The position numbers and the translations under genes are program-made. 40,055 bases of DNA from contig JAGBXR010000013.1 in NCBI GenBank assembly GCA_017629145.1, forward strand, positions 1 to 40,055, written 5' to 3'. The notes beneath the pieces were generated by a model. The model did no database searches, was not told the origin of the DNA, and was given only the letters and a program-made list of their open reading frames with translations. Below are positions 1 through 40,055 of this stretch, in pieces. Positions within the stretch are counted from its first letter, which is position 1. Each line of letters begins with the position of its first letter. The stretch is from Alistipes sp. (GTDB lineage Bacteria; Bacteroidota; Bacteroidia; Bacteroidales; Rikenellaceae).

Positions 1-1593
1 GATCAGTTGGCTGGTACTATCCAGAACGATATTTTGAAGGAGTTTATGGTGCGTAACACCTACATTTATCCTCCAAAGTTCTCTATGAAGATTATCGCTG
101 ACATCTTCGAGTACACATCAAAGAATATGCCTAAGTTCAACTCTATCTCTATCTCTGGTTACCATATGCAGGAGGCAGGTGCTACAGCAGATATCGAGTT
201 GGCTTACACTTTGGCTGACGGTTTGGAGTACTTGCGCGCAGGTATCAACGCAGGTATGTCTATCGACGCCTTTGCACCACGCTTGTCATTCTTCTGGGCT
301 ATCGGTATGAACCACTTTATGGAGATCGCCAAGATGCGTGCAGCACGTTTGTTGTGGGCAAAGATCGTGAAGCAGTTCGAGCCTAAGAACTCTAAGTCTT
401 TGGCATTGCGTACTCACTCACAGACATCAGGTTGGTCACTTACAGAGCAGGATCCATTTAACAACGTAGCACGTACAGCTATCGAGGCTATGGGTGCAGC
501 TTTGGGTCACACCCAGTCATTGCACACTAACGCGTTGGATGAGGCTATCGCACTTCCTACCGACTTCTCGGCTCGTATCGCACGTAACACCCAGATCTAC
601 ATCCAGGAGGAGACCAACGTATGCCGTTCAGCAGATCCTTGGGCAGGTTCTTACTATGTTGAGAGCCTCACAAACGAGATCGCTCACAAGGCTTGGGATC
701 ACATCCAGGAGATCGAGCAGCTCGGTGGTATGGCCAAGGCTATCGAGACAGGTATTCCAAAGCTCCGCATCGAGGAGGCTGCAGCACGTAAGCAGGCTCG
801 TATCGACTCGGGCGTTGAGACTATCATCGGTGTAAACCGCTACCGTCTCGAGAAGGAGGCACCTATCGACATCCTCGCTGTGGATAACACAGCTGTTCGT
901 GAGAGCCAGGTTAAGCGTTTGCAGGAGCTCCGCGCTAACCGTGACAACGCTGCTGTAGAGGCTGCTTTGGCAGCTATCACAGAGTGCGTACGCACAGGTG
1001 AGGGCAACTTGCTTGCATTGGCAGTTGAGGCTGCAAAGGTACGCGCATCACTTGGTGAGATTTCGGACGCTTGCGAGAAGATCGTAGGTCGCTACAAGGC
1101 AGTTATTCGTCTAAATTCAGGTGTATATTCAGCAGAGGTGAAATCAGATTCAGCATTCGACAAGGCAAAGCAGATGTGTGCTGACTTTGCAAAGAAGGAG
1201 GGTCGTCAGCCCCGTATTATGATTGCTAAATTGGGTCAGGATGGTCACGACCGTGGCGCAAAGGTTGTTGCTACAGGTTATGCCGACATCGGTTTCGATG
1301 TTGATATGGGTCCATTGTTCCAGACTCCAGAGGAGGCAGCAAAGCAGGCTGTAGAGAACGACGTTCACGTAGTGGGCGTATCGTCACTCGCTGCTGGTCA
1401 CCTCACGCTTGTTCCACAGATTATCGCAGAGCTTAAGAAGCTCGGCCGCGAGGATATCGTAGTTGTTGTGGGTGGTGTTATCCCAGCTCAGGACTACGAT
1501 CAGCTATATCGTGATGGTGCAGCTGCAATCTTCGGTCCTGGTACTCCTGTTGCAACAGCAGCTATCAAGATCCTTGAGATTCTCGCTGAGTAA
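1..1593 (+). CDS. mutB: Methylmalonyl-CoA mutase, large (B12-binding) subunit, 5'-truncated
   Basis: The enzyme interconverts (R)-methylmalonyl-CoA and succinyl-CoA using adenosylcobalamin, a cytoplasmic step of the succinate-propionate pathway. The frame is open from the first base, so the gene begins before the window; about 530 C-terminal residues are present of a usual ~715. The first ~380 residues are the substrate-binding barrel, with the typical stretches [16 protein letters not shown] and [20 protein letters not shown]. The last ~135 residues are the B12-binding Rossmann domain, with the cobalt-ligand motif [10 protein letters not shown], then GVSSLAAGH and VVVGGVIP. The small subunit would be expected upstream, outside the window. 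A strong terminator follows. The B12-uptake operon at 6.6-13.7 kb fits the cofactor need. The family is certain; the symbol follows mutA/mutB usage. Confidence 0.96.
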
Positions 1594-1615
1594 TCTATAG
1601 GGATTATAATAAGTG

Positions 1616-1654
1616 TAGTCCTACCCAACGATTGTTGGGTAGGACTATTTTTTT
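1616..1654 (+). terminator. Rho-independent terminator of the mutase gene
   Basis: A perfect 14-bp stem (1616-1629 with 1634-1647) with a GATT loop is followed by seven T residues. It starts 22 bp after the mutase stop codon. Confidence 0.93.
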
Positions 1655-1852
1655 AGTGTGGTAATAGCCTATTTTGGCATCGATGCATAATATCCATACA
1701 TCTTATAATCGTGAGTTTACCTCGTGGCCTATGTATCAATGATAAATGACAATAATATACGGTTTTTTCAGGCTTACTGCTGCTTATGATCTCTATCTCA
1801 TTGTTCAGAATGATCCACGAATAGATTAATAGGCTAATGTTAACATATAAAA
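1655..1852. other. Intergenic stretch with no gene seen
   Basis: This is the middle of a 349-bp gap between convergent genes. It is AT-rich and has no plausible coding frame, RNA gene or repeat that I can recognise. Only the two terminators at its edges are interpretable. Confidence 0.5.
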
Positions 1853-1884
1853 TGGGCTACCCAACAATTAAATTGGATAGCCCA
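1846..1884 (-). terminator. Terminator for the minus-strand BACON lipoprotein operon
   Basis: An inverted repeat (1853-1864 with 1873-1884, TGGGCTACCCAA against TTGGATAGCCCA) has one bulged base. Read on the minus strand it is followed by a short T-rich stretch. It lies about 60 bp after the stop of the 1943-3802 gene. Confidence 0.75.
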
Positions 1885-1942
1885 TATTGGTAGAGATGGT
1901 TGATTGTAGCGCCAAAGATGCGCTATTGTTGCAACCAATTAA

Positions 1943-3802
1943 TTATTTATTCTCGCTATAAACATAGCTTGAAGTATCTGCTGCATCGCTAAAGTATAGG
2001 ATAAACATATCCTTAAAGAGCTTACCATAGTTGCCATTTGCATCCTCGGCAACAGCGATTATGCTATACTCCTTCTCGTACTCAACGATTGCATTGTAGT
2101 GTGAATAGCAGTTAACGAGATACTTGTCGTTAGCTACATCACGCAACCACTCAGCATCCTTGCTATACCACTCCAAAGGCAATGTTGTGATCATAAGGTA
2201 AACATTGTCAGATGAGCTAACGCCACTGATAGTCATTGGCAATAGTGTGTATATATCGCTGTTGCTATACTCGCTCCAATAGTCAGGGTACTCCATTGAG
2301 AGGTCGAACAAATCGTAGTGATTTGTCCAGCTAATATTGATGTCTGACATACCTGGAGTGTTAGAGCGTGTCATAAACTCTGTGGTAAAGATACGAGTGT
2401 TAGGTGTGTTACCCTCCAAACCATATGCAAATGCCACATAGTGTGTGTTAGCCTCAAGGCTTGAGAGGTTCATATCTGTGTAACCTACAGCCTGATAGAA
2501 ATCATACTTCTCGGCAATAGTTGCGAACTTCTCTGCATCTGTCTCACCGAGAGCGTCGAAATCGGTCTTCTTGAATACCGAACGTGCGAAACGACCCTCA
2601 GGATCGCTAGCGGTCCAATATACATTGGCTGTGTTTGCATAGATATCCTTTACTACGATGTCGATTGTCATATCTGACTGCTCAATGCTGCCTGTAGTCA
2701 CATTCTCAATGACGATATCTGATGCTGTAAACGATGTCTCTGGGCTCACAGCAAAGACATAGAAGATATACTCTGTATCTGCCAAGAGCGATGTATAGTT
2801 GATATCCTGAGAACCCTGATAGCAGAGCATAGCGAGAATCTGAGCAGGGTCATAACCGCTGTTTAGCTTGATTGAAGCCTGCTCGTTCCACTTACGAGGG
2901 AATACCTCTTCAGGAGTAGCTGTCTCGCCATAATATCGCTTGAAATCTCTTACTGACCAGCACTCTGTGTAGTAGTATGTATCTGCATACTTAGTTGTTA
3001 CAGTCTGCTGAATATATGCGCCGTCAACAGCGAAAGACATAGTGATAGCTTCGTCGATAGAAGGAGTCTGAGTGGTGCAAATTACCTGGCGGTATACCTC
3101 AGATGCAGCCTCACCACTAACAAGGTTAATATGGTAGCAATATATCACATACTCGGTATTAGGTACAAGTTTCTCAAAAGTGATATTCTCAGTATTTGCA
3201 ATATAGGCGATGTTCTGCAAGTAGTTGAGCAAAGTCTGGCCAGCTGCTGTAGCCTCGTCGCCAATAGCACTGAGGTCGTAGTATGTGAGCGCATCATCTG
3301 AATTGAGGTCGAAAGCATCGATATGTGCCTTAGTATAGATACGACAGATGTATGGGCTCTTGACATCAGCAGGAGTAACATTGATTGTGAGTGATGTAGG
3401 CAATGTCTCAACGATCTCGTATGTGAATAGATCTGTTGTCGACTCAGCCTGAATAACATTAATCTCATAAGACTCCTCTACAGCTGTGTAGTGTACAGCG
3501 ATACGAGCCGAACGAGACTCCTTCTTGAAGTTTGGATCTACGCTAAAGCTGATCTTACCCTCGGTTGCTGTGCTGAGGTTTGTAATCCAGCTCTGTTGAG
3601 ACTCAGAGAGTACTACAGCACCTGCCACTGGGTTGATGATAGTGTAATTAACCTCATAGTTACCACCCTCAGCATCGACAGTAACCGTTGAAGTCTCGAG
3701 CTTAAACTCGCTCTTCTTCTCGACTACATCCTCGCCCTTCTTTTCGCAACCCACACCTATGAGGAGCGCGAAGGTAGCGATAACACTAAAAAATTTCTTC
3801 AT
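1943..3802 (-). CDS. BACON/fibronectin-like surface lipoprotein
   Basis: A 619-residue protein with a lipoprotein signal peptide; the lipobox LIGVGC puts the lipidated cysteine at residue 19. Residues ~30-118 resemble a BACON domain: the pattern VDAEGGNYEVNYTI, a tryptophan strand (QSWITN), then a closing strand ending NVIQAES. The rest appears to be repeated fibronectin-type beta domains, each with a 'NTEYVIY / DTEYIFYVFAVSP / NTHYVAFAYGL' strand that ends with an aromatic-rich segment. No catalytic motif is seen. BACON domains in Bacteroidetes are linked to glycan or mucin binding, so an outer-membrane adhesin or binding role is an inference. It lies 25 bp downstream of another BACON lipoprotein and is probably co-transcribed with it. 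Confidence 0.85.
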   Translation of the reverse strand: MKKFFSVIATFALLIGVGCEKKGEDVVEKKSEFKLETSTVTVDAEGGNYEVNYTIINPVAGAVVLSESQQSWITNLSTATEGKISFSVDPNFKKESRSARIAVHYTAVEESYEINVIQAESTTDLFTYEIVETLPTSLTINVTPADVKSPYICRIYTKAHIDAFDLNSDDALTYYDLSAIGDEATAAGQTLLNYLQNIAYIANTENITFEKLVPNTEYVIYCYHINLVSGEAASEVYRQVICTTQTPSIDEAITMSFAVDGAYIQQTVTTKYADTYYYTECWSVRDFKRYYGETATPEEVFPRKWNEQASIKLNSGYDPAQILAMLCYQGSQDINYTSLLADTEYIFYVFAVSPETSFTASDIVIENVTTGSIEQSDMTIDIVVKDIYANTANVYWTASDPEGRFARSVFKKTDFDALGETDAEKFATIAEKYDFYQAVGYTDMNLSSLEANTHYVAFAYGLEGNTPNTRIFTTEFMTRSNTPGMSDINISWTNHYDLFDLSMEYPDYWSEYSNSDIYTLLPMTISGVSSSDNVYLMITTLPLEWYSKDAEWLRDVANDKYLVNCYSHYNAIVEYEKEYSIIAVAEDANGNYGKLFKDMFILYFSDAADTSSYVYSENK

Positions 3803-3827
3803 AATCTATTACTGTTTTTAAAGTTGT

Positions 3828-5372
3828 TTATTTGCGGAATACAGAGCTCTGGGCAGTCTCAGCACGGAATGCTTCGCCAGTCCAACTTGCTGTAATATGG
3901 TTCTTTAGGTCGTCATAGACGCTGATGTTCACGCTTAGAGTGCCATCGCCATTGTCTACAACATCCATATTTCCACCGCGCAATGGTGCCATATCGCCAA
4001 CCTCTACTGTAGTGTCGGTCGTGAAAGAACTGAAGTACCAGCTGCAGAGCAGATTGTGATTATCTGTCCAACCATAGATGAATGTATTCTCGGCAAGATA
4101 CTCCGATGCGGTATATGCACCAGCAAAGCCACTCTGTTCGTCGTTGTAACCCGAAATAATGTCGAATTGGAAGCAATCGCCATTGCCATCCTTAGGCTGA
4201 ATGAGGAACATCCAGTTGAATCGACCAAACTCGTAGTAGTCGCCGTAGCACTCATATACCATATAATGGTTAGATAGGTCGGCAGCGTAGTCGTCCTCGA
4301 GTGTAGTGAGGATTACGACAGTATCCTGATTATCCTCTAGCTCGTTCTGGCCGAAGAAGACTACGTGGTGGTTCTCACCATTGATAACCACATCCAAGGT
4401 GATAGACTTGTCGTCCACTACAAGTGTTCCCGATTCGAAAGGCTGAATATCGCCACGACGAGCATTTACATCGGTAACCCAGAAACCGCTATACTCAGCT
4501 GTGAATGTCCACTGCTCGCAGCTGTTTGTGCTGTCGAAAGTGTATGTACCCTTAGGGATAGAGACAGTTCCAGATGTTGCTACAGGACCATAGGCATCTA
4601 TACGGTAGTATGTTGCATTTGCCAAAGAGTTTCCATCGTAGTCAAAACCTCTATCGGTTAGGAAGAACCAGTAGTTCGCTGAGCCTGGAGTGTATGCATC
4701 ACCAAGATATTCACCTGTGAGAATTGGAGCCTTGAAGTTAATCTCGCCAGAGCCTGCCTGCTGCACCAATACATCGAACGATACTGAACCATAGCCTACA
4801 GTCACCATCGTATCGCGATCCTTGCCCGAGATGTTTGTGGCGATGTAGAGCTTTACCTCACCGTTTTTCCTACAGTCGATAGTGTAGATCCAATCTGCCG
4901 ATGTTTTAGCGTAGATGTAGTCAACAGGGTTGCTATTCTCAAGGGTGTAGGTAATAATCACAGCCTGACCACAACGATCAATAGCCACAATCTCTTCGCT
5001 TGTAAGTGTGAGTATAGGCGTCTCACGCTGGTTAGACTGTGTAACAACAACGCTAACCTTGCTCGCACCATAGGCCAATGTTACGGCTGCCATACGTACA
5101 CCACCCGATGTGTTCTCGGTGTACTGAATCTTGGCCTCGCCATTTTCGTTGCTCTTCACACGAAGCCAATCCGAACTGAGATCGATGTCGGCAACGCCAT
5201 TCTCTACACCACCAATGGTGTAGCTAATTGTAAACTCGCCCTCATAGAGGCTGACGTCTAAGTTCGTAGGAGAGGTTACTTGAATCTCGCCCACGGCAAT
5301 GCTATCGCTAGTCTCGCACGATGCAAACACAAGAGCTGCAAGAGCATAGGTTAATGCAAAAAATCTTCTCAT
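3828..5372 (-). CDS. Lipoprotein with two BACON domains
   Basis: A 514-residue protein beginning with a lipoprotein signal peptide (ALVFASC, cysteine 19). Two successive BACON-like domains follow, at about residues 28-113 and 118-207. The first has a DWLRVKSNENGEAKIQYTEN core and ends VVVTQS; the second has DWIYTIDCRKNGEVKLYIAT and ends VLVQQAG. The C-terminal ~300 residues look like beta-sandwich domains of unknown type, rich in aromatic and acidic residues. It is the first gene of a minus-strand pair, and a good Bacteroidetes promoter lies 60 bp upstream. The role is unknown; surface binding is the likely one by analogy. Confidence 0.85.
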   Translation of the reverse strand: MRRFFALTYALAALVFASCETSDSIAVGEIQVTSPTNLDVSLYEGEFTISYTIGGVENGVADIDLSSDWLRVKSNENGEAKIQYTENTSGGVRMAAVTLAYGASKVSVVVTQSNQRETPILTLTSEEIVAIDRCGQAVIITYTLENSNPVDYIYAKTSADWIYTIDCRKNGEVKLYIATNISGKDRDTMVTVGYGSVSFDVLVQQAGSGEINFKAPILTGEYLGDAYTPGSANYWFFLTDRGFDYDGNSLANATYYRIDAYGPVATSGTVSIPKGTYTFDSTNSCEQWTFTAEYSGFWVTDVNARRGDIQPFESGTLVVDDKSITLDVVINGENHHVVFFGQNELEDNQDTVVILTTLEDDYAADLSNHYMVYECYGDYYEFGRFNWMFLIQPKDGNGDCFQFDIISGYNDEQSGFAGAYTASEYLAENTFIYGWTDNHNLLCSWYFSSFTTDTTVEVGDMAPLRGGNMDVVDNGDGTLSVNISVYDDLKNHITASWTGEAFRAETAQSSVFRK

Positions 5373-5431
5373 AGTATAATTTTAGTGTTTTATTGATATT
5401 TCGCCAATATTTCAGCAATGACAATTTGGGA

Positions 5432-5461
5432 CAAAGATATCTATTTTTAGAGAAACTACAA
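5432..5461 (-). promoter_or_regulatory. Bacteroidetes-type promoter for the BACON lipoprotein pair
   Basis: On the minus strand a TATCTTTG -7 box (5439-5432) is preceded by TTG (5461-5459) with a 19-bp gap, the consensus TTG-N19-TAnnTTTG arrangement. Transcription would begin near 5425, leaving a leader of about 50 nt. Confidence 0.8.
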
Positions 5462-5482
5462 TAGCTTTTTTAGCCTTTTTTA

Positions 5483-5491
5483 GGGGGGGGG
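5483..5491. repeat. G9 homopolymer tract between divergent genes
   Basis: Nine consecutive G residues sit in otherwise AT-rich DNA, about 22 bp upstream of the -33 box of the minus-strand lipoprotein promoter and about 190 bp before rpoD. Such tracts are prone to slipped-strand length change. Confidence 0.9.
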
Positions 5492-5677
5492 AATATTTTG
5501 TATATTAAGCCTTTGCACGAGTGAAAAAACAGCAAAAAGGGCCTATCCTGAAACAATCTAACGGCTGCAGTAGTTTGCACCGATTACAAAAAATTTCGAT
5601 TGTCGTGAAACAATTTCACACACTATCGCGTATATGTAGGTAATTGTAGAATAATTATTGTAAGAGAAGATAGATTT
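5492..5677. other. Upstream region of rpoD
   Basis: The rest of the 305-bp gap between divergent genes. It is AT-rich and must hold the rpoD promoter, but I do not find a full TTG-N19-21-TAnnTTTG match. Near matches such as TAGTTTG (around 5571) lack one spacer base. Confidence 0.4.
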
Positions 5678-6538
5678 ATGCGTCAATTAAAGATTACGAA
5701 GTCGATTACCAACCGTGAGAGTGCGTCGTTGGATAAGTACCTTCAGGAGATTGGTAAGGAGGAGCTCATTTCGGTTGAGGAAGAGGTAGAACTTGCGCAA
5801 CGTATCAAGCGTGGCGACCAGGAGGCATTGGAGAAGCTTACAAAGGCTAACCTCCGTTTCGTTGTCTCGGTAGCAAAGCAGTATCAGAATCAGGGTCTCA
5901 GCCTTCCTGACCTTATCAACGAGGGTAACCTCGGCCTTATCAAGGCTGCCGAGAAGTTCGATGAGACTCGCGGTTTCAAGTTTATCTCGTATGCCGTATG
6001 GTGGATTCGCCAGTCTATCTTGCAGGCATTGGCCGAGCAGTCACGTATCGTACGTCTGCCTCTCAACCAGGTAGGCTCACTCAATAAGATCAACAAGGCA
6101 TTTGCACGTTTCGAGCAGGAGCACGAGCGTACACCATCAGCCGAGGAGCTCGCAACAGAGCTCGAGCTTCCAAAGGAGAAGGTTACCGACACATTGCGTG
6201 TTGCCGGTCGCCACATCTCGGTAGATGCCCCATTTGCCGACGGCGAGGACAACAGCCTTCTCGACGTGTTGGTAAACACCGACTCGCCAAATGCTGACCG
6301 TGGTCTTATCAATGAGTCGTTGGCCAAGGAGGTGGAGCGTGCTCTCGAGATTCTCACAGAGCGCGAGCAGGACATCATCCGCTACTTCTTCGGCATCGGA
6401 TGCTCGGAGATGACTCTCGAGGAGATTGGCGAAAAGTTCGACCTCACACGCGAGCGCGTGCGTCAGATTAAGGAGAAGGCGATTCGCAAGTTGCGCACAT
6501 CGTCACGAAGCTCGCTTCTCAAGTCTTATTTGGGATAG
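5678..6538 (+). CDS. rpoD: Primary sigma factor (RpoD/SigA-type, Bacteroidetes sigma-ABfr)
   Basis: A 286-residue sigma-70 family factor that gives RNA polymerase its housekeeping promoter specificity. All conserved regions are present in order. Region 1.2 is around residues 16-50 ([16 protein letters not shown]). Region 2 has [22 protein letters not shown] and the -10 melting helix [15 protein letters not shown]. Region 3 spans about 125-200. Region 4 has the helix-turn-helix [28 protein letters not shown]. The short acidic N-terminus without region 1.1 is usual for Bacteroidetes primary sigma factors, which recognise the TTG/TAnnTTTG promoters seen in this window. It is monocistronic, with its own terminator. 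Confidence 0.97.
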
Positions 6539-6557
6539 TAATCATCCTCAACGAGGT

Positions 6558-6594
6558 AAAAAATGTGGTTTGCTCATTGCAAATCACATTTTTT
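6558..6594 (+). terminator. rpoD terminator
   Basis: The stem pairs 6558-6573 (A6-TGTGGTTTGC) with 6579-6594 (GCAAATCACAT6) around a 5-nt loop, with one mismatch, and ends in a T run. Its 3' arm overlaps the promoter of the following operon. Confidence 0.8.
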
Positions 6595-6605
6595 TTGTAT
6601 CTTTG
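6577..6605 (+). promoter_or_regulatory. Promoter of the cobalamin-uptake operon
   Basis: A TTG box (6577-6579) lies 18 bp before a TATCTTTG -7 box (6598-6605). Transcription would start near 6611, just before the riboswitch aptamer. Confidence 0.8.
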
Positions 6606-6614
6606 CGCCAAGCA

Positions 6615-6790
6615 TTGGTTCTCAAGAGGCTACGCCCCGCGTGAGATTAAAAGGGAAATGGGTGTGATTCCCATACAGTTCCCGCTGCTGTGAGTTCTAA
6701 AAAAGGCTCTGCGACATCTTAATGTCACTGGTCGAAAGACTGGGAAGGCATCGCAGAGCGGAACAAGTCAGAAGACCTGCCAAGCGTTTA
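6615..6790 (+). promoter_or_regulatory. Cobalamin riboswitch
   Basis: This leader has the landmarks of the adenosylcobalamin-type aptamer in the right order. First comes AAAAGGGAAATGGGTGTGAT followed by CCCGCTGCTGTGAG. Next is TCACTGGTCGAAAGACTGGGAAGG in the P7-P8 region. Last is the B12-box variant AGTCAGAAGACCTGCC at 6766-6781. In Gram-negative bacteria such elements lower expression of uptake genes when B12 is plentiful, usually by blocking translation. Here it precedes a BtuB/BtuG locus, which supports the call. Exact ends are approximate. Confidence 0.93.
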
Positions 6791-6995
6791 TAACGAGATT
6801 ATGCCTACGGCGAATGGGCGGTCTGCGACTTGATTGTTTATCGAGTTATTGTATGATTAAAGTGGCTACCATAGGTGCACCTTGCGGTGTTGGTACGGCG
6901 TATATTGTATGCCGTAGGTGGCTCTTGTTGGGCATACTCTCGTTGTGCGAGTTACGGAGAATGACTTTTCACAAACCATTTAACAAACACAACGT
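6791..6995 (+). promoter_or_regulatory. Long leader after the riboswitch (expression platform)
   Basis: About 200 nt separate the aptamer from the first coding sequence. CCTACGGC (6804-6811) is perfectly complementary to GCCGTAGG (6911-6918), so a long-range stem is possible and may be part of the switching structure. No obvious T-tailed intrinsic terminator is seen. A 61-codon frame (6814-6999) crosses this leader but has no features of a real protein. Confidence 0.45.
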
Positions 6996-7136
6996 ATGAA
7001 AAAAATCATTTCAATCGAGCGCTTGGCAGTCAAGCCAAACTACACAACCCCAACACTTGAGGTTGTAAGTGTGGCCGTAGAGAGCGGCTATGCCACATCG
7101 GGTAATCAGGAACCTTCACCCTGGGAGAATATGTAG
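6996..7136 (+). CDS. Small peptide (46 aa) of the Y..P..E / GYA.S type
   Basis: ATG at 6996 opens a 46-codon frame that stops at 7136, 27 bp before the BtuH-like gene, so it is the first gene of the riboswitch operon. It starts MKKIISIERLAVKPN and has a core YTTPTLEVVSVAVESGYATS followed by a short polar tail ending PWENM. The same core layout (Y-x2-P-x-[LV]-E, then V-x-[VI]-E-x-G-[YF]-A-x-S) occurs in the 40-residue peptide at 33335-33457. There is no lipobox or membrane helix. Short proteins of this shape are, to my knowledge, common in Bacteroidales and have no assigned function. The tail after G-Y-A-x-S could be a cleaved or modified segment, but that is speculation. Confidence 0.7.
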   Translation: MKKIISIERLAVKPNYTTPTLEVVSVAVESGYATSGNQEPSPWENM

Positions 7137-7163
7137 CAACCATCAACAAAGCGTCAAAGTATT

Positions 7164-8888
7164 ATGAAAAAGATCATCTTTATGCTCGCTACAATCCTGA
7201 TGGTTGCAGCCTGCCAGAACAATTTCGAGGATAACTTCTCAACAATCAACAACCCAGCAGAGGAGCTTGTAATCGTCGGTTACTCATCTGCGGACAATAC
7301 ACGTACCGCATTTGGCACACCCGACTCTTCGGAGATTCCATTCTACTGGACAAAGGGCGACTACGTATGGCTCGGCACATCGAAGAGTAAGACCCTCGCG
7401 GAGGATACATCACTCGGTCACTTCTCGTTCGATGATGGTGCAGGTGTTGTAGGCACTGGCCACATCTTCTACAATATGACAGGTGAGGCGAAGACCGCTC
7501 ACGTACTTGCAGAGCAGAGTGCTGACGGCAACCTCGGCAATGATGGCGACTTCGGCTACTCGACACTCGATGAGTACAACACATTCTACCTCGAGCATAA
7601 GACTGCCTACGTATGGTTCGACACCAAGACTACGGACAGCGATATGCCCAAGCTCGAATATATACGTCTCGAGACCGAGGGTATAGCGATCGCAGGTAAG
7701 CGTAACTACAATTTCAACACACGTGAGTGGGACGACGCAACATCGGAGGGCAGTTCATCTATCATTCTCAATTTCGAGGGTGGCTACCAGCTTAAGTCAA
7801 CAAACAGCGGCATTATGGCGGCTATGGTAGTACTTCCAAGCGAGGTTAGCGGCACAAAGCTCTGTGTAACCTACGGCTTCGAGAATGGCTCGACATATAG
7901 CGAGACGAAGTTCCCATCGAAGGATTTCACAAGTGGTGCTACACAGCGCATAGCAACGACAATCAAGAAGAGCGACTTGGTACAACCCGAGCCAGAGCTT
8001 CCTTACGAGTTGCGCGTATTGACCTTCGAGGATGAGGATGCCAAGTTCACACCCTACATCCTCGACTATGCATACAGCTACGCAGGTGCTGAGATAAACA
8101 GGTGGAGCGACCTTATTGACGAGGTGCAGTACTATGGTCCATTGACCTATGGTAACGACCAGATGGATGCTATGTATTGGTGGTACGATGAGGGCAACAC
8201 CGAGCTATACCATATGTTCCCCGACAACTACGCCTATTGCTTCTGGGGTGGTGGTCACGCCATATCGAACTATTGGGGCGAGGGCTATGCTGACGAGAAT
8301 CGCAACGAGCATATCGCAAAGTTCTATGGCGAAGAGTATGTAGAGCAGTTTGCTGGCAACGATATGACCTTGGGCTGGTTCCTTGTACAGATGATGACAC
8401 CTATCAAGGCTCATTCGGGCGACAACTTCTGCATACACTATGGCTACAAGGATTTCTACTCGTATATCGAAAACCTCCCTGAGTTATCGTTTGCTGATGG
8501 CGAGGCGCGCGTTATCGACCATATGTGGGTGACCAATACGAACTACACACTGAATCAGTTGTATAACGGAGTGAAGAGCGAAGCTGGCAATAGCTTTGGT
8601 GGCAACTGGGAGGGTTTGAACGACGACGCTTGGCTCAAGATTGTAGCACAGGGCTTTGATGATGTAGAGGCCGACGCCTATGCTGAGCCCATCAGCGAGG
8701 CCGAGTTCTACTTGGTGCAGGGCGAAGAAGTTGTAACCGATTGGCAGAAGTGGGATTTGTCGTCACTTGGCAAGGTCGCAAAGGTTAGATTCAACTTCCT
8801 CTACTCCGACGATATGGGCGGTAGTTATGGTTTTACCATCCCTGGCTACTTTGCTTACGACGATATAGCGGTAAGATTTGAAAAATAA
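7164..8888 (+). CDS. BtuH-like (DUF4465) surface lipoprotein with fimbrillin-like N-terminus
   Basis: A 574-residue lipoprotein; the lipobox MVAAC places the lipidated cysteine at residue 17. Residues ~30-270 resemble fimbrillin-like (Mfa-type) domains, with TRTAFGTPDSSEIPFYWTKGD and later repeated beta strands. The C-terminal half matches DUF4465: a tryptophan- and glycine-rich region (CFWGGGHAISNYWGEGYAD), MWVTNTNYTLNQLYNG, and the ending VTDWQKWDLSSLGKV then PGYFAYDDIAVRF. DUF4465 proteins in B12 loci of Bacteroides (BtuH) bind cobalamin on the cell surface. Its place directly after a cobalamin riboswitch and before BtuG and BtuB homologues supports that role here. The fimbrillin-like extension may raise the binding domain above the surface; this is an inference. 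Confidence 0.85.
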   Translation: MKKIIFMLATILMVAACQNNFEDNFSTINNPAEELVIVGYSSADNTRTAFGTPDSSEIPFYWTKGDYVWLGTSKSKTLAEDTSLGHFSFDDGAGVVGTGHIFYNMTGEAKTAHVLAEQSADGNLGNDGDFGYSTLDEYNTFYLEHKTAYVWFDTKTTDSDMPKLEYIRLETEGIAIAGKRNYNFNTREWDDATSEGSSSIILNFEGGYQLKSTNSGIMAAMVVLPSEVSGTKLCVTYGFENGSTYSETKFPSKDFTSGATQRIATTIKKSDLVQPEPELPYELRVLTFEDEDAKFTPYILDYAYSYAGAEINRWSDLIDEVQYYGPLTYGNDQMDAMYWWYDEGNTELYHMFPDNYAYCFWGGGHAISNYWGEGYADENRNEHIAKFYGEEYVEQFAGNDMTLGWFLVQMMTPIKAHSGDNFCIHYGYKDFYSYIENLPELSFADGEARVIDHMWVTNTNYTLNQLYNGVKSEAGNSFGGNWEGLNDDAWLKIVAQGFDDVEADAYAEPISEAEFYLVQGEEVVTDWQKWDLSSLGKVAKVRFNFLYSDDMGGSYGFTIPGYFAYDDIAVRFEK

Positions 8889-8891
8889 TAT

Positions 8892-10631
8892 ATGAAAAGA
8901 GTTTTAGAATATTTGTTTTTAAGTGTGGCTTTGATCGCGTCGTCTTGTAACAGAGACGACGTGATCGTAGCCGATCCTCTTCCCGAGATTATACTTGGCG
9001 AGAGCGGTGGTGTATATAGCGTGAAGGTGGGCAACGAGGTGCGCCTTGCCCCCGATTATGAGAATGCAACGGATGCAACCTATAGCTGGAAGATTGATGG
9101 TGTAGAGGTCGGCACCGAACGCTCATACATCTTCTTAGGCGAGGAGATTGGCAGCTACTACATATCGCTTAGCGTAACTACCGCAGCGGGAAGCGACAGC
9201 GAGGAGCTTCGTGTAGATGTTATCCGTCGCGAGATTCCCACAATAGATATCGTCGGGGAATCGAAAGTCGTATTGGCTCTCGGTAGCGAAAAGAACTTTA
9301 ATAGTTCGGTTGTTGATACGTCGCTCGATGTAACCATTCGCTGGTCACTCGATGGCGAAGAGTGTGGCGAGGGCGCGAGCTACACTTTTGAGGCACAAGA
9401 GATTGGAAACTATACACTTCGCGCCACAGCCACAAATAGCGATGGCGAGGCATTCGACGAGGTGGCTATCGAGGTGCTATCTGCCGAGGATATGCCCTTT
9501 ATGTGGGATTTCGAGAAGGAGAGCTATCATACGGTGGTGGGTCGTAAGTTGCTTATAGCACCCACGCAGATAAGTGATACTGAGGATGTTGTCTATATGT
9601 GGCAGCTTGGCGACGAGGGCGAGGCTATAGAGGGTGACTCTCACTTCGTATTCACAGCAGATACAGCTGGCGAGTATCATATAACAGCCACTGCAACAGC
9701 CACACGAGAGGGCTCACCTATCTCTATCACACATAAGTTTATCGTTACGGTCTATGAGGATGGCGCGTACTATCGCGCAAAGAGTGGCACATCGAGTGCC
9801 AATTGGAGCAAAGTCTACGAATACACCCCCGCGCCAGGTCAGTTTATCAACGAGACAAAGACGGGAGGCTTCGATGGCACACAGACAACCTCAGAGGCAG
9901 CCATCGCCTATGCCGAGGCGCGTATGTCAGACGAGAATTGGGTGTCGCTTGGAGGCTTTGGCGGCTACATTATTTTAGGTTTCGACCATAGCGTTGATAA
10001 CTCTGGAGATTACGATTTTGGCATCCTCGGCAACTCGTTTAAGGGCTCGTCAGAGCCTGGTGTAGTGTGGGTTATGCAGGATGAAAATGGCAACGGAGAG
10101 CCCGACGACACGTGGTACGAGCTTGCAGGCTCTGAGACGAGCAAGGCCGAAACCATTCAAAACTATGCTGTAACCTACTACCGCCCATCGGGAGCTGGTA
10201 TGCCTGTGCAGTGGAGCGATAACCTTGGCAATAGTGGCGAGATAGACTACCTCAAGCAGTTCCATCGTCAGGAGTACTACTATCCGTTGTGGATTGAGGG
10301 CGAGAGCTATACCCTTATGGGCACCTGCCTACAAGCTCGCAACTACGACGCCTCGGGCAATGGCTCATACTGGGTGAATGATGCATACGACTGGGGCTAT
10401 GCCGATAACTACAGCCCAATCGACCGCCTCACCGAGGAGGATAATGCCGAGGGAGAGATAAATGCTAACCACTTCAAAATCTCGAATGCCATAGATTTTG
10501 AATGCAAGCCTATCCACCTCGACTATATCGACTTTGTGAAGGTGCAGGTTGCTGTTAATGCCAAGAGTGGCTGGCTCGGTGAGCTATCTACAGAGGTATG
10601 CGGAATGTTCGATTATAATATGACGAAATAG
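8892..10631 (+). CDS. PKD-domain surface lipoprotein of the B12 locus
   Basis: A 579-residue lipoprotein (lipobox LIASSC, cysteine 19). Three PKD/Ig-like domains follow at about residues 30-112, 115-197 and 203-293; each has a 'Y.W..DGE..G....Y.F...E.G.Y....T.TN..G' pattern. The C-terminal ~280 residues form a separate domain with GGYIILGFDHSVDN, DFGILGNSFKGSSEPGVVWV and DENGNGEPDDTWYELAG. This last stretch could bind calcium, judging by its Asp/Asn spacing. Proteins of this architecture are found beside BtuG and BtuB homologues in Bacteroidetes. A role in capturing corrinoids or shaping the receptor complex is likely but not shown by the sequence. It starts 3 bp after the previous stop and ends 1 bp before the next start. 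Confidence 0.82.
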   Translation: MKRVLEYLFLSVALIASSCNRDDVIVADPLPEIILGESGGVYSVKVGNEVRLAPDYENATDATYSWKIDGVEVGTERSYIFLGEEIGSYYISLSVTTAAGSDSEELRVDVIRREIPTIDIVGESKVVLALGSEKNFNSSVVDTSLDVTIRWSLDGEECGEGASYTFEAQEIGNYTLRATATNSDGEAFDEVAIEVLSAEDMPFMWDFEKESYHTVVGRKLLIAPTQISDTEDVVYMWQLGDEGEAIEGDSHFVFTADTAGEYHITATATATREGSPISITHKFIVTVYEDGAYYRAKSGTSSANWSKVYEYTPAPGQFINETKTGGFDGTQTTSEAAIAYAEARMSDENWVSLGGFGGYIILGFDHSVDNSGDYDFGILGNSFKGSSEPGVVWVMQDENGNGEPDDTWYELAGSETSKAETIQNYAVTYYRPSGAGMPVQWSDNLGNSGEIDYLKQFHRQEYYYPLWIEGESYTLMGTCLQARNYDASGNGSYWVNDAYDWGYADNYSPIDRLTEEDNAEGEINANHFKISNAIDFECKPIHLDYIDFVKVQVAVNAKSGWLGELSTEVCGMFDYNMTK

Positions 10632-10632
10632 T

Positions 10633-11703
10633 ATGGCGATAACCCTACATAGAATACTACTTATCGCTCTTATGCTCTGCACCTCAGCGTGTATGAAGTG
10701 GGAGTATGGTTTAGAAGAGGAGTTCGAGTTGAGTGGCTCGGAGCGCGGTCTTTTTATCTGCAACGAGGGTAACTTCCAGTATGGAAATGCCACGCTCTCG
10801 TACTACGACCCTGCGACGAAGATGGTGCAAAACGAGGTATTCTATAGGGCTAACGCTATGAAACTCGGCGATGTGGCTCAGTCGATGATTATCCGCGACG
10901 GCGTGGGTTGGGTCATCGTGAACAACTCACACGTGGTATTCGCCATCGACATCAACACCTTCAAGGAGTTGGGCCGCATCACAAACCTCACATCGCCACG
11001 ATATATGCACTTCATATCGGACGAGAAGGCCTACATAACGCAGATTTGGGATAATCGCATATTCATCGTAAACCCCAAACGCTACGAGATTACGGGATAT
11101 ATCGATATGCCCAATATGACTATGGAGTCGGGCTCTACGGAGCAGATGGTGCAGTATGGCAAGTATGTCTACGTAAACTGCTGGTCGTATCAGAACCGTA
11201 TCCTCAAGATAGATACCGAGACCGACAAGTTTGTCGACGAACTGGTTATCGGCATTCAGCCGACATCGCTTGTTATGGATTGCAACAACAAACTCTGGAC
11301 TGTGACAGATGGTGGCTATGAGGGCTCGCCCTACGGCCACGAAGCTCCGTCGCTCTATCGTATCGATGCCGAGACATTCACCGTCGAGCAACAGTTCAAA
11401 TTCAAGTTCGGCGACTGGCCTTCGGAGGTGCAACTCAATGGCTCGAAGGATAAGATATATTGGCTCAACGACGATGTGTGGGAGATGGACGTTACGGCAG
11501 ATCACGTCCCCGTGCGACCATTCCTCGAGTACAACGACACGCTATACTACGGCCTTACGATCGACCCCGTAAGCGGAGATGTATACATTGCCGATGCTAT
11601 AGATTACGTTCAGCAGGGTATGGTCTACCGCTACTCGAAAGATAGAGAACTCATCGATAGCTTCTATGTAGGTATCATCCCTGGAGCATTTTGTTGGAAG
11701 TAG
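10633..11703 (+). CDS. btuG: BtuG-like beta-propeller lipoprotein (DUF5074/YncE-like)
   Basis: A 356-residue lipoprotein (LCTSAC, cysteine 20) that folds, by family, as a seven-bladed propeller. Blade-type repeats are visible: GLFICNEGNFQYGNATLSYYD, VVFAIDINTFKELGRI, IFIVNPKRYEITGYID, ILKIDTETDKFVDEL, SLYRIDAETFTVEQQF and GDVYIADAIDYVQQG. The family motif CNEGNFQ.GN.TLS.YD near the mature N-terminus is typical of BtuG proteins. In Bacteroides, BtuG sits on the outer face of BtuB as a lid and binds B12 with very high affinity. Here the gene ends 11 bp before the BtuB start, so the pair is tightly coupled. The start after TAG-T-ATG at 10633 gives a complete signal peptide. Confidence 0.9.
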   Translation: MAITLHRILLIALMLCTSACMKWEYGLEEEFELSGSERGLFICNEGNFQYGNATLSYYDPATKMVQNEVFYRANAMKLGDVAQSMIIRDGVGWVIVNNSHVVFAIDINTFKELGRITNLTSPRYMHFISDEKAYITQIWDNRIFIVNPKRYEITGYIDMPNMTMESGSTEQMVQYGKYVYVNCWSYQNRILKIDTETDKFVDELVIGIQPTSLVMDCNNKLWTVTDGGYEGSPYGHEAPSLYRIDAETFTVEQQFKFKFGDWPSEVQLNGSKDKIYWLNDDVWEMDVTADHVPVRPFLEYNDTLYYGLTIDPVSGDVYIADAIDYVQQGMVYRYSKDRELIDSFYVGIIPGAFCWK

Positions 11704-11714
11704 AGTCTGGTGCT

Positions 11715-13742
11715 ATGAGAAAAACTATTGTCATACTATCGCTACTCTTTGCTGCACTTACGGCCGCAGCCCAGGAACGACGCATCGATATCGAGGGCGT
11801 TACAGTTACGGGAAACCGCCCGATAAAGGAGATTGGCGTGCAGCAAACCAAGATCGACTCGGTGTCGCTCAAGGAGAACATCGCACTATCGATGGCCGAC
11901 GTACTCACATTCAACAGCGCCATATTTGTCAAGAACTATGGTCGCGCAACACTCTCAACAGTCTCGTTCAGAGGAACATCACCATCGCATACACAGGTTA
12001 CGTGGAACGGTATGCGCATAAACAACCCGATGCTCGGTATGACCGACTTCTCGATGATCCCATCGCACTTCATCGATAACGCCACGCTGCTACACGGCAC
12101 ATCATCGGTAAACAGTACGGGTGGCGGACTGGGTGGCGCAGTGCAGCTCGCAACAGCACCATCCGAGGAGCAAGGCTTCAAGCTCCAGTATGTGCAGGGC
12201 GCAGGCTCGTTTCTCACGTTTGATGAGTATCTGCAACTGAACTATGGTCGCAACGGCTGGCAGGTTGCTACACGCGCTTCGTTCTCATCATCACCCAACG
12301 AGTATAAGTATGTCAACCGCGACAAGAAGGAGAACATCTACGACGAGGATATGAACATCGTCGACCAGTACTACCCAGAGGAGATAAATCGCAGTGGCTC
12401 GTACAAGGATCTGCACATTCTTCAGGAGGTATACTACAATAATGGCAATGGCGACCGCTTCGGACTGAATGCGTGGTATATCAACTCCAACCGCGAGCTA
12501 GCAATGCTTACAACAGACTATGCCGATGACACCGATTTCGACAACCGACAGCGCGAACACACAGTGCGTAGCGTGCTATCGTGGGATCATCTGCGTAGTA
12601 ACTGGAAGACAACCGCACGTGCAGGATATATATACACCTGGATGGCATACGACTATCAGCGAGCTGTAAGCGAGGATGTTATGGCTGTAATGTCGCGTTC
12701 GCGCAGCCAGATCAACACAATCTATGGCGAGGCGCAGGGCGAGTATAGCATAGGTCGTAAGTGGCTCTTCACCGCATCGCTTTCGGCGCACCAGCACTTC
12801 GTACTTAGCCAGGATAAGAACATCATACTCCAGGACGGAGGCAAGGGTATCGTAGGTTACGACCAAGCACGTATCGAGCTCTCTGGCTCGGTATCGGCAA
12901 AGTGGCGACCTACCGATCGATTTGGAGTCTCGGTAGTTCTGCGCGAGGAACTCTTCGGCACTACGTGGACACCGATAATCCCTGCGCTGTTCCTCGACTA
13001 CGTACTCTCGAAGAGGGGCAACGTGGTACTCAAGGCTTCGGCATCGCGCAACTATCGTTTCCCTACGCTTAACGACCTCTACTTCCTTCCGGGAGGTAAT
13101 CCCGACCTGCGCCACGAGAGTGGCTGGAGCTATGATGGCGGTATGTCGTTTGCTATAGGCCGAGAGGGGGTCTATAAGTTGAGTGGCTCGGCAACGTGGT
13201 TTGACTCCTATATTAACGATTGGATCATATGGTTGCCTACGACCAAGGGTTTCTTCTCGCCCGAGAACGTAAAGGATGTACACGCCTATGGTGTGGAGCT
13301 TGACGGCCACCTCTCGGTACAGTTGGCAAAGCACTGGTTGCTAAATATGGATGCTACATTCTCGTGGACACCATCTATCAACCACGGCGAGAAGCGTTCG
13401 CCAGCCGATCAGTCGGTGGGCAAGCAGCTGCCCTACATTCCAGAGCTCTCCTCTACTGTCGCAGGCCGCCTGACGTGGCGCGAATGGTCGTTCGTATATA
13501 ACTGGTGCTTCTACTCGGAGCGATACACTATGTCGTCGAACGATATCTCGCTCACGGGCAAGCTTCCAAAATACTATATGAGCAACATCAGCCTCGGCTA
13601 TAACCTCGCTCTGCGATGGGCCGATTTTAACTTCAAGGGCACAATCAACAACGTTTTTGATGAGGAGTACCTCTCGGTGCTTTCGCGCCCAATGCCAGGC
13701 ATCAACTTCGAGATCTTCGTCGGCATCACACCCAAGTGGTAA
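11715..13742 (+). CDS. btuB: TonB-dependent outer-membrane cobalamin receptor (BtuB-like)
   Basis: An outer-membrane barrel importing corrinoids with energy from TonB. I chose ATG 11715 because it starts a clean signal peptide (MRKTIVILSLLFAALTAAAQ); an upstream in-frame ATG at 11691 would overlap the BtuG-like gene. The mature N-terminus has IEGVTVTGNRP as a likely TonB-box region, followed by a plug domain (ALSMADVLTFNSAIFVKNYG, VSFRGTSPSHTQVTWNGMRI, NSTGGGLGGAVQL). About 22 beta strands follow, and the protein ends with the barrel-closing strand INFEIFVGITPKW. The length (675 aa) is usual. It is the last gene of the riboswitch-controlled operon; no inner-membrane ABC transporter genes are present in the window. 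Confidence 0.92.
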   Translation: MRKTIVILSLLFAALTAAAQERRIDIEGVTVTGNRPIKEIGVQQTKIDSVSLKENIALSMADVLTFNSAIFVKNYGRATLSTVSFRGTSPSHTQVTWNGMRINNPMLGMTDFSMIPSHFIDNATLLHGTSSVNSTGGGLGGAVQLATAPSEEQGFKLQYVQGAGSFLTFDEYLQLNYGRNGWQVATRASFSSSPNEYKYVNRDKKENIYDEDMNIVDQYYPEEINRSGSYKDLHILQEVYYNNGNGDRFGLNAWYINSNRELAMLTTDYADDTDFDNRQREHTVRSVLSWDHLRSNWKTTARAGYIYTWMAYDYQRAVSEDVMAVMSRSRSQINTIYGEAQGEYSIGRKWLFTASLSAHQHFVLSQDKNIILQDGGKGIVGYDQARIELSGSVSAKWRPTDRFGVSVVLREELFGTTWTPIIPALFLDYVLSKRGNVVLKASASRNYRFPTLNDLYFLPGGNPDLRHESGWSYDGGMSFAIGREGVYKLSGSATWFDSYINDWIIWLPTTKGFFSPENVKDVHAYGVELDGHLSVQLAKHWLLNMDATFSWTPSINHGEKRSPADQSVGKQLPYIPELSSTVAGRLTWREWSFVYNWCFYSERYTMSSNDISLTGKLPKYYMSNISLGYNLALRWADFNFKGTINNVFDEEYLSVLSRPMPGINFEIFVGITPKW

Positions 13743-13815
13743 TCCGACATAAAAGGTTGCGATATACTCAATAAGCAGCAGACAGAATAGCTCCGAAAAC
13801 ATTAAGAAATATAAG

Positions 13816-13904
13816 GATAGGGAATATAGGGAATTTAAGGTATTAAGCGATTCTCGGCAATACAACGGGAATTATTTACCCTAAATTCTTTATATTCCCT
13901 AATC
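13816..13904. repeat. AT-rich inverted repeat leading the first hairpin array
   Basis: GATAGGGAATATAGGGAATT...GGTA (13816-13842) pairs with 13877-13904 (TACCCTAAATTC...TTCCCTAATC) with few mismatches. It lies between the end of btuB and the repeat array. It could act as a bidirectional terminator. A related GGAATTTAAGG palindrome precedes the second array at 39.64-39.77 kb. Confidence 0.7.
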
Positions 13905-13948
13905 TCTCTTAACTACCAAATCACCACTCTCCTTTAGCACCAATGCCT

Positions 13949-14080
13949 AATTTTTGGTCAGAAGGGATTAGATCTGGTCTTGGAAAGAAATTGCCCCGAA
14001 TGGGTAGTACTTGAATGTATTTCCCATTTGCTCTTTGGATTGAGAGGGCGAAGACAACACCCTTCAGGTTAGCACACTCC
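13949..14080 (+). repeat. Hairpin repeat unit 1 (degenerate)
   Basis: The left half matches the other units (AATTTTTGGTCAGAAG, then AAATTGCCCCGAATGGGTAG), but the right half after CCCATTTGCTCTTTGG has lost most complementarity. Confidence 0.75.
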
Positions 14081-14208
14081 AATTTTTCGATAGAAGTAGT
14101 TAGATGCGGCGCTGACACGAAAAAGCCACCGATGGGTAGTACTTGATGTACGTCCCATTGGTGGCGTTGACTGAAATGTCGCAGATGACTGCTTATCTCG
14201 GAAAATTC
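14081..14208 (+). repeat. Hairpin repeat unit 2
   Basis: The inner stem is GCCACCGATGGG (14125-14136) with CCCATTGGTGGC (14154-14165); the middle stem is TGCGGC (14105-14110) with GTCGCA (14178-14183). Confidence 0.88.
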
Positions 14209-14337
14209 AATTTTTCGATAGAAGTAGTTAGATGTGGCCTCGATAAAGAAATTGGCTCGGATGGGTAGTACTTGATGTACGTCCCATTGGTGGCGTTGAC
14301 TGAAGTGTCGCAGATGACTGCTTATCTCGGAAAATCC
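14209..14337 (+). repeat. Hairpin repeat unit 3 (chimeric)
   Basis: The left half is nearly the same as in unit 4, while the right half is nearly the same as in unit 2. As a result the two inner arms no longer match. Confidence 0.85.
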
Positions 14338-14466
14338 AATTTTTCGATAGAAGTAGTTAGCTGTGGCCTCGATAAAGAAATTGGCTCGGATGGATAGTAC
14401 TTGACGTACATTCCATTCGAGCCAATGATTGAGAGGTCGCAGATGACTGCTTATCTCGGAAAATTA
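14338..14466 (+). repeat. Hairpin repeat unit 4
   Basis: The inner stem is TTGGCTCGGATGGA (14381-14394) with TCCATTCGAGCCAA (14412-14425), 14 bp including one G.T pair. Confidence 0.88.
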
Positions 14467-14597
14467 AAATTTGTTGTTAGAAGGCTGTAGATGCTGCACC
14501 GATAAAGAAGTTGCCCCAGATGGGACATACTTAGCGTATTTCCCATTTGGGGCAACGATTGAGGTGCGGCAGATATCTGCCTTATCACAACAAATTA
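14467..14597 (+). repeat. Hairpin repeat unit 5 (identical copy at 39925-40055)
   Basis: The inner stem is GTTGCCCCAGATGGG (14510-14524) with CCCATTTGGGGCAAC (14542-14556). The outer stem is AATTTGTTGT with ACAACAAATT. The unit overlaps the stop codon of the peptidase gene. Confidence 0.9.
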
Positions 14598-16703
14598 CTT
14601 AAGGTTCATATTATCAATAAGAGCCTGAGTCTGTGGCTTGTGACCGCGGAAGTTCACATAAAGAGTCATAGGATGCTCGTGACCACCCTTCTCCAAAAGC
14701 TCATAACGGAACTTACCAGCAACCTCCTGGCTGAAGATACCCTCCTCCTCGAAGTAAGAGAAAGCATCAGCAGCAAGAACCTCTGCCCACTTGTAACCAT
14801 AGTAACCAGTAGCGTAACCACCACTGAATACGTGTGTGAACGCTGGGCTCATTGCCATACCGTCAACAATAGGAGTAACCTGTGTAGGAGCGATAGCCTT
14901 GAGCTCGAAGTCGCGGATGTCACCCTCGATAGGCGATGTGATTGTGTGGTAAGCCAAGTCGAGCATACCAAATGAAAGCTGGCGTACGTTGTAGTATGCT
15001 GCAAGGTAGTTCTTTGCAGCGATAATCTTCTCAACGAGCTCCGCAGGCATAGACTCACCTGTCTGGTAGTGCTTTGCCCAAAGGTCGAGATACTCCTTCT
15101 CTGTAGCCCAGAACTCCATAATCTGTGATGGAAGCTCTACGAAATCGCGCTTTACAGATGTACCGTTAATAGACTCATACTTACCGCGAGCGAGGATACC
15201 GTGCAAGCCGTGACCGAACTCGTGGAGGAATGTAGTGAACTCATCGAATGTGAGCAACGATGGAGTAGTTGCTGTAGGCTTCGTGAAGTTCATTACGAGC
15301 GAGATCAAAGGACGCTGCTCAACACCGTTTACAACCTTTGTGCCACGGAACTCAGTCATCCAAGCACCCTGGTTCTTAGACTCACGTGGGAAGAAGTCGA
15401 GGTAGAGGATAGCGAGAACCTCACCCGTGTGGTCCTTAACCTCGTATACGGTTGCCTCTGGGTGGTATACCTCGATCTCTGGAGCCTCGGTGAAAGTGAG
15501 ACCGTAGAGACGGTTAGCAAGCATAAATACTGCATCCTTTGCGCTCTCGAGCTGCAAGTAAGGCTTGATCTGCTCGTCGTTGATAGCATACTTCTCCTCC
15601 TTGTACTTCTCGCTGTAGTAAGCCCAATCCCAAGGCATAAACTTCTCGTTCATACCAAGCGACTTTGCATAAGCAGCGATAGCGTCTACGTCCTTCTTTG
15701 CGTAGCTGAAAGTAGCATCCAAAAGCTCATTGAGGAAGCCCTGAACAGTAGGAGTGCTCTCTGCCATACGGTCCTCCAATACGTAGTCTGCATAGCAGCT
15801 GTAACCGAGGAGGTTAGCAATGTTAAGACGCAACTCTGCGATGCGGCGGATGTTCTCCATATTGTCTGACTCACCACCTACGGCGCGGCTGTTGTATGCG
15901 CGGTAGAGCTGCTCCTTAAGGTCGCGCTGTGTAGAGTATGTCATAAATGGAACATAGCTTGGAGCGTGGAGTGTAAGAGTCCAGCCCTCCTGGCCACGTG
16001 CAGCAGCCTCGGCAGCCATACCCTCCTTTACGAAGTCTGGGAGCTCGGCAACCTTTGCCTCGTCTGTAATGTTGAGCGAGAAGGCGTTAGTTGCAGCCAA
16101 CGCGTTCTGACCGAAAGTCAAAGTGAGCTGTGAAAGCTCCGATGTGTACTGACGGTAGAGTTCCTTTGCCTCACCCTCGAGCAAAGCACCCGAACGCGCA
16201 AAACCCTTGTAGCTGTTCTCCAAGAGCTGACGATCCTCAACGTCGAGGTCGAGGCTCTCGCGCTGGTCGTATACAGCCTTCACACGAGCAAAAAGCTCTG
16301 GGTTGAGCGAAATGTCGTTAGAGAGCTCCGTAAGCTTTGGAGTGATGTTAAGAGCAATCTGCTGCATCTCGTCAGATGTACAGCTACCGTTAAGCACGAA
16401 GAATACACCTGTTACGCGACCAAGAAGCTGGCCTGCCTGCTCCATAGCAACGATAGTATTCTCGAAAGTTGCTGGCTCTGGATTGTTGATGATAGCCTCA
16501 ACCTCCTTACGATTAAGCTCGATAGCGTAGTCGATAGCTGGCTCGTAGTGCTCGAGCTTGATCTTTGAGAATGGAGGTGTCTGGTAAGGAGTGTTCCACT
16601 CCTCAACGAATGGGTTGCCTGCGAGTGATGCTGGAACATCGGATGTGCTGCATCCTGCAAGCGCCAAAGTCAATGCTGACATAATAACTGATAGTTTTCT
16701 CAT
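14595..16703 (-). CDS. dcp: M3-family peptidyl-dipeptidase Dcp, lipoprotein form
   Basis: A 702-residue zinc peptidase that removes C-terminal dipeptides from peptides. The catalytic motif is H494-EFGH-GLHGIL, with the third zinc ligand expected in the downstream PSQIMEFWA segment. The N-terminus is a lipoprotein signal (LALAGC, cysteine 18), so the enzyme is probably periplasmic or membrane-attached rather than cytoplasmic. The mature start NPFVEEWNTPYQTPPFSKI is typical of Dcp. The C-terminal motifs PAFTHVFSGGYATGYYGYKW and GGHEHPM are also conserved in the family. It is the second of two tandem paralogues, 66 bp after the first, and its stop codon lies at the edge of the hairpin-repeat array. 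Confidence 0.93.
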   Translation of the reverse strand: MRKLSVIMSALTLALAGCSTSDVPASLAGNPFVEEWNTPYQTPPFSKIKLEHYEPAIDYAIELNRKEVEAIINNPEPATFENTIVAMEQAGQLLGRVTGVFFVLNGSCTSDEMQQIALNITPKLTELSNDISLNPELFARVKAVYDQRESLDLDVEDRQLLENSYKGFARSGALLEGEAKELYRQYTSELSQLTLTFGQNALAATNAFSLNITDEAKVAELPDFVKEGMAAEAAARGQEGWTLTLHAPSYVPFMTYSTQRDLKEQLYRAYNSRAVGGESDNMENIRRIAELRLNIANLLGYSCYADYVLEDRMAESTPTVQGFLNELLDATFSYAKKDVDAIAAYAKSLGMNEKFMPWDWAYYSEKYKEEKYAINDEQIKPYLQLESAKDAVFMLANRLYGLTFTEAPEIEVYHPEATVYEVKDHTGEVLAILYLDFFPRESKNQGAWMTEFRGTKVVNGVEQRPLISLVMNFTKPTATTPSLLTFDEFTTFLHEFGHGLHGILARGKYESINGTSVKRDFVELPSQIMEFWATEKEYLDLWAKHYQTGESMPAELVEKIIAAKNYLAAYYNVRQLSFGMLDLAYHTITSPIEGDIRDFELKAIAPTQVTPIVDGMAMSPAFTHVFSGGYATGYYGYKWAEVLAADAFSYFEEEGIFSQEVAGKFRYELLEKGGHEHPMTLYVNFRGHKPQTQALIDNMNLK

Positions 16704-16769
16704 AAAATTTTATTATTAGGTTTTCTTCGTCAATCGCTTAATTATAAATAGGTATACCACCGAAGGTCG

Positions 16770-19001
16770 CTACTTGACCTCCTTCTTAATCATCGGACGG
16801 ATAGGACGACCAGCCTCAACAGTCTCTACCTCCTCATCCGCCTTGACTACTGCCTCTGGAAGCGCCTCAACCTCGACAACTGCCTCCGCATCACGCCACA
16901 AACCGCGCGCCTTGAGCATAGGAGTCTTGTCGGGATCTGCACCACGGAACTTGCGATACATATCCATACCTGGACGCTGACCACCCTGTGCCAAAACATC
17001 GTAGCGGAAGCTGTGTGCGAGATCCTTATCGCAGATATCGCGGCACTCGCTGAATGCTGCAAAGGCATCCTTGTCGAGCACCTCTGCCCAGAGGTAGAAG
17101 TAGTAACCCGAAGAGTAACCACCATTGAAGATGTGGGCGAAGTAGGTGTAGCGGTAGCGAGGTGCAATCTCTGGGATAAGACCGCGACGTGTTGCGAGGT
17201 TGTAGCTCTCGAAAGCATTCACGTCGATGTCGGTATCGGCCTCCAATGTATGGATATCCATATCGATAAGTGCAGCAGCGCAAAGCTCGGTTGTTGTGAA
17301 GCCCTGGTTGAAGAGCGAAGCCTTCTGGATCTTCTCGATGAGATAGTCAGGAATAACCTCGTTGGTCTTGTAGTGCGTAGCATACTCCTTCATAATCTCT
17401 GGCTCGAATGCCCAGTTCTCCATAATCTGCGATGGAAGCTCTACGAAGTCACCCTCAACCTCGGCCAACGAACGGTAACGAACATCTGCAAAGAGGAAGT
17501 GTAGAGCGTGACCGAACTCGTGGAACATAGTCTCGGCCTCGTCGAACGTAAGGAGCGAAGGTGTATCACCCACAGGAGGCGTAAAGTTGCATACGATACC
17601 TACTACTGGAGCTACACGCTCGCCATCGTCGTAGCGCTGCTCGGCGAAGTAGCCGCACCACGCACCACCGCTCTTCGACTTGCGAGGGTATGGGTCGAGA
17701 TACAATACACCGAGGTGTGACTGATCGTTGTCGAGAACCTGATATACGGTGCACTCTTTGTGATAGCGAGGAGCAGCAATTGGACGGAATGTGATGCCAT
17801 AGAGGCGGTTAGCAAGGTAGAACATACCATCGCGCACGTTGTCCAACGAGAGGTACTTGCGCACAGCCTCCTCGTCGAGCTGATACTTATCCTTACGCAC
17901 CTTCTCGGCATAGTACCACCAATCCGAGCTCTCGAAGGTCTCGCCTGGGTGATCCTTCTCGAACATAACCTTCATATCCTCCAACTCACGCTTTGCTGAC
18001 TCGAGGGCTGGTGTCCAGATCTCGTCAAGGAGTGAGTATACGGCCTTTGGATTGCCAGCCATCTGTGCATCGGTAACGTATGCCGAGTAGCTGTCGAAGC
18101 CGAGCAAGTGTGCCTTCTCAACACGCAAACGTGCCATATCCTCAATGAGAGCCTTGTTGTCATACTCGTTGTCGTTGTTGCAACGGTTCAAGTAGCCATT
18201 GTAGAGCTGACGACGAAGGTCACGATTTGAAGAGTATGTGAGGAATGGGAGCATACTTGGCTTGTCGAGTGTGAATACATAGCCATCCTTGTTAGCAGCA
18301 ACCGCTGCCTCCTTCGCCTGGTTGCGAACACCCTCTGGAAGATCCTCCACCTGTGAAGCATTGAGCTCGAGCATAAACGAGCCGTTCTCGGTGAGAAGGT
18401 TATTACCAAAGCGGATGTTGAGAGCAGTAAGCTCGGCGTTGATTGCCATAAGGCGCTCCTTGGCCTCGCCCTCGAGCAGAGCACCCGAACGAACGAAGTT
18501 GTTGTATAACTTCTCCACAAGGCGAAGCTGCACCTCGTCGAGCTGGAACTCATCGCGACGGTCATATACGCTCTTCACACGCTCGAAGAGACCGTCATTG
18601 AGCATAATGGCATTGTAGTGCTGCTCCAAACGGGGCATCATACGGTTCTGCACCTCCTGCATCTCGGCATCGAGGTCCGATGCTGAAAGCATACCGAAGA
18701 GAAGGTTGATCTCTGCAAGCTTGATACCTGCACGATCCAAAGCAAGAATTACGTTGTCGAAGGTAGGCTCCTCCGTAGAGTTTACGATGGCCTCAATCTC
18801 CGCATTGTGCATCTGCATAGCAGCCTCGAAAGCTGGCTCGTAGTGCTTGGTGCAAATTTGGTCGAAAGGAGGAATACCGAACTCGGTGTTCCACTCCTCA
18901 AGCAAAGGATTGCCCATAGAGACAACCTCCTCGCTTGTGCAAGAAGAAAGATTCAAGGTCATAGCAAACATTAATGACGATAATAGTAAAAGTCGTTTCA
19001 T
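16770..19001 (-). CDS. dcp: M3-family peptidyl-dipeptidase Dcp paralogue, lipoprotein form
   Basis: A 743-residue paralogue of the next gene, with the zinc motif H494-EFGH-ALHFLF at the same residue number. I chose ATG 19001 because it starts the lipoprotein signal MKRLLLLSSLMFAMTLNLSSC; the longer frame would run across the promoter and the start of rsmE. The family features NPLLEEWNTEFGIPPFDQI, ELPSQIMENWAFEP and YFAHIFNGGYSSGYYFYLWAE are present. A C-terminal tail of about 40 residues (rich in Glu, Val and Ala, ending IRPMIKKEVK) goes beyond the usual family end. The two enzymes probably work together on peptide use in the envelope. Its promoter overlaps that of rsmE. Confidence 0.92.
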   Translation of the reverse strand: MKRLLLLSSLMFAMTLNLSSCTSEEVVSMGNPLLEEWNTEFGIPPFDQICTKHYEPAFEAAMQMHNAEIEAIVNSTEEPTFDNVILALDRAGIKLAEINLLFGMLSASDLDAEMQEVQNRMMPRLEQHYNAIMLNDGLFERVKSVYDRRDEFQLDEVQLRLVEKLYNNFVRSGALLEGEAKERLMAINAELTALNIRFGNNLLTENGSFMLELNASQVEDLPEGVRNQAKEAAVAANKDGYVFTLDKPSMLPFLTYSSNRDLRRQLYNGYLNRCNNDNEYDNKALIEDMARLRVEKAHLLGFDSYSAYVTDAQMAGNPKAVYSLLDEIWTPALESAKRELEDMKVMFEKDHPGETFESSDWWYYAEKVRKDKYQLDEEAVRKYLSLDNVRDGMFYLANRLYGITFRPIAAPRYHKECTVYQVLDNDQSHLGVLYLDPYPRKSKSGGAWCGYFAEQRYDDGERVAPVVGIVCNFTPPVGDTPSLLTFDEAETMFHEFGHALHFLFADVRYRSLAEVEGDFVELPSQIMENWAFEPEIMKEYATHYKTNEVIPDYLIEKIQKASLFNQGFTTTELCAAALIDMDIHTLEADTDIDVNAFESYNLATRRGLIPEIAPRYRYTYFAHIFNGGYSSGYYFYLWAEVLDKDAFAAFSECRDICDKDLAHSFRYDVLAQGGQRPGMDMYRKFRGADPDKTPMLKARGLWRDAEAVVEVEALPEAVVKADEEVETVEAGRPIRPMIKKEVK

Positions 19002-19018
19002 CTCTCGTATTATTTTAT

Positions 19019-19057
19019 TAACTTTGCGCAAAGTTAAAAAATTATTGAGTAATGCAA
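19019..19057. promoter_or_regulatory. Overlapping divergent promoters on an 18-bp perfect palindrome
   Basis: TAACTTTGCGCAAAGTTA (19019-19036) is a perfect palindrome, so both strands carry a TAACTTTG -7 box. On the minus strand, TTG at 19057-19055 lies 18 bp upstream, which gives a full promoter for the peptidase gene. On the plus strand no TTG box is seen, but the box lies 26 bp before the rsmE start. Confidence 0.75.
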
Positions 19058-19762
19058 CTATTTTATGCACCGGAAATTTCATTTCCGCGACATACTCTTT
19101 CAGAGGAGGAGTCAAAACACTGCACAAAAGTGCTACGTATGCGCTGCGGCGAAGAGCTATTTTTGACCGATGGTCAAGGCACTATGCACCGATGTAAGAT
19201 AGTGAGTGACAACGCAAAACACTGCGAAGTAGAGATTGTAGAGAGCACCCCCGAATACGAGAAACTACCATACAATCTTTCGATGGCCGTAGCCCCAACA
19301 AAAAATATCGACCGATACGAGTGGTTTTTGGAAAAAGCTACCGAAGTGGGCGTTTTCGAGTTCATACCTATCGAGTGCGACCATAGCGAGCGTCGACAGA
19401 TAAAACCCGAACGCGAGGAGAAGGTGATTACCGCAGCGGTAAAACAGTCGCTCAAAGCCTACCACCCTACACTCCATCCGTTGACCCCACTGCGCAAGCT
19501 TATCACACAGCCGTTTAATGGTCAAAAATTCATAGCGCACTGCAACGATGAGCTCGGCGAGCGTCTATATTTGGGAAATCTTATAGAAAAAGGCGAGAAT
19601 GTGCTAATTTTAATTGGTCCAGAGGGTGATTTTTCGAAGGAAGAGATTACCTTTGCACTCCAAAATGGCTTTCGAGCTATCAGCCTCGGCAAACAGCGCC
19701 TCCGCACCGAAACCGCAGCGGTGGTTGCAACCGTGCTGACATCGACAGTCAACTCATTGTAA
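19052..19762 (+). CDS. rsmE: 16S rRNA (uracil1498-N3)-methyltransferase RsmE
   Basis: A 236-residue SPOUT-class methyltransferase that modifies U1498 in 16S rRNA using S-adenosylmethionine. The N-terminal PUA-like domain (to about residue 70) has the family pattern HTLSEEESKHCTKVLRMRCGEELFLTDGQG. The SPOUT domain follows, with APTKNIDRYEWFLEKATEVGV, the knot segment LILIGPEGDFSKEEI and SLGKQRLRTETAAV. The length is normal. It is divergent from the Dcp-type gene, and the hydrogenase-like operon begins 42 bp after its stop, so read-through into that operon is likely. Confidence 0.96.
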   Translation: MQLFYAPEISFPRHTLSEEESKHCTKVLRMRCGEELFLTDGQGTMHRCKIVSDNAKHCEVEIVESTPEYEKLPYNLSMAVAPTKNIDRYEWFLEKATEVGVFEFIPIECDHSERRQIKPEREEKVITAAVKQSLKAYHPTLHPLTPLRKLITQPFNGQKFIAHCNDELGERLYLGNLIEKGENVLILIGPEGDFSKEEITFALQNGFRAISLGKQRLRTETAAVVATVLTSTVNSL

Positions 19763-19804
19763 TTGAACTATTGAACAAACTTTAACAGACTTAACAACAG
19801 GGTT

Positions 19805-21790
19805 ATGTATCTTTATGCCTTATTGGTAACGGTGCTGCTCATTGCCGCCATCTACCTTGCGCCTTTGCGCAGCAAGGTGTGGGTCGCAACGGGCATTGTT
19901 TCGTTAGCCGCTTGTTCGGCCATAGCGCTTGCCGTGATGGCCTTCTTGGGTGGAGATGTCGCAATAGCAACATTCATCACACCTCTTTTCGGAGCAGAGC
20001 ATCTCTCGGTAGATAAGCTATCGTCGCTCTTCCTGCTCATTATCTCGGTGGCAGCAGTAGCCACAACGCTCTACTCGAAGGGCTATGTCGAGGGCTATCT
20101 GAAGCGCTTCTCGCCAGCGCACATCTCGCTGCACTATACGGCACTTGTGTTGCTCGTAGTGTCAATGATGCTCGTGGTAATGTCGAGCGGAGGTTTCTCG
20201 TTCCTCTTCTCGTGGGAGCTGATGACCATCGCATCGTTCATCCTCATTTTGTTCGAGGCAGACCGTCAGGAGACACGTCGTGCAGCGCTCAACTACTTAG
20301 TAATGATGCACATCGGCTTTATGTTCCTCGTCGCTGGCTTCGCACTTCTCTACTCGACAACTGGCTCGGCGAACTTCTCGGCTATCGAGGGTTACTTTAA
20401 GTGGGCAGCGCCTATGCCACTGTTCCTCATCCTCTTTGCAGGATTTGGTATGAAGGCCGGTATCTTCCCTATGCACATTTGGCTTCCCGAGGCACACCCA
20501 GCAGCGCCATCACACGTTTCGGCAATTATGTCGGGTGTGATGATTAAGACGGGTATCTACGGCATCATCCGCCTTATGCAGGCTATCGACCACAATATCG
20601 ATTTGCTCTACGCTATCGGTCTTGTGATTCTGCTTTCGGGTATCATCACAGGCCTCTGGGGAGTTATCCTCGCAGCTATGCAGAACGACATTAAGCGTCT
20701 TTTGGCATACTCAAGTATCGAGAATATCGGCGTGATACTCATCGGCTTGGGTGTTGCAGCCGTAGGTCACGCAGCAGGCAGCAATCTCATCGGTATGTGT
20801 GGTATTTGTGGCGCATTACTCCACACCGTAAACCACTCGTTGTTCAAGAGCTTGTTGTTCTTCAGCGCAGGTAACATCTACTCGAAGCTTCACACCACAG
20901 CGATGAACCAGATGGGTGGTCTTGCAAAGCATATGCCAGTTACGGCTATGCTTATGCTCTTTGCTACGGTGGCCATATGCGCACTTCCTCCTCTCAACGG
21001 TTTTGTTTCGGAGTTGCTCATCTACATTGGTATGTTCAATGGCGTGAGCGATGGTCACGAGGTGCTCTACGCCGTTGGCGCTATTATCGCACTCTCGCTC
21101 ATCGGAGGTATCGTAGTTTTGGCCTTCACCAAGCTCTATGGTGTGGTTATGCTCGGTTCACCTCGTTCGACACACGTTGCCGAGAGCTCGGAGGTAGACA
21201 ACTTGCGTATCGCAGCAATGGCTATTCCTGCAATGTTCGTACTCTTCATTGGTCTCTTACCACAGATTGCCATTCGTCCTGTAACGATTGTTGCCGAGGC
21301 AATTACGGGTGCCGACCACTATATCGCTATTAATCATTTCGAGCCTACACTCACAACACTCAGCTACGTAGGCTTTGCACTCATTGCCATCATCGTTGCG
21401 CTCTATCTTCTGAAGCGTCGCGCACAGCGCACACGCGAGGTGGAGAGCGGTCCTACGTGGGGTTGCGGCTTCACTGCTCTCAACACACGTATGCAGTATA
21501 CAGGCGAGTCGTACTCCGAGGGTTTGGAGAATATCGCCAAGTCGTTGATGAAGGATACGGTAGATGGCCGTTCGGTCGAGAAGTCGGAGATATTCCCTGC
21601 AGCACACAACTATCGTGTGCGCCACAAGGATAAGATCGACTCGTTGCTCGGTGGCTGGTGGGTAGTGCTTATGTATCGCATCAACCTCAACGTAATGCGC
21701 CTGCGTACGGGTCACGTCAACAAGTATATCACCTTCGCGCTGGTATTCCTCGTTGCTGTACTTGTACTCACTATTGTCGGCATATTGTAA
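19805..21790 (+). CDS. hyfB: HyfB-like proton-pumping membrane subunit of an Ehr-type complex
   Basis: A 661-residue integral membrane protein of the NuoL/MrpA/HyfB antiporter-like family, with about 15 membrane helices. The channel signatures are present: the helix with SGGFSFLFSWELMTI (the key glutamate), FGMKAGIFPMHIWLPEAHPAAPSHVSAIMSG, MIKTGIYGIIRL and HTVNHSLFKSLLFFSAGNIY with its lysine. The C-terminal part (GPTWGCGFTALNTRMQYT) is typical of HyfB. It starts a six-gene operon (HyfB, C, E, F, G and an H/I fusion) with very short gaps. Because the proton-path residues are kept, ion translocation seems likely. No HyfD homologue is present. Confidence 0.9.
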   Translation: MYLYALLVTVLLIAAIYLAPLRSKVWVATGIVSLAACSAIALAVMAFLGGDVAIATFITPLFGAEHLSVDKLSSLFLLIISVAAVATTLYSKGYVEGYLKRFSPAHISLHYTALVLLVVSMMLVVMSSGGFSFLFSWELMTIASFILILFEADRQETRRAALNYLVMMHIGFMFLVAGFALLYSTTGSANFSAIEGYFKWAAPMPLFLILFAGFGMKAGIFPMHIWLPEAHPAAPSHVSAIMSGVMIKTGIYGIIRLMQAIDHNIDLLYAIGLVILLSGIITGLWGVILAAMQNDIKRLLAYSSIENIGVILIGLGVAAVGHAAGSNLIGMCGICGALLHTVNHSLFKSLLFFSAGNIYSKLHTTAMNQMGGLAKHMPVTAMLMLFATVAICALPPLNGFVSELLIYIGMFNGVSDGHEVLYAVGAIIALSLIGGIVVLAFTKLYGVVMLGSPRSTHVAESSEVDNLRIAAMAIPAMFVLFIGLLPQIAIRPVTIVAEAITGADHYIAINHFEPTLTTLSYVGFALIAIIVALYLLKRRAQRTREVESGPTWGCGFTALNTRMQYTGESYSEGLENIAKSLMKDTVDGRSVEKSEIFPAAHNYRVRHKDKIDSLLGGWWVVLMYRINLNVMRLRTGHVNKYITFALVFLVAVLVLTIVGIL

Positions 21791-21814
21791 ACTTAAGAGT
21801 AAATATCGAAAGCT

Positions 21815-22732
21815 ATGTTGATAAAACTTCTAAATACGCTACTAATGATTGCTGTGGCTATCTCGATTACGGGAGTCATCAATCGTACACGTGCAGTGTG
21901 GGCTGGCCGCAAGGGCATCCGTTTCTTCCAGCACATCTATAACGTTGAGCTTCAGATGCGTAAGGGTGCGGTATACTCTACCACTACATCGATACTCTTC
22001 CGCATTGCACCTTGCGTCTATCTTGGCGCTGCGCTCCTCGCGTTCCTCTTTATTCCGGTTGCTGACCTCGAGCCACTGCTCTCGTTCCACGGCGACATCA
22101 TCCTCGTTGCCTATCTTTTGGCACTCTCGCGCACAGCGCTTATCCTCGCAGCACTCGACACCGGCAGCTCGTTCGAGGGTATGGGTGCAGCACGTGAAGC
22201 ACTCTATGGCGCACTCGTTGAGCCAGCGCTGATGATGGGTATGGCGACACTTGCACTCTTCTGTGGTTATTCGTCGTTTGCCGAGATCTTCTCTATGGCG
22301 CGCGACCTGGATATGAACCTTACAGTGGTGCTCGTTCTGGTGGCATACGTCTTCGTGGTGATTATGTTTGTCGAGGCTGGTCGTGTACCTGTGGATGACC
22401 CACGTACACACCTCGAGCTTACAATGATTCACGAGGTTATGTGCCTCGACTACTCGGGTATCGATATGGCGATGATTCACATCGCTGGCTGGCTCAAGAA
22501 TAGCATCTTCGCTATCATTGCTGCAAATGCCATCTCGGTAGCCTTCTGCTTCCACTGGTGGTTTGCTGCACCGCTTGCCGTACTCGGCACGGGTATCGCC
22601 ATAGGTGTTGTCGAGTCGTTCCGCGCTCGTAACAAGCTCTCACGCAATACAACATTCATCCTCACCATTGTGGCTATGTCGGCACTTGTACTGCTTACGG
22701 GCTTCTTGCTAATCCAAAACATTGAAATATAG
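21815..22732 (+). CDS. hyfC: HyfC/HycD-like (NuoH family) membrane subunit
   Basis: A 305-residue protein with about eight membrane helices, homologous to NuoH/HycD, the subunit that anchors the peripheral arm. Conserved stretches are RAVWAGRKGIRFFQHIYNVE near the N-terminus, LAALDTGSSFEGMGAAREAL, and EAGRVPVDDPRTHLELTMIHE, which holds the acidic residues at the quinone/proton gate. All charged family residues that I can recognise are kept, in contrast to the peripheral subunits of this operon. It lies 24 bp after hyfB and 9 bp before hyfE. Confidence 0.9.
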   Translation: MLIKLLNTLLMIAVAISITGVINRTRAVWAGRKGIRFFQHIYNVELQMRKGAVYSTTTSILFRIAPCVYLGAALLAFLFIPVADLEPLLSFHGDIILVAYLLALSRTALILAALDTGSSFEGMGAAREALYGALVEPALMMGMATLALFCGYSSFAEIFSMARDLDMNLTVVLVLVAYVFVVIMFVEAGRVPVDDPRTHLELTMIHEVMCLDYSGIDMAMIHIAGWLKNSIFAIIAANAISVAFCFHWWFAAPLAVLGTGIAIGVVESFRARNKLSRNTTFILTIVAMSALVLLTGFLLIQNIEI

Positions 22733-22741
22733 TATCGCCAT

Positions 22742-23368
22742 ATGACACTATCACTCATTATATTATATGTGCTCACGCTCATCTACCTAGCCATAGCCGA
22801 GCGTTTCCGTAGCCATACGACAATCCTCGCTATGCAGGGATTGTTGCTCTTCGGCATCGCCCTAGTGCGTATGCACGAGTTCCACCCTGTGGAGATGGGT
22901 TTTATCATCATCGAAACCCTCATCTTCAAGGCCCTCGCCATCCCAGCGATTCTTATGCACGTCATCCGCAAGACGAAGATTAATCGCATACACACATCAT
23001 CGTCGCAGTTCGGCGCACTTATAATGTCGATAATCGCACTTGTTGCAAGCTGTACGATTACCTACTATATGGCCGATAACCGCACTGATATGATTTTCTT
23101 CGGCGTGGCACTCTACGCGCTGCTCTCGGGACTTATTCTCATTGTGTCGCGTCGTCGTATCTTCGCCCATCTGGTCGGATTCCTCATCATCGAGAATGGT
23201 GTCTTCCTCTTCTCGATGGCTATCGGTGTTGAGCTGCCAATGCTTATCAACCTGGCTATTATGCTCGATATCCTTATCTCGATACTTATCCTCGGTATGT
23301 TCCTCCGTCGCGTTGACGACGATATCCATACCGATGAGTCGGATGCTCTAACCTCGATTAAAGATTGA
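22742..23368 (+). CDS. hyfE: HyfE-like membrane subunit
   Basis: A 208-residue hydrophobic protein with about six predicted helices. It matches HyfE in length and in having a NuoK-like second half: MIFFGVALYALLSGLILIVSRR, then LVGFLIIENGVFLFSMAIG with the conserved membrane glutamate. The C-terminus is short, polar and acidic (DDDIHTDESDALTS). It lies 9 bp after hyfC and 4 bp before hyfF, so the genes are translationally close. The assignment rests on context and on the NuoK-like segment. Confidence 0.85.
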   Translation: MTLSLIILYVLTLIYLAIAERFRSHTTILAMQGLLLFGIALVRMHEFHPVEMGFIIIETLIFKALAIPAILMHVIRKTKINRIHTSSSQFGALIMSIIALVASCTITYYMADNRTDMIFFGVALYALLSGLILIVSRRRIFAHLVGFLIIENGVFLFSMAIGVELPMLINLAIMLDILISILILGMFLRRVDDDIHTDESDALTSIKD

Positions 23369-23372
23369 TGCA

Positions 23373-24785
23373 ATGCTTATATTTCTCATTCTAACAACAC
23401 TATTAGCCCTCTCGCCACTTGTACTGCGTAGTATGAGGGCTACGAATATCGTTGCAGGCCTATTCTTCGCAACACACGTTGCAGCCATTGCCCTGCTTGT
23501 GGGCTTCGGTCGCATCGACAGCGTTATGCTCCACATCTTCCGCGCCGACACCCTCGCGGTGCTTTTCCACGCACTGATGACCCTTGTGCTCGGCTTCGCG
23601 CTCCTGCACTCATCGTCATACCTCAAGGCCGAGGATATCACCACTACGTCGTATAAGGCATACTACACACTCCTTATGCTTCTTGCCGTAGCTATCACGT
23701 GTGTTTACTACTCGGATAACGTAGCTATGACGTGGGTATTCCTCGAGGCAACAACCATCTGCTCGGCAGGTATCATCTACCACCGCGAGTTCAGCCAGTC
23801 ACTCGAGGCTACGTGGAAGTATATCTTCGTATGCTCAACAGGTATCGCAATGGCCTACCTCGGCATCCTGCTTCTTTCGACTGTTGCACAGCACGGTGAG
23901 CTGGACTACGCCTCACTGCGCGAAGCTATCGCATTGGGTAACCCATTGTATCTGAAGGTTGCCTTCCTGCTTATCGTCGTTGGATATAGCTGCAAAATGG
24001 AGATTTTCCCACTCTATACCGTAGGTGTCGATGCCAACTATGCAGCCCCTGCTCCAGCTTCGGCATTTATCTCTACGGCGCTGGTTAATGCCGGCTTCCT
24101 GGCCATTATGCGCATCTACACGCTCTTCTCGGCAGCGGGCGAAGTCTTTGCGTGGGCGCGCCACGTCCTTATCCTTATTGGTGTGCTTTCGCTTGCCGTA
24201 GGTGCTATGTTCCTTCGCCGCACGAACAACTACAAGCGATTTTTGTCGTACTCTACGGTCGAGAATATGGGTATCGTGGCTATCGGTATGGGTATTGGTG
24301 GTGTAGCTCTATGGGCTGCAGTATTCCACGTTGTATGCCACACGTTTGTCAAGAGCTCAATGTTCTTCCAGGTGGGTATCATTCGCCATATCTACGATAG
24401 CTACAGCATCAACCGTATTGGTAACTACCTGCATATCAACCGTACAGGTGCGCTTTGCTTCTACATTGGCACGCTCGTTTTGTTGGCATTCCCTCCATCA
24501 CCACTATTTATCAGCGAGGTGATGATTTTCAGCGAGATTGTATCGGTTGGCAGCTGGTGGTTACTCGTTGCAATGCTCATCCTTATGTGCGTTGTTATCT
24601 ACTCTATCTGGTTGCGTACACTACGCCTCAACTACCACAGCAATCAGGATAAGTTGCACCTCTCGGAGGTAAATCGTCGTTTGTCGTACTCAGCAGCGGC
24701 ACTTTTGGTCGTTGCCATCGTACTCGGCTTGTGGCAACCCGACTTCTTGAGCGAGGCAATTGATAAAATTGTAAATATCGGCTAG
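23373..24785 (+). CDS. hyfF: HyfF-like (NuoN/NuoL family) membrane subunit
   Basis: A 470-residue antiporter-like membrane protein with about 13-14 helices. Typical motifs are NVAMTWVFLEATTICSAGIIYH, with its helix-5 glutamate; YSCKMEIFPLYTVGVDANYAAPAPASAFIS; YSTVENMGIVAIGMGIGG; and FHVVCHTFVKSSMFFQVGII, with its helix-8 lysine. With HyfB it gives the complex two antiporter-like modules. It is followed 4 bp later by the large peripheral subunit gene. Confidence 0.9.
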   Translation: MLIFLILTTLLALSPLVLRSMRATNIVAGLFFATHVAAIALLVGFGRIDSVMLHIFRADTLAVLFHALMTLVLGFALLHSSSYLKAEDITTTSYKAYYTLLMLLAVAITCVYYSDNVAMTWVFLEATTICSAGIIYHREFSQSLEATWKYIFVCSTGIAMAYLGILLLSTVAQHGELDYASLREAIALGNPLYLKVAFLLIVVGYSCKMEIFPLYTVGVDANYAAPAPASAFISTALVNAGFLAIMRIYTLFSAAGEVFAWARHVLILIGVLSLAVGAMFLRRTNNYKRFLSYSTVENMGIVAIGMGIGGVALWAAVFHVVCHTFVKSSMFFQVGIIRHIYDSYSINRIGNYLHINRTGALCFYIGTLVLLAFPPSPLFISEVMIFSEIVSVGSWWLLVAMLILMCVVIYSIWLRTLRLNYHSNQDKLHLSEVNRRLSYSAAALLVVAIVLGLWQPDFLSEAIDKIVNIG

Positions 24786-24789
24786 TATT

Positions 24790-26304
24790 ATGGAACTATA
24801 TTTAAGAACAAAGAATACCGCTTCGGCCGTAGCTCTGGCCGATATACCTGTTGTAGAGTATGTTGAGCTCTACAACGATCTGAAGGAGCGAATGGCAGAG
24901 GAGCGTTACCACGTAGGTCACTACTTCGCTACCGAGATTGAGAACGGACTGAAGTTCTATATGCTGTTGCTCGACGACGAGCAGGGCGATGTGCTCATCA
25001 CCTCGTTTGTTCCCGACTACTACGCTTCGGGTCTGGCATCGCTTACGGCTATCCACGAGGCGTTCCACCCCTTCGAGCGCGAGATGCACGAACTATACGG
25101 CATACCTTTCGACAACCACCCTTGGCTCAAGCCTTTGCGCTTCTCGTTTGACCGTCGCGACCGCAATTCAACGATGGACAGCTACCCATTCTACGAGATG
25201 GAGGGCGAGGAGCTCCACGAGGTTAACGTGGGTCCTATCCACGCAGGTATCATCGAGCCAGGTGCATTCCGCTTCATTTGCAATGGTGAGCAGGTGCTCC
25301 ACCTCGAGATTGCTCTCGGCTATCAGCATCGCGGTGTCGAGGCCGAGATGGTAAAGACCGATAACCGCCTTCGTCAGACGCTTATCGCCGAGTCTGTTGC
25401 TGGTGACAGCGCCGTATCACACACTACGGCATATGCCGAGCTTTGCGAGAAACTTATGGATACGGGCATTGACGAGAGATTGCAGCGCGAGCGCTTCGTA
25501 GCTATCGAATTAGAGCGTATTGCAATGCACCTTGCCGACACTGGCGCGCTGGCTACAGATATCGGTTTCCAGCTCTATCAGGTGGCTTGCGAGGCATTGC
25601 GTACGGTTACGATCAACACCACACAGGCGTGGTGCGGTAACCGCTTCGGCAAGAGCCTCATCCGCCCATTCGGCACAAACCATCCGTTGACCGAGGCTAA
25701 AGTCGAGATCATTCGCCGCAACGTGGCCGATGTACGCCGCCGCTATATGGAGCTCCGTAGCGATATTCTCGAGTCGCAGACACTTCTTGCACGTTTCGAG
25801 CAGTGTGGTCTTGTGCCACGCGAGGATATGAAGCGTATTGGAGGTGTGGGTATGGCAGCACGTTCAAGCGGTCTGAAGCGCGATATTCGCCACACACACC
25901 CTTCGGGATTCTACGCTATGGGCGTATCGCACGAGCCAGTGATGAAGCAGGAGGGAGATGTTATGTCACGTCTGGCAACACGTATGGACGAGCTTATCCA
26001 GAGCGCCGATTATATCGAGCAGGCATTGGCATCGTACCGCCCATCAGGCAAGCTTGCAGCACCCAACTACAACGCAGCATTCAAGGCCGACGCCTTAAGC
26101 TTTTCGTTTGTCGAGGGCTGGCGTGGCGAGATATGTCACGTAGCTTTGACCGATAGCGAGGGTCGCATCGCGAAGTATAAGATCAAAGATCCTAGTGTTC
26201 ACAACTGGCTTGGTCTGGCTATCGCCGTACGTTCAGAGGGAATATCGGACTTCCCTATCAACAACAAAAGTTTCAACCTGTCATACTGCGGTCACGACTT
26301 GTAG
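24790..26304 (+). CDS. hyfG: HyfG/HycE-like large subunit without NiFe ligands
   Basis: A 504-residue fusion of a NuoC-like domain (residues ~1-130, with EAFHPFEREMHELYGIPFDNHPWLKPLRF) and a NuoD/HycE-like large-subunit domain (LHLEIALGYQHRGVEAEM, then ERIAMHLADTGALATDIGFQ). In true group 4 hydrogenases the active-site nickel is held by an N-terminal CxxC within ..CGIC..SH and a C-terminal CxxC. Here the first motif reads E201-SVAGDSAVSH, so the cysteine positions are A204 and S207. The C-terminus ends FNLSYCGHDL, with a single cysteine. The protein therefore cannot bind a NiFe centre in the known way. This is the hallmark of energy-converting hydrogenase-related (Ehr) complexes. Confidence 0.9.
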   Translation: MELYLRTKNTASAVALADIPVVEYVELYNDLKERMAEERYHVGHYFATEIENGLKFYMLLLDDEQGDVLITSFVPDYYASGLASLTAIHEAFHPFEREMHELYGIPFDNHPWLKPLRFSFDRRDRNSTMDSYPFYEMEGEELHEVNVGPIHAGIIEPGAFRFICNGEQVLHLEIALGYQHRGVEAEMVKTDNRLRQTLIAESVAGDSAVSHTTAYAELCEKLMDTGIDERLQRERFVAIELERIAMHLADTGALATDIGFQLYQVACEALRTVTINTTQAWCGNRFGKSLIRPFGTNHPLTEAKVEIIRRNVADVRRRYMELRSDILESQTLLARFEQCGLVPREDMKRIGGVGMAARSSGLKRDIRHTHPSGFYAMGVSHEPVMKQEGDVMSRLATRMDELIQSADYIEQALASYRPSGKLAAPNYNAAFKADALSFSFVEGWRGEICHVALTDSEGRIAKYKIKDPSVHNWLGLAIAVRSEGISDFPINNKSFNLSYCGHDL

Positions 26305-26329
26305 TGCGACGACAAATATAGTATAGATT

Positions 26330-27088
26330 ATGCTATTTGGAAAACTAAAGATTCTACGCAGCCACGGCTGGCAGTATATACCCAACCTCGATGGTGTGAC
26401 ACTCACCGAGGAGTTCCGCGGCTTCCCCGAGCTCACGCTCACAAGCGATAAGAGCGACCTGGAGCGTGCCGCAGCAATATGCCCTACGAAAGCAATCACC
26501 GTATCGCCACTAACGCTCGATATGGGTCGTTGCCTCTTCTGCGGCGAGTGTGCCAAGTGCGCACCACATAACATCCGCTTCACCAACGAGCACCGTCTTG
26601 CAGCTACACGCCGCGAGGATCTCGTCGTGATGGCAGGCCAGACCAAGCCCTGCTTCAACCGCGAGAGCATACGCCCCGAGATTTCGAAGCTTTTCGGTCG
26701 CGCATTGCAGCTCCGCGAGGTATCGGCAGGTGGCGACAACTCGGTAGAAATGGAACTCGGTGCTACGGGTAACGTAAACTTCGACTTCGGCCGCTATGGT
26801 GTAGGCTTCACAGCATCGCCACGCCACGCCGATGGTCTCGTTCTCACAGGCCCTATCAGCCAGAATATGGCCGAGGCACTCGACATCTGCTACAACTCTA
26901 TCGCCAAGCCAAAGGTGCTTATCGTATGTGGCTCGGAGGCAATTTCAGGCGGTTTGTATGCCGATAGTCCAGCCGTAGACAGATCGTTCCTCGACAAGTA
27001 TCACGTCGACTTGTGGCTTCCGGGTGCTCCAACCCATCCACTTTGCTTTATCGACGGTGTTACGAAGCTACGCGCAAAGAAGAAGTAG
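26330..27088 (+). CDS. hyfI: Fused HyfH/HyfI-like subunit with one Fe-S site
   Basis: A 252-residue protein joining a ferredoxin-like domain (residues ~40-100) to a NuoB/HycG-like small-subunit domain (~135-250). The ferredoxin part keeps C51-P-T-K and C68-x2-C71-x2-C74, enough for one [4Fe-4S] cluster, plus C77. The usual CxxCxxC before C51 is replaced by KSDLERAAAI. The small-subunit part keeps the scaffold FTASPRHADGLVLTGPISQNM and DLWLPGAPTHPLCFIDG. It lacks all four proximal-cluster cysteines: the CxGC motif is absent, and the other two positions read GSEAISGG and PGAPTHP. It ends the Ehr-type operon; folA starts 19 bp later. Confidence 0.87.
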   Translation: MLFGKLKILRSHGWQYIPNLDGVTLTEEFRGFPELTLTSDKSDLERAAAICPTKAITVSPLTLDMGRCLFCGECAKCAPHNIRFTNEHRLAATRREDLVVMAGQTKPCFNRESIRPEISKLFGRALQLREVSAGGDNSVEMELGATGNVNFDFGRYGVGFTASPRHADGLVLTGPISQNMAEALDICYNSIAKPKVLIVCGSEAISGGLYADSPAVDRSFLDKYHVDLWLPGAPTHPLCFIDGVTKLRAKKK

Positions 27089-27107
27089 AACGAAAAAGAG
27101 TTAGACT

Positions 27108-27593
27108 ATGGTAAGTATCATCGTTGCCATTGCACGCAATGGCATCATCGGAGATAAGAACGCTCTGTTATGGCACATCAAGGAGGATATGCGTTTCTTC
27201 CGTACCACAACATCGGGACACGCCGTTGTTATGGGTCGTAAGACCTTCGAGTCGTTAGGCTCGAAGCCTCTACCCAAGCGCACGAATATTGTAATCACAC
27301 GCGCCGAGCGCAACTTCGAGGGCGCTCTTACAGCTCACTCACTCGAGGAGGCTATAGCTATGGCCGAGGGTGACAGCGAGATTTTCGTAATCGGTGGCGC
27401 ACAGATCTACGCCGAGGCGTTGAACAAGGTCGACAGGATGTATATCACACGCGTTGAGCGTGACTACGAAGGCGACACATCATTCCCCGAGATAGACTTC
27501 TCGAAGTGGGAGCTTGTAGCTTCGGAGCGTTATGAGCGCGGCGAGGAGTACGAATCGCCATTCGAGTTCCTCACATACGACAGAAAGCGATAG
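27108..27593 (+). CDS. folA: Dihydrofolate reductase
   Basis: A 161-residue cytoplasmic enzyme that reduces dihydrofolate to tetrahydrofolate with NADPH. Family motifs are clear: IVAIARNGIIGDKNALLWHIKEDM with the catalytic acidic residue, VMGRKTFESLG for cofactor binding, and EIFVIGGAQIYAEAL. It follows the Ehr operon by 19 bp and faces thyA, which produces the dihydrofolate that this enzyme recycles. The two genes share a bidirectional terminator. Confidence 0.97.
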   Translation: MVSIIVAIARNGIIGDKNALLWHIKEDMRFFRTTTSGHAVVMGRKTFESLGSKPLPKRTNIVITRAERNFEGALTAHSLEEAIAMAEGDSEIFVIGGAQIYAEALNKVDRMYITRVERDYEGDTSFPEIDFSKWELVASERYERGEEYESPFEFLTYDRKR

Positions 27594-27613
27594 AGCATCG
27601 CACATATAAATAG

Positions 27614-27641
27614 CAATGGGCAACCCGAGGGTTGCCCATTG
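27614..27641. terminator. Bidirectional terminator between folA and thyA
   Basis: A perfect 12-bp stem (CAATGGGCAACC, 27614-27625, with 27630-27641) has a CGAG loop. T-rich stretches lie downstream on both strands. It sits 20 bp after folA and 12 bp before the thyA stop. Confidence 0.9.
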
Positions 27642-27653
27642 TTATTTTAAGTT

Positions 27654-28547
27654 TTAGAACGAAAGCGGCGCTTTAATAGTCGGATGGGGATCGTAGCCTT
27701 CGAGCTCGAAGTCTTCGTACTTATATTCGAAAATCGACTTAACATCAGGGTTAATCTTCATACGTGGCAACGCACGTGGCTCGCGCGAAAGTTGCTCATC
27801 GGCCTGCTCCAGATGGTTGAGATAGAGATGCGCATCACCCAATGTATGGACAAAGTCGCCAACCTCCAAACCGCACTGCTGGGCAATCATCATCGTTAGC
27901 AATGCATACGATGCGATGTTGAATGGGACACCGAGGAATGTATCGCCACTACGCTGATAGAGCTGACACGAGAGTTTACCATCTGCCACGAAGAACTGGA
28001 ACATCGTATGGCAAGGAGGCAGAGCCATACCCTCGACATCGGCAACATTCCACGCCGAGACAATCATACGACGTGACGATGGATTCTTCTTTATGGTCTC
28101 TATAACCTTTGCGATCTGATCTATGCTATCGCCGTCACCCGTGGGCCAGCTACGCCACTGATAGCCATATACGTGGTTCAAATCACCAAAGCGGTAGCCA
28201 TCGATCGGAGAGTCGACACCTGCTGCAGCAAGGAACGTATCCATATCTACGGGAAGGACACCGTGCTTGACACATAGCTCGTTGTAGTAGCGGAAGGCAT
28301 CGCTGTCCCATATATGCACGCCATTGTCGACAAGATACTTGATGTTGGTATCACCGCGCAAGAACCATAGCAGCTCGTGGATGATACCCTTCATATACAC
28401 ACGCTTGGTGGTGAGCAAAGGGAAGCCCTCCGAGAGTGGAAAACGCATCTGGTAGCCAAATATACCCTTTGTGCCTGTGCCTGTACGATCGTCGCGGATG
28501 ACACCCTCACGGCGAATCTTATCTAAAAGTTCGAGATACTGTTTCAT
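27654..28547 (-). CDS. thyA: Thymidylate synthase
   Basis: A 297-residue enzyme that makes dTMP from dUMP and methylene-tetrahydrofolate. The catalytic cysteine is C179 in [12 protein letters not shown]. Other motifs are [44 protein letters not shown] and [24 protein letters not shown]. The protein is about 33 residues longer than the E. coli enzyme because of an insertion around residues 92-120. Its start overlaps the lpxH stop by 4 bp (ATGA), so the two are translationally coupled at the end of a minus-strand operon. Confidence 0.97.
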
Positions 28548-29290
28548 TCGATTTCAAAGGTTTTAAGTTCTGCCTCGCCAGCCTCATTCATTGCTATGTA
28601 GCTGGCACGACTACCCGACCAGTCGCTCATAAACATCACGCGCAACTGCTCATCGCAGTAGTCATACGGAAGGTGCATATGTCCAAAGATATAGCTCTCG
28701 ACATTGGGATGCGTGGCGTGGTGTCCACGAGCATAATCTATTAGGAAGCCGAGATTATCGGGCGTGAGATGCTCCTTCGAATGGTTCTTGCGCGACTTAC
28801 TACTCCACCACGCGCCAAACGACATTGCCATATCGGGATGAATAAACCACTTAAAGAGCCAACGTGCTGTCTCGGAGCGGAAGAAACTGTTCATAAGACG
28901 CAGAGCATACTGCTTCGAGATATTCATATTGTCGCCGTGCGCAAGGTGTATCGCTTTGCCACACAACTCTACGACCTCGGGGCAGAAGTGCATACGTACG
29001 CCACACTCCCTCTCGAAATAGTCGCCACACCACATATCGTGGTTGCCGATAAACAGGTGCACCTCTATACCGCGCTCCGTAAGGTGAGCCAATCGACCCA
29101 GCGTACGAACGAAGCCCTTGGGCACAACACCGCGATACTCGAACCAGAAGTCGAAAATATCGCCCATAAGATATATGGCTGTGGCATCCTCGGCTACGTG
29201 GTCGAGCCAACGACAGAAGGCGCACTCGGTACGTCGAGCCTGCAAGCTGTCACCTGCGCCGAGATGGACATCCGATGCAAAGTAGATCAT
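28544..29290 (-). CDS. lpxH: UDP-2,3-diacylglucosamine hydrolase (LpxH family)
   Basis: A 248-residue calcineurin-like metallophosphoesterase of the lipid A pathway, which cleaves UDP-diacylglucosamine to lipid X and UMP at the inner membrane. The metal-binding series is complete: [32 protein letters not shown] and IFGHMHLP. The length and the DFWFEYR segment fit LpxH proteins rather than general phosphoesterases. It lies between the thioredoxin-fold lipoprotein gene (3-bp gap) and thyA (4-bp overlap). Confidence 0.92.
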
Positions 29291-29293
29291 AGG

Positions 29294-30442
29294 CTATAGC
29301 ATACGCTTGAGTCTCGCCTCGAGACCATCGATATCGTAGTTGCAAGGCTCGATATTACCTCGACGGTCAATAAGATATGAGGCAGGGAGCTGTGTCACAT
29401 TGTAGAGACCAAAGACCTCGGGGTTGTTGCCGCCATAGACCGAAATCCAGGGGTGGCCCTGCTGGCGTACCGCCTCGATCCACTGCGCCTTGTCGGCATC
29501 TGCCGATACGTGATATACCTCGAAGCCTCGCTTCGAATAGTGTTCGTAAAGAGGTTTAAGATCGGCATTAAGGTTGTTACACAACGCATTGGATGCAGAC
29601 CAGAAATAGAGAAGAATAACCTTGCCGTCGAGTGACGATAGGCGATGCTTCGTTTTGTAGATATCCTCAAGTTCCAAATCAGGATATGCTATAGTCTCGA
29701 CATTCTCACCGAGCTCGACAAGAGCCTCCATATCGGCAATCTCGCGCTCGGCAACTGCGATATATGGCGAATCGGGATAGTTGCTCAGCAGACCATCGAG
29801 CACCGTACGGTAATGTACGACACTGACACCATAGCCCGATAGCTGGGGAATATACTGCTCGGCAACATTGTGACGTACGGCATAGAACGCAGCCAAACGG
29901 CCCTGGTTCGAGCCGACGAAACGTAACTGCGCCTGGATAGCCTCCTGCGCTGTACGATAGGCCTGAAGCTCCATCTCGCTCATCGTGCGACTACCGGTCG
30001 ATAGATTCTCGGCAATGCGTGCCAGACGGTCGCAAGCACCGAAGTAGGCGTGGTTGAACTCGCAGATAAGTGCCGACTCCTCGGAGCCCGACACACGATA
30101 GTTGATAAATATGTCGCCAGCCGACTCCAACTCGATCTTATCACCAGCCTTGACAACCAACGTAACGGGACGTGTATTACCCGAGAAGGTGAGTTTGTAG
30201 AAACGTGGCGAGAGCGACTTCTCGACATCGAACTCGAAACTAAAGGCTCCGTTGTCGGCCAATGGCTGTGCGCCAATGCGCTCTGGCGCTGCGAACGTGT
30301 CGGATACACGCTCAAGATATACGGTGTCGACATTGCTGCCAACGAATCGTCCCGAAATGTGTGTTGCGACACCGCGGCCTGCATCGCCACACGCGCAAAG
30401 TAGTGCTACGGCAAAGAGTGCCGCAAAAAACAATCTCTTCAT
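29294..30442 (-). CDS. DUF4369/thioredoxin-fold lipoprotein with altered active site
   Basis: A 382-residue lipoprotein (lipobox ALLCAC, cysteine 18). Residues ~28-130 match the DUF4369 pattern common in Bacteroidetes TlpA-like proteins (ISGRFVGSNVDTVYLERVSD). The C-terminal ~140 residues are a thioredoxin fold: KVILLYFWSASNALCNNL, LPASYLIDRRGNIEP with the cis-proline. The redox motif is incomplete: the WCxxC first cysteine is N285 and only C288 remains. Thiol-disulfide exchange by the usual two-cysteine mechanism is therefore unlikely. It stands 32 bp after the DUF4290 gene and 3 bp before lpxH in one operon. Confidence 0.88.
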   Translation of the reverse strand: MKRLFFAALFAVALLCACGDAGRGVATHISGRFVGSNVDTVYLERVSDTFAAPERIGAQPLADNGAFSFEFDVEKSLSPRFYKLTFSGNTRPVTLVVKAGDKIELESAGDIFINYRVSGSEESALICEFNHAYFGACDRLARIAENLSTGSRTMSEMELQAYRTAQEAIQAQLRFVGSNQGRLAAFYAVRHNVAEQYIPQLSGYGVSVVHYRTVLDGLLSNYPDSPYIAVAEREIADMEALVELGENVETIAYPDLELEDIYKTKHRLSSLDGKVILLYFWSASNALCNNLNADLKPLYEHYSKRGFEVYHVSADADKAQWIEAVRQQGHPWISVYGGNNPEVFGLYNVTQLPASYLIDRRGNIEPCNYDIDGLEARLKRML

Positions 30443-30474
30443 TATATTTTAGTGACTTCTTATTAATCTATGAT

Positions 30475-31137
30475 TTATTTGTAGGAGTGGTGACGAGCTG
30501 TATTCTTTCCGCCACCCTTCTGCTGCTTGCCGCGCTGCTGCTTGCCGCGCTGCTGCTTACCGCGCTGCACTGGCGACTGACGATACTCACTACGCATACC
30601 GCTGATAGCTGCTACGTTGATATCGATTTCGCCATCGGCCATAATGCGTATGTCTCGGATGATAGAGTCGTTATTGGGATGCTCGTTGTTGAACTCGAAA
30701 CTCTTGGCACGCATATAACGCGCTACATCGACAACCTGGGCACCTGCGTGACCATTACGCTGCTCGGCTGCGATGTGACGCACGAAATTCTGAGTATACT
30801 TACCATAGTGCTTAAAGACGATGCGCGACTGCGGATAGTTCATCTTTTGGGGGCGAATCATCAAATCGTGGCGTGATGGTTGTGAGTAAGGCGAGTCGAC
30901 ATCAAGTCTGAAATCCGACATTATGAAGAGGTGATCCCAGAGCTTGTGTTTGAACTCGTCGGTATCGCGAAGCATAGTGTTAAGGTTGCCCATAACAGCA
31001 ATCACCGCCTTGGCCTGACGCGTACGCTCAACACGATCTTCGATCTCGAGCAGAGCATCGACCATCTCGTGGATGTGACGTCCATACTCGGGGAGGTAGA
31101 GCTTGCGTCGCGTATGGTTATAATTTTTTTTCATCAT
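30475..31137 (-). CDS. DUF4290 family protein with RGKQQ repeat tail
   Basis: A 220-residue protein without signal peptide or membrane helix. The start at 31137 (MMKKNYNHTRRKLYLPEYGR) matches the usual N-terminus of this Bacteroidetes family. The body includes MGNLNTMLRDTDEFKHKLWDHLFIMSDFRLDVDSPY, which is strongly conserved in DUF4290; the function is unknown. The last ~30 residues are basic and low-complexity, with three RGKQQ repeats followed by KGGGKNTARHH, and could bind nucleic acid. It is the first gene of the minus-strand operon that leads to lpxH and thyA. Confidence 0.88.
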   Translation of the reverse strand: MMKKNYNHTRRKLYLPEYGRHIHEMVDALLEIEDRVERTRQAKAVIAVMGNLNTMLRDTDEFKHKLWDHLFIMSDFRLDVDSPYSQPSRHDLMIRPQKMNYPQSRIVFKHYGKYTQNFVRHIAAEQRNGHAGAQVVDVARYMRAKSFEFNNEHPNNDSIIRDIRIMADGEIDINVAAISGMRSEYRQSPVQRGKQQRGKQQRGKQQKGGGKNTARHHSYK

Positions 31138-31427
31138 TATGATAGTACCTTCTCTTAAAGTCTCCATACTTTAGCTGGACCCCTTGCGACCCATCAGTGT
31201 ATCGGATAACCAAATGTTTACTCTTGATAACGTAACCGGTTCATTCTGCTATTCGTGGCGGCTCATACTTCTTTTTGAACTTGCAGCATCGCGACAAATG
31301 ATACATCTTTAGCCGATATTGCTGAACTAAACCACGTGTTGCGTGATACAACACCCCCAACGATACTATAGCGTAACCACGGTTTTGATACTACAAAGTA
31401 AATGCAAATTATTGACAAATACAAGTT
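31138..31427. other. Divergent intergenic region, DUF4290 gene / NtrC-like gene
   Basis: These 290 bp must contain promoters for both directions. I see no full TTG-N19-21-TAnnTTTG match and no clear -24/-12 (sigma-54) site. No coding frame or RNA gene is evident. Confidence 0.4.
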
Positions 31428-32573
31428 ATGACTAAAATTTTACTTATTTCGCGGTCACAAAGTCTTATCAACTCTCTGAGCGAGAGACTACACTTCGAGA
31501 ACTTCACAACGGAGTCTGTCGACGATGCTAATGCGGCCACTCAACGATGCCGCAACGAGCACTACGACGTAGCTATTGTCGACGATCAGATGAAGCTCTA
31601 CGACACGGGGCTTCCGACCATTGTCATCACGCGCAAGCCCGATGTAGAGTCGGCCGTCAACGCCCTGCGACACGGCGCTATAGACTACCTGACTCCACCT
31701 ATTGATATGAACCGACTACTCGCCACGCTGCGCTCGCTGGGTAACGACGAGGGCGATGAGGAGCCTCAACGCACCTCCGTAATCACGCGCAACAGAACAC
31801 CGCGACGCACTAATTGTGCCACCCAGCCAATCATCGGAAGTTCGACAGCCATAGAGCACGTGCGCAATATGATACGCCGCGTTGCGCCTTCGGATGCACG
31901 AGTGCTGATACTCGGTGAGAATGGCACAGGCAAGGAGCTTGTAGCACGATGGCTACACCTCAAGAGCAACCGCTCGACAGCACCCTTCGTCGAGGTGAAC
32001 TGTGCCGCTATCCCTGCCGAACTTATCGAGAGTGAACTGTTTGGCCACGAAAAGGGATCATTCACCTCGGCTGTTAAGCAGCGTAAGGGCAAGTTCGAGC
32101 TTGCCGACGGCGGCACGCTTTTTATGGATGAGATTGGTGATATGTCGCTATCGGCCCAAGCAAAGGTACTACGCGCACTCCAGGAGAGCAAGATTACGCG
32201 CGTAGGTGGCGACCGCGATATCTCGGTGGATGTGCGAGTTGTCGCAGCAACGAACAAAGATATACGACACGAAATCGAGGCCGGCAACTTCCGCGAAGAT
32301 CTCTATCACCGCTTGAGTGTCATCGAGATTGACGTTCCTCCGTTGCGCGAACGTCGCGATGACATAGGCCTGCTCGTAAGCCACTTCATCGAGGAGATAT
32401 GCACACGCCACGAGATCGAACCGAAGGCCATAGACAAGGATGCTTTAGCCGAGCTGTCGCGTCGTGGCTGGTCGGGCAATATACGCGAGTTGCACAACGT
32501 CATCGAGCGGCTGATAATACTGAGCGACGAACGCATAACGATAGACAATGTCGAACGATATTGCCACGCCTGA
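31428..32573 (+). CDS. NtrC-like AAA+ response regulator lacking a DNA-binding domain
   Basis: A 381-residue protein with a shortened receiver-like domain (residues 1-105) and an AAA+ ATPase (~135-370). Walker A is GENGTGKE (163-170), Walker B is LFMDE (231-235), and the arginine-finger region FREDLYHRLSVIEI is intact. The sigma-54 contact loop reads GSFTSA (210-215) instead of GAFTGA. In the receiver, D52/D53 is present but the conserved lysine is P90, and the D-to-P distance is about 13 residues short. The protein ends at DNVERYCHA with no Fis-type helix-turn-helix, and a terminator follows, so this is not a cut-off gene. It may act from solution or on sigma-54 through altered contacts. Confidence 0.88.
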   Translation: MTKILLISRSQSLINSLSERLHFENFTTESVDDANAATQRCRNEHYDVAIVDDQMKLYDTGLPTIVITRKPDVESAVNALRHGAIDYLTPPIDMNRLLATLRSLGNDEGDEEPQRTSVITRNRTPRRTNCATQPIIGSSTAIEHVRNMIRRVAPSDARVLILGENGTGKELVARWLHLKSNRSTAPFVEVNCAAIPAELIESELFGHEKGSFTSAVKQRKGKFELADGGTLFMDEIGDMSLSAQAKVLRALQESKITRVGGDRDISVDVRVVAATNKDIRHEIEAGNFREDLYHRLSVIEIDVPPLRERRDDIGLLVSHFIEEICTRHEIEPKAIDKDALAELSRRGWSGNIRELHNVIERLIILSDERITIDNVERYCHA

Positions 32574-32581
32574 CAAAACAA

Positions 32582-32612
32582 GAGGCTGTCCAACACCAAA
32601 GTGGACAGCCTC
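32582..32612. terminator. Bidirectional terminator, NtrC-like gene / gph
   Basis: GAGGCTGTCCA (32582-32592) pairs perfectly with TGGACAGCCTC (32602-32612). It lies 8 bp after the plus-strand stop. On the minus strand the stem is followed by TTGTTTTG. Confidence 0.8.
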
Positions 32613-32638
32613 AACGATTTATTCGGCGTGATTCGACG

Positions 32639-33298
32639 TTAGTCGGCAAGGAGCGAACGTAACTTATCGACACTCTCTACAACGTGGCTAGCACCTGCCT
32701 CATAAAGCTCATCGGCATAGCGGAAACCCCACGCCACACCTATAGAGTCGATAGATGCTGCACGCGCCGTAGCGATATCGATACCCGAATCGCCAACCAT
32801 CACAACCTCCGACCTATGGACATCGCTCTTCGCCAGTATATTCTCGACAACCTGTGGATCGGGCTTAAGCGGAGCACCCTCGCGGTTGCCCTCTATGGCC
32901 AGAAAATCGATGTCGCCAAAAAACTTGGCTACAAGGCGCTCGGTGCCGTGCTGAAACTTATTTGAGGCTACAGCTACCTTCACGCCACGCTCTCGGAGTT
33001 CGCGCAGAAGCTCGGCCATACCCTCGTATGGGCGCGTATGACAATCGATATGGTCGACGTAGTAGCGACGAAACTGTGCGACACACTCATCTACGTAGGC
33101 ATCATCAGAAGCCAAATCAACGGGAAGTGCTCTCTGCACAAGGCGGCGGATGCCTCCACCAACCATCTGTCGATACTCATCATCGGTATGCAACGGCAAC
33201 TCGCGGCTACGCATAACGTAGTCGACCGATGCTGCCAAATCACCGATGGTGTTCAGGAGCGTACCATCCAAATCGAATATAACAAGTGAGTATCGCAT
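32639..33298 (-). CDS. gph: HAD-family phosphatase, phosphoglycolate phosphatase type
   Basis: A 219-residue cytoplasmic hydrolase of the haloacid dehalogenase superfamily. Motif I is FDLDGTLLNT, with the nucleophile D9 and acid D11. Motif II is VAVASNK, motif III is the lysine in LKPDPQ, and motif IV is MVGDSGIDIATARAA. The helical cap with GGGIRRLVQRAL resembles Gph proteins that clear 2-phosphoglycolate, but related enzymes act on other sugar phosphates, so the substrate is uncertain. It follows a 40-residue peptide gene by 36 bp and may share its transcript. Confidence 0.88.
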   Translation of the reverse strand: MRYSLVIFDLDGTLLNTIGDLAASVDYVMRSRELPLHTDDEYRQMVGGGIRRLVQRALPVDLASDDAYVDECVAQFRRYYVDHIDCHTRPYEGMAELLRELRERGVKVAVASNKFQHGTERLVAKFFGDIDFLAIEGNREGAPLKPDPQVVENILAKSDVHRSEVVMVGDSGIDIATARAASIDSIGVAWGFRYADELYEAGASHVVESVDKLRSLLAD

Positions 33299-33334
33299 AG
33301 CGATGCTATAACTCTGTTATCGATACCTCCTCTG

Positions 33335-33457
33335 CTACCACTCGAGAGTATCGTCAACCTCTGGGTTCTCGAGATTCGAGATAGACTCGGCGAAACCAGC
33401 TTCGATGTTTACTGCAGTAAGCTCTACCTCGGGTGCTACATAAGCATTATTCTTCAT
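33335..33457 (-). CDS. Small peptide (40 aa) of the Y..P..E / GFA.S type
   Basis: ATG at 33457 opens a 40-residue acidic peptide that starts MKNNAYVAPEVELTAVNIE, continues AGFAESISNLENPEVDD and ends TLEW. An alternative in-frame ATG (33466) would add only three residues. The core matches the 46-residue peptide at 6996-7136: Y-x2-P-x-[LV]-E, V-x-[VI]-E-x-G-[YF]-A-x-S. A -7 box TACCTTTG lies at 33550-33543, so it probably has its own promoter, with gph downstream. It has no signal peptide. The function is unknown. Confidence 0.7.
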   Translation of the reverse strand: MKNNAYVAPEVELTAVNIEAGFAESISNLENPEVDDTLEW

Positions 33458-33542
33458 TGTATACATAAATATTAAATGTTTAATCCTCGTCGTTAACAAT
33501 CGTCTCGCATAGAGCACCTATGCGAAACTGCTGTATATTTTG

Positions 33543-33550
33543 CAAAGGTA
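33543..33550 (-). promoter_or_regulatory. -7 box for the small peptide/gph unit
   Basis: TACCTTTG on the minus strand, about 85 bp before the peptide start. No TTG box is seen 19-21 bp upstream. Confidence 0.5.
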
Positions 33551-33588
33551 GATATTTTTCACGAATAAAACGCCACATATGCTTTTTT

Positions 33589-33619
33589 TTGCATCTTATA
33601 CATAAAAACATTAACTTTG
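33589..33619 (+). promoter_or_regulatory. Promoter of the glycosyltransferase gene, giving a near-leaderless mRNA
   Basis: TTG (33589-33591), 20 bp, then TAACTTTG (33612-33619). The ATG of the gene begins only 5 bp after the box, so transcription would start at or beside the start codon. Confidence 0.75.
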
Positions 33620-33623
33620 CACT

Positions 33624-34514
33624 ATGATACGTCTATCGCTAATTATCGCAACATACAATCGTGCCGAGCAACTGATGACCACACTTAAGTCGGTAGCCGA
33701 GCAGAACTCCCCCTCGGAGTTGTGGGAGTGTGTAGTTGTGGACAATAACTCGAAGGACGACACGCGCGAACGCGTCAAGGACTTTGCTGCAATGCATCCA
33801 GAGCTAAACATAAGATATGTGTTCGAGGGTGTGCAAGGCCTGTCAGCAGCGCGCAATGCTGGTATTCGAGCATCGCAAGGCGAGATTGTAGCATTCATCG
33901 ATGACGATGAACGTATAGTCGGGGGTTTCATTGCAGCTTACATCGACTTATTCGACTCGCATACGGACGCTATGTCGGCCGGTGGAAAGATTATCGCCGA
34001 GTACCCATCGGGACGTCCTCGCTGGATGTCACGCTATACAGAGGAGCCTATCGCCAACCCTATGGATTTCGGAGAGGTTGTAGTGCCATTCCCATCGCAC
34101 AGAATCCCCGGCGGAGGTAATATGGCTATACGCCGCGAAGCTCTCGAGAAGGTTGGTTACTTCAACCCGATGCTGGGCCGTAAGGGCAACCGCCTTATCG
34201 GTGGCGAGGAGAGCGATCTTTTCGAGCGTCTGCGTCAGCACCATATGCGCTGTTACTACACACCTGACGCTGTTATGTACCACATCATCAGCGAGGAGAA
34301 GTTGACAAAGGATTATTTCTGCCGTCTGGCATACAATACGGGCATCAGTCAGCGAAGCCGTGCCGAACTGCACTCGAGAGTTGCGAAGCTATACCTCTTC
34401 GAGGCTTTCAAGTGGGGCGCTACCCTGCTGCTGTGCCTCTGTCACCGTCCGGCACAGTCGAGGTATCTGCTACTTATGCGCTACCATATCACACGCGGAA
34501 TCGTAGGTAGATAA
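33624..34514 (+). CDS. Family 2 glycosyltransferase
   Basis: A 296-residue cytoplasmic or membrane-associated transferase with a GT-A fold. The N-terminus LSLIIATYNRAEQLMTTLKS and VVDNNSKDDT bind the nucleotide sugar. AFIDDDE (around residue 93) is the DxD-type metal site, and GGEESDLFERL near residue 195 is the ED acceptor-site motif. The C-terminal ~40 residues are hydrophobic (FKWGATLLLCLC) and may contact the membrane. The sugar and acceptor cannot be told; cell-surface polysaccharide is usual for the family. It is monocistronic and has an unusual start almost on the promoter. Confidence 0.88.
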   Translation: MIRLSLIIATYNRAEQLMTTLKSVAEQNSPSELWECVVVDNNSKDDTRERVKDFAAMHPELNIRYVFEGVQGLSAARNAGIRASQGEIVAFIDDDERIVGGFIAAYIDLFDSHTDAMSAGGKIIAEYPSGRPRWMSRYTEEPIANPMDFGEVVVPFPSHRIPGGGNMAIRREALEKVGYFNPMLGRKGNRLIGGEESDLFERLRQHHMRCYYTPDAVMYHIISEEKLTKDYFCRLAYNTGISQRSRAELHSRVAKLYLFEAFKWGATLLLCLCHRPAQSRYLLLMRYHITRGIVGR

Positions 34515-34516
34515 AC

Positions 34517-34551
34517 AAAAAAAATGGGGTAACTAATTGCTTAGTTACCCC
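34517..34551 (-). terminator. Terminator of tRNA-Pro
   Basis: The perfect 11-bp stem GGGGTAACTAA/TTAGTTACCCC (34526-34536 with 34541-34551) is followed on the minus strand by a run of eight T residues (34524-34517). Confidence 0.9.
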
Positions 34552-34561
34552 TCTCAAATCG

Positions 34562-34636
34562 TCGGGATACCAGGATTCGAACCTGGGACCCCCTGCTCCC
34601 AAAGCAGGTGCGCTAACCGGACTGCGCTACATCCCG
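34562..34636 (-). tRNA. tRNA-Pro (anticodon UGG)
   Basis: A full cloverleaf reads on the minus strand. The acceptor is CGGGATG with TATCCCG, the anticodon stem CCTGC/GCAGG encloses TTTGGGA with anticodon TGG, and the T-arm has GGTTCGAATCC. The discriminator is A and no CCA is encoded. The length is 75 nt. Confidence 0.97.
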
Positions 34637-34661
34637 TGAATACCTTAACGATTTCGTGGTG

Positions 34662-34691
34662 CAAAGGTAGTGATTTTTTTTTATACTCCAA
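34662..34691 (-). promoter_or_regulatory. Promoter of tRNA-Pro
   Basis: On the minus strand TTG (34691-34689), 19 bp, then TACCTTTG (34669-34662), a full consensus. The start would fall about 20 nt before the tRNA. Confidence 0.85.
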
Positions 34692-34765
34692 ATTTTTTCA
34701 CGCTTTTCTTTCACTTTTTTTACATTTTTCTCACTTTTTCTCATTTTTCACTATTTTTCGTGGCA
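34692..34765. promoter_or_regulatory. Phased T-tracts upstream of tRNA-Pro and gadB
   Basis: About seven runs of four to seven T residues, separated by CAC, CTCA or similar, recur at roughly 10-bp steps. Read on the minus strand they are A-tracts directly upstream of the tRNA-Pro promoter. Such phasing predicts bent DNA and could work as an UP-type element. Confidence 0.55.
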
Positions 34766-34821
34766 TAATTTGTGTTTTTGTCGGGTTCAACAACCTTTAC
34801 ATCATCTAAAAAAATGTAATT

Positions 34822-36234
34822 ATGACAAAGACAAAAGAGCACAACACGACTGCCACGGCAGTCTATGGTTCGGAAGAGATGGTGCGTCCAGCACCTACGA
34901 TGACTATTCCCGAGACGATGACACCTCCCGAAGTGGCTTACCGTATGGTCAAGGACGAGACATATGCACAGACACAGCCGCGCCTCAACCTCGCTACATT
35001 CGTAACGACCTATATGGATGACTATGCCACACGTCTGATGAACGAGGCGATTGCAGTGAACTACATCGACCAGACCGAGTATCCACGTGTGGCGGTGATG
35101 ACAAGCCGCTGCATCAATATCATCGCCAATCTGTGGAACTCTCCCGAGAAGGGCGAATCGAAGACCGGAGCTGTCGGCATAGGCTCGTCGGAGGCCTGTA
35201 TGCTTGGCGGTGTTGCTGCGTGGTTGCGTTGGCGCGAACGTCGCCTAAAGGCGGGTAAGAGCGTCGACAAGCCCAACCTCGTTATGAGCTCGGGTATGCA
35301 GGTGGTATGGGAGAAGTTCTGCCAACTCTGGCAGATTGAGCTACGTCAGGTGCCTCTCACCTCCGAAAACCGCACGCTATCGCCTAAGGAGGCTATTAAG
35401 ATGTGCGACGAGAATACGATATGCGTAGTTCCCATTGCGGGTGTTACGTGGACAGGCCTAAACGACGATGTCGAAGCGTTAGACAAGGAGTTGGATAAGT
35501 TCAACAAGGAGACGGGCTATGAGATTCCTATCCACGTTGACGCTGCCTCAGGTGGTTTTATCCTTCCATTCGTAAGCCCAGAGACTAAGTGGGACTTTAG
35601 ACTCAAGTGGGTGATGTCGATATCGACTTCGGGCCATAAGTTCGGTCTTGTGTACCCGGGTCTTGGATGGGTCGTATGGCGTGACCGCACGCTGCTGCCC
35701 AAGGAGATGAGCTTCTCGGTGAACTACCTCGGTGCAGAGGTTACGCAGGTGGGTCTTAACTTCTCGCGTCCTGCTGCACAGATTCTCGGTCAGTACTACA
35801 ACTTTATCCGTCTGGGACGAGAGGGCTATCGCAGCATCCAGCAGAACTCAATGGAGATTGCTCGCTACTGCCACGAGCGTATTGGCAAGATGCGATGCTT
35901 CGAAAACTACTCCAAGGAGGTGGTCAATCCACTCTTCATCTGGAGCCTCAAGGAGGAGTATAACAAGAGCGCAAAGTGGACCTTGTATGACCTACAAGCT
36001 GCCCTGCAGCAGAGCGGATGGATGGTACCAGCCTATACGCTTCCAAAGAATATCGATGATATCGTAGTTATGCGTATCGTAGTACGTCAGGGTATGTCTC
36101 GCGATATGGCGGATATGCTTCTACGCGACATTGAGAATGCTGTACACGAATTCGAGAAGCTGCAATACCCCACCACCTCGCGTCTCCAGTACGAGAAACA
36201 GGAGAAGCAGCGCGGCAAGGTATTTACGCACTAA
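34822..36234 (+). CDS. gadB: Glutamate decarboxylase
   Basis: A 470-residue PLP enzyme that converts glutamate to GABA and CO2, using up a cytoplasmic proton. The PLP lysine is K273 in STSGHKFGLVYPGLGWVVW. The cofactor-binding HVDAASGGFILPF and SSEACMLGG segments are present, and the sequence follows E. coli GadB closely to the end (SFSVNYLGAEV, NFSRPAAQILGQYY, DIVVMRI). The C-terminus ends KVFTH; its histidine could close the active site at neutral pH as in E. coli. No glutamate/GABA antiporter gene is adjacent in the window. A terminator follows immediately. Confidence 0.95.
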   Translation: MTKTKEHNTTATAVYGSEEMVRPAPTMTIPETMTPPEVAYRMVKDETYAQTQPRLNLATFVTTYMDDYATRLMNEAIAVNYIDQTEYPRVAVMTSRCINIIANLWNSPEKGESKTGAVGIGSSEACMLGGVAAWLRWRERRLKAGKSVDKPNLVMSSGMQVVWEKFCQLWQIELRQVPLTSENRTLSPKEAIKMCDENTICVVPIAGVTWTGLNDDVEALDKELDKFNKETGYEIPIHVDAASGGFILPFVSPETKWDFRLKWVMSISTSGHKFGLVYPGLGWVVWRDRTLLPKEMSFSVNYLGAEVTQVGLNFSRPAAQILGQYYNFIRLGREGYRSIQQNSMEIARYCHERIGKMRCFENYSKEVVNPLFIWSLKEEYNKSAKWTLYDLQAALQQSGWMVPAYTLPKNIDDIVVMRIVVRQGMSRDMADMLLRDIENAVHEFEKLQYPTTSRLQYEKQEKQRGKVFTH

Positions 36235-36237
36235 TAT

Positions 36238-36268
36238 AAATGGCTGTCCAATGAACGGACAGCCATTT
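36238..36268. terminator. Bidirectional terminator, gadB / TonB-domain gene
   Basis: AAATGGCTGTCC (36238-36249) pairs perfectly with GGACAGCCATTT (36257-36268). It lies between two convergent stop codons. Confidence 0.85.
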
Positions 36269-36277
36269 ATGCTATAT

Positions 36278-37483
36278 TTATAATGCTCCGAAGATAACCG
36301 GTACAATACCCTGATAGGCTACCGCCTTGCCGTCTTTGGTTGCTGGCTGCCACTGAGGGCAGCTAACCATCACGCGACGCACCTCCTCGTCAAATAGGCG
36401 ATGGGGAGTACCCTTAATTGTGTTTATCTCCACAACCTCAACATAACCTGCGTCATTTACTATATATTTTACCACCAAGTGTGCCCATAGGCTCTTATCC
36501 TTTATATCGTAGGGATAGTGAACATAGGAGGCTATCCACTGCGAGAAGTTATCCATACTACTTCCAAGCAGTGTTGGGAGCGTATCGGGGTTGCCCTCCA
36601 CGCGAGGGTCGAGCGAGTGGGTATGTACAACGACTACACCATTTGAGGTATCTCCCAAATCGCTCCAATACTTCGTTGCACTCTCCTCCTTGAGAATTGT
36701 CATCATCTTGATTCGCTCTGCTGGCAGGCTCTGCATCTGCTCAGCAGTCGCAGGCTTACCATCGATTACATACATTGGTGTCTTACCTCCATCAGGCGTA
36801 AACTTTTCGCCCGAGTCGAACGCTACAACCACTACATCATCGAGCTTAAGAGCAGCATTTATACCCTTCATATCCTCCTCAGCCGCAGGTAGAGCGTCGT
36901 CCTTTGGTATCTGGAAGTGTACGGGGAGCATAAATCTTAGAGATACCGTACGACCATTCTGCACAGCAGGTGTCCAGCGTGGCGATGATACGATAACACG
37001 CTTAACCTCATCGGCAAGTATCTGATACTTCGATTGTAGGATCTTAATATCCTCCATAGCGATATATCCCTCACGATTTACGATAAATTGCAGCACTACC
37101 ATATCCTCCAAGCCCTTCTCCAAGGCCTCTGCTGGGTAGCGCAAATTTTGCATCACCCAATTCTGGAAGGTGCGAATATCGCCTCCCATAAACGATGGCA
37201 GAATATCTGTTTTAAGAAATACCTCGTCCTCAGCTTCACTATTCTTAAGAGAGATGACAACTACACCATTCGAGGTGTCGCCAAATTGCTCGAATTTGCG
37301 TATCTGTTCCTCATTCTTAAATACGGTCATCGACTCGATAAGCTCAGTATCTATCGTCTGAAACTCCTCGATTGTTACAACCTTACCATCGACGATGTAT
37401 AGCGGTTTTTGAGGCTCTTCAGCTGCCTGTGCCAACGTCGCCATAGCGACAAGCGACACCATAATAGAAAATATGCGTTTCAT
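36278..37483 (-). CDS. Periplasmic protein with duplicated plug-like and TonB C-terminal domains
   Basis: A 401-residue exported protein; I chose ATG 37483 because it starts the signal peptide MKRIFSIMVSLVAMATLAQA. The mature protein is two copies of one two-part module. In copy 1, residues 28-80 look like a receptor plug segment (YIVDGKVVT, then DTSNGVVVISLK) and 94-190 like a TonB C-terminal domain (YPAEALEKG, QFIVNREGYI, SSPRWTPAVQNGR). In copy 2 these are residues 237-290 (YVIDGKPAT, DTSNGVVVVHT) and 301-401 (YPYDIKDKS, KYIVNDAGYV, SCPQWQPATKDGK). There is no membrane anchor after the signal peptide, unlike true TonB. It is divergent from a two-component system that may control it. The function is unknown. 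Confidence 0.82.
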   Translation of the reverse strand: MKRIFSIMVSLVAMATLAQAAEEPQKPLYIVDGKVVTIEEFQTIDTELIESMTVFKNEEQIRKFEQFGDTSNGVVVISLKNSEAEDEVFLKTDILPSFMGGDIRTFQNWVMQNLRYPAEALEKGLEDMVVLQFIVNREGYIAMEDIKILQSKYQILADEVKRVIVSSPRWTPAVQNGRTVSLRFMLPVHFQIPKDDALPAAEEDMKGINAALKLDDVVVVAFDSGEKFTPDGGKTPMYVIDGKPATAEQMQSLPAERIKMMTILKEESATKYWSDLGDTSNGVVVVHTHSLDPRVEGNPDTLPTLLGSSMDNFSQWIASYVHYPYDIKDKSLWAHLVVKYIVNDAGYVEVVEINTIKGTPHRLFDEEVRRVMVSCPQWQPATKDGKAVAYQGIVPVIFGAL

Positions 37484-37552
37484 AATCCTTACTCTGTTTT
37501 TGTGTTCAACAATAGGTTTTAGGTAAAGAGCTCTTATCTGTTTTTCCTGATG

Positions 37553-37560
37553 CAAAGATA
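37553..37560 (-). promoter_or_regulatory. -7 box of the TonB-domain gene
   Basis: TATCTTTG on the minus strand, about 70 bp before the start. There is no TTG at the proper distance, which may mean activator dependence. Confidence 0.5.
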
Positions 37561-37592
37561 GTGGATAGATTTGCCGTTGCCTAATTTTTAAG

Positions 37593-37629
37593 GTTAAAGA
37601 GTGTTAAGCGAAATGTTAAATAGTGTTAA
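37593..37629 (+). promoter_or_regulatory. Four GTTAA direct repeats, candidate response-regulator site
   Basis: GTTAA occurs at 37593, 37603, 37615 and 37625, that is with steps of 10, 12 and 10 bp on one face of the helix. The repeats lie between the divergent -7 boxes of the TonB-domain gene and the histidine kinase gene. OmpR-type regulators usually bind such ~11-bp-spaced direct repeats. Confidence 0.55.
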
Positions 37630-37668
37630 AACGTGCTGTGGTGCGATGCAAGCTATGCTTATTTTCAC

Positions 37669-37676
37669 TACCTTTG
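37669..37676 (+). promoter_or_regulatory. -7 box of the histidine kinase/response regulator operon
   Basis: TACCTTTG, 22 bp before the start codon. No TTG box is present upstream; the GTTAA repeats end 40 bp upstream. Confidence 0.55.
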
Positions 37677-37697
37677 TACAAAGCAAAATATAGATAT

Positions 37698-38915
37698 ATG
37701 AATAAGTCGGGGTTTCGAAGAGTATCTATAATGGTTATCTTCTCGTTGGTGCTTCTTGCTGCTGTCGAGGCGATATGGGCGGTGCGCACCTATAGAGAGA
37801 TGCGTGAGAGCTACGAGCAGCAGATACGCAGCGTGCTCGAAGAGGCTGCGTGGAAGTATACTACAAACTCACTAAACGGCAACGCAATGATTAACATAGG
37901 TAACATCTCGCGTTTCAACGCCTTCGTAGGCGAAGGTCTGCGTACTGCTGGTCTATCGACAACCTATCGTGTTGAGGTGCTATCTACAACCGATGCCGAT
38001 CCAATAGTGCTTATGGCTATGGGAGAGGAGCTCGCATCGAGCGATATGCTATCCGTAGACAAATATCTCACTCCGCTTATCCTACGCCTCAAGGTTGCCG
38101 ACCCGCGTGCCGCGATTCTGGCGAGTATGCGTTGGATATTGGCACTACAGCTACTGACCGTCGTGGTGCTTGCAGCTACATTTATCTATCTGTTACGAAC
38201 ACTGTTTCGCGCTAAGAGCCTTGAGCGCATCCGTCGCGATCTCACGCATAACATCACTCACGAGCTAAAGACTCCCGTAGCCGCAGCATATGCCGCTACC
38301 GATATACTCCTAAACGATGCTGCAATATCCGAAGATAGCCCTCGACGCAATGAATACTTAGTAATGATAGCCTCGGAACTACGCCACCTAAGCGCGATGA
38401 TAGAGGAGATTCTGCGTAGCTCTACCGAGGAGTACGATAGCTCGTCGCTACGCCTGGAGGAGTGTGCACTGAGCGAGATTGTCGGAGAGTGCCAAGCATC
38501 GCTTTCATTGAAGTACAACACGCGCGAAGTGGCGTGGAATATCGCTATCAATAGGGAGCTAACCGTCGTTGCTGACCGCTTTCACCTTGCTGGCATCGTG
38601 AGTGCATTGGTCGACAATGCTATAAAGTATAGCCCAGAGCGTGCTGAGGTAGATATAAAAGCTGAGGTTGAGGGGGATGATGTTATAATTTCGATTGCCG
38701 ACCGAGGCTTGGGCATTGCGCGCTCGGAGCAGCGACGCATATTCGATAAGTTCTACCGCGTGTCGACGGGCAACCGCCACGACACAAAGGGCTATGGACT
38801 GGGATTATACTATGTTAAATCTATCGTTGAGTCGCACGGTGGAAGTATCGATCTTACATCGTCACTCGGCAGTGGTTCTCTTTTTAGAATAAAACTACCA
38901 CGCTATGGCAAATAG
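37698..38915 (+). CDS. Sensor histidine kinase (RprX-like)
   Basis: A 405-residue inner-membrane kinase. I chose ATG 37698 because it comes just after the -7 box and directly precedes the first membrane helix (VSIMVIFSLVLLAAVEAIWAV); the longer frame would include the promoter. A ~115-residue periplasmic sensor lies between this helix and a second one near 145-167. The phospho-accepting H188 is in NITHELKTPVAAA, followed by N-box LVDNAIKYSP, G1 IADRGLGI, F-box FDKFYRV and G2 GYGLGLYYV. It overlaps the response regulator gene by 11 bp. By context it probably resembles the Bacteroides RprX/RprY pair; the signal is unknown. Confidence 0.9.
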   Translation: MNKSGFRRVSIMVIFSLVLLAAVEAIWAVRTYREMRESYEQQIRSVLEEAAWKYTTNSLNGNAMINIGNISRFNAFVGEGLRTAGLSTTYRVEVLSTTDADPIVLMAMGEELASSDMLSVDKYLTPLILRLKVADPRAAILASMRWILALQLLTVVVLAATFIYLLRTLFRAKSLERIRRDLTHNITHELKTPVAAAYAATDILLNDAAISEDSPRRNEYLVMIASELRHLSAMIEEILRSSTEEYDSSSLRLEECALSEIVGECQASLSLKYNTREVAWNIAINRELTVVADRFHLAGIVSALVDNAIKYSPERAEVDIKAEVEGDDVIISIADRGLGIARSEQRRIFDKFYRVSTGNRHDTKGYGLGLYYVKSIVESHGGSIDLTSSLGSGSLFRIKLPRYGK

Positions 38916-39588
38916 AGATATATTGGTTGTTGAGGATGAGCCAACACTCAGACGTATCGTTGTTGAGGCTTTAGAACGCTCGGGGTATGAGGTTAGTTCG
39001 GCGAGTGATGGAGAGGAGGGATTACACCTCTTCGAGAGTCATTGTGCCAATTTGGTTGTTGCCGATATTATGATGCCTCGTATGGATGGCTTCGAGATGG
39101 TGCGTCGTATGCGTGCGCTCAAACCCGACACGCTATTTTTGTTCCTTTCGGCACGTAGCGGTGCTGAGGATGTTGTAGAGGGCTTTCGCACAGGAGGCCA
39201 CGATTATCTCCGTAAGCCATTTGCTATGAGCGAGTTGCTCGTGCGTATAGAGGCTCTGCTATCGCGGCTTAGCAATGCGGATAATCGAGCTAAGGAGTAT
39301 GCTATAGGTTGCTACATCTTTGATTCAGTGCACTCTACACTACGCCGTGGCGACACCATTGTGCGCCTATCTTCGCGCGAGGCTGCGATACTAAACTCGT
39401 TAGCTGCCAATATTGGGCGTGTTGTTAGCTCGCGTGCAATGCTGCTCGACTTGTGGGGCGACGATAGCTACTATAACCTACGTTCGCTCAATGTCTACAT
39501 ATCGAAGCTAAGGGGTTATCTATCGGCAGATAGTCGTATAGAGATTGTCTCGGTGCGCGGTGTAGGATATAAACTGCTGGAGGAGTAG
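38905..39588 (+). CDS. OmpR-family response regulator (RprY-like)
   Basis: A 227-residue DNA-binding regulator. The receiver has the acidic pocket VVEDEP, phospho-acceptor D54 (VVADIMMPRMDG), S82 and K104 (LRKPFAMSELL). The C-terminal winged helix (about 130-227) has LSSREAAILNSLAANIGRVVSSR, SLNVYISKLRGYLS and the wing strand IVSVRGVGYKL. All catalytic residues are present, so normal phosphorylation by the overlapping kinase is expected. The GTTAA repeats upstream of the kinase gene are a plausible binding site for autoregulation. Confidence 0.93.
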   Translation: MANRDILVVEDEPTLRRIVVEALERSGYEVSSASDGEEGLHLFESHCANLVVADIMMPRMDGFEMVRRMRALKPDTLFLFLSARSGAEDVVEGFRTGGHDYLRKPFAMSELLVRIEALLSRLSNADNRAKEYAIGCYIFDSVHSTLRRGDTIVRLSSREAAILNSLAANIGRVVSSRAMLLDLWGDDSYYNLRSLNVYISKLRGYLSADSRIEIVSVRGVGYKLLEE

Positions 39589-39796
39589 ATAGGTAGAAGA
39601 GATTTTTGAGGAAGCTGCGCGCCTTTAGATAGGGCATAAGGAATTTAAGGAAATTAGTGAATTTAGGGAGAGCTTGCGCGCCTTTGGAACGCACTCTGCT
39701 CCTTAACACCCCTATATTCATTAATTTCCTTAAACTCATTAAATTCATTAATCTACCTAATTTCCTTAATTCACCACCTACCCACCTGCACACCCT
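39589..39796. repeat. AT-rich inverted-repeat region leading the second hairpin array
   Basis: GAATTTAAGGAAATTAGTGA (39641-39660, continuing to 39664) is nearly complementary to 39733-39772, which ends TAATTTCCTTAATTC. Within the left part, TGCGCGCCTTT occurs twice (about 39616 and 39676). Related GGGAATTTAAGG sequences precede the first array. No gene is seen here. Confidence 0.65.
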
Positions 39797-40055
39797 AATT
39801 TTTCGATAGAAGTAGTGAGATGCGGCACTGACACGAAAAAGCCACCGATGGGTAGTACTTGATGTACGTCCCATTGGTGGCGTTGACTGAAGTGCCGCAG
39901 ATTGCTGCTTATCTCGAAAAATTAAAATTTGTTGTTAGAAGGCTGTAGATGCTGCACCGATAAAGAAGTTGCCCCAGATGGGACATACTTAGCGTATTTC
40001 CCATTTGGGGCAACGATTGAGGTGCGGCAGATATCTGCCTTATCACAACAAATTA
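39797..40055. repeat. Second hairpin-repeat array (two units, cut by the window end)
   Basis: Unit A (39797-39924) is close to unit 2 of the first array, with inner arms GCCACCGATGGG and CCCATTGGTGGC. Unit B (39925-40055) is identical to unit 5 (14467-14597) over all 131 bp. The array may continue beyond the window. Confidence 0.9.

Follow-up and report, generated by a model that had tools for sequence, protein, structure and literature searches.

Sites of the attC type vary in sequence while keeping their structure, and they are placed after a gene. The folded bottom strand of attC is the one used, and in sedentary integrons the sites are placed on a given strand relative to replication (PMC11023631). 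REPs are palindromic sequences of 20-40 bp with G-T pairs in their stems that are present in high copy number, mostly downstream of genes and between tandem or convergent genes, and the ends of the GTAG REPs often give neighbouring genes a stop codon (PMC3733652). ERIC (RU-1, 127 bp) and YPAL (RU-2, 168 bp) are longer intergenic repeats; ERIC forms one long stem-loop, and movement by a transposase is only hypothesised (PMC2229807, PMC2267715). BrickBuilt, a MITE of Porphyromonas gingivalis, is intergenic and has long predicted stem-loops, 23-nt repeat units and ends like those of IS5-family ISPg elements; PMC4596501 reports no Rfam match for it and an intact natural terminator in the case described.

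The window, meaning the whole contig of 40,055 bases that was analysed (G000:C7), contains two tandem arrays of imperfect palindromes of approximately 129 bp, located at 13949-14597 (units U1 to U5) and 39797-40055 (V1 and V2). Tandem Repeats Finder independently detected the array with a period of 129, so the units are indeed far longer than the 20-40 bp of REP/BIME elements, as had been remarked at the outset. Unit limits were taken from a covariance model of 129 positions, R1, which was built from 15 oriented units of this genome and of G011, G017, G021, G022, G025 and G035, and folding was expressed as z-scores of RNA folding against 200 dinucleotide shuffles. All units lie on the plus strand. 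The hairpin units of the first array are U2 (14081-14208, 128 bp; 125.7 bits, z -9.1), U3 (14209-14337; 117.1 bits, z -4.7), whose inner arms are less well matched to each other, U4 (14338-14466, 129 bp; 146.0 bits, z -12.9) and U5 (14468-14597; 130.9 bits, z -11.2), and those of the second are V1 (39797-39924; 132.3 bits, z -11.8) and V2 (39926-40055; 130.9 bits, z -11.2). U5 and V2 are identical over 131 bases, though they are 25 kb apart. The original prediction of five plus two nearly self-complementary units was borne out for these six, which fold far beyond chance, but U1 (13949-14071; 38.2 bits) is degenerate and, with a z-score of only -0.5 over 13948-14079, is a remnant.

The first array begins 206 bp past the end of a convergent gene for a TonB-plug protein (11691-13742, plus strand; PF07715), and at its other side the terminal TTA of U5 is the TAA stop codon of an M3 peptidase gene on the minus strand (14595-16703; PF01432, E 2.3e-126), the distance from unit to ORF being -3. 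This is the placement first described for the array, touching the stop codon of one gene and following the end of the convergent one, and the accompanying statement that no mobility gene is present also held for the ten window ORFs searched against Pfam. The M3 peptidase gene is one of a tandem pair (14595-19127), and the element is found only at the copy nearer the array. Since the second array reaches the end of the contig, the gene to the right of V1 and V2 is out of sight. To its left lies an accompanying module with approximate limits of 39605 to 39796, consisting of a conserved 19-base tag beside V1 followed, as judged by eye, by a purine-rich/pyrimidine-rich inverted repeat. A scan of 176 copies detected the tag next to 11, every one of which belongs to this genome. 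At these copies (V1 and 10 more) the G-rich conserved tag lies beyond the hairpin and is followed by purine- and pyrimidine-rich repeats of variable length, in which a second long hairpin is possible.

Copy number was estimated by the BLASTN comparison of one unit that had been proposed, with position and orientation scored in addition; U4 gave 61 matches in its own genome (G000; 1.62 Mb in 49 contigs). R1 gave at least 136 rows in this genome with 150 of 691 candidates scored, many places being counted twice, once per strand, as a unit so close to a palindrome matches in either direction, and at least 133 and 148 rows in the related genomes G003 and G017. R1 searches score a limited number of candidates per genome; the numbers are therefore minimum values, and the absence of a match carries little weight. 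On this basis R1 matched 14 of 25 genomes of the genus and 0 of 16 from other families. Matches by blastn were obtained in 12 of 61 genomes, all within the genus, and three of the 12 lay outside the 41-genome sample used for R1. A pattern of 19 fixed letters was found in 110 stretches of a species-genome collection; among the 80 matches listed, 79 came from 'Alistipes sp.' or Rikenellaceae MAGs, many of which name ruminants in their titles. The single Latescibacterota match (L221) was not confirmed by the covariance model. Several contigs of the window's own genome start or stop within a copy, which accounts for some of the contig breaks in these gut MAGs.

In an alignment of 70 distinct oriented copies, standard pairs occupied 97.7% of 3125 cells, and 33 of the 45 pairs had changed on both sides. 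Cells changed on both sides numbered 501, against 137 (sd 9.5) in shuffles and 22-63 in slid controls; this alignment was fitted to the model and favours the structure, but in an unfitted alignment of 15 sequences, two-sided changes were already present in 23 of 45 pairs. The terminal inverted repeats form an outer 10-bp helix and the model structure includes an outer 3x3 internal loop. A mismatch pair, G-A then A-G, was kept in 63 and 51 of the 70 copies respectively, and the apical TAC..GTA was kept in three pairs in all 70. The stems are highly variable even inside one genome, and would be drifting through paired changes while the tandem G-A/A-G mismatch and the apex are retained. By eye, the same two-unit order was found again at separate loci, which, together with the identity of U5 and V2, speaks for amplification.

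The position of the repeat relative to genes was read from the contigs for 79 arrays, in a count that turned only three mis-stranded copies (those differing by >5 kcal/mol, all from mixed pairs). The right end of the array meets the stop codon of an opposite-strand gene within 14 bp in 65 of these arrays, the left end does so in 0 of 79, and no stop codon is met at the right end in 14. A gene on the opposite strand lies at the right end in 67 arrays, a number that was 65 before the copies were turned. The predicted location at gene 3' ends therefore stood, with the refinement that the repeat is not merely in 3' regions, one given end being the one that meets the stop codon. At the level of single copies, an ORF of at least 100 aa ends between -75 and +12 of the element start in 117 of 176 distinct copies, with the stop codon at -3 to 0 in 87 of the 117; the remaining 59 copies include many inner array units. 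In nine copies the frame stays open as far as a TGA at +10, within the element. Seven of the 176 copies had been turned by folding energy. As judged by eye, at least some of these turns are wrong; they concern a subfamily whose inner arm is symmetric, and the effect can only be an underestimate of the copies that meet a stop codon.

The stop codons of element genes were TAA in 12 of 12 cases in G000 and 16 of 16 in G017, while other genes used TAA in 94 of 168 and 138 of 232 cases, and this uniformity suggests that the element supplies the end of the stop codon in these two genomes. In G003 the element-gene stops were mixed (13 TAA, nine TAG and five TGA). TA is frequent on the gene side, where it is part of the stop codon, and no constant TA was found on the far side, so no consistent target duplication is seen. 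One copy (L123:2466-2594) overlaps a minus-strand tRNA-Arg gene (2592-2664) by three bases at the 3' end of that gene, in the same geometry, and the target is thus better called a gene end than a translation stop. Arrays are kilobases apart, and the abutting genes examined, including those of the densest cluster seen (G003:C40, 315-321 kb), are housekeeping genes; from their proteins, we take the element-bearing core genes to include those for aldolase, GAPDH, IF-3, ribosome recycling factor and EF-G.

We estimate the chance at roughly one in two that this is a new high-copy, non-autonomous palindromic repeat, similar in kind to REP, ERIC and MITE elements, that has spread to the 3' ends of ordinary operons within one Rikenellaceae lineage. 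A copy would typically join within the stop codon, between TA and A or, in one subfamily, between TA and G, with one particular end facing the gene. The gene's own intrinsic terminator would then mostly be absent, not displaced, and the element may form the end of the transcription unit. Copy number, structure, covariation, orientation, the stop-codon junction and the scarcity of terminators are observations; mobility, a single-stranded intermediate and a takeover of the transcript-end role are inferred.

Terminator-like sites were called by a simple scan, with a greedy ORF caller; 7 of 64 element genes had such a site in their 3' intergenic region, as against 89 of 236 others. Within 280 nt the numbers were 4 of 64 and 86 of 222. 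Within 90 nt, a GC-rich hairpin with a T tract on the sense strand was found by the scan in 1 of 64 element genes and a terminator-like site in 73 of 222 others, a comparison that is partly trivial since the element occupies that stretch; the fair test is the intergenic one, and the scarcity seen there is in line with the 3'-end element first proposed. Fifteen orthologue pairs have the element at just one of the two genes; among them, no element gene has a site within 90 nt, and seven of the element-free partners do (6 of 14 when distinct). Simple insertion would leave the old terminator further downstream, where it is mostly absent. Across 159 orthologue pairs, both partners carried the element in seven (1.8 expected), one partner in 20 and neither in 132, and this non-random choice of genes could mean conserved function instead of mobility. 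At the sites common to both species that were examined, the element sequence differs by species.

The same counts bear on a second explanation, to which we give clearly less weight, namely that the repeat is a true 3'-end RNA element whose hairpin, lying in the mRNA directly after the stop codon, terminates transcription or protects the 3' end, the canonical terminators having decayed and the spread having occurred by recombination, not transposition. The scarcity of terminator-like sites, the placement after core genes and one tRNA and the excess of shared orthologues all speak for such an element, and the sense strand folds well, with a mean MFE of -47 to -57 kcal/mol; however, no U-tract follows the element in the copies examined, and the sense strand is the poorer folder of the two.

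When the strands were folded separately, the strand antisense to the abutting gene out-folded its complement in 95 of 101 copies. In three sets of copies the antisense strand had on average 4.2-4.6 G-U pairs, compared with 0.65-1.0 on the complement, and helix cells held G-T 277 times and A-C, its counterpart on the other strand, 17 times; these helices were picked with G-U allowed, a bias from which the separate folding is free. A simple mRNA-stability hairpin is disfavoured by this result because the best-folding strand is antisense to the gene. Nor is the better-folding strand transcribed from the left neighbour gene in 45 of 79 arrays. Promoter-like sites within 150 bp were no commoner than background, being seen at 5 of 79 arrays, against a background of 5.9% and 51 of 83 in the positive control. 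This led us to reject a promoter of the repeat's own for an antisense RNA, and it counts against the antisense-RNA version of the 3'-end element. Taken together, the direction of these left neighbours and the background level of promoter-like sites suggest single-stranded DNA, or RNA from rare source copies only. In the colonising-repeat reading, what is recognised for copying would thus most likely be the folded antisense-to-gene strand in one of these two forms. Of the roles put forward in the original prediction, that is, termination or RNA stability at 3' ends or action as single-stranded DNA, the description as a structured, extragenic, dispersed element at gene 3' ends was upheld, the simple stability hairpin was not, and single-stranded DNA remains alive.

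A better-folding antisense (bottom) strand, a site after the stop codon and tandem units are also what an attC-like recombination site would have, at which a specialised recombinase would recognise the folded bottom strand and transfer DNA from one site to another. We consider this unlikely, since the sites are dispersed behind housekeeping genes, not cassettes. The tyrosine recombinase profile PF00589 gave two matches in the window's own genome and at least one in each of 41 genus genomes, with or without the element, and these enzymes are thus uninformative. The idea of a cassette array was dropped, as the densest cluster consists of housekeeping genes.

The arrays are oriented alike over whole contigs. 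On 18 contigs with at least three arrays, 98 of 107 arrays among the matches listed share the majority orientation of their contig, whereas shuffling gave a mean agreement of 70.4 and a maximum of 84 in 20,000. On G003:C40 all 37 copies point in the same direction, and the element genes there are distributed 24:1 between the strands, compared with 39:52 for the other genes (p 6e-7). The corresponding counts on G017:C6 were 14:5 and 18:32 (p 0.007); on G000:C34, G000:C15 and G003:C3 the strand counts were no different from those of other genes (p 0.72, 0.26 and 0.20). The direction of the element tends to track GC skew, being one way on the contig whose skew is negative in 16 of 20 intervals and mostly the opposite way where the skew is mainly positive; the 40-kb window itself has mixed skew. 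A tendency of orientation to go with replication is read from GC skew only, and this skew is weak. The structured strand tends to be the C-rich strand, the inferred leading-strand template, as PMC11023631 reports for attC sites of sedentary integrons, and to this extent the attC-like explanation gains. Near-uniform orientation that tends to follow skew would also suit a polar DNA mark for replication or segregation, similar to KOPS or Chi but large; such a mark is very improbable, given that 11 of 25 genus genomes have no match, that the stems are very variable and that the repeat is tied to gene ends.

No known family and no mobility enzyme among those tested accounts for the repeat. A search for a linked mobility enzyme had been suggested as a check, and no transposase is linked. 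The Y1 transposase profile of IS200/IS605-like and RAYT proteins (PF01797) had no match in 41 genus genomes at E 0.001, compared with matches in 5 of 14 control genomes, and a RAYT/IS200 mover is therefore rejected for the sampled genus. Reverse transcriptase (PF00078, RVT_1) was absent from the window's own genome, which is 76% complete, and from 9 of 13 other element-positive genomes, most of them incomplete. With 10 of 14 element-positive genomes lacking a match, though most are incomplete, reverse transcriptase was set aside as the mover, and we give very little weight to a retroelement-like origin, in which target-primed reverse transcription at the stop codon would write an RNA into the gene strand, even though one strand is G-U rich, the gene-side end is exact in many copies and the far side varies, the 11 copies examined having a module rich in repeats there. 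Rfam gave no match over the array at the gathering score or up to E 5, so the match to an Rfam family that would have spoken against a new family was looked for and not found. No description of the repeat was found in the open-access literature searched; the earlier impression that no described family has this form holds within these two sources. With one genome compared per species, neither a transposition event nor a clean empty site was seen. Blastn against 50,697 phage and 72,556 plasmid records gave no match, and spread by either was rejected; a single pattern match in IMG/VR was not confirmed by the covariance model.

Set against the described systems, the family recalls REP and ERIC repeats in how abundant it is and where it lies, and attC in its architecture and polarity, but for none of them are the defining features fully in evidence. 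Paired changes, a stop-codon junction at the right end, antisense folding, contig-wide orientation and scarcity of terminators are new here. The repeat shares abundance, palindromy, a position downstream of genes and G-T stems with the GTAG and CGTC REP/BIME elements, and stop-codon supply with the GTAG REPs (PMC3733652). It differs from them in its length of about 129 bp, its several internal loops, its junction with the stop codon in most arrays, its single orientation to the gene and the lack of a Y1 transposase in the genus sample. With regard to the GTAG/CGTC end tag, pairing in the consensus extends as far as the penultimate letter, and CGTC occurs in the outer arm of many G003 copies. 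ERIC and YPAL are alike in length class, intergenic location and MITE-like palindromic form (PMC2229807 and PMC2267715). Unlike these enterobacterial repeats, which were compared by description only, the present one is from another phylum and has tandem arrays, paired changes, a stop-codon junction, contig-wide orientation and scarce terminators. Porphyromonas gingivalis belongs to the same order as the hosts of the repeat. BrickBuilt is likewise intergenic, with stem-loops and no Rfam match, but it has 23-nt building blocks, ISPg-like ends and, in the case described, an intact terminator (PMC4596501). The likeness to attC lies in the better-folding bottom strand and in its placement relative to replication (PMC11023631), and the differences are dispersal over contigs after housekeeping genes, no cassette array and no integrase in evidence.

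A terminator is usually regarded as a constant component of its gene. In this lineage, many gene ends appear to have passed to a repeat family, which usually joins within the stop codon and with fixed polarity. Should an enzyme make the junction, gene ends would have to be recognised at the level of DNA, and such recognition would, to our knowledge, be new; should selection account for it, the family would amount to a natural experiment in terminator replacement. A bolder form of the first case, which we put forward only tentatively, is that these are DNA sites of a new class. Their folded antisense strand would be read as single-stranded DNA by a putative enzyme that targets gene ends (mostly stop codons, once a tRNA end), swaps the terminator for the element and so rewrites operon ends genome-wide.

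Outside Rikenellaceae, two further loci were found. An order-wide R1 scan, with only 23 candidates scored per genome, matched 2 of 149 genomes, the window's own genome being one of them, and a two-arm pattern (gap 66-96) matched 3 of 393 genomes of the order, with 16 matches in the window's own genome and none for the backward control. The matches outside Rikenellaceae, G182 and G639, are from two different families of the order and have a single locus each. The G182 copy overlaps the stop codon of the abutting gene, presumably dnaJ-like from its protein letters, and in G639 the stop codon of the abutting gene, which we take in the same way to be transporter-like, lies within the element arm. 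At both loci the element is antisense to the gene and the antisense strand is the better folder (-66.0 against -44.8 kcal/mol in G182, -54.2 against -39.1 kcal/mol in G639). The two loci repeat the three features, though two loci cannot prove a rule; related loci with this arrangement occur in three families of one order.

Some further observations were made by eye or in passing. A tandem hairpin-like repeat with units of about 120 bp, a similar apex and different stems lies at approximately 167,283-167,700 of G000:C34 (L159), after a gene that we assume to be fumarate-hydratase-like, and is possibly a distant subfamily. In the element flanks on G003 contigs, a second short palindrome-like sequence was noted around GCTAATGG...CCATTGGC. 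Elsewhere in the window, a cobalamin riboswitch (6599-6798; 98 bits) is located upstream of the genes at 7164-13742, one of which encodes the TonB-plug protein. A 15-bp tandem repeat of 3.3 copies is present at 30520-30568, and a tRNA-Pro(TGG) gene lies on the minus strand at 34561-34636.
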